Shown: positions 1 to 64,000 of the stretch, piece by piece | Numbering within the stretch: the stretch's first letter is position 1 | How the letters are laid out: every line of letters begins with the position of its first letter | DNA from: Hyalangium gracile | Lineage (GTDB): Bacteria; Myxococcota; Myxococcia; Myxococcales; Myxococcaceae | Length of the DNA stretch: 64,000 nucleotides | Direction: 5' to 3' | NCBI RefSeq assembly: GCF_020103725.1 | Contig: NZ_JAHXBG010000026.1 | Coordinates: forward strand, 62,001 to 126,000 | Program-made: the position numbers and the translations under genes | Notes under the pieces: model-generated | Databases searched by the model: none | Told to the model about the DNA's origin: nothing | What the model saw: only the letters and a program-made list of their open reading frames with translations

Positions 1-63
1 ACCCGGGAGATCCTCATCACCGATCCGGACGGGTACCGGCTCAACTTCATCGAGCCGGCCTGA
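1..63 (+). CDS. C-terminal end of a VOC/glyoxalase-type protein (partial)
   Basis: Frame 1 is open from the window edge to a TGA at 61-63 and encodes 20 residues containing DPDGYRLNFIEP. That ending, an Asp-Pro-Asp-Gly turn followed by a beta strand with a conserved Glu, is typical of the last strand of vicinal-oxygen-chelate (glyoxalase/bleomycin-resistance) proteins, in which the Glu is often a metal ligand. The rest of the gene lies outside the window, so its substrate cannot be told. The next gene is convergent, starting its 3' end 25 bases away. Confidence 0.6.
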   Translation, partial: TREILITDPDGYRLNFIEPA

Positions 64-87
64 GGCGACTCCGGAGCAGGCCCGGAG

Positions 88-1314
88 TCAGCGCCCCTGG
101 GCGGGGTAGAGGTACTTGAGGACGTCGTCGATGCGGTCCGCCCAGGCCGTCTCGGTGTGGACGGCGCCAGGGATCTCCAGGTACCGGAGGTCCTTGCCCT
201 CCACCCAGCCCTCGGCCAGCAGCGCCTCGCGCAGCAGCCGCGTGTCGTCCACCGTCTCCTGGCTGCCCTTGGACTCCTCGGTGCCGATGTCCACCCAGAG
301 CTTCAGGGGCGGCTTCTTCTTCAGCGCCTTCACGCGGGCGACGATGTCCTTGTTGCCCCAGAACACGGACGGGGACACCACCCCCAGGCGCCGGAAGATG
401 TTCGGGTACTTGATGCCCAGGTGCAGGGTGACGAGCCCGCCCAGCGAGGAGCCCGCGAGCCCCGTGTCCTGAGCCCCCGTCTTCGTGCGGAACGTCCGAT
501 CGATCATCGGCTTGAGCTCCTCCACCAGGAAGCGCCCGTACGCGTCCGCGTTGCCGCCGCCCAGGTGGGCGAACTCGCCGGTGTCCTTCACCTGGGTGTA
601 CTCGGCGAAGCGATCCTCGGTGTTGTACACGCCGACGATGATGAGCGGCTCCACCTGCTGATCCGTCACCAACTGCTGGGCCGCCTCGTCCACCCGCCAC
701 TCCGCCCCCGTGTACGAGGTGGCGGCGTCCATGAGGTTCTGCCCGTCGTGCATGTAGAGCACGGGGTAGCGCCGCTTCGGCTTGTCCTCATAGTCGGGCG
801 GCAGCCAGACGATGATGTCGCGCTTGCGGGGCAGGAAGGTGGAGGCCACCCCGCGCAGGTAGCGGATGTTGCCGGTGAGCGTGCGCTGCGCCGGGGCGTT
901 CTTCTGATCCGCCCAGCGCGCCACCGAGACGGAGACATGCTGGGGCTCGCTGCCCACCTTCAGGCCGCGGTTGCGCAGCTCCTGCCCGGAGGCCTCCTTC
1001 TCCACCGTCTCCCACGAGCCACGCGTCACCTTGAACTCGAGCTTCGTGCGCGCGGGCAGGGAGATGCTGCCGGTGTAGTGCCCGTCCGGAGCCCGGGTCA
1101 GCTTCAAGCCCTTGCCATTCCAGTCGCCCAGCGAGGGGTGGTTGCCGGAGATCCAGATCTCCGCCTCCGCCGCCGTCTCCACGGGGACCGTCACATCGAA
1201 GGTGAGCTGGGTGTCACTGCCCTGCGCGGGCGGGGTTGGCCCCGCCGCACAGACTCCCAGCCCCACGGTGAGCCAGAGGAGGAAGACCAGGGGAGATGCA
1301 TGTCGCTGCGTCAT
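88..1314 (-). CDS. Secreted esterase with N-terminal starch-binding-like (CBM20-type) module
   Basis: This 408-residue protein has a signal peptide at residues 1-25 (hydrophobic FLLWLTVGLGVCA). Residues 35-130 look like a CBM20/CBM48-type beta-sandwich (ISGNHPSLGDWNGKGLKL). Residues 145-405 form an esterase-D/enterochelin-esterase-type alpha/beta hydrolase. The catalytic elbow is GSSLG with the nucleophile at about Ser290. The catalytic His is at about 386 in AVHTE, and an acidic cluster follows VDIGTE near 342-347. The family hydrolyses carboxyl esters such as siderophore or acyl-glycan esters; the sugar-binding module suggests a glycan-linked ester, which is inference. It is expected to act in the periplasm or outside the cell. 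No purine-rich ribosome site is obvious before the ATG. Confidence 0.85.
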   Translation of the reverse strand: MTQRHASPLVFLLWLTVGLGVCAAGPTPPAQGSDTQLTFDVTVPVETAAEAEIWISGNHPSLGDWNGKGLKLTRAPDGHYTGSISLPARTKLEFKVTRGSWETVEKEASGQELRNRGLKVGSEPQHVSVSVARWADQKNAPAQRTLTGNIRYLRGVASTFLPRKRDIIVWLPPDYEDKPKRRYPVLYMHDGQNLMDAATSYTGAEWRVDEAAQQLVTDQQVEPLIIVGVYNTEDRFAEYTQVKDTGEFAHLGGGNADAYGRFLVEELKPMIDRTFRTKTGAQDTGLAGSSLGGLVTLHLGIKYPNIFRRLGVVSPSVFWGNKDIVARVKALKKKPPLKLWVDIGTEESKGSQETVDDTRLLREALLAEGWVEGKDLRYLEIPGAVHTETAWADRIDDVLKYLYPAQGR

Positions 1315-1370
1315 GCCCGGGAGGATAGCGCAGCCCCCTCCCGATCTCCTGGCCGAAGCCCCCGCCTCTG

Positions 1371-2549
1371 TTACTTCTTGTTCGAGGCGGACTTTTCACT
1401 GCCAGTCGTGAGGTCCCTCTCGCCCAGGTTCACCGCGCCGATCCAGCGGCGGCGATCGAAGCGGTTGAGGTTCTTGTTGGCCACCACCTGGAAGCAGGTA
1501 GAGCTGCCCTGCGCGGCGATCTCCACCGACCAGCCGAGGAACACCTGCCACAGGCGGAACCACCACTCGCCATACGTCTTCACCACCTCGGCCCGGTTCT
1601 GCATCCAGTTGTCGTACCAGCGCGAGATGGTGAGCGAGTAGTGGATGCCGATGTTCTCCACGGAGTGGATCTCGAAGCCCGCCTTCTCCAGGTTCTCCAC
1701 CACGAAGCTCAGCGGCATGGAGGCGTCCGCGCCGGGGAAGATGTACTTGTTCATGAAGAGGCCCCACACCAGGTCCTCCAGGTTGAAGCCCAGCAGGCCC
1801 GCGCGCGCGCGCAGGCCGGCGATCTGGAGGAAGAAGATGCCGTCATCCTCGAGCAGCCCGTACACCTGCTCCAGGAAGGCCCCGAAGCGGCGCACGCCCA
1901 CGTGCTCGGCCATCTCCAGGCAGGAGATCTTGTTGAAGCGCTCCTTCGGAATGTCGCGGTAGTCCATCACCAGCGCGCGCGCGGAGCCGGAGACGCCCTC
2001 CTTGGCGCACTGCTCGTTGGCGAAGGCGGCGCCCTTCTCGGCCACGGTGACGCCCGTGGCGTCCACGCCGAAGTCCCGCGCGGCGTGCGCCACCAGCGTC
2101 CCCCAGCCACAGCCGATGTCCAGCAGGCGCTCGCCCTTCTTCAGCTGCATCTTCTCGCAGACGAGCCGGATCTTCTGGTCCTGGGCCTGCTCCAGCGAGT
2201 CGTCGAGCGAGCGGAAGAAGCCCGAGGTGTACACCATGCGCGGCCCGAGGAAGCCGCCGAAGAAGTCGTTGCCGCGATCATAGTGCGCGCGGCCGATGCG
2301 GATGTCCTGCTCCTGCGAGTGGATGATCACCTCGGGCAGGAAGCGCGTGAAGACGAACTTGAAGTGGTCCGCCACGAAGCTGTAGTCCACCACCGCGTCG
2401 CGCTGCTGGATGAACTCGCGGAAGTCGCCCTGGATGTCGATCCGCTCATGAATGTAGTCGTCGATGAGCGTCGTGATGGGAACCTTCTGGTTTCCATAGC
2501 GGGATTGGACTTCCGAGGACTTCGGGGCGATGCGCTGGTGAAGAGACAT
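1371..2549 (-). CDS. Cyclopropane-fatty-acyl-phospholipid synthase-like methyltransferase
   Basis: The product (392 aa) has the SAM-binding motif LDIGCGWGT at residues 143-151. It also has the family's signature stretches: HYDRGNDFF at 89-97, VYTSGFF at 106-112 and a later catalytic block around LEMAEHVG. Members of this family transfer a methylene or methyl group from S-adenosylmethionine to the double bond of unsaturated phospholipid acyl chains at the membrane. Length is close to the usual 380-420 residues. The N-terminal roughly 80 residues differ from the E. coli Cfa type, so a mycolic-acid-cyclopropane-synthase-like or other fatty-acid methyltransferase role is possible. It stands alone between the esterase and the TPR gene, all on the minus strand with gaps of 56 and 119 bases. 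Confidence 0.85.
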   Translation of the reverse strand: MSLHQRIAPKSSEVQSRYGNQKVPITTLIDDYIHERIDIQGDFREFIQQRDAVVDYSFVADHFKFVFTRFLPEVIIHSQEQDIRIGRAHYDRGNDFFGGFLGPRMVYTSGFFRSLDDSLEQAQDQKIRLVCEKMQLKKGERLLDIGCGWGTLVAHAARDFGVDATGVTVAEKGAAFANEQCAKEGVSGSARALVMDYRDIPKERFNKISCLEMAEHVGVRRFGAFLEQVYGLLEDDGIFFLQIAGLRARAGLLGFNLEDLVWGLFMNKYIFPGADASMPLSFVVENLEKAGFEIHSVENIGIHYSLTISRWYDNWMQNRAEVVKTYGEWWFRLWQVFLGWSVEIAAQGSSTCFQVVANKNLNRFDRRRWIGAVNLGERDLTTGSEKSASNKK

Positions 2550-2668
2550 TTCTGTTCGAGACCTGGGGGGGAATCCAGCCGCGGGAGTGCGGACTGGGCG
2601 CGGGATTCTGGCATCCCCTCGCTCAGGCGCTCAGTGAATTCGCAGGGAGTCGGTATCAGGCCGTGCGT

Positions 2669-4351
2669 TCACACCGACAAGACGAGCGCGCGGAACTCTC
2701 GATCCTCGGGGAGGGACGGCTTGCCGAGGTCCTTGAGCACGACGCGCCGGAACTCCTCGCCCTCGTGATGGATGGCGCGCGTGACGAGCGAGCGCGCCTC
2801 CTCGTGCTTGCCTTGGAGGAAGGCGATGTACCCCGCGCTCCAGAGGGCGGCGCCGCCCGGCAGGCGCACCAGCGCGGCGACGACCTTCGTCCGTGCCTTC
2901 TCCAGGAGCGCCAGCGCCTGCTCCCGCTCCTCCCACCAGCGCCGCTTCGCCTCGTGGATCAGCAGGAGGCCCGTGTGGGTGAGCGCCTCGTAGACGGGCA
3001 CATCCGCGCGCCACTCCTCGAGCTGGGAGGCCCGGCGCTCCGCCGCCTCGTAGGCGATCAGGGCCGCATCGAAGTGCTGGCGCCTCGCCAGGAGGTCGCC
3101 CTTCTGGATCAGCGCGTGGATCACCTCCGTCCCCACCGTCCCGCTCTTGTCTGCGCCGTACCAGCGGAGGAGCTCGTCCAGCACGGCCAGCTCCTCGTCG
3201 CGTCGGTTCAGCTTCCCCAGGAACGCGGACTTGCGAATGAGTGCCTGCGCCACGCGCTCCCGGAGCTCCGACTCGCTGGCGAGGCCGAACCGCTGGACCA
3301 GCTCGTCATGGACGGCCAGGGTCAGCCGGGGCTCCTTCGGGTCCTCGAGGAGGGCGGCCTTGTCCAGCAGGGCCAGGGCGGCCCGCAGGCGCAGCTCCCG
3401 CTCCGGCGCCTCGCCGTAGCGTTGGAGCAGGATGTCGAAGGTGGTCAGCGCCTCTTCGCGCCGGCCCACGTCCCACAGCAGCCGGGCCTTGTCCAGCAGC
3501 GCCTGGGCGGCGCGCTCCGCCTTCTCCAGCGCGGTGGCGCCCTCGGGCTCCTGGATGAAGGCGTCCAGCTCGCCCAGCTTCTCCTCGGCCTGCTCCAGCT
3601 GCTGCTGGAGCTCCGTCTTGCTCCGCAGTCCGGTGGCGGCCACCCCCCGCAGCTCCTCCTCCTGCGCGTCGCCGAAGCGCTGCACCAGCTCGCCATAGAC
3701 GGGCAGCGCCTCCGCGGGCCGCTTCTGCATCCACAGGCTGGCGGCCTTGCCCAGGAGCGCCCAGGCCAGGGGCTGGCGCAGCAGGGGATCCTCCGAGCCC
3801 GAGGCCCGGCGGATCACCTCGTCATAGAGCGGGCGCGCCTCCTCGAGCCGCTCCTGGAGCGCGAGGGTGCGGGCCTTGTAGAAGAGCGCCCCGGTCACCG
3901 GCGCCCGCAGGGCCTCCTCTTCCGAGTCGTCGTACCGCCGGCTCACCTCGTCACAGACGGCGAGGACCTCCGCGAAGCGATCCAGCTGTCCCAGGGCATC
4001 GGCCTTGTTCACGAGCGCCTTGGCCGCCAGGACGCGCAGCTCCGGCTCTCGCATGGCGCCGGGCTGCTGGGCGATCTGCTCGAGCAGGGGGAGGGCCTCC
4101 TCGAACCGGTGCAGCTCGGCCAGGGCGAAGGCCTTGCCCAGGAAGGCCCGGGTCACCTGGACGCGGATGGGCAGGGCGCTGACTCCGCCAAAGCGGCGGA
4201 TCAGCTCATCGCAGAGCGCCAGGGCCTCGTCATGTTGCCGCTGATCCAGCAGATCACGGGCCTTGTCGGCGAGCTCCCTGCTCACCGCTTCGATCCGAGC
4301 CATCCCACTCGTCATCTCGGGGCGCCGACCTTTCGAGTCATCGGCCGTCAT
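2669..4351 (-). CDS. Tetratricopeptide-repeat protein
   Basis: The 560-residue product is almost entirely alpha-helical repeats of 34-45 residues. They share patterns such as A-LLDKARLLWDLGR-EEAL--FD-L--RYG and AL-NKA-ALGQLDRFAEVLAVCDE, giving roughly nine or ten TPR-like units. There is no signal peptide or membrane segment, so it is predicted to be a cytoplasmic scaffold. The start is placed at 4351 because a strong GAGGGAGGGG ribosome site lies just upstream of that ATG; an in-frame ATG 15 codons earlier has no such site. The partner is unknown. The C-terminal 150 residues are less repeat-like, with a Trp-rich helix near EEWRADVPVYEAL and WWEEREQALALL. Confidence 0.8.
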   Translation of the reverse strand: MTADDSKGRRPEMTSGMARIEAVSRELADKARDLLDQRQHDEALALCDELIRRFGGVSALPIRVQVTRAFLGKAFALAELHRFEEALPLLEQIAQQPGAMREPELRVLAAKALVNKADALGQLDRFAEVLAVCDEVSRRYDDSEEEALRAPVTGALFYKARTLALQERLEEARPLYDEVIRRASGSEDPLLRQPLAWALLGKAASLWMQKRPAEALPVYGELVQRFGDAQEEELRGVAATGLRSKTELQQQLEQAEEKLGELDAFIQEPEGATALEKAERAAQALLDKARLLWDVGRREEALTTFDILLQRYGEAPERELRLRAALALLDKAALLEDPKEPRLTLAVHDELVQRFGLASESELRERVAQALIRKSAFLGKLNRRDEELAVLDELLRWYGADKSGTVGTEVIHALIQKGDLLARRQHFDAALIAYEAAERRASQLEEWRADVPVYEALTHTGLLLIHEAKRRWWEEREQALALLEKARTKVVAALVRLPGGAALWSAGYIAFLQGKHEEARSLVTRAIHHEGEEFRRVVLKDLGKPSLPEDREFRALVLSV

Positions 4352-4434
4352 GGAGTTCCCCCCTCCCTCTTCCTCGATCGTGATTCCTATCACCACATCC
4401 CGGTTCGTTGCCGGAATGGTGGGAGACCGGGAGC

Positions 4435-7400
4435 TCAGCGCGCGGGTGGAGCCGCCACCGGCGGCGGAGCCTCCTGGAGCTCCTGCGCCAGGGAGTCCAG
4501 ATCATGGAAGCCCTTGGAGCTCACCTCGGGGCCACGGAACAGGGCCCAGCTCTGCATTCCGCGCTGGAAGGAGTGCGTCATGTGCCAGAGCTGCATCGCG
4601 CTGTTGGCCAGGTAGAGGTAGAGCACCCGCTGGGGATTCCAGGGGTTGGGCAGGGCCACGGCCAGCCCATCATCCGAGCGGCCATACGTCTTTCCCTGCC
4701 AGCGGAAGAAGCGGCGGCCCAGCTCCACCGGCAGCTTCTTCTCCGCGGCCAGCCGCGCCACCAGGGCGTTGTCCTCGGCTCCGCCCAGGAGGACCAGATC
4801 CCGCTCCGCCAGCTCCTGATCCGTCACCTCGGCGTCGGGCTTGAGGGGAGGCAGCACCTCCATCGACATATCCGCCACCACCTCCCGGTAGCGCAGGGCC
4901 AGGGTCCGTTCGGACTCCACCTGCCGGGCCGTGCCGTGGACGAAGAGCAGCCGCTCCCACTCCTCCAGCATCTGGGGCAGCGTGTAGTGCCGCTCGCGGC
5001 GCACGGGGAGATCCGCGGACGGGTTGAACACCAGGCGCACCGGCTTGTCCGCCGTGTGGAAGGTGAAGGTGTCGCTGGCGCCCTTCACCTCCACGCGCTC
5101 GAGGACGCGGGCCTTGTCCGTCCACAGCTCCACGGCGGTGACGAAGTGGTAGGGCGAGCCCGCCTGCTCCACCTTCAGCTTCACGTCGTAGCCGTCCCTG
5201 GCCTTGGTGAAGCTGGACTGGATGCGCGGCTGGGGCAGCCCGTTGCGCTCCACCCACTGGGTGATGAAGGGCTTCAAGTCCCGCCCCGCGGACTGGGAGG
5301 CCGTCTTGATGAAGTCCGCGGTGGTGATGTTCCGGCTGGCGAAGCGCTCGTGGGCCGCCGTCATGACCTGGGAGAAGGCCTTGTTGCCCAGCAGCAGCCG
5401 GAGCTGGTGCAGCGCGAAGGTGCCCTTGATGCGCGGCACCAGGTAGGTGCCATAGCGATCATAGGAGGTGCGCGCGGCCACCGCCGCCACGTCTCCCTCG
5501 CGCGAGGTGATGGTGAGGTAGCGGGCGTTGATGTCCGCCAGCGCGTCGCGCTGCTGCTCGAAGGCCTTGTCCGCCTTGTCCGTGCCCTCCGGCAGCTCCT
5601 TCAGCAGGTTCCAGTAGGCCGCGGAGCCGCTCACCAGCCAGTTCTCCGCGTCGCTCGAGGGGAACACGGTGTTGGCCCACAGCAGCTTCTCGTCGAAGGC
5701 CACGGCCTCCTTCAGGCGCGAGAGATCGCGCTTCGGCGCCTGGACCTCGGGCTCGGGCTTCGCGGCCGCATGGGCGGCCTTCAGCTTGTCCGCGACGAAG
5801 AGCGGGCTGAAGGTGGTGTAGCCCAGGGACAGGCGGGGCAGGGCGCCGGGGAGGTCCGGGACGAAGCGGGAGCCCACCATGTTCTCGCGCAGGGTCGGCT
5901 TGCCGTAGTGCGCCAGGAACATGAGCTTCTCGGTCATCTCGCTGGTGGTGAGCTTCGCATCGCACGCATGGGGGCGGCTGATGGGGCTGGTGGCGACCAT
6001 GCGGATGGCGGCGTCCAGGGTGAAGCCGCCCTTGCCGTACTGCTCGTAGAAGCGCCAGAAGGAGATGTCCCGGTTCCAGGTGTTGAAGGCCAGGTCCACC
6101 GGGGCGTTGTTCGGGTTGGGCACGTACTCCTTGCGCACCTCCAGGTCCCGGTTGTTGTTGTTGGCCCAGATGAAGTCCTTGAGGTTGCCCGGGGTGTCCG
6201 CGGCGGCGCTCTTGTTCCCGGTGCGCCACATCCGCGACTTGTTCGTGCCGAGCAGGAAGCAGGCGCCCTCGTCCGTCTTGGCGTCCGCCAGGGTCCAGTC
6301 GTTGGTGTAGAGCCCGTTGTTCCGGTCCTTGAGGATGCGGGCCACCTCGTCGATGGAGGAGGCGTACTGGGCCGCCTTGCGGATGCGGTTGCTCTGGGGC
6401 GTGCCGTTGGCGTTGAAGGGCGTCTGGCCCACCGTCGTCTCGCCGATGACGATGCCCGCGTCGTTGATGAACCAGTCCGCGCCGCTGTGGATGCCGCCCG
6501 GGAACGTCTGCATCACGAAGCGGTGGCCGCGGGTGGGCTGCACGTCCAGCACCACGTCCCAGTGGATGCCCGTGTAGCCGTTCCACATGAAGAGCTGGCC
6601 CATGACGAAGCGGCCATCCGGGGTGGCGGACCTCGTGGCCACGAAGGAGGAGCAGTGGTCGCCCTTGCCGGCCAGCTCCGCCTCGTCCTCGGCCTTGAGG
6701 AAGACGCGGCCCGACAGCGGGGTGGCCGTCACGTTGTTGGCGGACTCCAGCTGGCTCAGGTCCACCGCCGAGTTCAGCGAGGCGATGTCCAGCAGGTCCA
6801 GCTCCCGGTCCTTGAACTTCGCGCCCGCCTTGTTGGCGCCGTCGGCGATGCCGCGCATCTCCTCGAGGAACTCGGGCTCGTACTTGCGCAGGAAGAGCGA
6901 GTCCGTCAGCAGCCGCACCTGGGCCCAGCCCTTGGCGACATCCGCCTTGTCCTTCTGGACGCCCAGCTTCTCCATGTAGCGGACGATCTCCTGGGAGACG
7001 AGCTCGCCGAACTGGTGGCCGCGCTCGTACGGCTCGCCCTCGATGTGGACGTAGATCCACCCGCCCTCGTCGTAGCGGAAGCCCTTGCCGGCCCAGCGCA
7101 CGGACTCCAGCGGGGTGTAGGCGGTGATGTCGTCCACCTCCTCCAGGCGCACGTCGTCGAACCAGGCGGTGCCGGTGGCCTTGCCGTTGCGGCCCAGGTG
7201 CACCTGGACCTGATCGGTGCTCTGGGTGGCGAAGAACAGCACCGAGACGCGGCCACCCTGCTCGGCGCTGGTGGCGGGCGCGCAGTTGGTGAAGGGGAAG
7301 CTCTTCATGGAGAGGCAGGCGCCCAGCGCGGTGGGGTAGCGCGCCACGGGGTCGGCCTGGACGCCTCGAGTGCGCACCCAGGCGCTGAGGCGGTAGAGGC

Positions 7401-7698
7401 GGCCCACCTGGAGCTTCAGGGGCTGGGACTGGACGGTGGTCTCCGCGCCGCCTGGAGGGCTCTGGATGGAGAGGCTCCGGCTGCCCTCGGCGCGCACGCC
7501 GGTGGTGGCGCTCACCTGGCCCTGCCCGGAGGAGGACCAGCCCGTGGGCTGTCCCGAGCCCCCCAGCGTCTCGAAGCTGGCATTGGCCACGGGCACGGGC
7601 GCGGCCCATGAAGGCTCCGCTTGGAGCACTCCCAGCGCGGCAAGGAGCGCGAGGAGGGGGCGCGAGGTCGTCCGAAAGGCAGTCATGGTGGGTTTCAT
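4435..7698 (-). CDS. Secreted C45/phospholipase-B-like Ntn hydrolase fused to a degenerate M1-peptidase-like region
   Basis: This 1087-residue protein has a signal peptide (about 1-32) and a CBM-like beta-sandwich at 35-190 (NASFETLGGSG... TAWFDDVRLEEV). Residues 200-640 resemble C45/phospholipase-B-like Ntn hydrolases, with a likely autocatalytic nucleophile Cys349 in GDHCSSF and a following FMWNGYTGIHWDVVLDV block. Residues 665-830 resemble the helical C-terminal part of M1 aminopeptidases (IKGTFALHQLR...ITTADF...GRDLKPFITQWVERNGLP). The zinc motif HExxH is absent, and the catalytic Tyr of YxKG is replaced by Arg756. The Ntn half would cleave an amide or acyl bond in the envelope or outside. 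The second ATG at 7686 is also a plausible start because AGGA lies before it. Confidence 0.75.
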   Translation of the reverse strand: MKPTMTAFRTTSRPLLALLAALGVLQAEPSWAAPVPVANASFETLGGSGQPTGWSSSGQGQVSATTGVRAEGSRSLSIQSPPGGAETTVQSQPLKLQVGRLYRLSAWVRTRGVQADPVARYPTALGACLSMKSFPFTNCAPATSAEQGGRVSVLFFATQSTDQVQVHLGRNGKATGTAWFDDVRLEEVDDITAYTPLESVRWAGKGFRYDEGGWIYVHIEGEPYERGHQFGELVSQEIVRYMEKLGVQKDKADVAKGWAQVRLLTDSLFLRKYEPEFLEEMRGIADGANKAGAKFKDRELDLLDIASLNSAVDLSQLESANNVTATPLSGRVFLKAEDEAELAGKGDHCSSFVATRSATPDGRFVMGQLFMWNGYTGIHWDVVLDVQPTRGHRFVMQTFPGGIHSGADWFINDAGIVIGETTVGQTPFNANGTPQSNRIRKAAQYASSIDEVARILKDRNNGLYTNDWTLADAKTDEGACFLLGTNKSRMWRTGNKSAAADTPGNLKDFIWANNNNRDLEVRKEYVPNPNNAPVDLAFNTWNRDISFWRFYEQYGKGGFTLDAAIRMVATSPISRPHACDAKLTTSEMTEKLMFLAHYGKPTLRENMVGSRFVPDLPGALPRLSLGYTTFSPLFVADKLKAAHAAAKPEPEVQAPKRDLSRLKEAVAFDEKLLWANTVFPSSDAENWLVSGSAAYWNLLKELPEGTDKADKAFEQQRDALADINARYLTITSREGDVAAVAARTSYDRYGTYLVPRIKGTFALHQLRLLLGNKAFSQVMTAAHERFASRNITTADFIKTASQSAGRDLKPFITQWVERNGLPQPRIQSSFTKARDGYDVKLKVEQAGSPYHFVTAVELWTDKARVLERVEVKGASDTFTFHTADKPVRLVFNPSADLPVRRERHYTLPQMLEEWERLLFVHGTARQVESERTLALRYREVVADMSMEVLPPLKPDAEVTDQELAERDLVLLGGAEDNALVARLAAEKKLPVELGRRFFRWQGKTYGRSDDGLAVALPNPWNPQRVLYLYLANSAMQLWHMTHSFQRGMQSWALFRGPEVSSKGFHDLDSLAQELQEAPPPVAAPPAR

Positions 7699-7751
7699 CC
7701 TGTGCGACGCACTCCCAACGGGTCAGCGGAGAGCAGTTGTACCTTGGACAC

Positions 7752-8102
7752 ATGGTCCAGGGGCAGCGGCGTTTCTTTCACTCCCAGGCGCAGTGGGGTG
7801 GGGCTCCGCATGGGCGCTCACGCCAGGTGCGACGCCAGCCGGGCGAGGTGGCGCTCGGCCCGTGGTGCCAGCCCACGTCTTCCACCCACTGCTGCCGCTG
7901 GGCGGAGGAGAGGGGCTGTCGCGCGTGCCATGCGTGCGAGGTTCCGGCCGTCGAGCTGACCTGGGTGCCTCATGGGTTGCGGCCCCTGCTGGTGCTCTTC
8001 ATGTCGGCCGCGCTGGCCCAGGGCGGCTCCGGCTACCCGCGTGAGCAGGACTCCGCCATCCCCAGCCGCAGGATGATGGCCGAGCCCCAGCCCGAGCGCT
8101 GA
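7752..8102 (+). CDS. Doubtful small ORF or remnant, Cys-rich
   Basis: An ORF of 116 codons fills most of the gap between two minus-strand genes. Its third codon positions are mostly G or C, as in real genes here, and it contains a cysteine cluster (CCRWAEERGCRACHACE) and a short hydrophobic run LLVLFMSAALA. There is no ribosome site before the ATG at 7752. The same reading frame continues upstream into the antisense of the neighbouring gene, and nothing in it is recognisable. It could be a small gene, a remnant of a lost gene or chance. The segment 7699-8108 otherwise holds only the presumed promoter of the minus-strand gene that starts at 7698. Confidence 0.25.
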   Translation: MVQGQRRFFHSQAQWGGAPHGRSRQVRRQPGEVALGPWCQPTSSTHCCRWAEERGCRACHACEVPAVELTWVPHGLRPLLVLFMSAALAQGGSGYPREQDSAIPSRRMMAEPQPER

Positions 8103-8108
8103 GCGCCC

Positions 8109-9068
8109 TCACTCCTTGGGCCAGTCGGCGCAGACGGTCTCGATGGGGCCGTTCGACCAGGTCGCGTACTCGGCGTCCCCCGCCACGGGGTAGGGGCGGC
8201 CGAAGGTCTCCGTGAAGTACTGGCCCCAGTCGGGCTGCCGGCCGTCCACGTCCTTGAAGCCGTACTCCCGGGCCAGCTGCCAGGAGCTCAAGACGCGTCC
8301 GTTCTTCCTGGCGACGTTCGGGTCGGCCGCCAGCTCCGCGACGGCCCGACCCACGAAGAACGGCGTCTCCGAGGCGATGAAGTTGGGGTCCACCTTCGTT
8401 CCGTCGCGCCAGTTCGCCTCCGTGACGCCGAAGTGCTCCAGCATGGCCTCGGAGCGGAGGAAGCCCGGCGTCACCGCGACGGTCGTGATGGCGGGGTGCC
8501 GGCGAAGCTCCCAGGCCATGGTGAACGCCAGACGGATGATCGACATCTTCACGAGATCGTAGAAGACGTTGCCGCGGTAGCCGAAGTTGTCGCCGTCGGT
8601 GATCTCGACGATGAGCCCCTGGTTGCGCTCGAGCAGCAGGGGGACCGCGTAGCGGCTCGTGAGGATGTGCGAGTAGATGCCGCGGTCCAGCATCAGGCGG
8701 CCCTTCTCGGGGGCGAGCTTCCAGAAGGGCAGGCCGAACTCCGCCAGCTCGTCTCCGCCCCAGACGTCGTTGACGAGCACGTCGAGGCGGCCCTGCTCGC
8801 GCTTCACGCGCTCGCACAGCTCGGAGACCTCGGCCTCGACGGTGTGGTCCACCCGCACCGCGATGCCGCGACCGCCCTTGGAGGTGACGAGCTCGGCCGT
8901 CTCCTCGATGGTCTCCGGCCGCTTCGGGCCGGAGGCCGGCTTCCCTCGCACGCTGCGCCCGGTGCAGTACACCGTGGCTCCCTTCTCTCCGAGCATCATG
9001 GCGATGCCGCGTCCCGCGCCCCGCGTGGCCCCCGCGACGAGGGCGATACGTCCTTCGAGTGGCTTCAT
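8109..9068 (-). CDS. SDR-family oxidoreductase (DHRS1-like)
   Basis: The 319-residue product begins with a Rossmann dinucleotide-binding motif GATRGAGRG (residues 13-21). It has the SDR catalytic pair Tyr170 and Lys174 in YDLVK. The catalytic Ser expected 13 residues before the Tyr is Thr157 (VEIT), and the usual NNAG is NDVWG at 100-104. These deviations also occur around DHRS1-like enzymes. An NAD(P)H-dependent carbonyl or alcohol redox reaction is expected in the cytoplasm; the substrate is unknown. It is divergent from the WYL-type regulator across 112 bases that hold an operator-like palindrome, so regulation by that neighbour is plausible. Confidence 0.85.
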   Translation of the reverse strand: MKPLEGRIALVAGATRGAGRGIAMMLGEKGATVYCTGRSVRGKPASGPKRPETIEETAELVTSKGGRGIAVRVDHTVEAEVSELCERVKREQGRLDVLVNDVWGGDELAEFGLPFWKLAPEKGRLMLDRGIYSHILTSRYAVPLLLERNQGLIVEITDGDNFGYRGNVFYDLVKMSIIRLAFTMAWELRRHPAITTVAVTPGFLRSEAMLEHFGVTEANWRDGTKVDPNFIASETPFFVGRAVAELAADPNVARKNGRVLSSWQLAREYGFKDVDGRQPDWGQYFTETFGRPYPVAGDAEYATWSNGPIETVCADWPKE

Positions 9069-9128
9069 GGCTTTCCTCCTGGACCGCGCACCTGCGTCGG
9101 TCGTGGAAGCACCCTAGCTGCCGATTCC

Positions 9129-9143
9129 TGACAGCCTGTGTCA
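9129..9143. promoter_or_regulatory. Operator candidate, TGACA-N5-TGTCA palindrome
   Basis: A perfect inverted repeat TGACA gcctg TGTCA sits in the middle of the 112-base divergent gap between the SDR gene and the WYL regulator. Its position and symmetry fit a site for a dimeric helix-turn-helix protein, and the adjacent regulator is the obvious candidate. Binding is inferred only from location. Confidence 0.4.
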
Positions 9144-9180
9144 TGTTTGCTCCGCTACGCTTCCGAGCAGAGGTGAAGAC

Positions 9181-10149
9181 ATGCGCGCGGATCGGCTCAT
9201 CAGCCTGCTCATGCTCCTGCAGACCCGGCAGCGCTCGACGGCGGGAGCGCTCGCCCGGCGGCTGCAGGTCTCGGAGCGCACCATCTATCGAGATCTCGAC
9301 GCGCTCTCGGCCTCCGGGGTGCCCGTGTTCGCGACCCGGGGGCCGAAGGGTGGGGTGAAGCTCGTCGAGGGGTGGCGCACGCAGCTCACGGGGCTGACGC
9401 GGGCCGAGGTCCACGCGCTCGCCGCGGTCAGCACGCCCTCCGCGCTCGAGGACCTGGGCCTGTCGGCGCCGCTTCGCAGCGGGCTGGTGAAGCTCGCCGC
9501 GGCACTCCCCACCGTCCAGCAGTCCGTCATCGAGTACGCGCGCCAGCGGCTCCACGTGGACACGTCGTCATGGTTCCCGGAGCGCGAGCCGGTGCCGTAC
9601 CTCGCCGTGCTGCGCGATGCCGTGTGGCAGGACCGTCGTATCCGGATGGAGTACCGCGACTTCGACGGGCGGCGCTCCAGCCGCGTGGTGGACCCCTACG
9701 GGCTCGTCATCAAGGCCGACCGCTGGTACCTCGTGGCGGGCACCGAGAAGGGGCCCACCGGCTTTCGTGGCACCCGCATCGAAGGGGTGCGCCAGCTCTC
9801 CGAGACGTTCACTCGGCCGGAGGGGTTCGAGCTGACGGCGTTCTGGAAGGAGTGGTGCGCGAAGTTCGCCGAGCGTCGGGCCAGCTACGAAGTCTCCCTG
9901 CGCCTCACTCCGGACGGCGAGGAGGCGCTCCGGCAGATCCGCCCGCCGGCGGACCAGGCACGGCTCGCAGAGTCCCGCCGGGAGCGCGACGGCACGAAGA
10001 CGGTCACCATCGACTTCGAGCGGGAGAGCATCGCGCTCTCCCAGCTCTGCGCGCTGGGGCGAGGCGTCGAGGTGAGGGCTCCCGAGGCGCTCCGGGCCCG
10101 GCTGCGCGAGCTGGCCTCGGACCTCCGAGCCCTCTACGGCGGGGCCTGA
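9181..10149 (+). CDS. WYL-domain (DeoR/YafY-type) transcriptional regulator
   Basis: The 322-residue protein has an N-terminal HTH_11 winged helix (residues 1-60: LISLLMLLQTRQRSTAGALARRLQVSERTIYRDLDALS) and a WYL domain from about 140 to 230 (RIRMEYRDF...VDPYGLVIKADRWYLVAGTE). A C-terminal WCX-type domain follows. WYL proteins bind DNA and sense small ligands or nucleic acid. The start is supported by GAGGTGA six bases upstream. It is divergently placed to the SDR gene, a common arrangement for a local regulator. A strong hairpin follows its stop codon. Confidence 0.9.
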   Translation: MRADRLISLLMLLQTRQRSTAGALARRLQVSERTIYRDLDALSASGVPVFATRGPKGGVKLVEGWRTQLTGLTRAEVHALAAVSTPSALEDLGLSAPLRSGLVKLAAALPTVQQSVIEYARQRLHVDTSSWFPEREPVPYLAVLRDAVWQDRRIRMEYRDFDGRRSSRVVDPYGLVIKADRWYLVAGTEKGPTGFRGTRIEGVRQLSETFTRPEGFELTAFWKEWCAKFAERRASYEVSLRLTPDGEEALRQIRPPADQARLAESRRERDGTKTVTIDFERESIALSQLCALGRGVEVRAPEALRARLRELASDLRALYGGA

Positions 10150-10164
10150 GAAACGCCCCAGTGA

Positions 10165-10197
10165 GGGGGGGCACGCCAGGGCCGTGGCGTGCCCCCA
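10165..10197 (+). terminator. Hairpin terminator after the WYL regulator
   Basis: Sixteen bases past the stop codon, GGGGGCACGCCA (10167-10178) pairs perfectly with TGGCGTGCCCCC (10185-10196) across a 6-base loop. The 12-bp GC-rich stem lacks a T run, as is usual in high-GC genomes. Confidence 0.65.
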
Positions 10198-10674
10198 CGG
10201 TCCAGAGCTGCTGCTCCCTGGACCCCTCACCGAAGCTTCCTCACGCCGCCTTCACGCGCGGCCTCTCGCGCGTCAGCACCGCTCCGGGGGGAGGCGGACG
10301 ACGCGCGAGCTCTCCCGAGCCACCTGCCGACCCCGGTCTTCACGAGGCAGGACAGGCTGGCTCTTCGTTTGTTGCCCGGGGCCCTGTGCAAGGGGGTTGC
10401 CATGCTCCGGAGGCGCGGACGGAGCCCCTGTCTCCCCAGGCTTTTCGAGCAGATACGCGGAGGGGGGCGAGGGCAACGCCCAGGCCGAGCGCTCCTGCCG
10501 CCAGGGCCCGCGTATCGACTGGAAGCGGGTGCTTTCAAGAGGGACGCTGGCCCGCCTTCGGGGCTCCGCGCCGCGTGGCGAGGGAACGCGTCCGGAAGCA
10601 CCAAGCCGACGAATCCCTGACGCTGGCACGGCCATACAGCTACGATGGGTGGCCAACTTTGGGAGGGGAGTACG
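10198..10674. other. Intergenic region without a recognised gene
   Basis: Between the terminator of the WYL regulator and the ribosome site of the next gene no convincing coding region is seen. Open frames exist on both strands, but they are Arg/Pro/Ala-rich with no recognisable motif. The last 60 bases should hold the promoter of the histone-like gene; no clear -35/-10 or sigma-54 box could be defined. Confidence 0.4.
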
Positions 10675-11325
10675 ATGGCGAAGAAGAAGCCGGCTCGGAA
10701 GGCCGCTGCCGCGAAGAAGACCGCGAAGCGCACATCCACCAGGCAGGGAGCTCGGAAGGCTGCCGCGAAGTCGCCCCGCAAGGCCGCGGCGAAGAAGGGC
10801 GCCCGCAAGGCTCCGGCGAAGGCTGCCGGGAAGGCCGCTGCCCGCAAGCCGGCCAGCAAGCCCGCCGCTCGGAAGGCCAGCAAGCCTGCTTCCCGGAAGG
10901 CCAGCAAGCCCGCTGCCCGGAAGGCCGCGCCTCAGGCCCGCAAGGCCGCCTCCCGCCCGCAGCCGCCACAGGAGGCTCCCGCCGCCGCCCCCGAGACGAA
11001 CGAGCCCACGGGCCCCCTCGTGGAGACCGAGCGGCCCGCCGTGGAGACCGTGGAGACCACCTCCGCCGGCATCCAGGCCCTGGCCCCCGAGCACGCCGCG
11101 GTGGATGACCTGACCAGCTCCGGCAACGAGCTGCTGGACATCTTCCAGAAGTACGACCGCAACCGCACCGGATCCATCGAACAGGCCGAGTTTGCTCGCC
11201 TGCTCGAGGCGCTCGGCCAGAACATCACCGATGAGGAATTGATGATCGCCTTCGATATCATCGACACTGATCGGACCGGGAAGATCTCCTGGAAGCAGTT
11301 CAAGAACTGGTGGACGAGCCGCTGA
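10675..11325 (+). CDS. Histone H1-like basic tail fused to a C-terminal EF-hand pair
   Basis: The start at 10675 is fixed by GGGAGGGGAG just upstream. Residues 1-100 of 216 are nearly all Lys, Ala, Arg, Pro and Ser in short repeats such as ARKASKPA, like the C-terminal tail of histone H1 and bacterial H1-like proteins, so DNA or RNA binding is likely. A linker (101-145) rich in Pro and Glu follows. Residues 152-216 form two EF-hands. The first loop at 161-172 (DRNRTGSIEQAE) has all canonical calcium ligands. The second at 197-208 (DTDRTGKISWKQ) has Gln instead of Glu at position 12, so it may bind weakly. A calcium-responsive nucleoid protein is inferred. Confidence 0.85.
   Translation: MAKKKPARKAAAAKKTAKRTSTRQGARKAAAKSPRKAAAKKGARKAPAKAAGKAAARKPASKPAARKASKPASRKASKPAARKAAPQARKAASRPQPPQEAPAAAPETNEPTGPLVETERPAVETVETTSAGIQALAPEHAAVDDLTSSGNELLDIFQKYDRNRTGSIEQAEFARLLEALGQNITDEELMIAFDIIDTDRTGKISWKQFKNWWTSR
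10678..10970 (+). repeat. Degenerate Lys/Ala/Pro codon repeats of the H1-like tail
   Basis: This stretch is made of recurring short units encoding ARKA, SKPA and AAKK. The most regular part, around 10850-10930, repeats a unit of about 27 bases encoding ARKASKPAS. Such repeats tend to expand and contract, so tail length probably varies between strains. Confidence 0.6.
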
Positions 11326-11350
11326 CGGCTCGCGAAGACGAAGACTCAAG

Positions 11351-13714
11351 ATGCGGCGACTGTCGTCTCCTGTGGAGAGGTTGGGCGGGCACTGGCCCGT
11401 CGTGGTGGTGGGCTCTGGCTATGGTGGCGCCATCGCCGCTTCACGGCTGGCCCGCGCGGGGCTGAAGGTGTGCGTGCTCGAGCGCGGGAAGGAGCGGCTG
11501 CCGGGAGAGTTCCCCCGCACCAACGCCCAGTTCCTGCGGGAGACCCAGCTCATGGGCCCCGGAGGCTCGTTCCTGGGGAAGCTGAAGGTCGGCTCCCCCA
11601 CCGGGCTGCTCTCGCTGCACCTGCTGGGAGACCTCGCCGTCGTCTCCGGCTGCGGGCTCGGGGGCACCTCGCTCATCAACGCCAGCGTCACGTTGCGGCC
11701 GGACCCGCGCATCTTCGAGGACGACTGCTGGCCGGCCGCGTTTCGCGAGGACGTGCCGGGCCTGATCGAGGACGGCTTCGCCCACGCCGAGCGGATGCTC
11801 ACCCCCAACGCCTACCCCGAGGGGCATCCGCGGCTGCGCAAGATGGACGCGCTGCGGCGCTCGGCCGAGTACATGGGCGGGAAGTTCTACCCCCTGCCGC
11901 TGGCCGTCCACTTCCAGGAGGGCGTCAACGCCGCCGGTGTCCGCCAGCGCGCCTGCACCCTCTGCGGAGACTGCGCCACCGGCTGCAACGTGGGCGCGAA
12001 GAACACCGTCAACATGAACTACCTGCCTGACGCGCAGCGTCATGGCGCGGAGCTGTTCACCCAGGTGGCCGTGCACCACCTGGAGCGGGGCCAGGGCCAC
12101 TGGCGGGTGTACTACCGGCTCATCGGCATGGGGCGCGAGCTGTTCGATGCGCCGCTGCAGTTCCTCACCGCCGACCGCGTCATCCTGGCCGCCGGCTCGC
12201 TGGGCAGCACGGAGCTGCTGCTGCGCTCGCGGGCCGCGGGGCTGTCCCTGTCGGGCGAGCTGGGCAGGCACTTCTCCGGCAACGGGGACGTGATGGCGTT
12301 CGGGTACAACCTGGACGTGCCGGTGAACGCGGTGGCCCACGGCGAGGAGCCGGAGAAGGACGCCGAGCCGGTGGGCCCCAACATCACCAGCGTCATCGAT
12401 CTGCGCGACACCGAGTACCTGGACGAGGGCATGGTCATCGAGGAGGGCGGGATCCCCGCGGCGCTCGGCGGCTACCTGCCCACGCTCCTGGCCGCGGTGG
12501 CGCCGCTGATGGGCGAGGACACGGACGAGGGCTTCATCGACGGCGTGCAGGAGCAGGCCCGCGTGGCCGAGAGCCTGATCCGCGGCCCGCACCACGGGGC
12601 CGTCCACAACACGCAGACGTTCTTCGCCATGACGCATGACGATGGGGGCGGGGAGCTGAAGCTGGACGGAGACGGGCTGCGCGCCGTGTGGCCCGGCGCC
12701 GGGCGCCAGGAGGGCTACCTGCGCGCGGAGCTGAAGATCCGCAAGGCGGTGGAGGCGCTGGGCGGCACCTTCGTGCGCAACCCCGTGGGGGCCCGGCTGC
12801 TGGACAACGCGCTGCTCGTCACCCACCCGCTGGGCGGCTGCGCCATGGGTGAGGATGCACGGCGCGGCGTGGTGGACCACGAGGGCCGCGTCTTCGCGGG
12901 CGAGGAGGGCACCGACGTCCACGAGGGGCTCTACGTCTGCGACGCCTCCGTCATTCCCCGCTCCATCGGCGCCAACCCGCTGCTGACCATCTCCGCCGTA
13001 TCCGAGCGCTTCGCCGCGCGGATGGCGAAGCGGAACGGGTGGCACATCGACTACTCGGCGCCGTCGCAGCCGCCCGCGGAGGAGCCTCGGCTGCCCACGG
13101 GGCTGCGCTTCTCCGAGAGCCTGCGCGGCTTCATCTCCTCCGCGGTGGACGAGGACCACCGCGCCGCGGCGGACCCGGACCGGCCGGGGGCCTCGGAGCT
13201 GCGCTTCATCATCACCGTGCTCGTGGAGGACCTGGACGCCCTGCTGACGGACCCGCGGCACCCCATGGCCGTGACGGGGTGTGTGATGGCGCCGGCGCTG
13301 TCCCAGAAGCCGCTGACGGTGACTCGCGGCACGCTCAACGTGCTCATCGAGGATCCGAACCGGCCCGGCTACAAGCAGCTGCGCTACGGGCTGCACCTGC
13401 TGTCCGAGTCCGGCGAGCACTTCTTCCTCGAGGGCTTCAAGCAGCTCACGGACAATCCCGGCATCGACTTCTGGGAGGACACCACCACCCTCTTCATCAC
13501 CGTGAGGCGGGGGGAAGGTCCCGGTGCGCCGCCGGCCTACAAGGGGGTGCTGCGCATCTCCGTGGAGGACTTCGCCCGGCAGGTCTCCACCTTCCGGGTG
13601 ACCCAAGCCCAGAGCGTGCAGGAGCAGCTCTCCGCCGTGGCGCGCTTCGGGGAGTTCTTCCTGGGGGGCCTCTTCGAGCTGTACTGGAAGCCGTCCACCT
13701 ACGAGGAGTCGTGA
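11351..13714 (+). CDS. GMC-family oxidoreductase (cholesterol-oxidase-like) with C-terminal accessory domain
   Basis: The 787-residue protein carries an FAD-binding motif VVVGSGYGGAIAASRLA at about 17-33 with an acidic VLERGKE following. A second glycine cluster GCGLGGTSLINA lies near 107, and a Cys-rich loop CTLCGDCATGCNVG near 200. The C-terminal GMC catalytic region HPLGGCAMG contains the active-site His. The oxidoreductase ends near residue 575. The last 200 residues (SESLRGFISS... to the end) match the accessory domain seen fused to cholesterol-oxidase-like enzymes. It probably oxidises a sterol or other alcohol using FAD. No secretion signal is evident. It starts 25 bases after the H1-like gene and precedes two cytochrome c lipoproteins that could accept electrons. 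Confidence 0.85.
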   Translation: MRRLSSPVERLGGHWPVVVVGSGYGGAIAASRLARAGLKVCVLERGKERLPGEFPRTNAQFLRETQLMGPGGSFLGKLKVGSPTGLLSLHLLGDLAVVSGCGLGGTSLINASVTLRPDPRIFEDDCWPAAFREDVPGLIEDGFAHAERMLTPNAYPEGHPRLRKMDALRRSAEYMGGKFYPLPLAVHFQEGVNAAGVRQRACTLCGDCATGCNVGAKNTVNMNYLPDAQRHGAELFTQVAVHHLERGQGHWRVYYRLIGMGRELFDAPLQFLTADRVILAAGSLGSTELLLRSRAAGLSLSGELGRHFSGNGDVMAFGYNLDVPVNAVAHGEEPEKDAEPVGPNITSVIDLRDTEYLDEGMVIEEGGIPAALGGYLPTLLAAVAPLMGEDTDEGFIDGVQEQARVAESLIRGPHHGAVHNTQTFFAMTHDDGGGELKLDGDGLRAVWPGAGRQEGYLRAELKIRKAVEALGGTFVRNPVGARLLDNALLVTHPLGGCAMGEDARRGVVDHEGRVFAGEEGTDVHEGLYVCDASVIPRSIGANPLLTISAVSERFAARMAKRNGWHIDYSAPSQPPAEEPRLPTGLRFSESLRGFISSAVDEDHRAAADPDRPGASELRFIITVLVEDLDALLTDPRHPMAVTGCVMAPALSQKPLTVTRGTLNVLIEDPNRPGYKQLRYGLHLLSESGEHFFLEGFKQLTDNPGIDFWEDTTTLFITVRRGEGPGAPPAYKGVLRISVEDFARQVSTFRVTQAQSVQEQLSAVARFGEFFLGGLFELYWKPSTYEES

Positions 13715-13858
13715 CAGCCCGCGCCCTCGGTCCAGGCAATTCGTGACATTCGGGGACTTGAGGCGAGTCTGGACTTAGGGCACGTTGAGGCCGCTACCGA
13801 GGGAGCGGCTGCCGTCCGGAGTGCCTTCGGGGGCTTCCCCCATACAGAGGAGAGAACC

Positions 13859-15238
13859 GTGCAGAATGATCGATCGAGCAGCCTGCGAGCCCTTCGAGCT
13901 GGCAGGTGGTTGCGTTCCCATGCCTCGCTGCTCCTGGCCGGCGCGCTGCTCGGCACCATGGCTTGCGATGATGATGAGGAGGAGCAGAAGCCGCCCGAGG
14001 AGAAGCCGCTCACGGCCACCGCGGAGAAGGGCCTGGCCATCATCCCCTTCCAGCTCGACACCAGCGGCATGACGAACGCGGAGAAGGAGCGCATCGGCGT
14101 CGGTAGCTACATCGTGAACGCGGCGGCCGACTGCACCACGTGCCACCTGACGCTCCAGCCCTCCGGCCAGATTGCCTACCTGAGCGGCGGCAGCGCCTTC
14201 CCGATCAGCGCCACGGGTGACGTCGTCTACGCGCGCAACCTCACGCCGGATCCGGACACCGGCATGAAGCTGACCGAGGCCGAGTTCGTCGAGTCCATGC
14301 GCACAGGCAGGGACCACAAGAGCGACAACGGCGAGGAGCAGCTCATCGTCATGCCCTGGTCCACCTACCGGTGGATGTCCACGGAGGACCTGAAGTCCAT
14401 CTACGCGTACCTCAAGAAGGTGCCGGCCATCCGCAACCCGGTGCCCAACGACATCAAGGGCGCCGCGGCGGCGCTGCGGCCCGTGCCCTTCCCCAGCACC
14501 TTCACCGACGGCGAGGTCTCCCGGCCCCTGCCCGCGGAGAGCGACGAGGACCCGCTCAGCATCGAGCTCGGCCTGGCGCTCCAGCCGCTCGCGGATCCCG
14601 CGGCGCTCAGCAGCCTCAGCGCCGACGACAAGAAGCTGTACGCGCGCGGCAGCTACCTGTCGAATGCCGTCTCCGACTGTAATGGCTGCCACACCAACCC
14701 GGGGCGCGACGTGGTCACCGCGAAGATCCCCACGGAGCGGTTCCTCACGGGCGGCAACGTCTACAATGCGGCTCCCGGAGTCGACGCCCTGGTGAAGATC
14801 AAGCGCTCCATGAGCGCCAACCTGACGGGTGCCACCCACGGCATCATGAAGGACATGACCTACGAGCAGTTCAGGAAGATCATCGTCGACGGCATGTACA
14901 CCCAGGGCCCGATCACCCGGCCGGTGGTCTACCCCATGGCGCAGATGTCCGAGGCGCTCCGGAAGATGAACGAGGACGACATCCGCGCCCTCTACGTCTA
15001 CACCAAGAACCAGACCCCGCGCACGGGCCCGGCGGACAAGCAGACGCAGCACCCGGCTCGCTGGTGCGCCCAGGACGCCGACTGCGCCGCGACGGGCGGT
15101 GGCACGTGCAACCCCAATGGGGAGTGCGTGGGCACCCCCTGCACTCAGGACATCGAGTGCGGCGCCTGCCAGACCTGCAGCTCCAACGTGTGCGCGGCAC
15201 CGGCGCCGAACTCCGCGTGCGTCGTGGGTGGTATCTAG
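13859..15238 (+). CDS. Diheme cytochrome c lipoprotein
   Basis: A GTG start at 13859 is supported by AGGAGAG 5 bases upstream. The 459-residue product has a lipoprotein signal ending at Cys36 (LLGTMAC) followed by an acidic DDDEEE stretch. Two haem c sites are present, CTTCH at 92-96 and CNGCH at 274-278, in two related cytochrome domains. A C-terminal tail (about 405-459) is Cys-rich with CxxDxDCxxTGGGxC patterns like those in eukaryote-like disulfide repeats of myxobacterial surface proteins. The protein should sit on the periplasmic or outer face of an envelope membrane and carry electrons. It is 12 bases upstream of a second diheme lipoprotein, so they form an operon. Confidence 0.88.
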   Translation: MQNDRSSSLRALRAGRWLRSHASLLLAGALLGTMACDDDEEEQKPPEEKPLTATAEKGLAIIPFQLDTSGMTNAEKERIGVGSYIVNAAADCTTCHLTLQPSGQIAYLSGGSAFPISATGDVVYARNLTPDPDTGMKLTEAEFVESMRTGRDHKSDNGEEQLIVMPWSTYRWMSTEDLKSIYAYLKKVPAIRNPVPNDIKGAAAALRPVPFPSTFTDGEVSRPLPAESDEDPLSIELGLALQPLADPAALSSLSADDKKLYARGSYLSNAVSDCNGCHTNPGRDVVTAKIPTERFLTGGNVYNAAPGVDALVKIKRSMSANLTGATHGIMKDMTYEQFRKIIVDGMYTQGPITRPVVYPMAQMSEALRKMNEDDIRALYVYTKNQTPRTGPADKQTQHPARWCAQDADCAATGGGTCNPNGECVGTPCTQDIECGACQTCSSNVCAAPAPNSACVVGGI

Positions 15239-15250
15239 AAGGGCTCCTGG

Positions 15251-16309
15251 ATGAACCTCGTCGCTTCCACTGGCCGGACCTCTCCCGGGGCGAAGCTGCC
15301 TCACTCCCTGACGTGCCTGCTGACGGCCTGCCTGCTGGCGGCGTGCTCCTCGGACACTTCCGAGGATCCGCCGCTCCCGCAGCAGAACGTGGCCTGCGCG
15401 GATCTCCAGACGGGGCTCGAGGGGGGAGCGGTGCCGGCCACGCTGTCGGCGACGGGGCTCTTCCAGGACATCCGGACCCGGACTCTCGCGCCCACCGTGC
15501 GGGAGTTCGAGCCGGTGTACACGCTCTGGTCCGATGGGGCGGTGAAGACGCGCTACGTCCAGCTGCCGGACGGGTGCCCCATCGAGACCAGTGACATGGA
15601 CCACTGGGTGCTCCCGGTGGGAGCGAAGCTCTGGAAGGACTTCACCGTCGACGGGAAGCTGCTGGAGACGCGGTTCATCGCTCGCTACGGGGCGGGGCCC
15701 AAGGACTTCATCCTCGCGGCCTATGCCTGGCGCGCGGATGGCTCGGACGCGGACTACGTCCAGTACGGCGTCGTCAACGCGCAGGGGACGGCGCACAGCA
15801 TCCCGGCGGCGAAGAACTGCAAGACGTGCCACAGCTACCTGCCCGAGCAGGCGCTGGGCTTCAGCGCCCTGCAGCTCAACCACGACGGGCCCGGGGTGAC
15901 GCTCGCGAAGCTGGCGGCGGAGGGGCGGCTGAGCACTGCGCCGGCGGTGCTGAAGGTGCCTGGGGATGCCGTCGCGTCCAAGGCGCTCGGCTACCTGCAC
16001 GCCAACTGCGGCAACTGCCACAACGCCACGGGCATCGAGTTCAACAACCCGTTCTCCCTGAGGCTCTCGGTGAACGACGTGAACGTCGAGGACACCGCGG
16101 CCTGGAAGACGGGCCTGGACATGCCGGTGGAGAAGTTCGTCACGCCGGGCGTCACGAAGCGCATCGTCGCGGGCAACCCGGAGGGCAGCTGCATCGTGCA
16201 TCGCATGACCATCCGCGGGACGACGGAGCAGATGCCGCCCATCGCCTCGAAGGCCATCGACGACACCGGCCTGGCGAGCATCCGAGCGTGGGTGGAGAGC
16301 CTGCGCTGA
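15251..16309 (+). CDS. Diheme c-type cytochrome lipoprotein (SO2930-like)
   Basis: The 352-residue product has a lipobox LLAAC with Cys32, then haem-binding motifs CKTCH at 190-194 and CGNCH at 253-257. The blocks YTLWSDGAVKTRYVQLP and DHWVLPVGAKLWKDF near 90-130 are typical of the SO2930 family of diheme cytochromes, whose electron partners are not well defined. The C-terminal part keeps MPPIASKAIDDTGL, a common motif supplying the Met axial ligand. It follows the preceding cytochrome gene by 12 bases and is probably co-transcribed with it; the upstream GMC oxidoreductase may feed the pair. Confidence 0.87.
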   Translation: MNLVASTGRTSPGAKLPHSLTCLLTACLLAACSSDTSEDPPLPQQNVACADLQTGLEGGAVPATLSATGLFQDIRTRTLAPTVREFEPVYTLWSDGAVKTRYVQLPDGCPIETSDMDHWVLPVGAKLWKDFTVDGKLLETRFIARYGAGPKDFILAAYAWRADGSDADYVQYGVVNAQGTAHSIPAAKNCKTCHSYLPEQALGFSALQLNHDGPGVTLAKLAAEGRLSTAPAVLKVPGDAVASKALGYLHANCGNCHNATGIEFNNPFSLRLSVNDVNVEDTAAWKTGLDMPVEKFVTPGVTKRIVAGNPEGSCIVHRMTIRGTTEQMPPIASKAIDDTGLASIRAWVESLR

Positions 16310-16407
16310 GCCGGGCCAGGCGGGCAGGGCCAGCCATCCGAGCAGGGGGGCGGTAGCCAGGCCTCGTGGACCCAGGGTGCGCCTTCCTGCGGGCAGGGCG
16401 GGTGATC

Positions 16408-16423
16408 AGCTTCAGCTGAAGCT
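16408..16423. other. 16-bp perfect palindrome
   Basis: AGCTTCAGCTGAAGCT is a perfect palindrome lying 33 bases upstream of the broken TPP-enzyme fragment. It could be a regulator site left from the lost gene or a junction scar. Nothing else supports a role. Confidence 0.3.
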
Positions 16424-16440
16424 CCCGCTCCGTCCGCGGA

Positions 16441-16814
16441 ATGCCCATGAGTGTGACCGTCTCCGACGACCTGAGCCTGGTGCTCAACAACCGCGACCTG
16501 AACATGGTGACGTGGGAGCAGCGGGTGATGGCGGGAGCCCCGAAGCCGACGGCGTCGGAGGAGCTGCCGGACTTCCCCTCCGCGCGGTACGCGGAGTCGC
16601 TGGGGCTGAGGGGCCTCCGGATGGACCGGCCGGACCAGATCGCCCGGCTGTGGGATGAGGCGCTCTCCTTGGATCGGCCCGTGGTCATCGAGGCCTGCGT
16701 GGATCCCAATGTGCCCCCCTGCCGCCCCACATCAGCGTCGAGCAGGCGAAGAACTCCGCGCAGTCGCTGTCCATCAAGGGCGTGGTGGACAAGCTGACGC
16801 CCAAGAAGGACTGA
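16441..16814 (+). pseudogene. 3' remnant of a thiamine-pyrophosphate enzyme (pyruvate oxidase/YdaP-like), frameshifted
   Basis: The first frame encodes LVLNNRDLNMVTWEQRVMAG, then DFPSARYAESLGLRGLRMD and DRPVVIEACVDPNVPP. This is the C-terminal end of the TPP-binding domain of pyruvate-oxidase/YdaP-type enzymes, which are normally about 550-600 residues long. The upstream 450 or so residues, including the FAD and most of the TPP site, are missing. At about 16715-16720, in a run of six C, the frame shifts. The continuation PPHISVEQAKNSAQSL is readable one frame over and ends at TGA 16812-16814. The copy is therefore both truncated and frameshifted and cannot make active enzyme. Confidence 0.8.
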
Positions 16815-16920
16815 GGGGGGGCAGCAGCCAGGCAGGGGAGCGGGGGCGAGGCCCCTCCTTCTACTGGCGGTGTGTCTCTTCCTTGAGTAGGAGGGAGTAA
16901 GCTTCGGAGCTGCTTCCTCC

Positions 16921-17514
16921 ATGAGATTCCCTGCCTACGTCCTCTTGCCGATTCTGGGCGCCGTGGCGCTCGTGGCCGCCGTGCTGGGTTCCTGGCTGTG
17001 GCCCGCGCCGACCGTTCCTTCGTCGAGCATCGCGCCGCCACCGATGGTGATGCCCGTGGCCGTGGCGACACCGGAGCCCCCGCCGCCTGCCGTGCCCGCT
17101 CCGCCCAGGCCGGCACCCCGGCCCGTGGCCGTCAAGCCGCCGCCGCCGCCGGTGGAGCCGCCGCCGAGCATCCCGGTGATGCCCGCCTCGGAGCCCGTGG
17201 CGGTGGTGAACGTGCCTCCGCCGATGCAGCTGACGGACATGAGCCCGGAGGCTCGGGGTGAGCTCAAGAAGAAGTGGTCCTCCCTGAGGAATCGCGCGGC
17301 CGAGCTGGCGATGAAGGGCGTGGAGCAGCTGGAGCGCCAGCGGGAAGAGGCCCGGGCTCGGGGAGATCAGGCGGAGTTCGAGCGCCTGGACACGGCCATC
17401 CGCACGCACAAGGAGCGGGTGGAGCTGATGCGTGGAGCGAGGCCCGAGCTTCCCGCGACGGGCCCCGGCCCCGGACTTGCGCCGCCGGTCCAGGCCGGGC
17501 CGGCCGTGCAGTAG
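16921..17514 (+). CDS. Single-pass membrane protein with proline-rich linker and coiled coil
   Basis: The 197-residue product begins with a transmembrane anchor (residues 5-27, YVLLPILGAVALVAAVLGSWLW). It continues with a Pro/Val/Ala-rich spacer (28-100) and a charged helix likely to form a coiled coil (108-172, ARGELKKKWSSLRNRAAEL onward), and ends in a Gly/Pro tail. This layout, an inner-membrane anchor with a long extended spacer reaching into the periplasm, resembles TonB-like or envelope-spanning linkers, but no TonB C-terminal domain is present. Function is unknown. It faces the convergent M20 peptidase gene, with a shared hairpin between them. Confidence 0.65.
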   Translation: MRFPAYVLLPILGAVALVAAVLGSWLWPAPTVPSSSIAPPPMVMPVAVATPEPPPPAVPAPPRPAPRPVAVKPPPPPVEPPPSIPVMPASEPVAVVNVPPPMQLTDMSPEARGELKKKWSSLRNRAAELAMKGVEQLERQREEARARGDQAEFERLDTAIRTHKERVELMRGARPELPATGPGPGLAPPVQAGPAVQ

Positions 17515-17520
17515 CGCTCT

Positions 17521-17566
17521 GGCTGGGGAGGAGCGGCCGGTTCCAGACCGCTCCTCCGCGCCAGCC
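17521..17566. terminator. Bidirectional hairpin terminator between convergent genes
   Basis: GGAGGAGCGG (17527-17536) pairs perfectly with CCGCTCCTCC (17548-17557). An outer arm GGCTGG (17521-17526) pairs with CCAGCC (17561-17566) past a 3-base bulge. The structure occupies the 64-base gap between two genes that converge and can serve both. Confidence 0.65.
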
Positions 17567-17578
17567 CGGGGCGTGGGA

Positions 17579-19006
17579 CTACCGCTTGAAGTGCGCCGCC
17601 ACCACGCTGGCCACGCAGGCGGTGAGCTTCTTGCCCGTGGGGATGTGCAGGAACTCGTTGGGCCCGTGCGCGTTGGAGCCCGGCCCCAGCACGCCGGTGA
17701 TGAGGAACTGCGCCTCCGGGAAGCGCTTGCCCAGCATCTCCATGAACGGGATGGTGCCGCCCTCGCCCATGGCCATGAAGGGCTTGCCGAAGAAGGCCTG
17801 GCTGGCCTCGGCGGTGGCCTTCTCCAGCCACGGCGCCAGCGCAGGCGCGTCCCAGCCCGCGCTGGCCTTCTCTCCCTCGAACGTCACCTTGGCGCCGTAT
17901 GGCGGGTTGCTCTCCAGCGCCTCCTTGAGCGCCTTGGTGGCCGCCACCGGATCCAGCCGCGGGGGAATGCGCATGCTCAGCTTCAGCGAGGTGTACGGCC
18001 GCAGCACGTTGCCCGCGCTCCCCAGCGCCGGCAGCCCCTCCGCGCCGGTGATGGACAGCGCCGGCCGCCAGGTGCGGTTGAGGATCAGCTCCGTGCCGTC
18101 GTTCGTCACCGGCCGGGCGCCCGGCATCCACGGGAAGCGGTCGAACACCTCCTGGCCCAGCACCTTCGCCACCGCCTTGGCCTGCTCCATGCGGGCGGGG
18201 GGAGTCTGCACGTGCAGGCCCTCGACGCGCACGCGCCCGGTGGCCACGTCATCCACGCGGTCCAGCAGCTGGCGCAGGATGCGGAAAGAGGAGGGGACGA
18301 TGCCGCTGGCGTCGCCCGAGTGCACGCCCTCCGAGAGGATGTCCACGCGCAGGTTGCCGGAGATGAGGCCGCGCAGGCTCGTCGTCATCCACAGCTGCTC
18401 GTAGTTGGCGCAGCCCGAGTCCAGGCACACCACCAGCGAGGGCTGGCCGATGCGCGGCGCCAGGGCCTCGATGTAGGCCGGCAAGTCGTACGAGCCGCTC
18501 TCCTCGCACGCCTCGATGAGCACCACGCAGCGGGCGTGGGACAGCTTCTGCTCCTTGAGCAGGCGGATGGCCGCCAGCGAGGCGAAGGCGGAGTAGCCGT
18601 CATCCGCGCCGCCACGGCCGAAGAGCTTGTCGCCCTCGCGCACCGGCTCCCAGGGGTTCAGGCCCTGGCGCCAGCCCGTCATCTCCGGCTGCTTGTCCAG
18701 GTGGCCGTAGAGCAGGACGGTGTCCTTCCCCTCGCCGGGGATGTCCATGTAGATGACCGGCGTGCGCGGCTCGCCCTTCTCGTTGTTCAGCCGCACCACC
18801 TCCACCTTGAGGCCGGGGATGTGGGCCGCCTGCGACTGGGCCCAGTCGGCGATGAGCTTCACCGCTTGCTCCATGTGGCCCTTCTTCGCCCAGTCCGGCT
18901 CGAACGCGGGGGACTTGTTGGGGATGCGGATGTAGCGCTCGAGCTGGGGGAGGATCTCCTTCTCCCAGATGCTCTCGGAGGATGACAGGGCAGTGGCGTT
19001 GTTCAT
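17579..19006 (-). CDS. M20-family metallo-dipeptidase
   Basis: The start is set at 19006 (475 aa) because GGAAGAGG lies 4 bases upstream; the frame is open for 56 more codons without a site. Zinc-ligand motifs of clan MH peptidases are present: LLYGHLDKQ with His102, GRGGADDGY with Asp135, EACEES with the catalytic Glu168 and ligand Glu169, CLDSG with an Asp near 195, and GPGSNAHGPNE with the last His. The insertion domain for dimerisation lies between about 200 and 350. There is no signal peptide, so it is a cytoplasmic two-zinc exopeptidase, probably a non-specific dipeptidase. It is divergent from the next lipoprotein gene. Confidence 0.88.
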   Translation of the reverse strand: MNNATALSSSESIWEKEILPQLERYIRIPNKSPAFEPDWAKKGHMEQAVKLIADWAQSQAAHIPGLKVEVVRLNNEKGEPRTPVIYMDIPGEGKDTVLLYGHLDKQPEMTGWRQGLNPWEPVREGDKLFGRGGADDGYSAFASLAAIRLLKEQKLSHARCVVLIEACEESGSYDLPAYIEALAPRIGQPSLVVCLDSGCANYEQLWMTTSLRGLISGNLRVDILSEGVHSGDASGIVPSSFRILRQLLDRVDDVATGRVRVEGLHVQTPPARMEQAKAVAKVLGQEVFDRFPWMPGARPVTNDGTELILNRTWRPALSITGAEGLPALGSAGNVLRPYTSLKLSMRIPPRLDPVAATKALKEALESNPPYGAKVTFEGEKASAGWDAPALAPWLEKATAEASQAFFGKPFMAMGEGGTIPFMEMLGKRFPEAQFLITGVLGPGSNAHGPNEFLHIPTGKKLTACVASVVAAHFKR

Positions 19007-19254
19007 GCGGCCTCTTCCACTACGTAACGCCGGTTGGATGCAAGACCGAGTTACGGCCCCGGGAGGCGGGGGCCTCTCCGGCTGGCCCCTCGATGACGCA
19101 GTACGAAATGGTGATCCGGAGACGTGCGCCATCGCGCGGGACAGCGTCGATGCGGTGATTCCGTTGGGGCTCAAATGGTTGAGGGCAGGAGCCCTATTCG
19201 CCTGGGGAGGTAAGGACGTGCTACAGGCGTCCTCGCTTTCGGGGAGGAGTCCTT

Positions 19255-20583
19255 ATGCGCGAGTTCCGTGTTGGTCGACGTTGGGGCCTGCGAGCCGTGT
19301 GCGCGGCGGTGCTGCTGGGAGCTGGCGTGCTGAGCTGCGGCACGGAGGAGGAGCTGCCGCCTCCGGGGGATCAGGTGGCCCCCAGCCGCATCGACATCGT
19401 CGGAGGCATCACCGCCGGGGCCACCTTCTCCGGGCAGACGACGCTGGAGGCCGTCGCCGAGGACGAGTCCGGGCAGGTGGCCAAGGTGACGTTCTTCGTG
19501 TCCGGCGTGCCGGCGTGCACGGATGCAACGGCCAAGAGCTCGGGCTCCAGGTTCTCGTGCGACTGGGACTCTCGCAACACTCCGGAAGGTAACCATCAGC
19601 TCGTCGCCACGGCGCAGGATGCCGCGGGCAACCTCACCAGCTCCACGCCGATGCCTTTCAGCGTCGGCGTGAACGTGCCGCCCATCCTCTCCGCCGTGAG
19701 CGCGAACCCCACCGCCGTCAATGAGGGGCAGAACGTGGCCCTCTCGGTGACGGCGACGGATCAGGCGGGAGATGTGCTCACGTACACCTGGACGCAGGTG
19801 ACTCCCGCCAGCCCCCTGGGCACCTTCACCAACGAAAACTCCGCGACGCCCACGTGGAAGGCGCCGCTGCTGTCCACGACGACGACGTTCACGCTGCGGG
19901 TGAAGGTCACCGACAACCGGGGCGGGACGTCTCAGCGCACGGTGGATCTGCAGGTGGCGAACGTGGCGTCCGCGAACCGGGCTCCCACGGTGGATGCCGC
20001 CATCTCCGCGCCGGGGACGGTGGTGGCCGGGAAGAACGCGGACCTGTCGATCGGGGCCACCGATCCGGATGGGGATCCGCTGACCTACTCGTGGAGGACG
20101 AGCCCCACGGCCAACGTGGGGACCTTCACCGGCACGAGCACGGCGGCCACGGGCTGGCGCTCTCCGGAGATCTCCCAGGACACCAGCTACACCCTGCAGG
20201 TCACCGTGTCCGACGGCGTGGCCTCCGTCACCCGCTCCGTCAGCGTGAGGGCCACGGTGCCCCGGTACTCCACGGACGTTCAAGCCATCTGGAACGACAA
20301 GTGCACCCGGTGCCACAGCGGCACCAGTCCCAGTGGGCGGCTGGATCTGTCGGCGTCGAGGTCCTACTCCAGCCTGATCAACGGAGCGACCAACAGCACG
20401 AGCTGCAGCACGCTCAGGCGCGTGGCGGCCACCCGGCCCGACAGCTCGCTGCTGATCCGGAAGATTACCGGGACGAGCTGTGGCGGCCGGATGCCGCAGG
20501 ATGACACGCAGTACTTCGCCAACAACCCGGGCCTGGTGACGCTCATTCGCTCCTGGATCCTCGCGAACGCGCTCAACAACTGA
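19255..20583 (+). CDS. Surface lipoprotein with Ig/PKD-like repeats and one haem c site
   Basis: The 442-residue protein has a strong ribosome site (GGGGAGGAG) and a lipobox ending at about Cys24 (LLGAGVLSC). It has three beta-sandwich repeats of cadherin/PKD type: about 40-140, an Ig-like domain with NVPPILSAVSANPT, and NRAPTVDAAISAPG near 240. The C-terminal 100 residues contain CTRCH followed by SGTSPSGRLDLS and a GRMPQ motif before the end. This is the pattern of planctomycete-type cytochrome c domains in which the Met of GRMP is the distal ligand. The protein is likely an outer-membrane electron carrier or haem-binding adhesin. It is transcribed divergently from the M20 peptidase with 248 bases between them. 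Confidence 0.8.
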   Translation: MREFRVGRRWGLRAVCAAVLLGAGVLSCGTEEELPPPGDQVAPSRIDIVGGITAGATFSGQTTLEAVAEDESGQVAKVTFFVSGVPACTDATAKSSGSRFSCDWDSRNTPEGNHQLVATAQDAAGNLTSSTPMPFSVGVNVPPILSAVSANPTAVNEGQNVALSVTATDQAGDVLTYTWTQVTPASPLGTFTNENSATPTWKAPLLSTTTTFTLRVKVTDNRGGTSQRTVDLQVANVASANRAPTVDAAISAPGTVVAGKNADLSIGATDPDGDPLTYSWRTSPTANVGTFTGTSTAATGWRSPEISQDTSYTLQVTVSDGVASVTRSVSVRATVPRYSTDVQAIWNDKCTRCHSGTSPSGRLDLSASRSYSSLINGATNSTSCSTLRRVAATRPDSSLLIRKITGTSCGGRMPQDDTQYFANNPGLVTLIRSWILANALNN

Positions 20584-20591
20584 GCGCCGCG

Positions 20592-20969
20592 TCAGCGCAC
20601 CGTGGGGACGCGGCAGGCCGCGTGCCCCAGGATCTGGTCTCCCTCGCGGGTGGAGGTGGGTGTTGGCACCCATCCCCCCGCCAGCCGGGCATCCAGCATC
20701 TCATCCGCCGTTGGCTTGTGGTCCCACACGGAGACCCCGTTCACGCCGCCCAGTCAGGTGGTGTCGAACACCAGGAACACCTCCCGCCAGGGGAGGACCA
20801 CGTCGTGCGTGAACTCGTCCTGGATGACGACGTCCGCCACGTCGCTCGGCGGCGTCTGCGCGAAGCCCCACCGGATGACGTCCTGGAGGATCGTCAGGTT
20901 CGCCAGCTCGGCCTTCAGTGCCGCCAGCCGCTCCGATGAGAGCCCCGCGCGGTCGATCAGCGTGGACAT
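20592..20969 (-). CDS. Small gene interrupted in frame by TGA (possible selenoprotein or nonsense mutant)
   Basis: An ATG at 20969, with GGAG 4 bases upstream and 9 bases after the acyl-CoA synthetase stop, opens a 71-codon frame ending VFLVFDTT-TGA at 20754-20756. The same frame continues for 53 more codons (LGGVNGVSVWDHKPTADE onward) with about 87 percent G/C third positions, to a TGA at 20592-20594. Conceptual length is 125 residues. The downstream part reads like normal protein, so the inner TGA is either a point mutation, a sequencing error or a recoded selenocysteine. A short hairpin with a GGTCT loop starts 6 bases past the TGA. The protein family is not recognised and no CxxU redox motif is present. 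Confidence 0.6.
20713..20747 (-). promoter_or_regulatory. SECIS-like hairpin just downstream of the in-frame TGA
   Basis: On the coding strand, counting from the base after the TGA, GGC (7-9) and GUG (10-12) can pair with GCC (39-41) and CAC (34-36). Inside these, ACGG (14-17) pairs with CCGU (23-26) around a 5-base loop GGUCU (18-22). The bacterial formate-dehydrogenase SECIS of E. coli has GGUCU in its apical loop at nearly the same distance (19-23). The stem here is short and GC-rich sequence folds easily, so this is only suggestive. Confidence 0.3.
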
Positions 20970-20978
20970 GGCTCCAGC

Positions 20979-22610
20979 CTACTCCTGTGGGTGCTTCAGC
21001 AGGTAGTCGCCGTACTCCTCGCGCAGCTTCGTCTTCAGGAACTTGCCCGTGGACGTGCGCGGGATCTGCTGCACGAAGAGGTACGCGTCCGGCAGCCAGT
21101 AGCTGGCGAAGTGCTTCTCCAGGTGCGCCGCCAGCTCCTCCTTCGTCGCGGACTTGCCTTGCTTGAACACCACCGCCGCCAGCGGGCGCTCGTCCCACTT
21201 CGGGTGCCGCCCCGCGAACACCGCCGCCTCGAGCACCGCCGGGTGCGCCATCAGCGCGTTCTCCAGCGCCACCGAGCTGATCCACTCTCCGCCCGACTTG
21301 ATGACATCCTTGGAGCGATCGGTGATTCGCAGGTACCCGTCGGGATCGATCGTGACGACGTCTCCCGTCTTGAACCAGCCGTCCTTCGTGAAGCGGTCCT
21401 TGCCCTCGTCGCCGTAGTACGACGAGGCCACCCACGGCCCGCGCACCTCCAACTCGCCCATCGTCGAGCCGTCCCAGGGGAGCACCTGTCCCGTGTCGCT
21501 CACGTGGCGCTGCTCGACGAAGGGCAGCGGGAAGCCCTGCGAGGCGCGCACCGACAGCTTCGTCGCGTCGTCCGCGTCCGCGTGGTGCCGCTTGAGCCGC
21601 GCGAGCGTCCCCACCGGGTTGAGCTCGCTCATGCCCCACGCGTGCGTCACCACCAGGCCATGCCGCTTCCGGAAGCCGTCGATCATCGCCGGCGGCGCCG
21701 CCGATCCACCGATGGCCATGGTGCGCATCGCGCTGAGATCCCACCGCTTCGGCTCTTGATCCAGCAGCGCCAGGATGCCGATCCAGATGGTGGGCACTCC
21801 GCCCGCGACGGTCACCCGCTCCTGGGCCATCAGATCCAGCAGCGAGGTGGGATCCAGGTGCGGCCCGGGCATGACGATCTTCGCGCCCGTGGCCACCGCG
21901 TCGTAGGGCAGGCCCCAGGCCGCCGCGTGGAACATGGGCACCACGGGCAGCACCGTGTCCGCCTCGCACACGCCCAGCACGTCCGCCGTGCATGAGGCCA
22001 GCGTGTGCAGCACCGTGGAGCGGTGGCTGAAGAGGACGCCCTTGGGGTTGCCGGTGGTGCCGGAGGTGTAGCAGAGCATCGCCGCGGTGCGCTCCTCCAA
22101 CTCCGGGAAGTCGAAGCTGTCCGCCTCGGGCGCCAGCAGCTGCTCGTAGTCGAGCCGGCCGCTCGGGACAGGCCCGTCATCCGGGACGACGATGACGCGC
22201 TCGATGGAGGGCACCGCGCCCGCGAACTTCTCGAACAGCGGCAGCAGCGAGCGGTCCACCACGATGACCCGGTCCTCGGCGTGACGGGCGATGTAGCCGA
22301 GGTCATTCGGGTGCAGGCGCAGGTTGAGCGTGTGGAGCACCGCGCCCATGGCCGGCACGGCGAAGTAGAGCTCCAGGTGCTGGTGGTGGTTCCAGCAGAG
22401 CGAGGCGACGCGGTCCCCCGGCTTCACCCCGAGCCGCTTCAGCGCCCCCGCGAGCCGACACGCGCGGCGATAGAAGTCCGCGTAGGTATAGCGGTGGAGC
22501 GAGCGGTCCGGTCGCCGGCTGACGATCTCGGAGCGTCCATAGAAGGTCCGCGCCCTCTCCAGGAAGTGGGTGAGGGTGAGCGGGAAATCCATCATCCGTC
22601 CGGCGAGCAT
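20979..22610 (-). CDS. AMP-forming fatty acyl-CoA synthetase
   Basis: The 543-residue protein has the ANL-superfamily P-loop YTSGTTGNPKG, the A5 motif HAWGMSELNPVG and the A7/A8 region KDGWFKTGDVVTIDPDGY with ITDRSKDVIKSGGEWIS. A C-terminal TSTGKFLK supplies the catalytic Lys. It should activate a medium- or long-chain acid with ATP and CoA; its MDFPLTLTHFLERA N-terminus resembles AlkK/DmdB-like ligases, so the chain length is uncertain. The start at 22610 has GGGGGAC 7 bases upstream; two nearby ATGs (22595 and 22592) are possible alternatives. It is probably co-transcribed with the small TGA-interrupted gene that follows. Confidence 0.88.
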   Translation of the reverse strand: MLAGRMMDFPLTLTHFLERARTFYGRSEIVSRRPDRSLHRYTYADFYRRACRLAGALKRLGVKPGDRVASLCWNHHQHLELYFAVPAMGAVLHTLNLRLHPNDLGYIARHAEDRVIVVDRSLLPLFEKFAGAVPSIERVIVVPDDGPVPSGRLDYEQLLAPEADSFDFPELEERTAAMLCYTSGTTGNPKGVLFSHRSTVLHTLASCTADVLGVCEADTVLPVVPMFHAAAWGLPYDAVATGAKIVMPGPHLDPTSLLDLMAQERVTVAGGVPTIWIGILALLDQEPKRWDLSAMRTMAIGGSAAPPAMIDGFRKRHGLVVTHAWGMSELNPVGTLARLKRHHADADDATKLSVRASQGFPLPFVEQRHVSDTGQVLPWDGSTMGELEVRGPWVASSYYGDEGKDRFTKDGWFKTGDVVTIDPDGYLRITDRSKDVIKSGGEWISSVALENALMAHPAVLEAAVFAGRHPKWDERPLAAVVFKQGKSATKEELAAHLEKHFASYWLPDAYLFVQQIPRTSTGKFLKTKLREEYGDYLLKHPQE

Positions 22611-22671
22611 GGCAGGGTCCCCCAGGTGAGCAAGGCCGCGATGGAGAGCGCCAGCGCGGTGGGGGGACATG

Positions 22672-24186
22672 TTACGGCTGCTGCCGCTCGTAGTGGTACG
22701 CGATCGTCCCGAAGGAGGCGCCAGAGGACCAGGTGCCGGTGATCCACAGGTCTCCGGCGGGCGTGTCGAAGCCCTCGACCTGGAGGGCCGAGAAGCCCGG
22801 CCTGACGGGCAGATGGACCACGCTCCACTGCTCGCCGTGCTTGCGCAGGACGTAGGACGTGCCGAGGGTGACCCACACGTCATTGCCATCCGGGCTGACC
22901 CAGATGTCCTGCACGGCCGGAGCCTGTCCGTGGAGCGCCGGGACGGCCAGCTCGGAGCGCCACCAGTCTCCTGGCATCCAGCGCAGCACCTCGGAGGCGG
23001 TGGCCGCGTAGAGGTGCTTCTCGTGGGGACCGGCGATGGCGACGAAGGGCTGGCTCGCGAGGCTCTGGGAGCGGGCCCAGGAGCCCCAGCGAGCGCGCTG
23101 CCGGAACACTCCGCGCTGGTGGCCATCGCTCCCCACCGCGAGCCGCGGCCCGGAGCTGTCTCCCCACAGGGCGGAGAGCCGATCCCGCGCGCCCATGCTC
23201 TCGGGCTCGTGCTGCCACATGGTCCCGGTCCACCGCAGCACGCCGTCGCCGCTGCTCGCCACCCAGGTGGCGTCAGGCCCGGTGTAGAGCGCCGGAGGTT
23301 CGATGGTGGTCCACCCGTTCGTCGCGTAGCCCACGGGCGCCCAGCTCCGTCCATCGAAGCGGAACACCGGCGAGGGGCAGTGCAGCAGCGGCTGCGCCGG
23401 GCCTCCGGCGAACGTCGCGGTGCCGAGCCAGCAAGGCCCCATGGCGGGGAGCTCGTTGATGGCCCAGACGTTGGTGGAGTCGGTGCCCTGGAGCCGGAAG
23501 GGCTGGAAGCCCGGCAGGTCCACGGTGCTCTCGGAGAAGTGGCCGTCGCTGAAGCGCACCACCTGCGCATCGGCCTGCGCCTCGGGCAGCGCGCGGGCCG
23601 CGAGGAAGATGTCGTCAGCGTTGCTGCCCCAGAGTCCCTGGAATTCGTAGGGACCGCTCAGGACATACTGGTGGCGCAGGCACAGGCCGGCGGCGCACTC
23701 GTCGACGCCGATCTCTTCCACGAGGGTTCCTGCCTCGGGCGGCCTCGCGTCTCCCGTCTGGATGTCCCCCGCGTCGGTCCGAGTGACGGGACCTCCGTCG
23801 GGCCCCGCGTCTGGACCGCCGTCGGGAGGGCCACCGTCAGGAGTGGGGCCAGCGTCGGGAGTGGGGCCAGCGTCGGGAACAGGGCCGGCGTCAGGGAAAG
23901 GACCCGCGTCGGGAACGGGCCCCGCATCGGGAGTGGGACCCGCATCGGGAATGGGACCCGCGTCGACGACAGTGCCTCCGTCTGGACCTGGAGGAGTGCC
24001 GCCATCCGTCCCGGCGTCACCGACAGGCGTGGTGCCACCATCCGTCCCGGCATCTTCGTCGTAGCAGTTCCCCTGCGTGACGCAGACGTCGTAGTAGGCC
24101 TCGTCGAAGTCGCGGCAGCTGGCGTAGGCCAGCACGAAGACCACGACGCCCAGTCCGGTGCGCTTGAGGACACTCGGAGTCACCAT
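22672..24186 (-). CDS. Lipoprotein with PDAG repeat linker and beta-propeller-like domain
   Basis: The 504-residue protein begins with a lipoprotein-type signal ending near Cys24 (VVVFVLAYASC). Residues 45-130 are a low-complexity DAG-P/DGG linker built of six-residue PDAGPx units. The remaining 350 residues contain repeated LWGSNADDIFLAA, NVWAIN, ATWVAS and DVWVTLG segments typical of the six- or seven-bladed propellers of myxobacterial surface proteins. The long acidic linker would hold the propeller away from the membrane. The ATG overlaps the stop of the upstream gene (ATGGTGA), indicating translational coupling. Function is unknown. Confidence 0.75.
   Translation of the reverse strand: MVTPSVLKRTGLGVVVFVLAYASCRDFDEAYYDVCVTQGNCYDEDAGTDGGTTPVGDAGTDGGTPPGPDGGTVVDAGPIPDAGPTPDAGPVPDAGPFPDAGPVPDAGPTPDAGPTPDGGPPDGGPDAGPDGGPVTRTDAGDIQTGDARPPEAGTLVEEIGVDECAAGLCLRHQYVLSGPYEFQGLWGSNADDIFLAARALPEAQADAQVVRFSDGHFSESTVDLPGFQPFRLQGTDSTNVWAINELPAMGPCWLGTATFAGGPAQPLLHCPSPVFRFDGRSWAPVGYATNGWTTIEPPALYTGPDATWVASSGDGVLRWTGTMWQHEPESMGARDRLSALWGDSSGPRLAVGSDGHQRGVFRQRARWGSWARSQSLASQPFVAIAGPHEKHLYAATASEVLRWMPGDWWRSELAVPALHGQAPAVQDIWVSPDGNDVWVTLGTSYVLRKHGEQWSVVHLPVRPGFSALQVEGFDTPAGDLWITGTWSSGASFGTIAYHYERQQP
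23835..23970 (-). repeat. 18-bp tandem repeats encoding PDAGPx linker
   Basis: About seven imperfect 18-base units encode PDAGP plus a variable residue (I, T, V, F, V, T, T) in the surface lipoprotein. The units differ mainly at the variable codon and at silent positions, so the array is old but could still change length by slippage. Confidence 0.7.
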
Positions 24187-25145
24187 GGCAGCTCTCCCGC
24201 GAATCCGACGGAGACGTGGTCCTGGCCCACTGATACCTGTGGCTCCACCGAGTCCGAACCGCTGAACAGGTGCATGGCTCCCCCCGTGATCAACAGCGTC
24301 GTCCCCACGCTCAGGCCGATCCGCGCCACGGTCTGCTGGCTCTTGCCGGAGTCGCGGATCTGCGCGGCCTCTCGCGTCGAGCGCGTCGTGCCGTCGGTCA
24401 ATTCCTTGTACTTCGCGTCCGAGCCCAGGAAGAAGAAGACCCCCGTCCCCAGCGCCACCCCTCCCGCGGCCACGGGGATCCACGCCCAGCGCCGTATCGA
24501 GTTCTCCTTGCGTGGCTCCCGGGTGCTCACCACGGTGGGCGCCGGAGCAAGCACAGGCCCCGGTGCCGGCGGCTCAGGGACAGGCTCGGGAGGGGGCGCC
24601 TCGACGACGGGCGCGGGAGCGGGGCCGGGCCCCGGAGGCGTCACGCGCGGGCCGGGAGCCGGTGCCTGGGGCGACGAGGTCCGCCCGAACTTCTTGTTGC
24701 CCGCCGTCACCAGCACCCTGGCCGCCCTCGACATCTCGTCGAGCAGCGCCTCGAAGCCCGCCACGCGCTTCGTATAGGTCCGCACGCGCTGGCCCGTGGT
24801 CGCGTCGAGCATGCGCAGGTTGAGCTGGAAGCGCTCCCCCGACACGCGGGCGACGTTGCCCGTCACCAGGCAGTCCACGCCCAGCGCGCTGGTCAGCTCG
24901 GTGACGCACTTGCCGCCGGTGCAGCCCATCAGCTGCCGCTGTCGGTCCAGGCCCAGCATCACGGTGAGATCCTGCGCGCTCACCACCTGGGCTCCCTGGT
25001 CCGAGAGCTCCTGCGCCAGGTGCTCGGCCAGGAACGAGGCCCGCTGCGCCTCCACGTCCACCACGGACAGGCTCGGGACGGCGAGCTTCAGTGGCTCCCC
25101 CCAGCACAGGGCGGGCAGCAGGCACAACCACCACCAGTGGCGCAT
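24180..25145 (-). CDS. Envelope protein with TolB-N-like domain and Pro-rich linker
   Basis: The 321-residue protein has a signal peptide (1-16, LCLLPALCWG). Residues 18-150 form a domain with a CTGGKCVTELTSALGVDCLVTGNVARV motif, the pattern of N-terminal TolB/CsgG-like domains that myxobacteria couple to TPR or repeat lipoproteins. A Pro/Ala/Val spacer lies at about 155-212. Two hydrophobic stretches (AWIPVAAGGVALGTGVFFFLG near 225-245 and IGLSVGTTLLITGGAMHLF near 285-303) look like membrane helices, with charged residues around them. The stop overlaps the start of the PDAG lipoprotein gene, so the two probably act together in the envelope. The role is unknown. Confidence 0.7.
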   Translation of the reverse strand: MRHWWWLCLLPALCWGEPLKLAVPSLSVVDVEAQRASFLAEHLAQELSDQGAQVVSAQDLTVMLGLDRQRQLMGCTGGKCVTELTSALGVDCLVTGNVARVSGERFQLNLRMLDATTGQRVRTYTKRVAGFEALLDEMSRAARVLVTAGNKKFGRTSSPQAPAPGPRVTPPGPGPAPAPVVEAPPPEPVPEPPAPGPVLAPAPTVVSTREPRKENSIRRWAWIPVAAGGVALGTGVFFFLGSDAKYKELTDGTTRSTREAAQIRDSGKSQQTVARIGLSVGTTLLITGGAMHLFSGSDSVEPQVSVGQDHVSVGFAGELPW

Positions 25146-25269
25146 GGGTCGGGCACGCTACCGCATCCCCCTGGTCGCGGAGAATAGGGGGCCGGCGAGT
25201 AGAGACTCCCCAACCTTCGGGCGTGGCTGTGGTGTAGTGGCCCGCGCCCATCCTGAATTCGGAGGAAGT

Positions 25270-26592
25270 GTGCTGCGACGTTCTGCCCGCTCGGTGCTCC
25301 TGCTTCTCGCGCTCGGAGGGAGCGCCCTCGCCGCGGACCCTGGCGGCCCCGCCTCGCCCGCGCTCCAGGGACTGGAGCCCCTCTATCCCGAGCTCGATGC
25401 GCTCTACCGCGATCTCCACCAGTCCCCGGAGCTCTCCACGCGCGAGGAGAACACCGCCGCGAAGATGGCCCAGCGCCTGCGAGCGCTCGGCTTCGAGGTG
25501 ACGGAGAAGGTGGGTGGGCACGGCGTGGTGGGTCTGCTGCGCAACGGCAAGGGCCCCACGGTGATGGTGCGCACGGAGTTCGACGGGCTGCCGGTGGAGG
25601 AGAAGACGGGGCTGCCCTACGCCAGCAAGGTGACGGCCAGGGATCCCTCGGGGCAGACGGTGCCGGTGATGCATGCCTGCGGGCATGACGTGCACATGAC
25701 GGCCTGGGTTGGCACCGCCACGCTCCTGGCCCGCTCCAAGGACCGGTGGCGGGGCACGCTGATGATGGTGGGCCAGCCGGCCGAGGAGTTCGGATCCGGT
25801 GCCCGGACCATGCTCGATGCGGGCCTGTTCAAGCGCTTCCCCAAGCCGGACTTCGCGCTGGCGGTGCACAACCTGGCCAGCGCCGCCTCCGGGACGGTGG
25901 AGCACGTGTCCGGCTTCGCCTTCGCCAGCGTGGACTCCGTGGACGTCACCCTCTACGGCAAGGGCGGGCACGGCGCCTATCCGCACACCACGGTGGATCC
26001 GGTGCTGCTCGCGGCCCGGACGGTGCTCTCGCTCCAGACGATCGTCAGCCGCGAGCGCAACCCGATGGAGCCCGCGGTGGTGACGGTGGGCTCCATCCAT
26101 GGCGGCACCAAGCACAACATCATCCCCGATGAGGTGAAGCTGCAGATCACCGTGCGCAGCTACAAGCCCGAGGTCCGCAAGCAGATCCTCGACGCCATCG
26201 AGCGCATCGCGAAGGGCGAGTCCATCGCCGCGGGCTCGCCGCGTCCTCCCTCCGTGGCCGTCACCGAGGGCACCCCGGCCACCTACAACGATCCGGAGCT
26301 CCTGAAGCGGGTGCTGCCCGCGGTGGCCCGAGCGGTGGGCGCCGAGAACGTCCGCGAGGGCACGCCCACCATGGGCGGAGAGGACTTCTCCGAGTATGGC
26401 CGCGTGGGTGTGCCGTCGGTGATGTTCTGGATCGGCACGGTGGAGCCGAAGCGGCTGCAGGCGGCGCAGAAGGCGGGAGAGACGCTGCCCTCGCTCCACT
26501 CGGGCCTCTTCGCTCCGGATCGCGAGCGGACGATCCGCACCGGGGTGAGCACGCTGGTGAGCGCCTCCCTGGAGCTGCTCGGCAAGCCGTGA
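25270..26592 (+). CDS. Secreted M20D amidohydrolase
   Basis: The protein of about 440 residues begins with a GTG at 25270 just after GGAGGAA and has a signal peptide (SVLLLLALGGSALAA). It carries the M20D metal-binding motifs HACGHDVHMTAW, PAEEFGSGARTM and TMGGEDFSEYG with the conserved His/Asp/Glu ligands. HACGHD contains the Cys/His pattern typical of amidohydrolases acting on N-acyl or indole-acetyl amino acids. It would release an acyl group from an N-acylated amino acid outside the cytoplasm. The neighbouring genes give no substrate clue. A start at 25268 is out of frame, so the GTG at 25270 is preferred although its spacing to the ribosome site is short. Confidence 0.87.
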   Translation: MLRRSARSVLLLLALGGSALAADPGGPASPALQGLEPLYPELDALYRDLHQSPELSTREENTAAKMAQRLRALGFEVTEKVGGHGVVGLLRNGKGPTVMVRTEFDGLPVEEKTGLPYASKVTARDPSGQTVPVMHACGHDVHMTAWVGTATLLARSKDRWRGTLMMVGQPAEEFGSGARTMLDAGLFKRFPKPDFALAVHNLASAASGTVEHVSGFAFASVDSVDVTLYGKGGHGAYPHTTVDPVLLAARTVLSLQTIVSRERNPMEPAVVTVGSIHGGTKHNIIPDEVKLQITVRSYKPEVRKQILDAIERIAKGESIAAGSPRPPSVAVTEGTPATYNDPELLKRVLPAVARAVGAENVREGTPTMGGEDFSEYGRVGVPSVMFWIGTVEPKRLQAAQKAGETLPSLHSGLFAPDRERTIRTGVSTLVSASLELLGKP

Positions 26593-26713
26593 GCGGGGGA
26601 GGGCGGACGGGGCCCCGCCAGGCTGCTGCCAGCGCCGAGGCGGCGAGCAGGGGCTCGTTGCCGGAGCCAGGGAATGCCGCACCCTTCGTGGATAACCACA
26701 CGAGGAGGATTCC

Positions 26714-27145
26714 ATGGCCCAGAACGACGTCGAGACGCTCAATTCGTTCCTGCGCGGAGAGATCTCCGCCGTGGAGACCTACCGTCAGGCCCTCGGCAGC
26801 ATCTCGGATGAGCGGCTGCGCTCGATGCTGGAGGCCTGCCAGAAGGACCACGAGCAGCGCGTCACGTCGATCCGGGAGCGCATCGAGAAGCTCGGGGGCA
26901 CGCCCGCCGAGGGCTCGGGGCCCTGGGGCGTCTTCGCGAAGCTGATCGAGGGTGGGGCCAGCGTGCTCGGTGAGAAGGCGGCCATCCAGGCGCTCGAGGA
27001 AGGCGAGGACCACGGTCTGGCGGACTACAAGCGAGACCTGGAGCAGGTGCACGGAGATGCGCGCCGCTTCGTCCGCATGGAGCTGCTGCCCGCCCAGAAG
27101 CGCACCCACGAGCGGCTGAGCAAGCTCAAGCGGACGCTGCACTGA
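26714..27145 (+). CDS. DUF2383/PA2169-family four-helix-bundle protein
   Basis: The 143-residue product is all-helical with ferritin-like repeated E-x(6)-Y and H-x(2)-R patterns: ETLNSFLRGEISAVETYRQAL, DHEQRVTSIRERI, then ALEEGEDHGLADYKRDLEQV. It matches the DUF2383/PA2169 family, a four-helix bundle of unclear function that is often stress-associated. The ribosome site AGGAGG lies 7 bases upstream. A hairpin follows the gene. Confidence 0.85.
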   Translation: MAQNDVETLNSFLRGEISAVETYRQALGSISDERLRSMLEACQKDHEQRVTSIRERIEKLGGTPAEGSGPWGVFAKLIEGGASVLGEKAAIQALEEGEDHGLADYKRDLEQVHGDARRFVRMELLPAQKRTHERLSKLKRTLH

Positions 27146-27150
27146 CGTGG

Positions 27151-27171
27151 CGGGCCCTGTCATGGGGCCCG
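27151..27171 (+). terminator. Hairpin after the DUF2383 gene
   Basis: CGGGCCC (27151-27157) pairs with GGGCCCG (27165-27171) around a 7-base loop, five bases past the stop codon. The stem is short and lacks a T run. It may end transcription of the DUF2383 gene. Confidence 0.4.
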
Positions 27172-27176
27172 CTTCC

Positions 27177-27303
27177 ATGACCGTGCTCGACTGCCAGCGC
27201 TGCGGCGCCTGCTGCTGCAACCCGGATGACAACCGCGCCGAGGGCTTCCGCTACGACGTGGAGGTCCAGGCCGACATCTGGCTCCTGCGGCGACCCCACC
27301 GTG
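27177..27303 (+). pseudogene. 5' fragment of a YkgJ-family zinc/iron-cluster protein
   Basis: The first 40 or so codons encode MTVLDCQRCGACCCNPDDNR and then a GFRYDVEV block. This is the N-terminal signature of YkgJ-family proteins (CxxCGxCC cluster), which normally run to about 130-250 residues. After about codon 42 the sequence loses all similarity and becomes an unrelated frame leading into the next gene, so the other cysteines of the cluster are missing. The sequence between 27304 and 27415 has no recognisable coding content. This is a truncated relic; a very short functional peptide is unlikely. Confidence 0.7.
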
Positions 27304-27415
27304 ACAGGGGTGCTCCCGACCACGGTATCGGTCGCAGTGCGAGCGCGTTACACTCCGCGTGCTGGAAAACCGGCCCGTTCCAGCCCCTGGGGGGACGCCC
27401 GCTCGAGGTCTGATC

Positions 27416-30400
27416 ATGTTCGATATTCCTGGGTTCAGGCTGCTGAGCACCGTGCGGGAGACTGGTGGAAACATCCTCTTCCACGCCCTGCGTGAGGCCG
27501 ATGGCCTGAGCTGCATCCTCAAGACACCGGTGGAGGTGTCGCCCGGGGCTCCGGAGCGCGAGCGCTACCGCCGGGAGTTCGGCATCCTGCAGCGGCTGAG
27601 GGATGCGCGCCGGGTGACGCGGGCCCATGCGTGCGAGCAGATCCAGGAGCGGCCCGTGCTCCTGCTGGAGAAGGTGGAGGGGCAGTCGCTCTCGGAGTCG
27701 GTGGGTCAGCCGCTGCCCATCCCCCAGTTCCTCGCGCTGGCCAGCGCCTTGGCCTCGGCCCTGGCGGAGATCCACCAGCGCGGCGTCATCCACAAGGACC
27801 TCAAGCCCTCCAACATCATCATCGAGCCGTCGGGCGAGCCGCGCCTCATCGACTTCGGCGCCGCCACCCTCCAGCAGATCGAGCACCTGGAGGCCGCGCC
27901 CGCCAATCAGATCGAAGGGACGCTGCCGTACATGTCCCCGGAGCAGACGGGGCGGATGAACCGGGTGGTGGACTACCGGACCGATTTCTACTCGCTCGGC
28001 GTGACGCTCTATGAGCTGCTCACGGGCATGCGGCCCTTCCGTGGGCGTGACGCGCTCGAGTGGTTCCACGCCCACATGACGCAGCGCCCGAAGCCGCCGG
28101 AGCAGCTCGTCTCGGGCATTCCGCCCGCCGTGTCGGCCATCGTCCTGAAGCTGCTGGCCAAGGTGGCCGAGGAGCGCTACCAGAGCGCCGAGGGGCTACG
28201 GGCCGACCTCGAGCAGTGCCGCGAGGGATTGCTCCGAGGCGCGCTCGAAGGGTTCCAGCCCGGGGCGCATGACACGCCCAACCGCTTCCAGCTGCCCCAG
28301 CGGCTCTACGGGCGGGAGGCGGACATCACCGCGCTGCTCGAGGGCTTCGAGCGGGTGGTCCATGTCCAGAAGCCGGAGCTGATCCTGATCAGCGGCTACT
28401 CCGGCATCGGCAAGTCCTCGGTGGTGCAAGAGCTGCTCAAGCCCGTGGTGCAGCGGCGAGGGCTCTTCCTGAGCGGCAAGTTCGATCAGTTCCAGCGGGA
28501 CGTTCCCTACGCCACGCTGGCCCAGGCCATCCGGGAGCTGGTGCGGCACCTGCTGGCCAGCACCGACGAGGAGCTGGCCGCCTGGCGCCAGCGCCTGCTG
28601 CGCGCCTTCGAGGGCGAGGGACGCATCCTCGTGGACCTGGTGCCCCAGCTGGAGCTCGTCGTCGGCGCGCTCCCGGCGGGTCCGGAGCTGCCGCCGCCCG
28701 AGGCGCAGAACCGCTTCAACCGCGTGTTCCGCCGGTTCCTGTCGGTCTTCGCCACGGCGCAGCATCCGCTCGTGGTGTTCCTGGATGACTTGCAGTGGGC
28801 GGATCCCGCCAGCCTGGTGCTCGTGCACCACCTGCTGACCCAGCCGGAGCCGCCGCCGGTGCTGTGGATCGGCGCCTACCGGGACAACGAGGTGAGCCCC
28901 TCCCATGCGCTGGTGCCGGCCCTGGAGGGGATGCGCAAGGCCGGCGCGCGACTGACCGAGCTCCGGCTGGAGCCGCTGAGCCTGGAGCAGGTCCAGCAGC
29001 TCGTGGGCGATGCGCTGCCGGGGGCGAGCCGGGAGGTCATCGTCCCGCTCTCGGCGCTGAGCCACGAGAAGACGGGGGGCAATCCCTTCTTCCTCATCCA
29101 GTGGCTGGTGACGCTGTACCAGGAAGGCCTGCTGGCCCGTACTCCGGAAGCAGGGTGGCGGTGGGACGCCGAGCGCGTGCGAGCCCGGGGCTACTCCGAC
29201 AACGTGGTCGACTTCCTGGCGGGACGGCTGCGCCAGCTCCCCTCCGCCACGCAGCGCACGCTCCGGCTGGCCGCCTGCGTGGGCAGCCGGTTCCCGCTGT
29301 CGATGGTGGGCACCCTCTCCGAGATGGGCGGGGTGGAGGAGGTGGAGCGGACCCTGGAGCCCGCGCTCCTGGAAGGCGTGCTGATGCGCGGCGGGCCGGA
29401 GGAGCTCCGCTTCCTCCACGATCGCCTCCAGCAGGCGGCCCAGGCGCTCGGCTCCGAGGAGGAGAGTCAGCGGACCCACCTCCACATCGGCCGGCTGTTG
29501 CTGCGGCAGCTCTCCTCGGAGCAGGCCCGCGAGAAGATCTTCGACGTGGTGAGCCAGCTCAACGCCGGCGCGAAGCTGATCGAGGAGCCCGCGGAGCGTC
29601 ACCAGGTCGCTCGCCTGAACGCCGAGGCCGGCGCGAAGGCCATGGCCTCCGTCGCCTACCGTCCCGCCATCTCCTACTTCACCGCGGCCCTGGCGCTGGT
29701 CCCCGGCGATCCCTGGGAGACGGACCCGGAGCTGGCCTTCAAGGTGCAGCTCGAGCGGGGACGCTGCGAGCTCATGAGCGGCAACGCTCCGGAGTCCCGC
29801 CGCCTGATGGACGAGCTGCGGAAGCGGGCCCGCTCCCACGCGGATCTCGCGGCCGCCTCCTTCGTGATGAGCGAGGCCTTCATCGCCATGGGGCAGGCGG
29901 TGGAGTGCGTCACGTGCCTGCTGGAGTGTCTGGCCGTGCTGGGCCATCCCATGTCGGCCCACCCCTCCTGGGAGGAGGCCGTGGCCGCTCACCGGGAGAT
30001 GAAGGCGCTGCTGGGGACGCGCTCCATCGCGAGCCTCGTCGAGCTGCCGCCCATGACGGATCCGGACGTGAAGGTGGTGATGGGCGTCCTCCAGGCGATG
30101 TACTCGGCGGCCTACTTCACCGACAAGAACCTGCTCCTCATCGTCCTGAGCAGGCTCTGCTCCCTGTCGATCCAGTACGGCTTCGCGCCGCCTTCCGTCA
30201 TCGGCTTCAGCTGGATGGGGGTGATGAGCGGCTCGCTCTTCAAGCAGTACCGGGAGGGCGAGGCCTGGGGCGTGCTCGCCCGCGAGCTCCTCGACCGGTA
30301 CGACCTGGCAGCCCTGCGGGGCCGGGTGCTCTTCAGCCTCCTGTACATCTTCGCCTGGACCCGGCCGCTCCCTGCCGTGCAGGAGATGGCCCTCAGCGCT

Positions 30401-32707
30401 CTCCACCACTCCCTTCAGGTGGGGGACTTCCTGTCGGCCCCGTACATCTGCTCCACGGTGGTCTCGAATCACCTCCTCATGGGGCACAACCTGGATGATC
30501 TCCACCAGGAGTCGATGATGCGCGCAGAGCTGCTGCGCAAGGCCGGGGTCACGGACCCGCAGGCCTTGTTCCTCATCTCCCTGCGCTACATCCAGCAGCT
30601 GCGTGGGCGCACGCGCTCCTTCGACACGCTGGACGGGGACTCGTTCGACGAGAAGGCCTTCGAGGCCTCGCTGACGGCCGCGCGCATGAGCGTGATGCTC
30701 GGCAGCTACTGGCTCACCAAGCTCAAGTCGCGCTTCATGTGCGGCGCGTATGCGCAGGCGCGCGAGGCGGCGCAGCGGGTGAAAGAGCTGCTGGAAGCCT
30801 TGACCGGCAACATCCAGATCCTGGACTACCACCTCTACCGCGCGCTGACCCTGGCGGCGTGCTTCGAGCGCGTGCCAGCGGAGGAGCAGGGGCGGCTCCT
30901 CGAGGACATCCAACGGCACCAGCAGCAGCTGGCGGAGTGGGCCGCGCTGTGCCCCGAGACCTTCCGTGGCCCCGAGCGGCTCGTCTCCGCGGAGCTGGCG
31001 CGGCTCACGGGGCGGCTCGACGAGGCGACGGGCGCCTACGAGGAGGCCTATCAGGCCGCTCGAGAGGGAGGCTTCACCCAGAACGTGGGGCTGGCCGCCG
31101 AGCTCGCGGCGAACTTCTGGCGCATGCGGAACGCGCCGGTCATCGCCATCAACTACGCGCGCGAGGCTCGCGAGGCCTACCTGAAGTGGGGGGCGTGGGG
31201 AAAGGTCCAGCACCTGGAGGCGCAGTGGCAGCGGATGGGGCCCGCGCGATCCGCGGGCGAGGCGTCCTCCACCAACACGGAGTCCACCCGCATCGACGCG
31301 CTCACGGTGGTGAAGGCCCAGCAGGCCATCTCCGGGGAGATCGTGCTCGAGCGGCTGGTGACCACGCTGATGCAGGTGGCGATCGAGAACGCGGGGGCCC
31401 AGCGGGGGGCCCTGCTCCTGCAGCAGGCAGGGACGCTCTCGGTGGCGGCCACCTCCGGTGCGGAGACGGGAGGCCCGAGCGGGCCGGAGGGGGAGGGGAC
31501 CCGCGGCGAGCTGCCGTGGACGCTCCTGGCCTACGTGCGGCGCACGCACGAGCACGTGCTGATCGGAGATGCTTCCAAGCCCCACCCGTTCTCGGCGGAC
31601 CCCTGGTTCCAGCGCGTCCAGGCGCGGTCGGTGCTCTGCCTGCCGCTGCTGCGCAAGGAGTCGTTCTACGGGGCGCTGTTCCTGGAGAACGATCTGGCGA
31701 CCAATGCCTTCACGCCCGCGCGCCTGGCGCTGCTCAGCCAGCTGGCCGCGCAGGCCGCCATCTCCATCGAGAACGCGCGGCTGTACGGCGAGGTGCAGCG
31801 GGCGGAGACGGCCCTGCGCCGCGCCAACGATGAGCTGGAGCAGCGGGTGGCGGCGCGCACGCGTCAGCTCGAGGAGGCGCAGGCCCGGCTGGTGGACACG
31901 GCGCGGGAGGTGGGCATGGCGGAGGTGGCCTCCAACGTGCTCCACAACGTGGGCAACGTGCTCACCAGCGCCGTCATCAACCTGGAGATGATGCGCAAGC
32001 TGGTGGACTCCTCGCGGGTGGGCCGGTTGGGGCAGGTGACCGCGATGCTCCGGGAGCACCGGGCGCGGCTGGTGGACTTCCTCACCCAGGATCCGCGCGG
32101 CAGCCACCTGCCGGACTACCTCGAGGCCCTCTCCGAGGAGCTGCTGCGCGAGCAGCAGTCCCTGCGAGGAGACCTGCAGACGATGAGCCAGCATGTCGAG
32201 CACATCCGCTCCATCGTCCAGGTGCAGCAGGCCTACGCGAGCGCGGCGCTCCTGCGGGAGCAGTGCGATCTCTCCGTGCTCATCGGGGATGCGCTGCGGA
32301 TCCAGGAGGCCGCGCTCGAGCGCCACGGTGTCACCATCACCCAGGAGCTGTCGAAGGTGCCCATGGTGCTGGTGGACAGGCACAAGGTGTTGCAGATCCT
32401 CATCAACCTGCTGAGCAACGCGAAGAACGCGCTGGGGGCGATGCCGGAGGGCCAGCGGAACGTGCGCGTGCGGCTGGGGGCCGAGGGGGGGATGGCTCGC
32501 ATCCAGGTGGTGGACAATGGCACCGGGTTCGCGCCGGAGGTGCGTCCCCAGCTCTTCCGGCACGGCTTCACGACCCGCAAGGACGGGCACGGCTTCGGCC
32601 TGCACGCGAGCGCGCTGGCGGCGCAGATGCTGGGAGGACGCCTGACGCTGGAGAGCGAGGGCCCCGGTCGGGGGGCCACGGCGACGCTGGAGATTCCGCT
32701 GGGCTGA
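27416..32707 (+). CDS. Giant hybrid Ser/Thr kinase - AAA ATPase - GAF - histidine kinase
   Basis: This protein has 1763 residues. A Ser/Thr kinase domain spans 1-265, with Lys36, HKDLKPSN at 126-133, DFG at 146-148 and SPEQTGR. An AAA/NACHT-like ATPase follows (about 295-600) with Walker A GYSGIGKS at 327-334 and FLDDLQWAD. A long helical region, about 600-1300, lies between it and a GAF domain at about 1305-1460 before a coiled-coil linker. The histidine kinase has phospho-acceptor His1510 in VLHNVGNVLTS and an ATP-binding domain with NLLSNAKN, NGTGF and KDGHGFGLH. The start is the ATG at 27416 with GAGG 7 bases upstream. Such hybrids occur in cyanobacteria and myxobacteria. It likely senses a ligand through GAF and signals by His or Ser/Thr phosphorylation. 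Confidence 0.88.
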   Translation: MFDIPGFRLLSTVRETGGNILFHALREADGLSCILKTPVEVSPGAPERERYRREFGILQRLRDARRVTRAHACEQIQERPVLLLEKVEGQSLSESVGQPLPIPQFLALASALASALAEIHQRGVIHKDLKPSNIIIEPSGEPRLIDFGAATLQQIEHLEAAPANQIEGTLPYMSPEQTGRMNRVVDYRTDFYSLGVTLYELLTGMRPFRGRDALEWFHAHMTQRPKPPEQLVSGIPPAVSAIVLKLLAKVAEERYQSAEGLRADLEQCREGLLRGALEGFQPGAHDTPNRFQLPQRLYGREADITALLEGFERVVHVQKPELILISGYSGIGKSSVVQELLKPVVQRRGLFLSGKFDQFQRDVPYATLAQAIRELVRHLLASTDEELAAWRQRLLRAFEGEGRILVDLVPQLELVVGALPAGPELPPPEAQNRFNRVFRRFLSVFATAQHPLVVFLDDLQWADPASLVLVHHLLTQPEPPPVLWIGAYRDNEVSPSHALVPALEGMRKAGARLTELRLEPLSLEQVQQLVGDALPGASREVIVPLSALSHEKTGGNPFFLIQWLVTLYQEGLLARTPEAGWRWDAERVRARGYSDNVVDFLAGRLRQLPSATQRTLRLAACVGSRFPLSMVGTLSEMGGVEEVERTLEPALLEGVLMRGGPEELRFLHDRLQQAAQALGSEEESQRTHLHIGRLLLRQLSSEQAREKIFDVVSQLNAGAKLIEEPAERHQVARLNAEAGAKAMASVAYRPAISYFTAALALVPGDPWETDPELAFKVQLERGRCELMSGNAPESRRLMDELRKRARSHADLAAASFVMSEAFIAMGQAVECVTCLLECLAVLGHPMSAHPSWEEAVAAHREMKALLGTRSIASLVELPPMTDPDVKVVMGVLQAMYSAAYFTDKNLLLIVLSRLCSLSIQYGFAPPSVIGFSWMGVMSGSLFKQYREGEAWGVLARELLDRYDLAALRGRVLFSLLYIFAWTRPLPAVQEMALSALHHSLQVGDFLSAPYICSTVVSNHLLMGHNLDDLHQESMMRAELLRKAGVTDPQALFLISLRYIQQLRGRTRSFDTLDGDSFDEKAFEASLTAARMSVMLGSYWLTKLKSRFMCGAYAQAREAAQRVKELLEALTGNIQILDYHLYRALTLAACFERVPAEEQGRLLEDIQRHQQQLAEWAALCPETFRGPERLVSAELARLTGRLDEATGAYEEAYQAAREGGFTQNVGLAAELAANFWRMRNAPVIAINYAREAREAYLKWGAWGKVQHLEAQWQRMGPARSAGEASSTNTESTRIDALTVVKAQQAISGEIVLERLVTTLMQVAIENAGAQRGALLLQQAGTLSVAATSGAETGGPSGPEGEGTRGELPWTLLAYVRRTHEHVLIGDASKPHPFSADPWFQRVQARSVLCLPLLRKESFYGALFLENDLATNAFTPARLALLSQLAAQAAISIENARLYGEVQRAETALRRANDELEQRVAARTRQLEEAQARLVDTAREVGMAEVASNVLHNVGNVLTSAVINLEMMRKLVDSSRVGRLGQVTAMLREHRARLVDFLTQDPRGSHLPDYLEALSEELLREQQSLRGDLQTMSQHVEHIRSIVQVQQAYASAALLREQCDLSVLIGDALRIQEAALERHGVTITQELSKVPMVLVDRHKVLQILINLLSNAKNALGAMPEGQRNVRVRLGAEGGMARIQVVDNGTGFAPEVRPQLFRHGFTTRKDGHGFGLHASALAAQMLGGRLTLESEGPGRGATATLEIPLG

Positions 32708-32751
32708 GCTCGCGGACGCTATGTCCTCGAGGCGCGAGCGTTACTCTCCGC

Positions 32752-34035
32752 ATGACACGGATTCGCTCGCTGAGCCATGTCCTGCTGGCTGTCCTGGTGG
32801 CCTCCTGTGCGCATTCCGGAGGACGACCGTCACCCTCGAAGCTGCTGGAGGCCTCCACCCGGCCCCAGCAGGCGCAGCTCGTCCGGGCGATGAACCGCTT
32901 TGCCCTCGAGCTGTATCCATCCGCCCGAGGCCGTGAGCCCAATGCGGTCTTCTCTCCGGCGAGCATCTACTGGGCGCTCCTGTTGCTGGAGCCCGGGACT
33001 CGAGGCAGCTCCGCCTCGCAGCTCCAGCAGGGGATGCACCTTCCCTTCACCGGTGAGGCGCTCCACGCCGAGGCAGGCGAGATGATGCAGGCCCTGCGCA
33101 CTCCCGCCAGCCATTCCGAGAGCACGTTGCGCGTCGCCAACGGACTCTTCGGCCGGGAGGGGTTCTCCTTTCGGAAGGAGTTCCTCTCCTTGCTCCGCGA
33201 CAGGTACGCGGCGGAGTTCACCTCGTTGGACTTCGAGGAGGACAGCGCGGGCGCCCGCGAGCACATCAACCGCTGGGTGGCCGAGCAGACCCAGGGAAGG
33301 ATCCCGGAGATCCTCGGCGAGGGCTCGCCTTCGGCGGATGCGGCCATGCTGCTGGTGAATGCCGTCTACTTCTTCGCGGGCTGGAGTGACGAGTTCTCCG
33401 TGGGAGCGACACGTCCGGAGGAGTTCTCGCTGCTGGAGGGCGGCAAGACCACCGTCCAGATGATGCGGAGTACCACCTGGCAGAGCTATGGCTCCTCGGG
33501 CCCGGTCAGGGTGCTGGAGATGGGCTACACCGGTTCTCCGGTCGTCTTCGACATCCTGCTGCCCAAGGATGTCGACGGACTGCCAGAGGTGGAGGCTCAG
33601 CTGACGCCGGAGCGGCTCGACGAATGGCTGGGTGGGCTCGAGTCGACGCGGGTGGACCTCTCGCTGCCGAGGTTCCGGGTGACCTCCGAGATTGCGTCCC
33701 TGAAAGGGTCCTTGCAGACACTGGGCCTGCGTGACGTGTTCCGTCCCCTGGTGGCGGATCTCTCCGGGATGGGAGGACGTCGGGGAGAGATCTTCGTGAG
33801 TGATGTCGTTCACAAGGCCTTCCTGGAGATCAACGAGAAGGGGACGGAAGCCGCGGCCGTTACGGCCGTCCAGACGACAATCGTCAGCCTGGGCCCTCCG
33901 CCTCCCGAGCCCATCGAGTTCCGGGTCGACCGTCCCTTCCTCTTCCTGCTCCGCGATAGCCGGACCCAGCAGATCCTGTTCATGGGCCGCGTCACTCGTC
34001 CCGAGGCTCCGCCGGCCCCTCCGAGTGATTATTGA
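32752..34035 (+). CDS. Lipoprotein serpin (serine protease inhibitor)
   Basis: The 427-residue protein has a lipobox VASC with Cys19, then a full serpin fold. Recognisable blocks are NAVFSPASIYWALLLLEPGTRG, the LLVNAVYFFAGW segment, VVHKAFLEINEKGTEAAAV and RPFLFLLRD...ILFMGRV. The hinge NEKGTEAAAVTAV keeps the small-residue pattern needed for loop insertion, so it should inhibit proteases. Counting from the hinge Gly as P15, the P1 residue is near Val378 and P1' near Ser379, which would suit elastase-like enzymes (inference). It lies 44 bases after the hybrid kinase gene and may share its transcript. Confidence 0.9.
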   Translation: MTRIRSLSHVLLAVLVASCAHSGGRPSPSKLLEASTRPQQAQLVRAMNRFALELYPSARGREPNAVFSPASIYWALLLLEPGTRGSSASQLQQGMHLPFTGEALHAEAGEMMQALRTPASHSESTLRVANGLFGREGFSFRKEFLSLLRDRYAAEFTSLDFEEDSAGAREHINRWVAEQTQGRIPEILGEGSPSADAAMLLVNAVYFFAGWSDEFSVGATRPEEFSLLEGGKTTVQMMRSTTWQSYGSSGPVRVLEMGYTGSPVVFDILLPKDVDGLPEVEAQLTPERLDEWLGGLESTRVDLSLPRFRVTSEIASLKGSLQTLGLRDVFRPLVADLSGMGGRRGEIFVSDVVHKAFLEINEKGTEAAAVTAVQTTIVSLGPPPPEPIEFRVDRPFLFLLRDSRTQQILFMGRVTRPEAPPAPPSDY

Positions 34036-34114
34036 GTCCCTGGGGCGCCTGGTCCGGCGCTGGGAGAACACGGGCCGATAGCGGGCAGCGGCACGTCCTG
34101 CTTGAATCCGGGGC

Positions 34115-35272
34115 ATGGGACGGCCCGTGGCGGACGAGTACCGGCTGCGCTTGGAGGGGCGGGCGGAGCTGCTGGAAGCCGCCCGGCTCCGCTACCGCTC
34201 CCTGCTCGAGGGGCTGAGCGCCAAGGTCTGGGAGGAGCGCCTGCGCAAGGACCGGGCGCTGCTGCGCGAGACCGCGGAGGCCCAGGCCAAGGTGGACGAG
34301 GTGCTCACCGCCGCCCTCCGCCGTGCCCAGGCCGAGGGGTGGCCGTCAGCGAGCCCCACCGCCCAGCTCCTGCGAGACGTGCAGGGGCTTCGCGAGAAGC
34401 TGCTCCAGGCCGTCACCCAGCGGCTCCTGCGCAGCCCGACGGAGCCTCTTGCCGGGCTGCTGAGGGCGCTGGAGGAGCGGGCGCTGACCGCTCCGCGGGA
34501 GCTCACCGCGGAGCAGCGCTGGCCCATCGCCCTGGAGCTGCTACCGGACGAGCTGCCCCTGCTGCGGGAACTCGCCACCTTCGGAAGGCTCCTGGCCACC
34601 CTCTTCTCGAGACCCTTCGATCCCGAGGCCCGGCTACCGTTCCTCATCCAGGAGATCGGCGCGCTGCGCAGCCAGTGGTCCCCGGGCGAGGTGGCGCTGG
34701 GGCAGGCCTGGTCCCGGCTCGCGGGCGTGGACCGGACAGGCGGTCTGGTGAATGAGCTCCGCAAGCGGGCCGAGCAGCCTCCCCTCCATCCCCCGCGCAA
34801 CGGCCCCGAGCACCTGCTGCATGCGGAGTACTGGCGCTCGGTGGCGCGCAAGCGCCTGGAGCTGCTGGTCCGCACACGGGTGCACCCCCTCGAGCCCAGT
34901 CCCGCCGAGAGCGTGAAGGTGGCCTGGTGGCTCTTCGCGCGCGAGTTCACCCCCGAGGCTCGGCTGCCGGCCTCGGAGGTGGCGACCGACGCGCGCGCCG
35001 GCCTCATCGAGCTGGCCCACGAGCTCTGGACCTTGCTGCGCCCGGACCGCGCCGAGGATCCACCCCGCCTGCCGGACACGGAGTGGGAGCGCCTGAGGGA
35101 GCGCGCCCGCAGGGCCGATCAGCTGAGCCAGGGCCGCGACGCCGAGCGGATCCGCCAGGTGCTGCGGACCTTCATCTGGAAGCGCTCGATGGGCAACTCC
35201 GTCATGCGGGGCTGGCAGGAGTCCTCCAGCCTGGAGTCCCTCGTCGAGCAGGCCTGGAGTTTCGACCAGTAG
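34115..35272 (+). CDS. Helical protein of unknown function
   Basis: The 385-residue product is charged and Leu/Arg/Glu-rich with no signal peptide or membrane segment. It is predicted to be mainly alpha-helical from repeats such as ARLRYRSLLEGL, LLRETAEAQAKVDEV and RTRVHPLEPSPAESVKVAWWLFAREF. No family was recognised. It follows the serpin by 79 bases on the same strand but has no strong ribosome site, so co-regulation is uncertain. Codon use is like its neighbours. Confidence 0.6.
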   Translation: MGRPVADEYRLRLEGRAELLEAARLRYRSLLEGLSAKVWEERLRKDRALLRETAEAQAKVDEVLTAALRRAQAEGWPSASPTAQLLRDVQGLREKLLQAVTQRLLRSPTEPLAGLLRALEERALTAPRELTAEQRWPIALELLPDELPLLRELATFGRLLATLFSRPFDPEARLPFLIQEIGALRSQWSPGEVALGQAWSRLAGVDRTGGLVNELRKRAEQPPLHPPRNGPEHLLHAEYWRSVARKRLELLVRTRVHPLEPSPAESVKVAWWLFAREFTPEARLPASEVATDARAGLIELAHELWTLLRPDRAEDPPRLPDTEWERLRERARRADQLSQGRDAERIRQVLRTFIWKRSMGNSVMRGWQESSSLESLVEQAWSFDQ

Positions 35273-35506
35273 GGAACTGGACAATCCAAGTCCTCGAAGT
35301 TGCATGGGTTTTTCAAAGACGAAACTTCCGGCGGCGGATTCTCGATAATCAAGACCGAGGGGAGACCTGGGGGCCCGATTGGCCGGGCACCTGGGGAAGT
35401 TCTCCACTCTCGCAACAATCTCACGTTCTGCCCCCGTTGCTCCCCGACCGGCGACGAGGGCAGTTCTTTTTGCGGGCCACGGTGCGCCGGAGCGCGCCGG
35501 CCGGGG

Positions 35507-37051
35507 CTACTTCTTCCTGCTCACCCGGGGCGGAATCGTCAGGCGCGCCAGCAGCAGCGCGGCCAGCGCGTTGCCGGCGAACCAGATCACCGTGTACGCG
35601 GGGGGAATCAGCGCGAGGCTGCCCCCGGCGAGCGCCTTGCCCACCAGGTAGCCGCTGAAGCCCACCGCGAGCCCCGCCGCGAACCGCCGCAGCAGCGTCA
35701 CCGGCCCGGAGAGGATGGCGATGAGCATCGGGAGCGCCGCGCTCAGCCCCACCGGCTGGGCCAGGGGCACGGAGACGAAGCGGTGCCACTCGGGCATGGG
35801 CAGTTGCAGCAGGTCGAACACGCCGCCGGAGTGCCCCGTCCACCGGAACACGAACACGCCCAGCGTCGCGACCAGGAACGGCAGCAGGAAGAGCGGGTGG
35901 AACAGGACGTTGAACAGGCCCGGCCGCGTCTGGGCTCCCATGGTCACCAGCGCGAGCACCAGCAGCACCAGCCCGAACACTGGCGGCTTCCAGTCCAGGC
36001 GAGGCGACACGGCGGCGGTCGTCGCGGGGGTGGGGGCGTCCTTCGCGGCCGGCTGAGAGGCGGCCGCCGTCGGAGCGGTGAGCTCGGTGTCCTCGCCCTC
36101 ATCCGCGAGCTGCAGCGACTGGAGCGTGGACGGGAGCTGCGCCGAGGAGAGGTTCGCGGAGGCCTGGTCCAGCAGCGCGTACGGGAAGCGGATGGCGCCG
36201 CTCACCCGGCCCTGGGGATCCACCTCCAGCTTCGCGCCCTCGAGGGAGTCTCGCAGCGTGCGCAGCTCGGCCTTCGGGAGGATGGACAGCTGGAGCACGG
36301 CCGTCTTGCGGAGCATCTCCAGCGTCGCGTGCAGGGCCTCTCCCTGCTCCTTGCTCCCGGTGAGCGCCACCGCGCGCAGCCCGAGGCCATCGGCCTCCGC
36401 GTCCAGGGCGCCCACGGCGGACTGCATCCGGAGCTCTTCGTTGCCCTGGGAGGACAGGCGCGAGCCGGACGTCACCCCGCCCAGCAGCGCGTGCGTCCAG
36501 CCCACCTCGTCGATGGCCTTCACGATGGGGCTGCCGTTCTCCAGGCCCCGGCCCTCGCGCTTGCGCTCGAGCGCCCGCTTCAGCTCCGCGCGACGGCCCA
36601 TCAGCAGGTACTTGCCGTCCAACGCCACGCTGGCCGAGCGCGACTGGACCGCCGCGGGCACGCCCTCCAGCTCGGTGAGGGTGTAGCCCTCGGACTGGAG
36701 GAAGGCGCCCAGCTTGCCCCAGTCGAAGCGGCCGCGGACCACCAGGAGCCTGTCCGCCAGGGCCACCGCGTCCACGTCCTTGCTCAGGTCGATGCCCGTC
36801 TTGTCGTAGAACTCGCGCCCGTCCTTCGCCATCCGCTGGCGAGACTCCTCCGGGAGCGGGAACTTCGCCTCCGTCGCCTGGAGGATGAGCAGCTCCTGGG
36901 CGTCCGGCCGGAAGTAGGCCAGCAGCTTGGGGTCCTTGGGGATGAGCCGTGCGGCGAACGCTCCAGGGAGGAAGCGGTCGAGGTAGCCGAAGTGGTACGC
37001 CGCGCCGGCCCCCGCGGCCAGCAGAACGACGAACACCAGCAGCTTCTTCAT
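35507..37051 (-). CDS. Membrane protein with periplasmic domain and C-terminal helices
   Basis: The 514-residue protein starts at 37051, where AGGAG lies 8 bases upstream. An N-terminal hydrophobic segment (KLLVFVVLLAAGAGAAYHF) acts as signal or anchor. Residues 30-330 are a soluble domain reading as repeated beta/alpha units (LLAYFRPDAQELLILQATE, ALADRLLVVRGRFDW, GKYLLMGRRAEL). Four or five transmembrane helices follow (about 340-510, including VFGLVLLVLALVTMG and LFLLPFLVATLGVFVFR). No family was recognised. The gene is divergent from phosphoglucomutase. Confidence 0.7.
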   Translation of the reverse strand: MKKLLVFVVLLAAGAGAAYHFGYLDRFLPGAFAARLIPKDPKLLAYFRPDAQELLILQATEAKFPLPEESRQRMAKDGREFYDKTGIDLSKDVDAVALADRLLVVRGRFDWGKLGAFLQSEGYTLTELEGVPAAVQSRSASVALDGKYLLMGRRAELKRALERKREGRGLENGSPIVKAIDEVGWTHALLGGVTSGSRLSSQGNEELRMQSAVGALDAEADGLGLRAVALTGSKEQGEALHATLEMLRKTAVLQLSILPKAELRTLRDSLEGAKLEVDPQGRVSGAIRFPYALLDQASANLSSAQLPSTLQSLQLADEGEDTELTAPTAAASQPAAKDAPTPATTAAVSPRLDWKPPVFGLVLLVLALVTMGAQTRPGLFNVLFHPLFLLPFLVATLGVFVFRWTGHSGGVFDLLQLPMPEWHRFVSVPLAQPVGLSAALPMLIAILSGPVTLLRRFAAGLAVGFSGYLVGKALAGGSLALIPPAYTVIWFAGNALAALLLARLTIPPRVSRKK

Positions 37052-37249
37052 GTCGACGGCTCCTATGGGTGGTGCTCGAGACACCCCATGAAGGGGGCGA
37101 CCCGGCCTCGAGAACCGAGTCTGTCACCCAGCTTACGCTGGGAGGGGTGAGCGATTGCAGGCCTCGGAAGTCCCTGAAAGTGGACGGTTTTTTGCTCGGG
37201 GGCAACTTCCCACCTGACGGGCGGCGAGCGGTACGTATCATCCGCCCTC

Positions 37250-38887
<1,638 letters not shown>

Positions 38888-38898
38888 GAGCCTTGGCC

Positions 38899-39387
38899 AT
38901 GACCATCACGGTTCGTCCCGCCAGGTCCTCGGACGCGGAGGCCCTGGGCCGCATGGGGGCGGCGCTCGTCCGGCAGCACCACGACTTCGACCGGGAGCGC
39001 TTCATGCTGCCGGAGGACGTCGAGGACGGGTACCGCTGGTGGCTCGGCAAGGAGCTGAAGGCGAAGGAGGCCGTGGTGCTCGTGGCGGAGCGCGACGGCG
39101 AGGTGGTCGGCTACGTGTACGGCCGCGTGGAGGCGCGCGACTGGGCCACGCTGAGGGACCGCTGTGGGGGCTTCCACGACATCTGGGTGGACGAGAAGGC
39201 GCGCGGCTCGGGCGCGGGCCGGATGCTGGCCGAGGCGCTCGTGCGACGCTTCGCCGAGCTGGGCGTGCCGAGAGTCATCCTCATGAGCGCCACGAAGAAC
39301 GAGGGGGCACAGCGCTTCTTCGCGAAGCTCGGCTGGCGCCCCACCATGGTGGAGATGACGCGGGAGACGTCGGGCTCCGAGTCCTGA
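38899..39387 (+). CDS. GNAT-family N-acetyltransferase
   Basis: The 162-residue protein has a GNAT fold: ITVRPARSSDAEALGRMGAAL at the N terminus, then VAERDGEVVGYVYGRVE, and the acetyl-CoA pyrophosphate loop DEKARGSGAGRMLAEALV (R/Q-x-x-G-x-G/A type). A distal NEGAQRFFAKLGW completes the fold. The acyl acceptor is unknown. GGAG precedes the ATG by 9 bases, and the gene lies 11 bases after pgm, so the two are likely co-transcribed. Confidence 0.88.
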   Translation: MTITVRPARSSDAEALGRMGAALVRQHHDFDRERFMLPEDVEDGYRWWLGKELKAKEAVVLVAERDGEVVGYVYGRVEARDWATLRDRCGGFHDIWVDEKARGSGAGRMLAEALVRRFAELGVPRVILMSATKNEGAQRFFAKLGWRPTMVEMTRETSGSES

Positions 39388-40031
39388 GCTGCTTCAGGGA
39401 AGGCCGCTCAGACACAATCTTCCCCCACCGTTGCTGCTCCCGGCAATGAACGCGCGACGCACACACCGCGCCCAAGCCCCCACCACCTGCCGGGAAGGTG
39501 CCCGTGTCGGGCGAGAACGCCAGCAACTGGTCTGCTTGTCATACCAGTTCGCAACAAGTCGGACCGACAGGGAGGCCCCCGGTCCACGAGCAAGGGGGCG
39601 CCACCGCGTGTCCCACTTCGAGCCGGAACGCTCTCGCGGCCCCGCCCGCTCCGCTCCCCGTTGGCGAGGGGCAGGAGGATTCCCGCGGCTCCGAATCCAT
39701 TGCGGCCCCACCTGCCTTTCGTTCCTCCACCGGCGGTGTTCCTGGCAGCTTCTGTTCCGCGCCCACCCAGATGCTTGCCTGGGCACCTCCTTCCTTCTCG
39801 GCAGTCTCGACAGCGGACGCCGGAGGTTCACCTGTCCCGTGCCCGGATGCTTCCACTGCCGAGGAAAGGGAGCCTGTCCACAGTGAGAGCCAGGCCGCTC
39901 TGCCGGTGGCCCCGGGAGCGTCCTGAGTGGCTGGTGCCGGCGACGCGCTAGGAGAGGGGACTTGCCAGCACTCAGGTGGGCGCCTCGGGTTGGAGGCGAC
40001 GGCCCCCTCCTGTCCACGACACTGGCCGGGC
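39388..40031. other. 644-base intergenic region with no convincing gene
   Basis: This stretch separates the GNAT gene from the convergent histidine-kinase gene. Open frames of about 140-175 codons exist on both strands, but their third-position GC is lower than in neighbouring genes and the products (Ser/Pro/Ala-rich) show no motif or signal. No tRNA, riboswitch or strong terminator was recognised. It may be untranslated ends or a decayed gene. Confidence 0.4.
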
Positions 40032-41882
40032 CTACGTCTCCTGCTCCAGCCCCTCCTCATCATCATCGGGCGAGGTGCGTGGCAGGATGAGCTCGAACCG
40101 GGCTCCCAGGCCGGGCCCGTCGCTGTGCGCCTCGATGCGGCCGCCGAGCGCCTGCGCGCTCAGCGCGGAGCTGTGCAGCCCGAAGCCGTGGCCCTTGGCG
40201 CGTGTGGTGAACCCGTGGGTGAACAGTTTGGGCTTCACGCTCGCGTCGAAGCCGATACCGTTGTCGCTCACGGACACCGAGGTGTAGCCCGCCTCCTGGC
40301 GCACTGTCAGCGTGATGCGCGGCTGCGGGTTGTCTGGCAGCTCTCGCACCGCGTTCTTCGCGTTGGAGATGAAGTTCACCAGGATCTGCACGATGACGTG
40401 CCGATCGTAGTACTCCGGCTGCTCTTCCCCGTACTCGCGGTGGAAGATCTGGTCGAAGTGATCTCCGATGGCGCACAGCCGGAGCGCGTCCTCCGCGAGC
40501 TCCCTCAGCAGCGCCTTCTCGCTCAGCCGGATCCGGGCCCGCGCGTAGTTCTGCTGGGTGGTGATGACGCTGGTGGCGTGATCGATCTTCGTGCCCATCG
40601 CGGCGCACTCATCCAGCAGCAGCTGCCGCTCCTCGCTCAGCCGCGCGTGGAGCTTGCCGAGGAACTCGGGCACCTGCCGGCCCCGCTCATCCTGGGTGAG
40701 GAACACGCCCAGCTCCTCGGGCGGGCGATCGAGCAGGGCGGCGGCCCGGCCCAGCGAGGCGATGGGCAGGCCCTGGATGCGCTCGCGCAGCACCGTGCTG
40801 CTCACCGTGATGCCCGTGAGCGCGTTGCCCAGGTTGTGGAGGATGCTGTTGGCGATCTCCGCCATGCCGGCATGCCGGGCGCGGTCCAGCATCTCGCGCT
40901 GGGCGGCGTTGAGCTGCTCGGTGCGCTCGGCCACGCGCTGCTCCAGCTCCTCGTTGGCCCGCTGGAGCGCCGCCTCCGCGCGCTTGCGATCCGTGATGTC
41001 CGTGGACACGCCGCACAGCCCCTGGATGCGCCCGTCCACCCCCCGCATGGGGAACTTCGCGGAGAGGAAGGTGTGCAGCCCGTCCCGGTACGGGATCTGC
41101 TCCTCGAACTGGAGCGTGGCCCCCGTGGTGAGCACCCGCTGGTCGTTCTCCATCACGGCTCGGGCGATCTCGGCCGGGAGCAGGTCGGAGTCCTTCCTGC
41201 CGAGGAGCTTCGCGCGCGGCTGGCCGAAGAAGGACTCGATGCGGCCGTTGACCATCAGGTAGCGGCCGTCGCGATCCTTGATGTAGATGGCGGCCGGCGA
41301 GTGGTCGATGAAGTCCTGCAGGTGCTGCCGGGTGGTGGAGACCTCGCGGCGGGACACTTCGTGGGCGTGGCTCTGCTCGGCCAGGTGATGGTGCACGCGC
41401 GCGTTGTCCAGGGCGACGGCGGCTTGCGCGGCGAGGATCTCGATCACGTGCAGCCGGGGGCCCTCGAAGGCCTGCGTCACCTGGGAGTGCTCCAGGTAGA
41501 GCATTCCGTGCTGCACCCCGCGGTGGGTGAGGGGCATGCACAGCACCGAGCGCAGGCCGCGCCCCCGCACCACCGGATCATCGCAGTAGGGGGGCTGTCG
41601 GTGGGCGTCCGCCAGGATGATGGGCTCCAGCGTGCGGCGCGCGCCGTGGATCACCGTGGACGGCAGCTCTCCCAGGGGGCGGTTCTCTCCCTCGCTCTGG
41701 CAGGCAATCACCCACCCCCTGCCCTCCAGGAATCCCAGCAGCGCCCCATACGGGACCCCCGAGAACTCCTGGAGGGTGCGGAGAAGTGTGCGCTGGAGCT
41801 CCGGCAGGGAGAACTCGCTCGAGATGGCGCGGATGGCCTTGGAGAGCGAGGGGAGATCGACCGGAGGAGGAGAGGAGCTCAT
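40032..41882 (-). CDS. GAF-PAS sensor histidine kinase
   Basis: The 616-residue protein has a GAF domain at about 25-165 (LRTLQEFSGVPYGALLGFLEG...VLCMPLTHRGVQHGMLYLEHSQ) and a PAS domain at about 190-300 (DFIDHSPAAIYIKDRDGRYLMVN). A coiled coil leads to the kinase core: phospho-acceptor His349 in ILHNLGNALTG, N-box NFISNAKNA at 503-511 and DNGIGFD at 540-546. No transmembrane segment is present, so it is a soluble sensor. It starts 20 bases after the S1P-lyase gene and may be translated from the same transcript. The H-box LHNxGNxLT is the same subtype as in the giant hybrid kinase at 27.4 kb. No response-regulator gene is adjacent. Confidence 0.9.
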   Translation of the reverse strand: MSSSPPPVDLPSLSKAIRAISSEFSLPELQRTLLRTLQEFSGVPYGALLGFLEGRGWVIACQSEGENRPLGELPSTVIHGARRTLEPIILADAHRQPPYCDDPVVRGRGLRSVLCMPLTHRGVQHGMLYLEHSQVTQAFEGPRLHVIEILAAQAAVALDNARVHHHLAEQSHAHEVSRREVSTTRQHLQDFIDHSPAAIYIKDRDGRYLMVNGRIESFFGQPRAKLLGRKDSDLLPAEIARAVMENDQRVLTTGATLQFEEQIPYRDGLHTFLSAKFPMRGVDGRIQGLCGVSTDITDRKRAEAALQRANEELEQRVAERTEQLNAAQREMLDRARHAGMAEIANSILHNLGNALTGITVSSTVLRERIQGLPIASLGRAAALLDRPPEELGVFLTQDERGRQVPEFLGKLHARLSEERQLLLDECAAMGTKIDHATSVITTQQNYARARIRLSEKALLRELAEDALRLCAIGDHFDQIFHREYGEEQPEYYDRHVIVQILVNFISNAKNAVRELPDNPQPRITLTVRQEAGYTSVSVSDNGIGFDASVKPKLFTHGFTTRAKGHGFGLHSSALSAQALGGRIEAHSDGPGLGARFELILPRTSPDDDEEGLEQET

Positions 41883-41902
41883 GCGCTCTTCGAGCAGGGG
41901 GA

Positions 41903-43423
<1,521 letters not shown>

Positions 43424-43458
43424 GGCTTGCTTTCCTAATTCGGGCCGCCGCGCCTGGC

Positions 43459-45054
43459 TCAGGCTTCGCCGCGGGTCCGGTTGAGTCGTGCGTAGACGGA
43501 CTTGTGGGTCTTGTAGAGGTAGAGGAACTCCCGGAACAGCTCGTCATAGAGCCCGCGGTTCCTCGTGTCGGGCTCGTAGGTTCGGGCCACGGGGACGAGC
43601 GCCGGAATCTCGTCCACCGTGAGGTGGCCCAGCGCCAGCGCCGCCTGGAAGGCCGCGCCCCGGGCGTTGGCCATCACCGGCTCGTCCACCTGCTGGATGG
43701 TGCGGCCCAGGATGTCCGCGTAGATCTGGCACCACAGCCTGGAGCGCGCCCCGCCGCCGATGATGCGGATGGACTCCAGCTTCCGGCCGACGAACTGCTC
43801 CACGTAGCCGAGCAGCCACCGGGAGTTGTAGGCCACGCCCTCCAGCACCGCGCGCACCAGGTGCCCGCGGGTCGTCTGGAGCGACTGGTTGAAGAACCCG
43901 CCGCGCGCCAGCCTGTCCTCCACCGGCGAGCGCTCGCCGTTGAGCCACGGCAGGAAGATGAGCCGGTCGCTGCCGGCGGGGACGCGCTCTGCGGCCCGCT
44001 CGAAGCTCGCGTAGATCTCCTGGGAGGAGGCGGGGGCGACGTTGGGAGGGCTCTCGTGGAGCAGGTTCTTGAGGGTGACCAGGCAGATGCCAGCGGACTC
44101 CTGCTCGTTCACCAGCAGGTAGCGGCCCGGCAGCCCGGAGGGCAGGGTGCCCATCTGGTGCAGCAGATCCGCCTTCTTGTAGGGCACGTGGCAGCTCAGC
44201 CACGAGGAGGTGCCGACGCACAGGTGGGGCTCGAAGTCCCGCACGGCGCCCGAGCCCACGGCGGCCGCGAGGATGTCCGGCATGCCGCTCACCACCTGGA
44301 CGTGCTCGCCCAGCCCCAGGTCGCGCACGGCCCGGGGGCTCAGCGGGCCAATCACCGAGGCGGCGGGCACCAGGTCCGGCAGCTTCTCGCGGTGCATCCC
44401 CGTCATCTTCAGCAGGCGCTCGTCGTAGCTGATCTTGCTCACCGCCCGGTTGTCCGTCACCCAGTGCAGGGCGATGGAGTCGTACGAGGCGGTGAAGCGG
44501 CCCGACAGGCGCAGGTTGAGCCAGTCCTTCGGCTCGAGGAACTTGTAGGCGTGGCGGTACACCTCCGGGCGCTCGTGCTGGAGGAAGAGGATGTGCCCCA
44601 GCGGATCCTTGCCGGAGATGCTGGGCGCGCCGCCCGTGAGGCGCACCCAGTGCATCAGCTTGCCCAGCCCGTAGCCCTCGATGGAGACGAAGCCCTGGGT
44701 GAGCCGCCGGATGTGGCTGGCCCCGCGCGAGTCCATCCAGAGGATGGCGGGGTGCAGGGGCTGCCCCTGCTCGTCCACGGCCACGGTGCCGGACCACTGC
44801 GAGCTGACGTTGACGCCGACGATGTCTCGCGGCTGGACGACGCCCTGCTCGAGCAGCCGCCGCGTGGCCCGGATGATGGCGGACCACCAGCTCTCGGGAT
44901 CCTGCTCGGCGCCCCCCTCGGGGAGCAGGGCGAGCGGGATCGGCTCCTCATCCCCCGCCAGGATGGCGCCTCGGATGGTGATGAGGGCCAGCTTGACGGC
45001 CGAGGTCCCCAGATCGATTGACAGGATGGATGGGTTGCCGGCGGTTGACACCAT
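43459..45054 (-). CDS. FGGY-family carbohydrate kinase (xylulokinase-like)
   Basis: The start is taken as the ATG at 45054, with GAGGG upstream, giving 531 residues. FGGY motifs are [16 protein letters not shown] at the N terminus, [40 protein letters not shown], and the C-terminal ATP motif [20 protein letters not shown]. Substrate-binding [23 protein letters not shown] is also present. It most resembles xylulokinases, but close homologues phosphorylate other sugars and polyols. The gene is the first of an apparent operon with S1P lyase and a sensor kinase, which is an unusual context for a sugar kinase. The genes are 35 and 20 bases apart. Confidence 0.85.
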
Positions 45055-45161
45055 GTCCCTCGTAGCCGGTGGCGCGTGGGAGAGGCCACGGCCGCCGCAA
45101 TCTACGAGTCGCGGGGCGCGCAAGCTACCGGGAAGGGCTTTCCCTGAGGGGATCCCCGCCA

Positions 45162-45189
45162 GGGAGCGTCGCCGCGTGGAGACGCTCCC
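45162..45189 (-). terminator. Hairpin terminator after the LVIVD lipoprotein gene
   Basis: GGGAGCGTC (45162-45170) pairs perfectly with GACGCTCCC (45181-45189) across a 10-base loop. It lies about 40 bases past the stop of the minus-strand gene that ends at 45232. Confidence 0.5.
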
Positions 45190-45231
45190 CGGCCGGGCCG
45201 GGCCACCGGGTGGGGGCTGGCCCCCGGCCTG

Positions 45232-46953
45232 CTACGGCTCGCGGAAGATCATCAGGCCGCGCGACGTGTCCACCACGTAGACATAGCCATCACCGGGCAC
45301 GCGCATGCCGATGGCGCCGATGTAGAGGCCGCCGCTCAGGCCCAGGTCCCCGTCCCGGTACGTGTTGGCGTAGGCGATCTCCTTGATCTGGGTGGGGTTG
45401 GACACGTCCAGCACGCGCACGCCCTCGGCGTACCAGGCCACGTACAGCCGCTTGCCCTTGAGGATCATGTTGTGGATGGAGGTCTGCGGCCGCATCGCGT
45501 ACTCGCCGATCTTCACGATGCGGGCCGGGTCGCTGACGTCCAGCACGCGCAGGTGGGCGTTGTTGGCCTCGCCGCCCTCGAAGGCGAGGGTCTTCCCCGC
45601 GAAGGTGCCCACGGCGTTGGCGTGGGTGGGGTTGTAGATGTGCGTGTCATACGTGTACGAGCCGAGCGGCTGGGGGTTGGCCCCGTCCGTCACGTCCACC
45701 ACGTAGAACCCCTGGCCCATCTGGTTGATGTAGAGCCGGTTCTGGTACGCGAACGCGTCGTGCGGGTAGCCGAGCCCGTTGTTGTCCGTGGGCACCGTGT
45801 AGCGGTTGAGCAGCACCGGCTCCAACGGGTTGCTCACGTCGAAGATGAGCACCTGGTTGGCGCCCGCGGCCTGGGCGTACATCCGGTCCCCATCGATATA
45901 GATGGTGTGCACGTCGAAGGTGTCGCCCGGCACGCTGCGCACCAGCTGCGGATCGGCGGGGTTGGTGATGTCGTAGACGATGACGCCGTGCTTGCCGCTG
46001 CCCACGTAGAGGGCGTTGCCCTTGGCCCACACGGAGTTCCAGTAGGTGTCACCCGCCAGCGTCACCTGCTTCTTGAAGACGGGATGCGCCGGGTCGCTGA
46101 CGTCGAAGACGGTGAGGCCGCCATTGGGGATGCGGGTCCCCAGGTTGATGGACACCACGTAGGCGTGCTGCTTGATGACGTAGACGTCCACGGGGAAGCC
46201 CAGGCTCACCGCGGTCTCCGAGACGAGCTCGATGCCCGAGAGCTCCGGCTCCTGGACGCGCTGCAGGCGCGAGGCATCGAAGGTGCCATGCGAGCGCCGT
46301 GCCCCATCGTTGACGCACTGCTGGTAGCACCCGGTGAAGTTCTGCGCGTTCTGGGCCTGGCACCCCATGAAGACCTGGAGCGTGCTGCCGCCGTCCGTCA
46401 GGGTGCGCTTGCCGGCCACATAGAAGGTCTGGCCGTCCACCTGCTTCTGGATCACGGGCAGGCTGTTGACGTACTCGGGCCCGCCCGAGCTCGAGACCTG
46501 GAAGGCCTGGTAGCCGAAGCCGAAGAAGGTGGTGGCGGTGCTCGAGCGCGTGCGCGCGCCGTAGATGCCATCCGGTGACACCTGCGAGAGCGTGTTCCGG
46601 TTGCAGGCCGACAGATCGAACGCCTCCCTGCTGCCGCAGGGGATGGGGGTGCCCGCGTCATCCGTGAAGCGGCTGAGGCAGGGGGCCAGGTGGCCGGTGT
46701 CGATGTGGTCGCCAAGCTCCTGCAGGGGGACGTAGTTGCCGTCCCACTCGTAGCCCCCATCCGGGATGCCCGAGTCGGGGATGCCCGAGTCGGGGATGCC
46801 CGAGTCGGGGATACCGGAGTCCGGGAGTCCGGAGTCCGGGAGTCCGGAGTCAGGGGTTCCGGGATCGGGTATCTCCTGAGGGTCGTCCTTGCAGCCCAGC
46901 CCCAGGGCGGACATGAGCAGGACGGCGAGTGCAAATCTGAGCGGCTTCATCAT
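45232..46953 (-). CDS. LVIVD-repeat surface lipoprotein with PDSG linker
   Basis: The 573-residue protein has a lipobox ALGLGC near Cys20 (ATG at 46953; the next codon is also ATG). A low-complexity PDSG(L/I) linker of about 40 residues follows, then a Cys-containing domain with SACNRNTLSQVSPDG. At least six LVIVD-type repeats (GVIVYDITNPADPQLVRSVPG, VLIFDVSNPLEPVLLNRY, LRVLDVSDPARIVKIGEY, VRVLDVSNPTQIKEIAY) form a beta-propeller. Such lipoproteins are abundant on myxobacterial outer membranes. GAGGGAACG precedes the start. The function of the family is not established. Confidence 0.82.
   Translation of the reverse strand: MMKPLRFALAVLLMSALGLGCKDDPQEIPDPGTPDSGLPDSGLPDSGIPDSGIPDSGIPDSGIPDGGYEWDGNYVPLQELGDHIDTGHLAPCLSRFTDDAGTPIPCGSREAFDLSACNRNTLSQVSPDGIYGARTRSSTATTFFGFGYQAFQVSSSGGPEYVNSLPVIQKQVDGQTFYVAGKRTLTDGGSTLQVFMGCQAQNAQNFTGCYQQCVNDGARRSHGTFDASRLQRVQEPELSGIELVSETAVSLGFPVDVYVIKQHAYVVSINLGTRIPNGGLTVFDVSDPAHPVFKKQVTLAGDTYWNSVWAKGNALYVGSGKHGVIVYDITNPADPQLVRSVPGDTFDVHTIYIDGDRMYAQAAGANQVLIFDVSNPLEPVLLNRYTVPTDNNGLGYPHDAFAYQNRLYINQMGQGFYVVDVTDGANPQPLGSYTYDTHIYNPTHANAVGTFAGKTLAFEGGEANNAHLRVLDVSDPARIVKIGEYAMRPQTSIHNMILKGKRLYVAWYAEGVRVLDVSNPTQIKEIAYANTYRDGDLGLSGGLYIGAIGMRVPGDGYVYVVDTSRGLMIFREP
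46757..46860 (-). repeat. 15-bp tandem repeat encoding PDSG(I/L) linker
   Basis: Seven near-identical 15-base units, such as GGGATGCCCGAGTCG on the plus strand, encode five-residue PDSGI/L steps. The first units are identical at the DNA level, which shows recent duplication and potential for length change. Confidence 0.8.
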
Positions 46954-47081
46954 GGTGTGGGCGTTCCCTCGTAGGCGGGAGCTCCGGCCAGGTCCCGCGA
47001 TCGCGTTCATGCAAGAGGCAAGTGAACGACCAGGGGCAGTGAACATATCGACTTCTTTTTCCCCGAGGCGATCGGGTGTAG

Positions 47082-48542
47082 GTGCTGGCCGCGATGGCCT
47101 CCGCCTCCCACCGCGTCCGCACCCTTCCGGCGCTCCTGAGCCTCCTCCTCCATGCCGTGGTGGCGGTGCTCGTGCTGCGAGCCCTGCCTCAGGGGTTCTC
47201 CGGCGGCCACCTGCGCTTCTGGTCCAACACGGCCATCCCCGTGCTGATGGGGCTCGTCAGTGTCCTGGGGCTGGTGGGCTTCCGCAGGCCCACGCTCTTC
47301 ACCGGCATCCTCTGGAGCCTCGCCGGGCTGTGGCTGGCGGGGGGCGTCGTGGCCAGCCTCCTCTTTCCCCGGAGCCTGCCGCTGGCCTGGCTGGGGGGTG
47401 TGGGGGGGGCGGTCGTCCTGGGGGGGCTGGCGCGGCTGGCGTGGCGTCACTCGTGGCTTCGGGTGGGAGGGCTGCTCCTGCTCGGTGTGGTGCCCGGCGC
47501 CATCCTGAGCCTGGCGCAGCGCGCTCCGGCCTCGTCCACGCGCCCGCTCAACGCGGATATCCCGGTGGTGATGGAGGGCGGCTGGGCGGGTGGGGGGCCT
47601 ACATGGAAGAGCTCCAACGGAAGGGTGAGCACCTCGCTCGATGAGGCCCGGGTCCGGGTCGAGTGCGGCGGGCTGGTGCTCCAGGTGCATCCGCTGCTGA
47701 CCTTCATCAGCCGCTCCCCGGACCGGTTCTGGAGCAACCTGGCGCCTCGGAAGACGAACGAGGTGCGGCGCCGGCTCACCGGCATCCAGTGGACGGCCCA
47801 GAGCGTCCAGGCCGTGTTCCGGGACGATGGCGTCTCGACGCTCCAGCTCCTCGATCGGGGGGACTCGGTCGAGCTCGAGGCGTTCTCCCTGCTGCGCGCG
47901 TCCGTCTTCTCCCACCTCAACAGCTACCTCGCCTTCGAGATCGAGGCGCGGCCAGGGCTGGCGCTGGAGTTCTCGGCGGCGCCGGGCCAGCCGGTGGAGA
48001 TCCTCCCCTCGCAGTACCCGGTGGGGCTGCCCGTGCGGGCGGCGTACCTCACCTCGGACCAGGTGCTTCGCATCGTCGAGGCCTCCACGGGCGAGAAAGG
48101 GCCCTTCCGGACGCTGCGGGAGGGAAGGCTGGAGGCAGAGGGGGCCCTGGCGCTCACGATCCATGACTCAGGTGGGCCCGCGTGCCGCATCGAGCTGCTG
48201 GACTGGGCCGCGCAGGCGAGCACCGCGCTCTCGCCCACCGCGGGGTGGGGGCTTCCCCAGAACGCCATCGAGTTCCACCGGACCCGGACGGACGCCACGG
48301 CCCCGGCGGAGGTGTTCCTGACGCTGGCGGGCACGTCCCTGGGGCGGGGATGGGACACGGTAGGACACGCCCCGGGCACCTATCGCAACCGCATGAGGAT
48401 CCACTCCCTCCGCGGCGAGGCGGGCGGTGGGCCTCACGGCGTGGGGCTGTCCCCTCTCCAGGAGGGCCCGCCGATGCTGCCTCACGCGGTGGAGCCTCGC
48501 TCGTCTCCCCAGGACGCGGGGAGCCCGGCTCCGCCTCACTGA
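47082..48542 (+). CDS. Membrane protein with large extracytoplasmic domain
   Basis: The 486-residue product has four or five transmembrane helices in the first 150 residues, including LPALLSLLLHAVVAVLVLRAL, IPVLMGLVSVLGLVGF, ILWSLAGLWLAGGVVASLLF and LLLLGVVPGAILSLA. A predominantly beta, soluble domain follows (150-440) with a Pro/Gly/Ser-rich tail. No family was recognised. The start may be the GTG at 47082 or the ATG at 47094; neither has a strong ribosome site. It is divergent from the LVIVD lipoprotein and its end is 9 bases from the convergent next gene. Confidence 0.65.
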   Translation: MLAAMASASHRVRTLPALLSLLLHAVVAVLVLRALPQGFSGGHLRFWSNTAIPVLMGLVSVLGLVGFRRPTLFTGILWSLAGLWLAGGVVASLLFPRSLPLAWLGGVGGAVVLGGLARLAWRHSWLRVGGLLLLGVVPGAILSLAQRAPASSTRPLNADIPVVMEGGWAGGGPTWKSSNGRVSTSLDEARVRVECGGLVLQVHPLLTFISRSPDRFWSNLAPRKTNEVRRRLTGIQWTAQSVQAVFRDDGVSTLQLLDRGDSVELEAFSLLRASVFSHLNSYLAFEIEARPGLALEFSAAPGQPVEILPSQYPVGLPVRAAYLTSDQVLRIVEASTGEKGPFRTLREGRLEAEGALALTIHDSGGPACRIELLDWAAQASTALSPTAGWGLPQNAIEFHRTRTDATAPAEVFLTLAGTSLGRGWDTVGHAPGTYRNRMRIHSLRGEAGGGPHGVGLSPLQEGPPMLPHAVEPRSSPQDAGSPAPPH

Positions 48543-48551
48543 GGGCGGCGG

Positions 48552-49484
48552 TCAGCCCTTCTTGGCCTTGGCGGCGCTGGCGGCCTTCTTCTTCTCGCGG
48601 GCCGCCTTGGCCTGCTCCAGCTTCGCCACCGTCTTCTGGAGCGAGTCCGCCTTGGTGCCACAGCTGGAGGCGACGGCCTTGGGCGTGGTGGTCTGGCCCT
48701 CCACCTGGATGGGGCTCTTCTCGAGCTCGGGCGCCTTGGCGATCAGCTGCTTCGCGGTGTCGCCGCAGCGCTGGAAGCGGGCGCGTGCGTCCGTGTAGAG
48801 CGTGAGCTGCTTGTCGGGATCCTTCTCCGCCTTCGCCTGCTTCACCAGCGCCTCGGCCTCCTGGCGGGCGGTGGCCGGTCCGGAGACGAAGTCGAGCACC
48901 TGCTGCACGCTCCGGGCCTTGGCCGCGGCCTGCTCCAGCCGCTGCTCGGTGCGGCGCGCGGAGGCGCCGTAGTCGTCGCTCTTCGCCTCGAGCGACTTGC
49001 CCTCCTTCAGTCGCTCGCGGGTGCGGTCCACCGCCTTGAGGACGGCCTCGGTCTGCGGACGGGTGACGTCCTTGCCCTCGAGCGCCTCGAGCGTGGTGGT
49101 GACCTCTGCCATGGCCTGCATGAGGCGGTCGCGCTGCCTCTCCACGGCCGCGTCGAGATCCTTCTGTGCCTTCTCCGCGCGGGTCGGCGCGAGGCGGGCC
49201 TGGAGCTCGGAGAGGCGTGACTGGAGCATCTCCCCCTCGGGAGACAGCCCGATGTCGGGATGGGAGAGCAGCTCCTGGGCTTCCTTCAGCTTCTCCTCGG
49301 CCCCCGCCGCGTCCAGCTTGCTCAGATCCCGCTCGGCTCCATCGAGCAGGGGGGCGGCCTCATCGGACAGCTTCTCGCCGTGACGGGTGCGCTCCTTCAG
49401 GCTCTTGGGGCCGCAGGCGGCCAGGAGCACTCCCAGCAGGAGCGGGGCCAGCCAGGAGGGGAACGGGGAGTAGGCGGTGCGCAT
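48552..49484 (-). CDS. Coiled-coil lipoprotein
   Basis: The start at 49484 follows AGGAG by 5 bases. The 310-residue product has a lipobox LLAACG (Cys near 23). The rest is a long series of charged helices (KLKEAQELLSHPDIG, RLSELQARLAPTRAEKAQKDLDAAVERQRD, ARARFQRCGDTAKQLIAKA) that should form extended coiled coils, and a Lys/Ala-rich tail AKLEQAKAAREKKKAASAAKAKKG. It would be an envelope lipoprotein, perhaps a periplasmic spacer or peptidoglycan-binding protein, but no family was recognised. Confidence 0.7.
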   Translation of the reverse strand: MRTAYSPFPSWLAPLLLGVLLAACGPKSLKERTRHGEKLSDEAAPLLDGAERDLSKLDAAGAEEKLKEAQELLSHPDIGLSPEGEMLQSRLSELQARLAPTRAEKAQKDLDAAVERQRDRLMQAMAEVTTTLEALEGKDVTRPQTEAVLKAVDRTRERLKEGKSLEAKSDDYGASARRTEQRLEQAAAKARSVQQVLDFVSGPATARQEAEALVKQAKAEKDPDKQLTLYTDARARFQRCGDTAKQLIAKAPELEKSPIQVEGQTTTPKAVASSCGTKADSLQKTVAKLEQAKAAREKKKAASAAKAKKG

Positions 49485-49686
49485 GGAGCTCCTTGGGCTC
49501 GGCGGACGGGGCTGCGAGGAGGTACCGCGGTCAGCATAGGCGCTCTCGGTCGGGCAGGGCATGTGCCGTACCCAACGTCTGTGTCCGTGGCTCTGTCCAC
49601 CACCCGGATGCTGCCCTCGCGTCCTTCTTGCTGCCACCGAGCCGCGTGCCCTCCCTTGCCGCCGATCTGACTCGCAGGAGGCACGC

Positions 49687-51837
49687 ATGAGCCGCGTCAT
49701 CTCGAGAACCCGTGTCCTGGCACTGGCGCTCTCACTCGGAGTGCTGGGCGGGTGTGTGGGCTCGACCGCACCGGGGAAGCCTGGCGCCGCGGCGCTATGG
49801 ACTCCCGCGAACAAGGACGGCTTCGGCACCGCGAAGAATGAGGCGAGCAAGGTCTGGTACACGCTCGGCTCCGGCGAGCTGACGGAGGTGTACTACCCGA
49901 CGCTGGGCTCTCCGAGCGTGAGGGAGCTGCGCTTCATCGTCTCGGATGGACGGAGCTTCGCCGAGTCGGAGCTCGACGCCACCGAGCACCGAATCGAGCT
50001 CACGGACCCGCGCAGCCTCACCTACCGGCAGGTGAACACCGCGAGGTCCGGCAAGTACCGCCTCACCAAGACGTATGTGACGGACCCGGAGCGGAACACG
50101 CTGCTCATCGACGTCCGCTTCGAGTCCCTCTCGGGCGAGCCGTATGCCCTCTACGTGGTGTTCGATCCGTCCCTCGCCAACGAGGGGATGGACGACTCGG
50201 GGACGAGCGATGACGGCGTGCTGCTCGCGCAGGATGGCTCGGCCGCCAGCGCCCTGCTCTCGCGCCCGGCCTTCGAGAAGACCTCCAGCGGCTACCTCGG
50301 CGCGAGCGACGGCTGGACCGACCTGCGCGACGACTTCGTGATGAACTGGGACTATCGCTCGGCGCCCGATGGCAACGTGGTGCAGACGGGCCGGCTGCCG
50401 CTGAACGGGCTGGGCCATCGACAGAGCGCGACGCTGGCGCTCGGCTTCGGGCCGTCGGCCGATGAGGCGCGGGAGGCGGCGAAGGGCTCGCTCAGGGCCG
50501 GCTTCGAGCAGGTGGCGCGGAGCTACGCGCAGGGCTGGCACACCTGGCTGGGCTCGCTGCCTCCGGCTCCGGCGAGCACCGAGCTGTGGCGCACCACCTA
50601 TGACGTCTCGCTCATGGTCCTGGCGGCCTCGGAGGACAAGACGTACCGCGGCGCTTTCATCGCCTCGCCGAGTATGCCGTGGGCGTGGGGGCTCGGGCTG
50701 GAGGCGCCCTCGGGTGCCTACCACCTCGTCTGGTCGAGGGACCTCTACCAGATCGCCACCGCGCTCCTGGCGGCGGGAGATAGGGCGTCGGCGGAGCGCG
50801 CGCTCGATCACCTCTTCAACGTCCAGCAGCGGCCGGACGGCTCGTTCCCCCAGAACGCCACGGTGGAGGGCATCCCGCACTGGACCAACCTGCAACTCGA
50901 CGAGGTGGCGCTGCCCATCGTCCTGGCGTGGCAGCTCGGCCGGGCGGATGCGCGCACGTACACGAACCATGTGAAGAAGGCGGCCGACTTCCTGGTGGCG
51001 AATGGCCCGGTGACACCCCAGGAGCGCTGGGAGAACCAGAGCGGCTACTCGCCAGGCACGCTGGCCGCCGAGATCGCCGGGCTCATCTGCGCCGCCGACC
51101 TGGCGCGCCGCAACGGCGACACCGCCTCCGCCGCGAGCTACGAGGCCACCGCGGATTCCTGGCAGCAGCAGGTGGAGGCCTGGACCGTCACGAGCAACGG
51201 GCCGCTGGCGCCACACCCGTACTACCTGCGGCTCACGAAGGACGGGAACCCCAACGCCGGGACGACGTACTCGCTGGGCGATGGGGGCCCGTCCGCCATG
51301 GACCAGCGCCGCGTGGTGGACCCGAGCTTCCTCGAGCTGGTGCGGCTGGGCGTGAAGCCGGCGGGCGCGCCCGTCATCACGCAGTCGCTGGCCGTCGTCG
51401 ACACGCAGCTGCGCGTGGACACGCCGAACGGGCCTTTCTGGCGCCGGTACGACTTCGATGGCTACGGCGAGACGCGGGAGGGCGGCCCGTGGGAGATCAG
51501 CGAGCCGGACACCGGGCGGACGCTCGGGCGGGCCTGGCCCATCTTCGCTGGAGAGCGCGGCGAGTACGCGCTGACGGTGGGACAGCCGGCGGCTGGCTAC
51601 CTGGCGGCGATGGCTCGCTCTGGCAATGACGGCTACATGATGCCGGAGCAGGTGTGGGATGGGCGCCCTCCGACCGGTCAGCCCGGCTTCGTGGCGGGGG
51701 AGGGGACGTTCTCGGCCACGCCCCTCGTGTGGAGCCACGCCCAGTTCGTCCGTCTGGCCTGGTCGCTTCAGGCGGGCTACCCCATCGAGCAGCCGAGCGT
51801 CGTCGCCTGCCGGTATACCGCTGTGTGCCGCAGGTGA
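49687..51837 (+). CDS. GH15 glucoamylase-like lipoprotein
   Basis: The start at 49687 has CAGGAGG upstream. The 716-residue protein has a lipobox LGGC (Cys near 22). An N-terminal beta-sandwich domain covers about 30-280 (glucodextranase-type N-terminal module: KNEASKVWYTLGSGELTEVYYPT). Then comes a GH15 (alpha/alpha)6 barrel with WSRDLYQIATALLAAGD, GIPHWTNLQLDEVALPI, ERWENQSGYSPGTLAAEIAGL and PEQVWDG, the last two holding the expected catalytic Glu pair. It should hydrolyse alpha-1,4 (or 1,6) glucosidic bonds from the non-reducing end at the cell surface. It has no close neighbours of related function. Confidence 0.88.
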   Translation: MSRVISRTRVLALALSLGVLGGCVGSTAPGKPGAAALWTPANKDGFGTAKNEASKVWYTLGSGELTEVYYPTLGSPSVRELRFIVSDGRSFAESELDATEHRIELTDPRSLTYRQVNTARSGKYRLTKTYVTDPERNTLLIDVRFESLSGEPYALYVVFDPSLANEGMDDSGTSDDGVLLAQDGSAASALLSRPAFEKTSSGYLGASDGWTDLRDDFVMNWDYRSAPDGNVVQTGRLPLNGLGHRQSATLALGFGPSADEAREAAKGSLRAGFEQVARSYAQGWHTWLGSLPPAPASTELWRTTYDVSLMVLAASEDKTYRGAFIASPSMPWAWGLGLEAPSGAYHLVWSRDLYQIATALLAAGDRASAERALDHLFNVQQRPDGSFPQNATVEGIPHWTNLQLDEVALPIVLAWQLGRADARTYTNHVKKAADFLVANGPVTPQERWENQSGYSPGTLAAEIAGLICAADLARRNGDTASAASYEATADSWQQQVEAWTVTSNGPLAPHPYYLRLTKDGNPNAGTTYSLGDGGPSAMDQRRVVDPSFLELVRLGVKPAGAPVITQSLAVVDTQLRVDTPNGPFWRRYDFDGYGETREGGPWEISEPDTGRTLGRAWPIFAGERGEYALTVGQPAAGYLAAMARSGNDGYMMPEQVWDGRPPTGQPGFVAGEGTFSATPLVWSHAQFVRLAWSLQAGYPIEQPSVVACRYTAVCRR

Positions 51838-51986
51838 CCGACGGACTCCCCTGTATGCCGTGAGCGAAACATTCCGGGGCATTGAAACATCGGCCGCTGG
51901 AACTCACTGCCTGGGAGGGGCTCGGGCCCGCTATGCTGTGTCACGGGATCGTCGGGGATCTCGGAGCACAGTTCAAAGGGAGAGCC

Positions 51987-52445
51987 ATGAGCTCCGCGCA
52001 CTACACCGTGAAGAACGACACCGCGGAGCGGACCCTGTACCTCCGCATGGAGGGGTTCTTCGAAGAGGCCGAGATGAAGGACTTCGTCCGGCTCTTCCTC
52101 GAGGCCTCCGCCTCCTACAAGGGCCAGCCCCACCTGGTGCTGGCGGACATGCAGGGGCTGCAGATCTCCAGCCTGGATGTGGCGAAGCTGCTGGGAGACG
52201 CCATCGGCCAGGCTCGACAGCAGGGCGTGTCGTGCTGTGCCCACCTGACGTCGTCCACGGTGGTGAAGATGCAGATGACGCGGCTGGCGCGCGAGCACTC
52301 GCAGGGAGACGACGTGACGGTGAACGTCGGCTCGCTCGAGGAGGCGAACAAGGTGCTCGCCGAGGCGCGGCTGTGGATGGGGCTCGACTCCAAGTCCGCT
52401 CCGGGCGCCGCGGGCTCGGAGGGCCCCAAGCCTTCGCTGCCGTGA
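51987..52445 (+). CDS. Small STAS/SpoIIAA-like protein
   Basis: The 152-residue product starts at 51987 with AGGGAGAG upstream. Its alternating beta-alpha pattern (RTLYLRMEGFFEEAEMKDFVRLFLEASAS, HLVLADMQGLQISSLDVAKLLGDAIG, QGVSCCAHLTSSTVVKMQMTRLA) resembles STAS or SpoIIAA-like folds. The usual phosphorylatable Ser of anti-sigma antagonists is not obvious. No signal peptide is present. Function is unknown. Confidence 0.6.
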   Translation: MSSAHYTVKNDTAERTLYLRMEGFFEEAEMKDFVRLFLEASASYKGQPHLVLADMQGLQISSLDVAKLLGDAIGQARQQGVSCCAHLTSSTVVKMQMTRLAREHSQGDDVTVNVGSLEEANKVLAEARLWMGLDSKSAPGAAGSEGPKPSLP

Positions 52446-52540
52446 CCCGCGAGCTCCCTGGCCGGAGCAGGGGGGAGGTCACGGAGCTGTTACTTCCCGA
52501 ATAGACTGCGCTCCACACCTGCATCCGTAGGAGCACAGCC

Positions 52541-53137
52541 ATGTCGGAAGCGCCGTCGGGACCCCATCGGAGCCGTTCCACCCTGAAATCCCTGAGGCTG
52601 CCGTTGTTGGGCATCCTGGGCGCGCTGAGCATGGGCAGCGGAGGCGGCAATCCCGGATGTGACTCGCCGCCTTCGTGTGGTGGGAGCGATGTGGCCGAGC
52701 CCCTGCCGTACGTGGAGCCCGTCTGCGACGCGTCATGCGACGCCCTGGTGGGCCAGTATCGGTTCACCTTCCAGGACACCAGCTCTGTCGGCGAGGGCTG
52801 CAACGAGGTGGGGCTGGTGCTGCCGCAGGAGTTCGTCATCTCCCGCAAGGGAGACGTGCTCGCCACCCAGGTGCAGGGGCTGGCACTCAGCGGCCCGTAC
52901 CACAAGGCTCCCACCCACGATGTCTCCCTGGGAGGAGAGGGCACGGTGGTGCTGGCGGGTGGGAAGAGCCATCCGATCAACATCGTCATCGACGGTACGT
53001 TCGCGAAGGTTCCCGCGACTCCGCAGGAGCCGGCGACCATCACCGGGCGCTACTACGCCTTCCGCGTCGGCAACTCCGCGGAGCCGGCAGGCACACCTGC
53101 GTGCTCCATCTATCGGACCTTCAGCGCGAGTCGGTGA
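52541..53137 (+). CDS. Small envelope protein of unknown function
   Basis: The 198-residue product has TAGGAG upstream of the ATG and a hydrophobic segment (LRLPLLGILGALSMGSGG) followed by a Gly/Cys-rich region (GCDSPPSCGG). The rest is a beta-rich domain with DALVGQYRFTFQDTSSVG, VVLAGGKSHPINIVIDGTF and TITGRYYAFRVG. It looks secreted or membrane-tethered. No family was recognised. A convergent hairpin lies beyond its end. Confidence 0.6.
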   Translation: MSEAPSGPHRSRSTLKSLRLPLLGILGALSMGSGGGNPGCDSPPSCGGSDVAEPLPYVEPVCDASCDALVGQYRFTFQDTSSVGEGCNEVGLVLPQEFVISRKGDVLATQVQGLALSGPYHKAPTHDVSLGGEGTVVLAGGKSHPINIVIDGTFAKVPATPQEPATITGRYYAFRVGNSAEPAGTPACSIYRTFSASR

Positions 53138-53163
53138 GCAGCTGAAGGCACGTCACTTCGGGG

Positions 53164-53184
53164 CCGAGCCTCCGGAAGGCTCGG
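53164..53184. terminator. Hairpin between convergent genes
   Basis: CCGAGCCT (53164-53171) pairs perfectly with AGGCTCGG (53177-53184) around a 5-base loop, in the 84-base gap between two converging genes. It can serve as a shared terminator. Confidence 0.5.
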
Positions 53185-53221
53185 TCTCGAAGGCGGTGGT
53201 GTCGTCGCGGAGTCCGCTGCA

Positions 53222-55990
53222 CTACAGCGGGACGATGACGAACCGCACCCCGGGTATGTCGATGCCCGGCCCGCCCATTCGCAGGGTCCCCTCCACGCGC
53301 AGGATGTCCTGAGTGCTCGCGTCCACCTGCGTGACGCTGCCCGTCACCTGCATGGCGTCAGCAACGCCCGTGGGCGAGATGGGCAGCGCGAAGGGCTGCA
53401 TCCGCAGCGTGTCCCCGTCCACGCGTGCCCACACCTCCTGGCGCTGCTGGGTACCGAAGAGCTGCGGCAGGATGCGTAGGCTGAGTCCACCCGGCCGTGG
53501 CGCGTCGAGGGACTCGAGCAGGAAGTCCACGGGCGTCGGTCCCGTCCGACCCGGCACCTGGACGGTCATCTTCATCATCCTCGGCCACTTGCCCGCGGCG
53601 GGTCGGGCCACGGTGAAGGTGGTGGAGCGCTCACCCCACAGCTCCCCGCCCGAGAGGAACGGCAGGCCCGGCAGCGCGCGGAAGGTGTAGCTCGCGCCCG
53701 GAGTGAGGGGCGTGGCCGGGGTGAACTCGATGCGGCCGCCCTGGAGTGCCACCTGGCCCGGGACGCGCTGGCCCTGCGCATCCTCCAGCACCACGAACTC
53801 CGAGGCGAGCTGGGCGGCGGACTTCTCTGGCCGGGTCTCATCCACCGGATCCGCGAACGCCACCGTGGGGCGAACGTCCGGATACACCCCTTGGTTGCTG
53901 TCGATGTCCGGCCAGAGCCCGAGGGGCGCCGCTCCCTTGGGGGTCAGCTCACGCAGGAACGAGATGAGATCGCCGCGCTCCTTGGAGCTGAGCGACACCT
54001 GGACGAAGCCGAGCGCCACGTCCACCGCGGCCTCCAGCGAGCGTGACTGGCCCTTCACGAAGTAGATGCCGTGGCGGTACACGCCGAAGAGCGAGGGGAC
54101 ATCCGCCGGCTCGCCCGACTTGCCCACCGGGAGGTACGCGCGGCTGGTGTAGAGCGGCGGCGCGTGGCAGCTGGCGCAGGTGGCCTTGCCCTCGAAGAGC
54201 GCCTTCCCGCGCAGCCCTGCCTCCGTGTAGCTGCCGTCGAGCCGGGTATGGCCCGTGGCCCTCGGCGCGCCGAGCAGCGAGTCCAGGAAGGCCTTCAGCC
54301 CCAGGGCCTCCTGGGCCGTCGCCGGGCGTGCCACGATGGAGGACGGGCCCTGATAGCCGAAGTTCTCCGCGTTGGAGACGTAGGCGCCCCACTCCAGCGG
54401 TGTCGTGGCGGCCAGGAGCTGTAGCGGCCGGACGTTGTGCCAGATGGCCGGGCCGAAGCGCCAGATCATCCCGTTGTTCTGCGTCTCGACGTGACAGCTC
54501 GAGCAGGCGTGGTTCTGGGCGAAGTTGCCACCAGGGCGGGTGAAGACGCGCTCGCCGAGCGCCACCTCCGTCGGACGCGGATCCTCGGTGAGCTTCACCG
54601 TGGCACGCACCTGCGCGTCCGCGCCCAGCACCCAGGCCTCGAAGCTCTGGAAGCAGTGCACGGCCACCGTGCCCTGCGCATCCAGCGCGACGAGCTGCCG
54701 TGCACCCTGGCCCACGGACATGCGGGCCTTCTCGGTGAGCGTGGCCCGGTCGAGCGCGACCACCATGTCCGAGGACTCGGAGGCCACCCACACGGTGTCA
54801 CCCACCACGAGCACGCCCGCCGGATTGACGACCGGGCCCGCCGAGCGCGCCTGGCGCCAGAGGTCCACGCGCCGCAGCACCTGGCCGTAGCCGGGGCGGG
54901 CCGGGTCCGCGCCCACCACCACCACCTCGTGGACGAAGGGCTTCGCGGTGGGCTCCGACTGGGAGGGCTCGGGATCGCCGTCCGTGGCGGCGATGAACAG
55001 CTCGGCGCCGTCCTCGGAGAGCGCCAGGGCGCGCAGGTCCGCCGAGACGCCCTGGACACGGGTGGCCACCTGCAGCGTCTCGGTGTCGACGATGTGAATG
55101 TCCAGATCGTCCGCCGCCGTGTACGTGCCGCGCGTGTCCTTCACCCGGTTGCCCGAGCGGTACGAGGCCACGAAGAGCCGCTTGCCGTCCGGAGAGAGCA
55201 CGAGCGCACGCGGATCGAAGCCCACCTCCACCCGGGCCACCACCTCGCGCCGCTCCAGGTCCACCACGGCGACCTGCCGCTGGGTGGCCAGCGAGACGTA
55301 GAGGCGGCCGGCATCCGGCGAGAGCGCCAGGCCCGAGGGCTCGTCTCCCACCCAGAGCGCGTCCTCCAGCACGCCGCGCTCGCGGTGGATGAAGCCCACG
55401 GTGTCACCGCCACGCTGGGCCACGAGGACGTAGGGCAGGGGCGCTCGCCAGGCCAAGGCCGAGGGCCACGCGCCGACGGTCACCTCGCCCTGCTTGCTCC
55501 AGGCTCCGTTCACCTGGGACACGCGAGACACCGTGTACGAAGCCCCGTTCGCGGTCCACAGCTCGTCGCCCACCCGGGCCGCGCCGTACAGCGGAGTCAG
55601 GTAGTGGTTGCGGAAGCGCTCCGCCGGGGAGCGGGCGATGACGCGGAGCGAGAGCCTGGAGTTCTCCAGCCCACCGAGGCGGAAGGTGTAGTCGCCCGGC
55701 ACGTCGGGCGTGAAGCGCGGCTGAGGACTGCCATGGTTGTGGACGGTGTTGACGCTGCCTTCGGGAGCCGAGACGACCTGCCACTCCAGCGTGGCGGCGC
55801 ACTCCTGCTTCTGGAGGACGGAGGGGAGATAGAACGTCTCTCCCAGGACATGGGCGCGAGGGTTCTGCAGCGGGAGGGGAGCCTCGGCGCAGACAGGCTC
55901 GGGCTTTTGGGGCTTGTCCTCATCACAAGCACCCAGGCTCAGCACGAGAGCCGCGGCGGCACAGGAGGTCAGCAGGAGAGGGGCTTTCAT
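53222..55990 (-). CDS. Lipoprotein with beta-propeller and diheme cytochrome (MauG/CCP-like) domain
   Basis: The protein starts at 55990 (922 aa) with a lipobox LSLGAC near 22. An N-terminal PKD-like sandwich (about 55-120) leads to a YVTN-type beta-propeller (about 130-440: GLALSPDAGRLYVSLATQRQVAVVDL, ALVLSPDGKRLFVASYRSGN, ALALSEDGAELFIAATDG). A diheme cytochrome region follows with CSSCH (in NHACSSCHVETQNNG) and CASCH (in KATCASCHAPPLYTS) plus FGVYRHGIYF, as in MauG/cytochrome-c-peroxidase-like proteins. The end is a beta-sandwich (Ig-like VFVLEDAQG...TFRALPGLPF) and an unassigned tail. Acting outside, it could use H2O2 or pass electrons; which is unknown. Confidence 0.82.
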   Translation of the reverse strand: MKAPLLLTSCAAAALVLSLGACDEDKPQKPEPVCAEAPLPLQNPRAHVLGETFYLPSVLQKQECAATLEWQVVSAPEGSVNTVHNHGSPQPRFTPDVPGDYTFRLGGLENSRLSLRVIARSPAERFRNHYLTPLYGAARVGDELWTANGASYTVSRVSQVNGAWSKQGEVTVGAWPSALAWRAPLPYVLVAQRGGDTVGFIHRERGVLEDALWVGDEPSGLALSPDAGRLYVSLATQRQVAVVDLERREVVARVEVGFDPRALVLSPDGKRLFVASYRSGNRVKDTRGTYTAADDLDIHIVDTETLQVATRVQGVSADLRALALSEDGAELFIAATDGDPEPSQSEPTAKPFVHEVVVVGADPARPGYGQVLRRVDLWRQARSAGPVVNPAGVLVVGDTVWVASESSDMVVALDRATLTEKARMSVGQGARQLVALDAQGTVAVHCFQSFEAWVLGADAQVRATVKLTEDPRPTEVALGERVFTRPGGNFAQNHACSSCHVETQNNGMIWRFGPAIWHNVRPLQLLAATTPLEWGAYVSNAENFGYQGPSSIVARPATAQEALGLKAFLDSLLGAPRATGHTRLDGSYTEAGLRGKALFEGKATCASCHAPPLYTSRAYLPVGKSGEPADVPSLFGVYRHGIYFVKGQSRSLEAAVDVALGFVQVSLSSKERGDLISFLRELTPKGAAPLGLWPDIDSNQGVYPDVRPTVAFADPVDETRPEKSAAQLASEFVVLEDAQGQRVPGQVALQGGRIEFTPATPLTPGASYTFRALPGLPFLSGGELWGERSTTFTVARPAAGKWPRMMKMTVQVPGRTGPTPVDFLLESLDAPRPGGLSLRILPQLFGTQQRQEVWARVDGDTLRMQPFALPISPTGVADAMQVTGSVTQVDASTQDILRVEGTLRMGGPGIDIPGVRFVIVPL

Positions 55991-56129
55991 TTCGCACCCA
56001 TAAGGGGCGGCCCCTGCCCCCGCAATCAATCCCGCCGGGTACGTTGGACCAGTCAACGGCAGCTATGCTCACGGCGTGAGGCACTCGTGCGTGTGCGGTC
56101 GGAGCGCGAGGCCGAGGCACGCGAGGCCC

Positions 56130-56505
56130 ACGAGCCGCCGCCGCGCTGGAGTTCGCCGAGCGCGCGCTCGAGCTCAACCCCCAATCCGGTCATGCGTGGT
56201 CAGCCAAGGACAATGCGCTCAACAACCCGAGGCGCTACGGCGAGGCGATGCCTTGCTACGAGAAGGCGATCGAGGCCGAGCCCGGCTACTGGCACCCCTA
56301 CTACTGCAAGGCCTGCACACTGGTGCGCACTGGAGGGAAGCGGCGGCAGAGCTACGAGCTGATCCGCAAGGTCCTCTCCCGCACCGAGGCGGACTTTGCC
56401 GCACTGCGTAGCGACCCGGCCTTCCAGGCGCTGTTCGACCCGTCCCGGCCGTCCCCGGCTGGCCAGCCGTCGAAGCGCAAGGCGGGGCGTCGTCGCAAGC
56501 GATGA
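56130..56505 (+). pseudogene. 5'-truncated or frameshifted TPR gene
   Basis: In one frame, from about 56140, the sequence reads ALEFAERALELNPQSGHAWS, then NNPRRYGEAMPCYEKAIEAEPG and WHPYYCKACTL. These are TPR units with the canonical A-ALxLNP-pattern, followed by a Lys/Arg-rich end (SKRKAGRRRKR). There is no in-frame ATG or GTG in front, and the preceding segment (about 56070-56130) reads as helical protein (VRSEREAEAREAHE) in another frame, suggesting a frameshift at the CCG run. The ATG at 56248 gives only an 85-codon fragment starting inside a TPR. The gene is therefore likely a remnant. Confidence 0.6.
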
Positions 56506-56560
56506 AGGTGCGAGCATCGGCTACGCTCCCGACCAAGACTTCCGCCGAGGAGACGCGCAG

Positions 56561-58240
56561 ATGGAGAAGGTGTGGCTGAAGCATTACCCCGAGGGTGTGC
56601 CGAGCGAGATCGATCCCCGTCAATACCGGTCCCTGGTGCACCTGCTGGAGGAAGCGTTCCAGAAGTACTCCTCACGCCGTGCCTTCGTCTGCATGGACAA
56701 GGCGCTGACCTATGGCGAGCTGGACCAGCTGTCGCGCCAGCTCGGGGCCTGGCTGCAGTCTCGCGGGATGGCGCCGCAGTCCCGGGTCGCCCTCATGATG
56801 CCCAACGTCCTGCAGTACCCCGTGGCGCTGGCCGCGGTGCTGCGCGCGGGCTACGTCGTGGTCAACGTCAACCCGCTGTACACCCCGCGCGAGCTCGAGC
56901 ACCAGCTCAAGGACAGCGGCGCCGAGGCCATCATCATCCTCGAGAACTTCGCCTCCACCCTGCAGAAGGTGTTGGACAAGACGCCGGTCCGCCACGTGGT
57001 GGTGGCCAGCATGGGAGATCTGCTGGGAGGCCTGAAGGGCACGATCGTCAACTTCGTCGTGCGCAGCGTGAAGAAGCTGGTCCCCGAGTGGTCGCTGCCC
57101 GGCAGCATCCCCTTCAAGAAGGCCCTGTCGGAGGGCAAGGGAATGACCCTCAAGCCGGTGGAGCTGAAGGCCGACGACGTCGCCTTCCTCCAGTACACCG
57201 GCGGCACCACGGGCGTGTCCAAGGGAGCCACGCTGCTGCACCGCAACGTGGTGGCCAACGTGCTCCAGTCCGAGGCGTGGATGCAGCCCGCGCTGCGCAA
57301 GGGGCCCGCCATCGAGCAGGTCATCCACGTCACCGCGCTGCCGCTGTACCACATCTTCGCGCTCACGGTGTGCTGCCTGCTGGTCATGCGCAGCGGCGGC
57401 ATGGCCCTGCTGATCCCCAATGCGCGAGACATCGGCGGCCTCATCAAGGATCTGCGCAAGTGGAAGTTCCACATGTTCCCGGCCGTCAACACGCTCTACA
57501 ACGCGCTGCTCAACCACCCGGAGTTCGACACGGTGGACTTCTCCAGCCTGCGCGTGGCCAACGGCGGCGGCATGGCCGTGCAGGAGGCGGTCGCCCGTAG
57601 GTGGCTGGAGCGCACGAAGTGCCCCATCGTCGAGGGCTACGGCCTCTCCGAGACTTCGCCGAGCGTGTCCTGCAACCCGACCGACACCGACAAGTTCACC
57701 GGCACCATCGGCCTGCCGCTGCCGTCCACCGAGATCGAGCTGCGCGACGATGAGGGCAAGCCCGTGCCGCTCGGCCAGCCCGGGGAGATCTGCATCCGCG
57801 GCCCGCAGGTGATGGCCGGCTACTGGAAGCAGCCGGAGGAGACCGCCCGGGTGATGTACCCGGACGGCTTCCTGAAGACGGGCGACGTCGGCGTGATGGA
57901 CGAGCGCGGCCACACGAAGATCGTCGACCGCAAGAAGGACATGATCCTGGTCTCCGGCTTCAACGTCTTCCCGAACGAGGTGGAGGGCGTGGTCATCGCG
58001 TGCCCGGGCGTGCTGGAGGTGGCCGCCATCGGCGTGCCGGACGAGCACTCTGGCGAGGTGGTCAAGCTGTTCATCGTCAAGCGCGACCCGTCCCTCACCG
58101 AGGAGGCCGTGCGCGAGTTCTGCAAGGAGCGGCTGACCGGCTACAAGCGCCCCAAGTACATCGAGTTCCGCACCGAGCTGCCGAAGACCAACGTGGGGAA
58201 GATCCTGCGCCGCGAGCTGCGCGAGAAGAAGACGGCGTGA
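56561..58240 (+). CDS. fadD: Long-chain fatty-acid-CoA ligase
   Basis: The 559-residue protein begins with MEKVWLKHYPEGVPSEID, the N-terminus typical of E. coli FadD (561 residues). It has the ANL motifs YTGGTTGVSKGATLLHRN and VEGYGLSETSP, the FACS-type KTGDVGVMDERGHTKIVDRKKDMILVSGFNVFPNEVE, and KTNVGKILRRELR with the catalytic Lys. It activates long-chain fatty acids to CoA esters for beta-oxidation, at the membrane inner face. GAGGAGA precedes the start by 8 bases. The preceding gene is a broken TPR fragment. Confidence 0.93.
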   Translation: MEKVWLKHYPEGVPSEIDPRQYRSLVHLLEEAFQKYSSRRAFVCMDKALTYGELDQLSRQLGAWLQSRGMAPQSRVALMMPNVLQYPVALAAVLRAGYVVVNVNPLYTPRELEHQLKDSGAEAIIILENFASTLQKVLDKTPVRHVVVASMGDLLGGLKGTIVNFVVRSVKKLVPEWSLPGSIPFKKALSEGKGMTLKPVELKADDVAFLQYTGGTTGVSKGATLLHRNVVANVLQSEAWMQPALRKGPAIEQVIHVTALPLYHIFALTVCCLLVMRSGGMALLIPNARDIGGLIKDLRKWKFHMFPAVNTLYNALLNHPEFDTVDFSSLRVANGGGMAVQEAVARRWLERTKCPIVEGYGLSETSPSVSCNPTDTDKFTGTIGLPLPSTEIELRDDEGKPVPLGQPGEICIRGPQVMAGYWKQPEETARVMYPDGFLKTGDVGVMDERGHTKIVDRKKDMILVSGFNVFPNEVEGVVIACPGVLEVAAIGVPDEHSGEVVKLFIVKRDPSLTEEAVREFCKERLTGYKRPKYIEFRTELPKTNVGKILRRELREKKTA

Positions 58241-58333
58241 CGCGGCTCGGGCCGTCCCAGAAGCGGGCTCGTCCGTCCCATGCCCGTACACCCGAGCCCT
58301 CGGGGCCCGGGGAGGGGATGCGCGTGGCCGAGC

Positions 58334-59677
58334 ATGGATCTTGCTGCCTCGCCTGGTGACATGCTCCCTCCCACTCCCGCCCCAGCCGCCAGCGCGAGCG
58401 CCCGCCCCGTCGACGAGGGCGAGCGACTGGTGCTCCTCGACACGCTGCGCGGCTTCGCGCTGTGCGGCGTCTTCATGGCCAATGTCTATCTGTGGTTCAG
58501 CGGGCGCATGTTCATGTCGCGCGCCCAGAGCGAGGAGGCCTTCAAGGACCCGACCTGGCTGGACATCGCCGTCAACCACGCCTTCTTCCCGCTGATCGCC
58601 GGCCGGTTCATCACCATCTTCTCCTTCCTGTTCGGGCTGGGCTTCGCGGTGCAGCTCATGCGCGCCGAGGGCCGGGGCACCTCCGTCGTCCCTGTCTACA
58701 CGCGACGGCTGGGGGTGATGCTGGGCCTGGGCCTCGCGCACCTCTTCCTCCTCTTCCAGGGCGACATCGTCAGCACGTACGCCCTGCTGGGCTTCACGCT
58801 GCTGCTGTTCTACAAGCGCTCGGATCGCACCCTCCTCCTCTGGGCCGCCGCGCTCATCTTCCTCGGGCCCCAGCTCTGGAACCTGGGCTTGAAGCTTCCC
58901 CAGCTGCTCGGCTCTCAGGGAGCCGAGGAGGCCGCGAAGGCCGCCGGCGAGCGCGCCGCGAGCCTCAAGGCCCAGGTGCTGGAGGCGTTCTCGCGTGGCT
59001 CCTGGCTCGACACGGTGCGCTCGGGTGCGGCGTACTACTTCGGGGACCTGGGCCGGATGCTCAGCACCTTCCTGCCCGTCATCGTCGGCCGCTTCCTGCT
59101 GGGCCTGTGGGCGGGACGGCGCCGCCTCTTCCACGACGCACCCCAGCACCTGCCCTTCTTCCGCCGGCTGCTGGTGTGGAGCCTGGTCACGGGCCTGCTC
59201 GCCAGCGGGGTGGGCCTGCTCTTCGGACAGCTCTTCTCCCGGAAGATCCTCAACCCCCAGGAGCTCCCGTGGCTGCCCTACGCCCTGGGCCCGGTGCGCC
59301 ACCTCGCGGAGCTGGGGATGGCGTCGACCTACGTCTCGGGCCTCACGCTGCTGTTCCAGCGAGATGCGTGGCGGCGGCTGCTGGCGGTGCTCGCTCCCCT
59401 GGGCCGCATGGCGCTGACGAACTACCTCATGCAGTCGGTGCTGGGCGTGCTCCTCTTCTATGGATATGGGCTGGGGCTCATGGGCAAGCCGGGCTCGGCG
59501 GCGCAATTGGGGATCGCGCTGGGGCTCCTGGCCCTGCAGACCCTCTTCAGCCACCTGTGGTTCGCGCGCTTCCGCACTGGCCCCGTGGAGTGGGTGACGC
59601 GCTCGCTCACGTACGGCAAGGCGCAGCCCCTGCGGCGCCCCTCCGTCCCCGATGAGCAGGCGATGGTGAAGGTCTGA
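58334..59677 (+). CDS. DUF418 membrane protein
   Basis: The 447-residue product starts at the ATG at 58334 (no strong ribosome site). It contains the DUF418/YeiB-like N-terminal LLDTLRGFALCGVFMANVYLWFSGRM and at least eight hydrophobic helices, including FITIFSFLFGLGFAVQLM, LGVMLGLGLAHLFLLFQGDIVSTYALLGFTLLLFY and VLGVLLFYGYGLGLMG. The C-terminal half carries FLRR-type and MALTNYLMQSVLG blocks. DUF418 proteins are predicted to act as membrane acyltransferase- or transporter-like proteins, but no activity is settled. The gene lies 93 bases after fadD on the same strand. Confidence 0.82.
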   Translation: MDLAASPGDMLPPTPAPAASASARPVDEGERLVLLDTLRGFALCGVFMANVYLWFSGRMFMSRAQSEEAFKDPTWLDIAVNHAFFPLIAGRFITIFSFLFGLGFAVQLMRAEGRGTSVVPVYTRRLGVMLGLGLAHLFLLFQGDIVSTYALLGFTLLLFYKRSDRTLLLWAAALIFLGPQLWNLGLKLPQLLGSQGAEEAAKAAGERAASLKAQVLEAFSRGSWLDTVRSGAAYYFGDLGRMLSTFLPVIVGRFLLGLWAGRRRLFHDAPQHLPFFRRLLVWSLVTGLLASGVGLLFGQLFSRKILNPQELPWLPYALGPVRHLAELGMASTYVSGLTLLFQRDAWRRLLAVLAPLGRMALTNYLMQSVLGVLLFYGYGLGLMGKPGSAAQLGIALGLLALQTLFSHLWFARFRTGPVEWVTRSLTYGKAQPLRRPSVPDEQAMVKV

Positions 59678-59742
59678 GCCCGGCGCCTTGAAGCAACTCG
59701 GTGCCTGTGTGAAGCTGCGCGCCTCAGCAGCGAGGCTCGGGC

Positions 59743-60825
59743 ATGCCGGATCCAGCGGTGGCGGACTCTCAGAAGCAGGTTCTCGCGCTCCAGAGCCTGA
59801 TCCGTGACGGGCTCGAGAGCCACCACACGCTTCGAGGCACCTGCGCCTTCCGCTTCGCTCACGACGAGCGCCTGAACTTCTCCGTCCACCTCGGCCAGGG
59901 GCACGTCGGGTTCAGCCCCGGCGTCGCGGCCGGAGCGGATGCCGCGGTGACGATGCAGCCCTCCGCCCTGGCGTTCATCCTGGCCTCGGAGGGGCAGATC
60001 GACTTTCGCGATCCGACGCTGGCCGAGGCGGTGAAGGTGGAAGGGGCGACCGAGCTCTACCTCCATGTGGCGCACAGCTGGCTGCGGCCTACCGAGCTGG
60101 AGCTCCGCATGCTCGCCCGGGCCGAGGAGCGCTCGCGCCAGCGTCAGCAGGCAGGGCCGATCGAGCGCCTGGAGCGGCTCGAGGCGCCGTCCGAGGCCGA
60201 GGTCCTGAAGCGCATCCAGGCCAGCACGCCGTTCATCATCACCGGCTGCATGCCGGAGAAGCTGGTGGGCATGACGCTGGCGCAGTTCGGCGCCACCTAC
60301 GGGCACGTCGGCCTCAGCCTGGCCGGAGAGGACGCACCCGTCTCCCTGGCCACGCTGCTGTCACGGATTGGCGCGAAGAAGGACGGAGAGCTCTACACCC
60401 GTGGAACCGTCCTGCCCGACGAGCTCGTGCCCTTGTTCCCTCCGGCCTACTTCGCCGAGCAGGTGAGCCTGCCGCAGATCTGGTTCGGGGCAGGGCGGAA
60501 CCCGAGCGAGCCGGTGACCCCGCTTCATCGCGACTGCGATCCCGGCTTCCTCCTGCAGGTGTTCGGCCGGAAGCGGCTCACGCTGTTCCCGCCGCACGAG
60601 GCGGCGTGCGTCTATCCCAAGGGCGCGTTCTGCAGCTACCAGCTCTGCTGGGTGAAGCCTCATGCGCCGGATCTCGAGCAGTTCCCCCGGTTCAAGGAGG
60701 CGCACCCCGTCGAGGTGCTCCTTTCGCCGGGAGAGATGCTCGTCCAGCCCACCGGCTGGTTCCATCAGGTGTACTCGCTCGACGAGGTGACGCTCTCGGT
60801 CAGTCACTTCCTGATCGAGGAGTGA
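59743..60825 (+). CDS. SCP2 sterol-carrier domain fused to a JmjC/cupin-8-type domain
   Basis: The 360-residue protein has an N-terminal SCP2-like domain (residues 10-125: FRFAHDERLNFSVHLGQGHVGFSPG, DAAVTMQPSALAFILASEGQIDFRDP). Residues 160-360 form a cupin-8/JmjC-type domain with PLHRDCDPGFLLQVFGRKRLTLFPP (Fe ligands His262 and Asp264) and a distal PTGWFHQVYSLDEVTLSVSHFL with His341. Lys278 or Arg279 would bind 2-oxoglutarate. These domains normally act separately: SCP2 binds lipid tails and cupin-8 oxygenases hydroxylate protein side chains or small molecules. The fusion suggests a lipid-targeted oxygenase (inference). Confidence 0.8.
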   Translation: MPDPAVADSQKQVLALQSLIRDGLESHHTLRGTCAFRFAHDERLNFSVHLGQGHVGFSPGVAAGADAAVTMQPSALAFILASEGQIDFRDPTLAEAVKVEGATELYLHVAHSWLRPTELELRMLARAEERSRQRQQAGPIERLERLEAPSEAEVLKRIQASTPFIITGCMPEKLVGMTLAQFGATYGHVGLSLAGEDAPVSLATLLSRIGAKKDGELYTRGTVLPDELVPLFPPAYFAEQVSLPQIWFGAGRNPSEPVTPLHRDCDPGFLLQVFGRKRLTLFPPHEAACVYPKGAFCSYQLCWVKPHAPDLEQFPRFKEAHPVEVLLSPGEMLVQPTGWFHQVYSLDEVTLSVSHFLIEE

Positions 60826-60829
60826 CGCC

Positions 60830-61414
60830 CTACCGCCGGGCCCACGCGTCCAGCATCTCGCGGACCCTCGCGCTCCACGCCGCCAGGTCCTTCCACTCCT
60901 CGGGTGGCTCGCCCCACCACTCGAAGGAGACGGTCCTCGTGGCGAGGTGGTACGCGAAGCCCGTGCAGTCCCGGGCTCCGCCCGGTGGGCTCTCCGTCTC
61001 CAGGAGCAGTGGCGGCACCCTCAAGGTGCGTGCTTCCTGGAGGAGCGCGTCCCAGGACTCCACCGGGAAGCGGCCCTCGGAGAGCGTGAGGCGTGGAGTG
61101 GGCCCATCCTTCCCCGGCGCGGGTGGTGGGGCGTAGCGCGAGCTCTCACCGGGCCGATCCCACACCAGCTTCCGGATGCGGAGCGGCGAGGCATCGATGG
61201 CGCTGGGGCGACTCGAGAGCGACCAGGCCGTCCACGCTCCGGCTCCCTCGTAGTGCCACAGCCTCGCGAGCGTGGCGAAGCCCGAGGGCAGCGCGGGTGC
61301 ATACAGCTCGGGGGCCTTCAGCGCTTCCATCGCCCGGCGCTCCAGCTCTGGAGGCAGGACCTTGGCTTCGAATCCAGCGGCGGCGGGGGGAGAGGTGGTT
61401 TCCCGAGGCGACAT
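60830..61414 (-). CDS. Protein of unknown function
   Basis: The 194-residue protein (start at 61414, no clear ribosome site) has WxxPP and FEWWGEPPEEWKDLAAWSARVREMLDAWARR at its C terminus and LRIRKLVWDRPGESSRYAPPPAPG in the middle. No signal peptide or membrane segment is seen. The family is not recognised. It is divergent from the next unknown gene and its stop is 4 bases from the SCP2-cupin stop. Confidence 0.6.
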   Translation of the reverse strand: MSPRETTSPPAAAGFEAKVLPPELERRAMEALKAPELYAPALPSGFATLARLWHYEGAGAWTAWSLSSRPSAIDASPLRIRKLVWDRPGESSRYAPPPAPGKDGPTPRLTLSEGRFPVESWDALLQEARTLRVPPLLLETESPPGGARDCTGFAYHLATRTVSFEWWGEPPEEWKDLAAWSARVREMLDAWARR

Positions 61415-61507
61415 TCCGGAGCAGGTTGCCCCCTGCGCTCCTCCCCGGTCAATGCCCACCTCCTGTAACGTTTCAGTCCGCTGCTCGGAGGAGCCAGGAG
61501 GTGCGGC

Positions 61508-62317
61508 GTGGGAAAACTGATTGGCGAGGTGCCATGCACCTGCTGGCGGGAAGGGCGTACCACCCCTCCACCGCCCCTCATTCGCGAGCACGTCATCGAA
61601 GGAAAGGGAGGTTTTCCCTGGCTCGATCTTCCCTGGGAGAAGGACTCACCCGAGTGGAAGGCCTTCAACGAATGGGGGTGCAGCGCCAGATGCCTCCATC
61701 GCTCGGTGTTCGTGGGGCTCTTCGAGGAGGTGGGGGGCTGGAACTCGCTCAGCCTCCTCTACCAGAAGTTGGAGAGCGCCGGGCCTGATCGCTACCCCAC
61801 CTTGCTGGCCGTCGTTCCCACGTGGGAGACGGTGTCCTCCTGGTTTCAGAAGAAGGTGGTGTCGCCCGAGGACTCGGCGCGAGCCCTCTCGGAGATCCAG
61901 GCCTTCCGCGCCGACCAGGCGCCCAGACAGTGGGTGCTGGTCCATGGCCAGTGGGAGTTCGAGGCGATGACGCTGGGAGCCGAGGGAGGCGTCTATTACG
62001 GCACGACCCCGGAGCTCGAGCTGGGCATCATCCCTCCCGACTTCGTCGCACTGCGGAGGGGAGATGTGATCTTCCGCGCGAAGCGCTTCACGCACCTACA
62101 ACCGAGCACCACGAGCGAGGAGGTGGAGCTGACCGATCTGGAGACCGGCCGGCGCGTGGTGCTCCCCTGGGGAATTCCGCTCACGGACCCGGGGCCTCAT
62201 GAGATGCACGTGAAGCTCCAGTACCTCCCCACGGAGTTCGACTACGTCCTCGGAGCCTTCGAGCGGCTCTTCCAGTACTCGGTGGAGACACGGAACCCGG
62301 TGCACTGGGGGCTCTGA
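61508..62317 (+). CDS. Unknown cytoplasmic protein
   Basis: The GTG start at 61508 is supported by AGGAGG 6 bases upstream. The 269-residue protein begins MGKLIGEVPCTCWREGRTT and includes FPWLDLPWEKDSPEWKAFNEWG, LIAVVPTWETVSSWFQKKVV-like Trp-rich helices, and a C-terminal beta-rich part with DVIFRAKRFTHLQPS and HEMHVKLQYLPTEFDYVLG. No signal peptide is present. No family was recognised; the Trp/Glu-rich style resembles toxin-immunity proteins, which is only an impression. Confidence 0.6.
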   Translation: MGKLIGEVPCTCWREGRTTPPPPLIREHVIEGKGGFPWLDLPWEKDSPEWKAFNEWGCSARCLHRSVFVGLFEEVGGWNSLSLLYQKLESAGPDRYPTLLAVVPTWETVSSWFQKKVVSPEDSARALSEIQAFRADQAPRQWVLVHGQWEFEAMTLGAEGGVYYGTTPELELGIIPPDFVALRRGDVIFRAKRFTHLQPSTTSEEVELTDLETGRRVVLPWGIPLTDPGPHEMHVKLQYLPTEFDYVLGAFERLFQYSVETRNPVHWGL

Positions 62318-62361
62318 GCAGCGCCAGAGGCCTGTCCGCGGCCAACTCCGCCGTCCTCGCC

Positions 62362-63483
62362 TCATGTCCGAGCCGCGGTGGCGACGGTGAAGGCTCCCAG
62401 GGGGCTGGCCACTCCATTGACGAGCGCGTCGACCCGGTGGTCGCCCGGGTAGTGCTGGCGCGTGGTGAGGTCCGCCAGCGACACGGTCTTCTCCAGCGTG
62501 GTGGAGGCACCGGGCTCCAGGTCCACCGTGCGCCCCTTGAAGACCTTCGGGCGGGCGGCGCCGTTGGCCTTCACGAAGTGCACGGCGAGATCCACTACCG
62601 CCTTCTGTCGCTCCTGGGAGGCGTTGGTCACCTGGAGCCGTACCTGCACGGACTCTCCCACGCGCACGCGGCGCGGATGGAAGGTGGCGGTGACTTCGAG
62701 CGTGGCGGGGCCCTCGAAGCCCAGCAGGGCCAGGGCGCGGGGCTCGCCACGCTTCACCGCCGAGCGCAGCGCGTGGCGGATGATCCACTGCCGCTCGGGC
62801 GAGGCGCCCGTGCTCCAGCGCTCGCAGGTGGCCACGAGCAGCTCCGGGTGGTCTTTGCCGATGTCGTTGAGGTTATTGGCCACCGAGCGGCGCACGTAGA
62901 GCTCGGGGTCGTCCTTGAGCAGCTCCAGCAGCTCGAGCACCGGCCGCGGATCCTCCTGGAAGGCGCGGAGCCGAGGCGCCCAGGGCAGGCGGGGTCGGGT
63001 GCCCTCGGAGACGAGGCGCCGCACGTGCACGCTCTTGTCGGAGGCCCACTGGCGCAGGCGCGCGAGCGTCTCTCTCGGGTGGTGCTCGAGGTAGGGGCGG
63101 ATGCAGAACTCGGCCGTGAAGCGCTGGGTGAGCGCGTGCTGCAGGCGCATGGCGGGCTCGAAGTGCGCCAGCCCATGCTCGGCCACGTAGAGCACATGGG
63201 GCAGGTAGAGGAACACGGACATGCCATGGCCCTCGGTGTGCTCGAGCGACGGCCCGAGCGAGCTCTCGAGGATGCGCGCCGCGTGCTCGAAGTCCTGGGG
63301 GAGCGCGCGGTGCATGGCCCGCATGATGTGCCGGGCGCGGTCCATCAGCTCGAGGGCGTGCAGCCCTTCGGTGGCCTCGGCGATGAAGCGGCGCTCGGGG
63401 AGGGTGGGGTGGGCACCGCGCAGCATGGTGGCGATGCGCCGGACGATGCTCGCGTCGAAGAAGGTCTTGAGGGACTCGGCCAT
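62362..63483 (-). CDS. AlkD-like HEAT-repeat DNA-glycosylase-type protein with C-terminal beta domain
   Basis: The 373-residue protein starts with MAESLKTFFDASIVRRIATML. It has the AlkD/DNA-alkylation-repair HEAT-repeat array to about residue 250 (HPRETLARLRQWASDKSVHVRRLVSEGTRPRLPW; LLELLKDDPELYVRRSVANNLNDIGKDHPE). A C-terminal Ig-like extension of about 110 residues follows (LEVTATFHPRRVRVGESVQVRLQVTN...). AlkD family members excise N3- and N7-alkylated bases; the RRSVANNLNDI segment supplies the conserved Asp/Asn and Trp-type DNA contacts. The extension is unlike a typical AlkD. A strong hairpin precedes it. Confidence 0.82.
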   Translation of the reverse strand: MAESLKTFFDASIVRRIATMLRGAHPTLPERRFIAEATEGLHALELMDRARHIMRAMHRALPQDFEHAARILESSLGPSLEHTEGHGMSVFLYLPHVLYVAEHGLAHFEPAMRLQHALTQRFTAEFCIRPYLEHHPRETLARLRQWASDKSVHVRRLVSEGTRPRLPWAPRLRAFQEDPRPVLELLELLKDDPELYVRRSVANNLNDIGKDHPELLVATCERWSTGASPERQWIIRHALRSAVKRGEPRALALLGFEGPATLEVTATFHPRRVRVGESVQVRLQVTNASQERQKAVVDLAVHFVKANGAARPKVFKGRTVDLEPGASTTLEKTVSLADLTTRQHYPGDHRVDALVNGVASPLGAFTVATAART

Positions 63484-63501
63484 GAGTGGGAGCGCCGGGG
63501 A

Positions 63502-63527
63502 CCCTGGATCGCTGACGCGATCCAGGG
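63502..63527 (-). terminator. Hairpin terminator of the last gene
   Basis: CCCTGGATCGC (63502-63512) pairs perfectly with GCGATCCAGGG (63517-63527) around a 4-base loop. It lies 30 bases past the stop of the minus-strand gene that runs off the window. Confidence 0.65.
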
Positions 63528-63557
63528 GGTGCTTCGGGGTGGGTTCCTGCTCAATCC

Positions 63558-64000
63558 TCAGCGGGTGCAGGTGAAGGCGTCGGTGGCCTGCACGCCCGTG
63601 CCGATGAACGAGAAGTTCACCGAGTTGTCGCTGGAGCTGGTGGCGTAGCCGGGCAGCTTGTCGAAGCCGCACTCGAGCGCGTTGAAGGCGTTGGACATGT
63701 AGAACTGGCTGCCGTCCGGACAGGTGAGCTGCAGGGCGAGCCCCATCGTCTCCTCGGTGAACGTGCCCGAGGGAGTCTCCAGGCGGAACCCGCCCGAGGT
63801 CTCGTGGTACCCGATGCACTTGCCCGCGCTGCTGGAGAGCTCGAAGTCCCAGACGTAGTCGTTGTTGTCCGCGTTGTTGACGGAGTTCTTGAACGTGACG
63901 CTGTGCCCCGAGGTGTAGGTGCAGCGATCGCCCGCGGCGGTGAGGGTGCCTGTGTCCGCCTCCGCCGGCATGCAGGACCGCGCGCTCGCCAGGGCCTGCT
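63558..64000 (-). CDS. Secreted protein of unknown function (5' end outside window)
   Basis: The frame is open to the window edge; its first residues here are QALASARSCMPAEADTGTL. The 146 or more visible residues are beta-rich with several Cys (GDRCTYTSG, GKCIGYHE, QLTCPDGSQFY, LECGFDKLPG, FTCTR) that could form disulfides. Hydrophobic and charged segments alternate. No family was recognised. The ATG at 63971 is not necessarily the start because the frame continues upstream with ordinary codons. Confidence 0.55.
   Translation of the reverse strand, partial: QALASARSCMPAEADTGTLTAAGDRCTYTSGHSVTFKNSVNNADNNDYVWDFELSSSAGKCIGYHETSGGFRLETPSGTFTEETMGLALQLTCPDGSQFYMSNAFNALECGFDKLPGYATSSSDNSVNFSFIGTGVQATDAFTCTR

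Follow-up and report, generated by a model that had tools for sequence, protein, structure and literature searches.

The window, that is, the whole stretch of 64,000 nucleotides that was analysed, carries on its minus strand a frame that starts with ATG at 20969-20967, runs through 71 codons to a TGA at 20756-20754, and continues without a shift through 53 further codons to a second TGA at 20594-20592. Third codon positions are 97% G+C upstream of the inner TGA and 87% G+C downstream. A preliminary description had reported this in-frame TGA followed by coding-type sequence, with 71 and 53 codons and a third-position G+C content of about 87% after the TGA, and the architecture is real. No signal peptide or membrane segment was evident in the protein when it was read by eye. 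The features of the locus are listed below.

20592..20969, minus strand: putative selenoprotein gene from the ATG to the terminal TGA, 125 residues with selenocysteine (Sec) at position 72, based on homologues with the same architecture and on dN/dS
20754..20756, minus strand: putative Sec-UGA codon, residue 72, with TGA at the aligned position in every homologue found (56 genomes and locus L007)
20720..20753, minus strand: putative bSECIS region, +1 to +34, based on synonymous constraint, the position of GGUC, and a GGUCU loop also present in selD
20613..20615, minus strand: conserved C-terminal Cys119, a possible resolving thiol, conserved to 90% or more in alignment A2
20979..22610, minus strand: AMP-binding acyl-CoA synthetase-like gene, start approximate, whose stop precedes the selenoprotein ATG by 9 nt

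Co-transcription of the acyl-CoA synthetase-like gene and the selenoprotein gene is possible. This linkage is kept only in the Hyalangium-type relatives L002 and L009 and in L010, so the synthetase is not a general functional link. In genera other than the close relatives the flanking genes are unrelated, and this lack of a conserved neighbourhood gives no hint to function. On the other side, a convergent gene (19255-20583, plus strand) ends 8 nt from the selenoprotein stop; it probably encodes a lipoprotein, in which beta-type domains are repeated and a CxxCH motif (CTRCH) lies at the C-terminus.

A search of 195 Myxococcota genomes with the read-through protein found homologues in 56 of them, belonging to 14 genera and four family-level groups, each with exactly one in-frame TGA. 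A profile built from 26 members and run against 193 Myxococcota genomes gave the same picture, with TGA at the site. When all loci were realigned, TGA occupied the position of codon 72 in 57 of 57 genomes (the 56 plus the locus L007 from a MAG), and a sense codon occurred there in none. The motif around the site is DTT-U-LGG, and in the alignment of 26 members Sec72, L73, and G74 never vary. The residues flanking the UGA on both sides are among the most conserved, and no insertion or deletion falls right at the site. The check across myxobacterial homologues proposed at the outset thus came out in favour of selenocysteine, as none of them had a sense codon at the site, whether for Trp, Arg, or another residue. 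Judged from these alignments, the in-frame TGA is conserved far beyond chance because it is kept in 57 genomes.

The median pairwise dN/dS was about 0.32 before the TGA and about 0.25 after it. Both values are well below 1, indicating that purifying selection acts on both halves and that one continuous protein is under selection. These results bear on the idea that the TGA arose recently in the window's genome, by nonsense mutation, pseudogene formation, or sequencing error, leaving the downstream frame as a dead remnant. An in-frame TGA does look like a nonsense mutation, and a few relatives (L067, L057) appear decayed. However, the same TGA is present in 57 separate assemblies, single-contig ones included, and selection is purifying on both sides of it. 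A private mutation or sequence error, which had been kept as a live alternative, is excluded by a TGA common to all homologues, and the broader idea of a dead remnant is almost certainly wrong.

It was also considered whether the inner TGA is a real stop between two translationally coupled genes, one for a protein of 71 aa and the other for a separate protein of 53 aa. Conserved stop codons can occur inside operons, and short coupled genes exist. The codons adjoining the TGA (DTT, LGG) are nevertheless among the most conserved, the frame never shifts, and there is no conserved ATG or TTG start at this point. Moreover, these genes end in TGA 48 times, in TAG 6 times, and in TAA once, yet neither TAA nor TAG ever replaces the inner TGA, which was found in 55 of 55 distinct sequences. 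Under ordinary stop usage, and with phylogeny ignored, the probability of such uniformity is 0.0006. Two coupled genes are therefore extremely improbable, and a single protein read through the UGA is preferred.

Several loci departed from the general pattern. Two members, L057 (G130) and L067 (G148), keep the UGA, but residues that are otherwise conserved are altered in them or the C-terminus is scrambled, which suggests that they decayed recently or were misassembled. In the divergent L065 and L066, a Cys lies about two residues further on than Cys119. A TGA-free "homologue" in G125:C3 was rejected as matching by chance; read by eye, it seems to lie antisense to a gene of the rRNA methyltransferase type. 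A second TGA-free match, in G147:C668, was also rejected, as it is limited to the C-terminal part, lacks a recognisable Sec region, and looks like a decayed fragment. This fragment (G147:C668:6312-6413, L085) reads ADELLDHRLARGWVATPRSTV; that genome also has an intact copy, and the fragment is a probable decayed paralogue. Within the window's genus the distribution is patchy, with the gene in 2 of 7 genomes (G000, G100) and not in G095-G099. Four of these five gene-less genomes still have selA, and G095 has neither the gene nor selA.

No homologue was found in viral contigs, plasmids, or phages. A Cys-containing homologue, which had been sought as the second half of a Sec/Cys pair that would support the reading, was not found by the profile in the 193 Myxococcota genomes, nor in plasmids and phages. 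The scan of genome contigs used peptides specific to the query; it missed even other gene-carrying myxobacteria and is of little value for other phyla.

In the window's genome, selA (E 2.7e-145), selB, and selD are present, together with a tRNA-Sec scoring 71.6 bits (cut-off 47), so the check for sel genes, with selC counted as the tRNA-Sec gene, found the complete set. The selD gene itself carries an in-frame UGA (G000:C7:46327-47256, L077; motif GUAAK). The genes for SelA, SelB, tRNA-Sec, and SelD lie on four contigs (C30, C6, C5, and C7, respectively), with no single obvious Sec cluster. Across the genomes, selA was present in 55 of the 56 that carry the gene versus 95 of the 139 others (Fisher p 1e-6, without correction for phylogeny). 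The one gene-carrying genome lacking selA, G020, is 61% complete and does have a tRNA-Sec. A search of the window's genome for a formate dehydrogenase of the Sec type found none. SelD in 12 sampled genomes was a mix of UGA-containing and UGA-free forms. In G087, G116, G118, G133, G070, G111, and G155 selD has no UGA, which means that SelD cannot be why these seven genomes keep the Sec machinery. The myxobacterial family could be one of the reasons.

The RNA that follows the UGA is also constrained. As the preliminary description had stated, GGUCU lies at +18 to +22 after the TGA (20736-20732). When every stretch of four codons in the gene was compared, synonymous constraint was strongest at codons 78-81, at +16 to +27 after the UGA, where Ala78 is GCG in 27 of 27 cases, Val79 is GTC in 54 of 55, Ser80 is TCC in 50 of 50, and Val81 is GTG in 50 of 52. 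GGUC starts at +18 in 52 of the 55 members, 49 of which have GGUCU; at control TGA sites (n=3000), GGUC occurred at +17 to +19 (three registers) in 1.2%. The same loop is found in selD of the window's genome, CGCA[GGUCU]UGCG, about 32 nt after the UGA, and the UGA-type selD genes of gene-carrying genomes have GGUCU, GGUCC, or CGUGC loops.

Two mutually exclusive hairpins can be drawn in this region. Hairpin 1, ACGG[GGUCU]CCGU (20740-20728), places GGUCU in the loop of a 4-bp stem (ACGG/CCGU; 20740-20737 with 20731-20728). Hairpin 2, GGUCUC[CGUGU]GGGACC (20736-20720), has a 6-bp stem and is more stable. The published bSECIS model has a loop of the GGUCU type within 16-37 nt of the UGA and a stem of -7.5 kcal/mol (PMC13188914). 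Both hairpins fit its rules for loop and spacing, though most of the stems alone are weaker than -7.5 kcal/mol. Hairpin 1, with a GGUCU or GGUC loop, fits the window and is perfect in the distant L055, L063, L065, and L066, whose stem sequences differ, but the two genera sampled best, g6 and g19, include many members in which it is broken. For hairpin 2, pairing holds in 94% of cells and L056 shows one compensatory change, but it fails in distant members. The covariation is thus thin, consisting of the change in L056 for hairpin 2 and of four distant members with a remodelled hairpin 1.

A hairpin meeting the loop and spacing rules was present in 54 of 55 members versus about 22% of control TGA sites under this loose bSECIS filter. 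The folding energy of the 51-nt region was no better than that of shuffles (z +1.5), and it was not exceptional for selD either. The early caution that the stem is weak and that GC-rich DNA folds readily was therefore justified. Of the GGUCU-loop hairpin proposed at that stage, the nucleotides proved to be conserved, but the hairpin itself is kept in only part of the relatives and competes with hairpin 2. As far as comparison of the sequences can tell, there is good support for where the element lies and for its sequence, but not for its structure, which may be either of the two candidate hairpins.

These observations also bear on programmed readthrough, in which the UGA would be decoded as Trp, Arg, or another ordinary amino acid, independently of selenium. 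In bacteria, a UGA is leaky when the next base is C, and the codon after the UGA is CTG or CTC in all members. If an ordinary amino acid were inserted, however, the UGA would be replaceable by a sense codon, and this replacement never occurs. The presence of the gene also tracks selA, and the loop of selD agrees with the GGUC(U) element that is under constraint. Readthrough of this kind is very improbable. The locus very probably encodes a selenoprotein with selenocysteine at the UGA, because a single ancestral frame runs through a UGA that is kept family-wide in genomes with the Sec machinery.

The family itself appears to be undescribed, while Sec-UGA decoding as such is well known. None of the 26 members scored above chance level against Pfam or NCBIfam release 20, and a search of PDB sequences gave no match, in line with the initial impression that the protein family is unrecognised. 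The NCBIfam model for the DF selenoprotein family had no match in the window's genome. A 2026 catalogue lists 119 prokaryotic selenoprotein families (PMC13188914), including the deep-Sep families (PMC12013277) and those of NCBIfam, and no DTTULGG-like motif was found among them (PMC13188914). The deep-Sep paper does not mention myxobacteria (PMC12013277), and a text search of the literature for myxobacterial selenoproteins or the motif returned nothing relevant. The original suggestion of a possible undescribed selenoprotein is thus supported by the homologues, the machinery, and the lack of a family match.

An AlphaFold2 model from seven sequences (pLDDT 79, pTM 0.74) predicts a small alpha/beta protein in which strands 64-71 and 75-82 are joined by a tight turn that holds Sec72, and Cys119 lies on the low-confidence last strand. 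Searches with the model by Foldseek and VIA-align gave no match with E <0.001, a best Z of 5.0, and nothing coherent. As to a thioredoxin fold, there is no CxxU/UxxC-type motif at the Sec, the predicted order of elements does not look thioredoxin-like, and the best PDB alignments have Z ≤5, although the lack of a match is no proof either way. That the family is confined to Myxococcota, exists in the Sec form only, and has a fold unrelated to known selenoproteins is a possible but tentative reading.

The following mechanism may be proposed. SelB and Sec-tRNA would read the UGA as selenocysteine, and an mRNA element within the next ~34 nt, marked by the constrained GGUC(U), would aid the decoding. 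Sec72 would most likely be the catalytic nucleophile of a redox reaction, Cys119 may be the resolving thiol, and the conserved QDExxHD segment may belong to the active site. As is generally known, selenocysteine in bacteria nearly always carries out redox chemistry in an active site (PMC13188914). For this reason, and solely from the presence of Sec and Cys, our best guess is that the protein is a small oxidoreductase using Sec72, possibly together with Cys119.

Standard gene calling stops at the UGA and loses the second half of the protein, including the conserved Cys119. The presence of the family in dozens of myxobacterial genomes would add a selenium-dependent protein to these well-studied predatory and social bacteria. 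Should it truly have no Cys form, it would lend itself well to studying what makes selenium necessary in place of sulfur, and the aligned SECIS regions would be useful for finding what SelB recognises in Myxococcota.

Compared with known systems, the myxobacterial family shares with FdhF-type and SelD selenoproteins the in-frame UGA, the complete Sec machinery, and the loop sequence GGUCU within 16-37 nt of the UGA. It differs from them in having no recognised domain, no CxxU/UxxC motif, and no Cys homologue found, and in that the register of the hairpin is not uniform. Most selenoprotein families have Cys homologues, whereas the profile search of Myxococcota found none for this one. In being small, domain-poor, and taxon-restricted, the family resembles the catalogued hypothetical proteins DG, DW, and DF.
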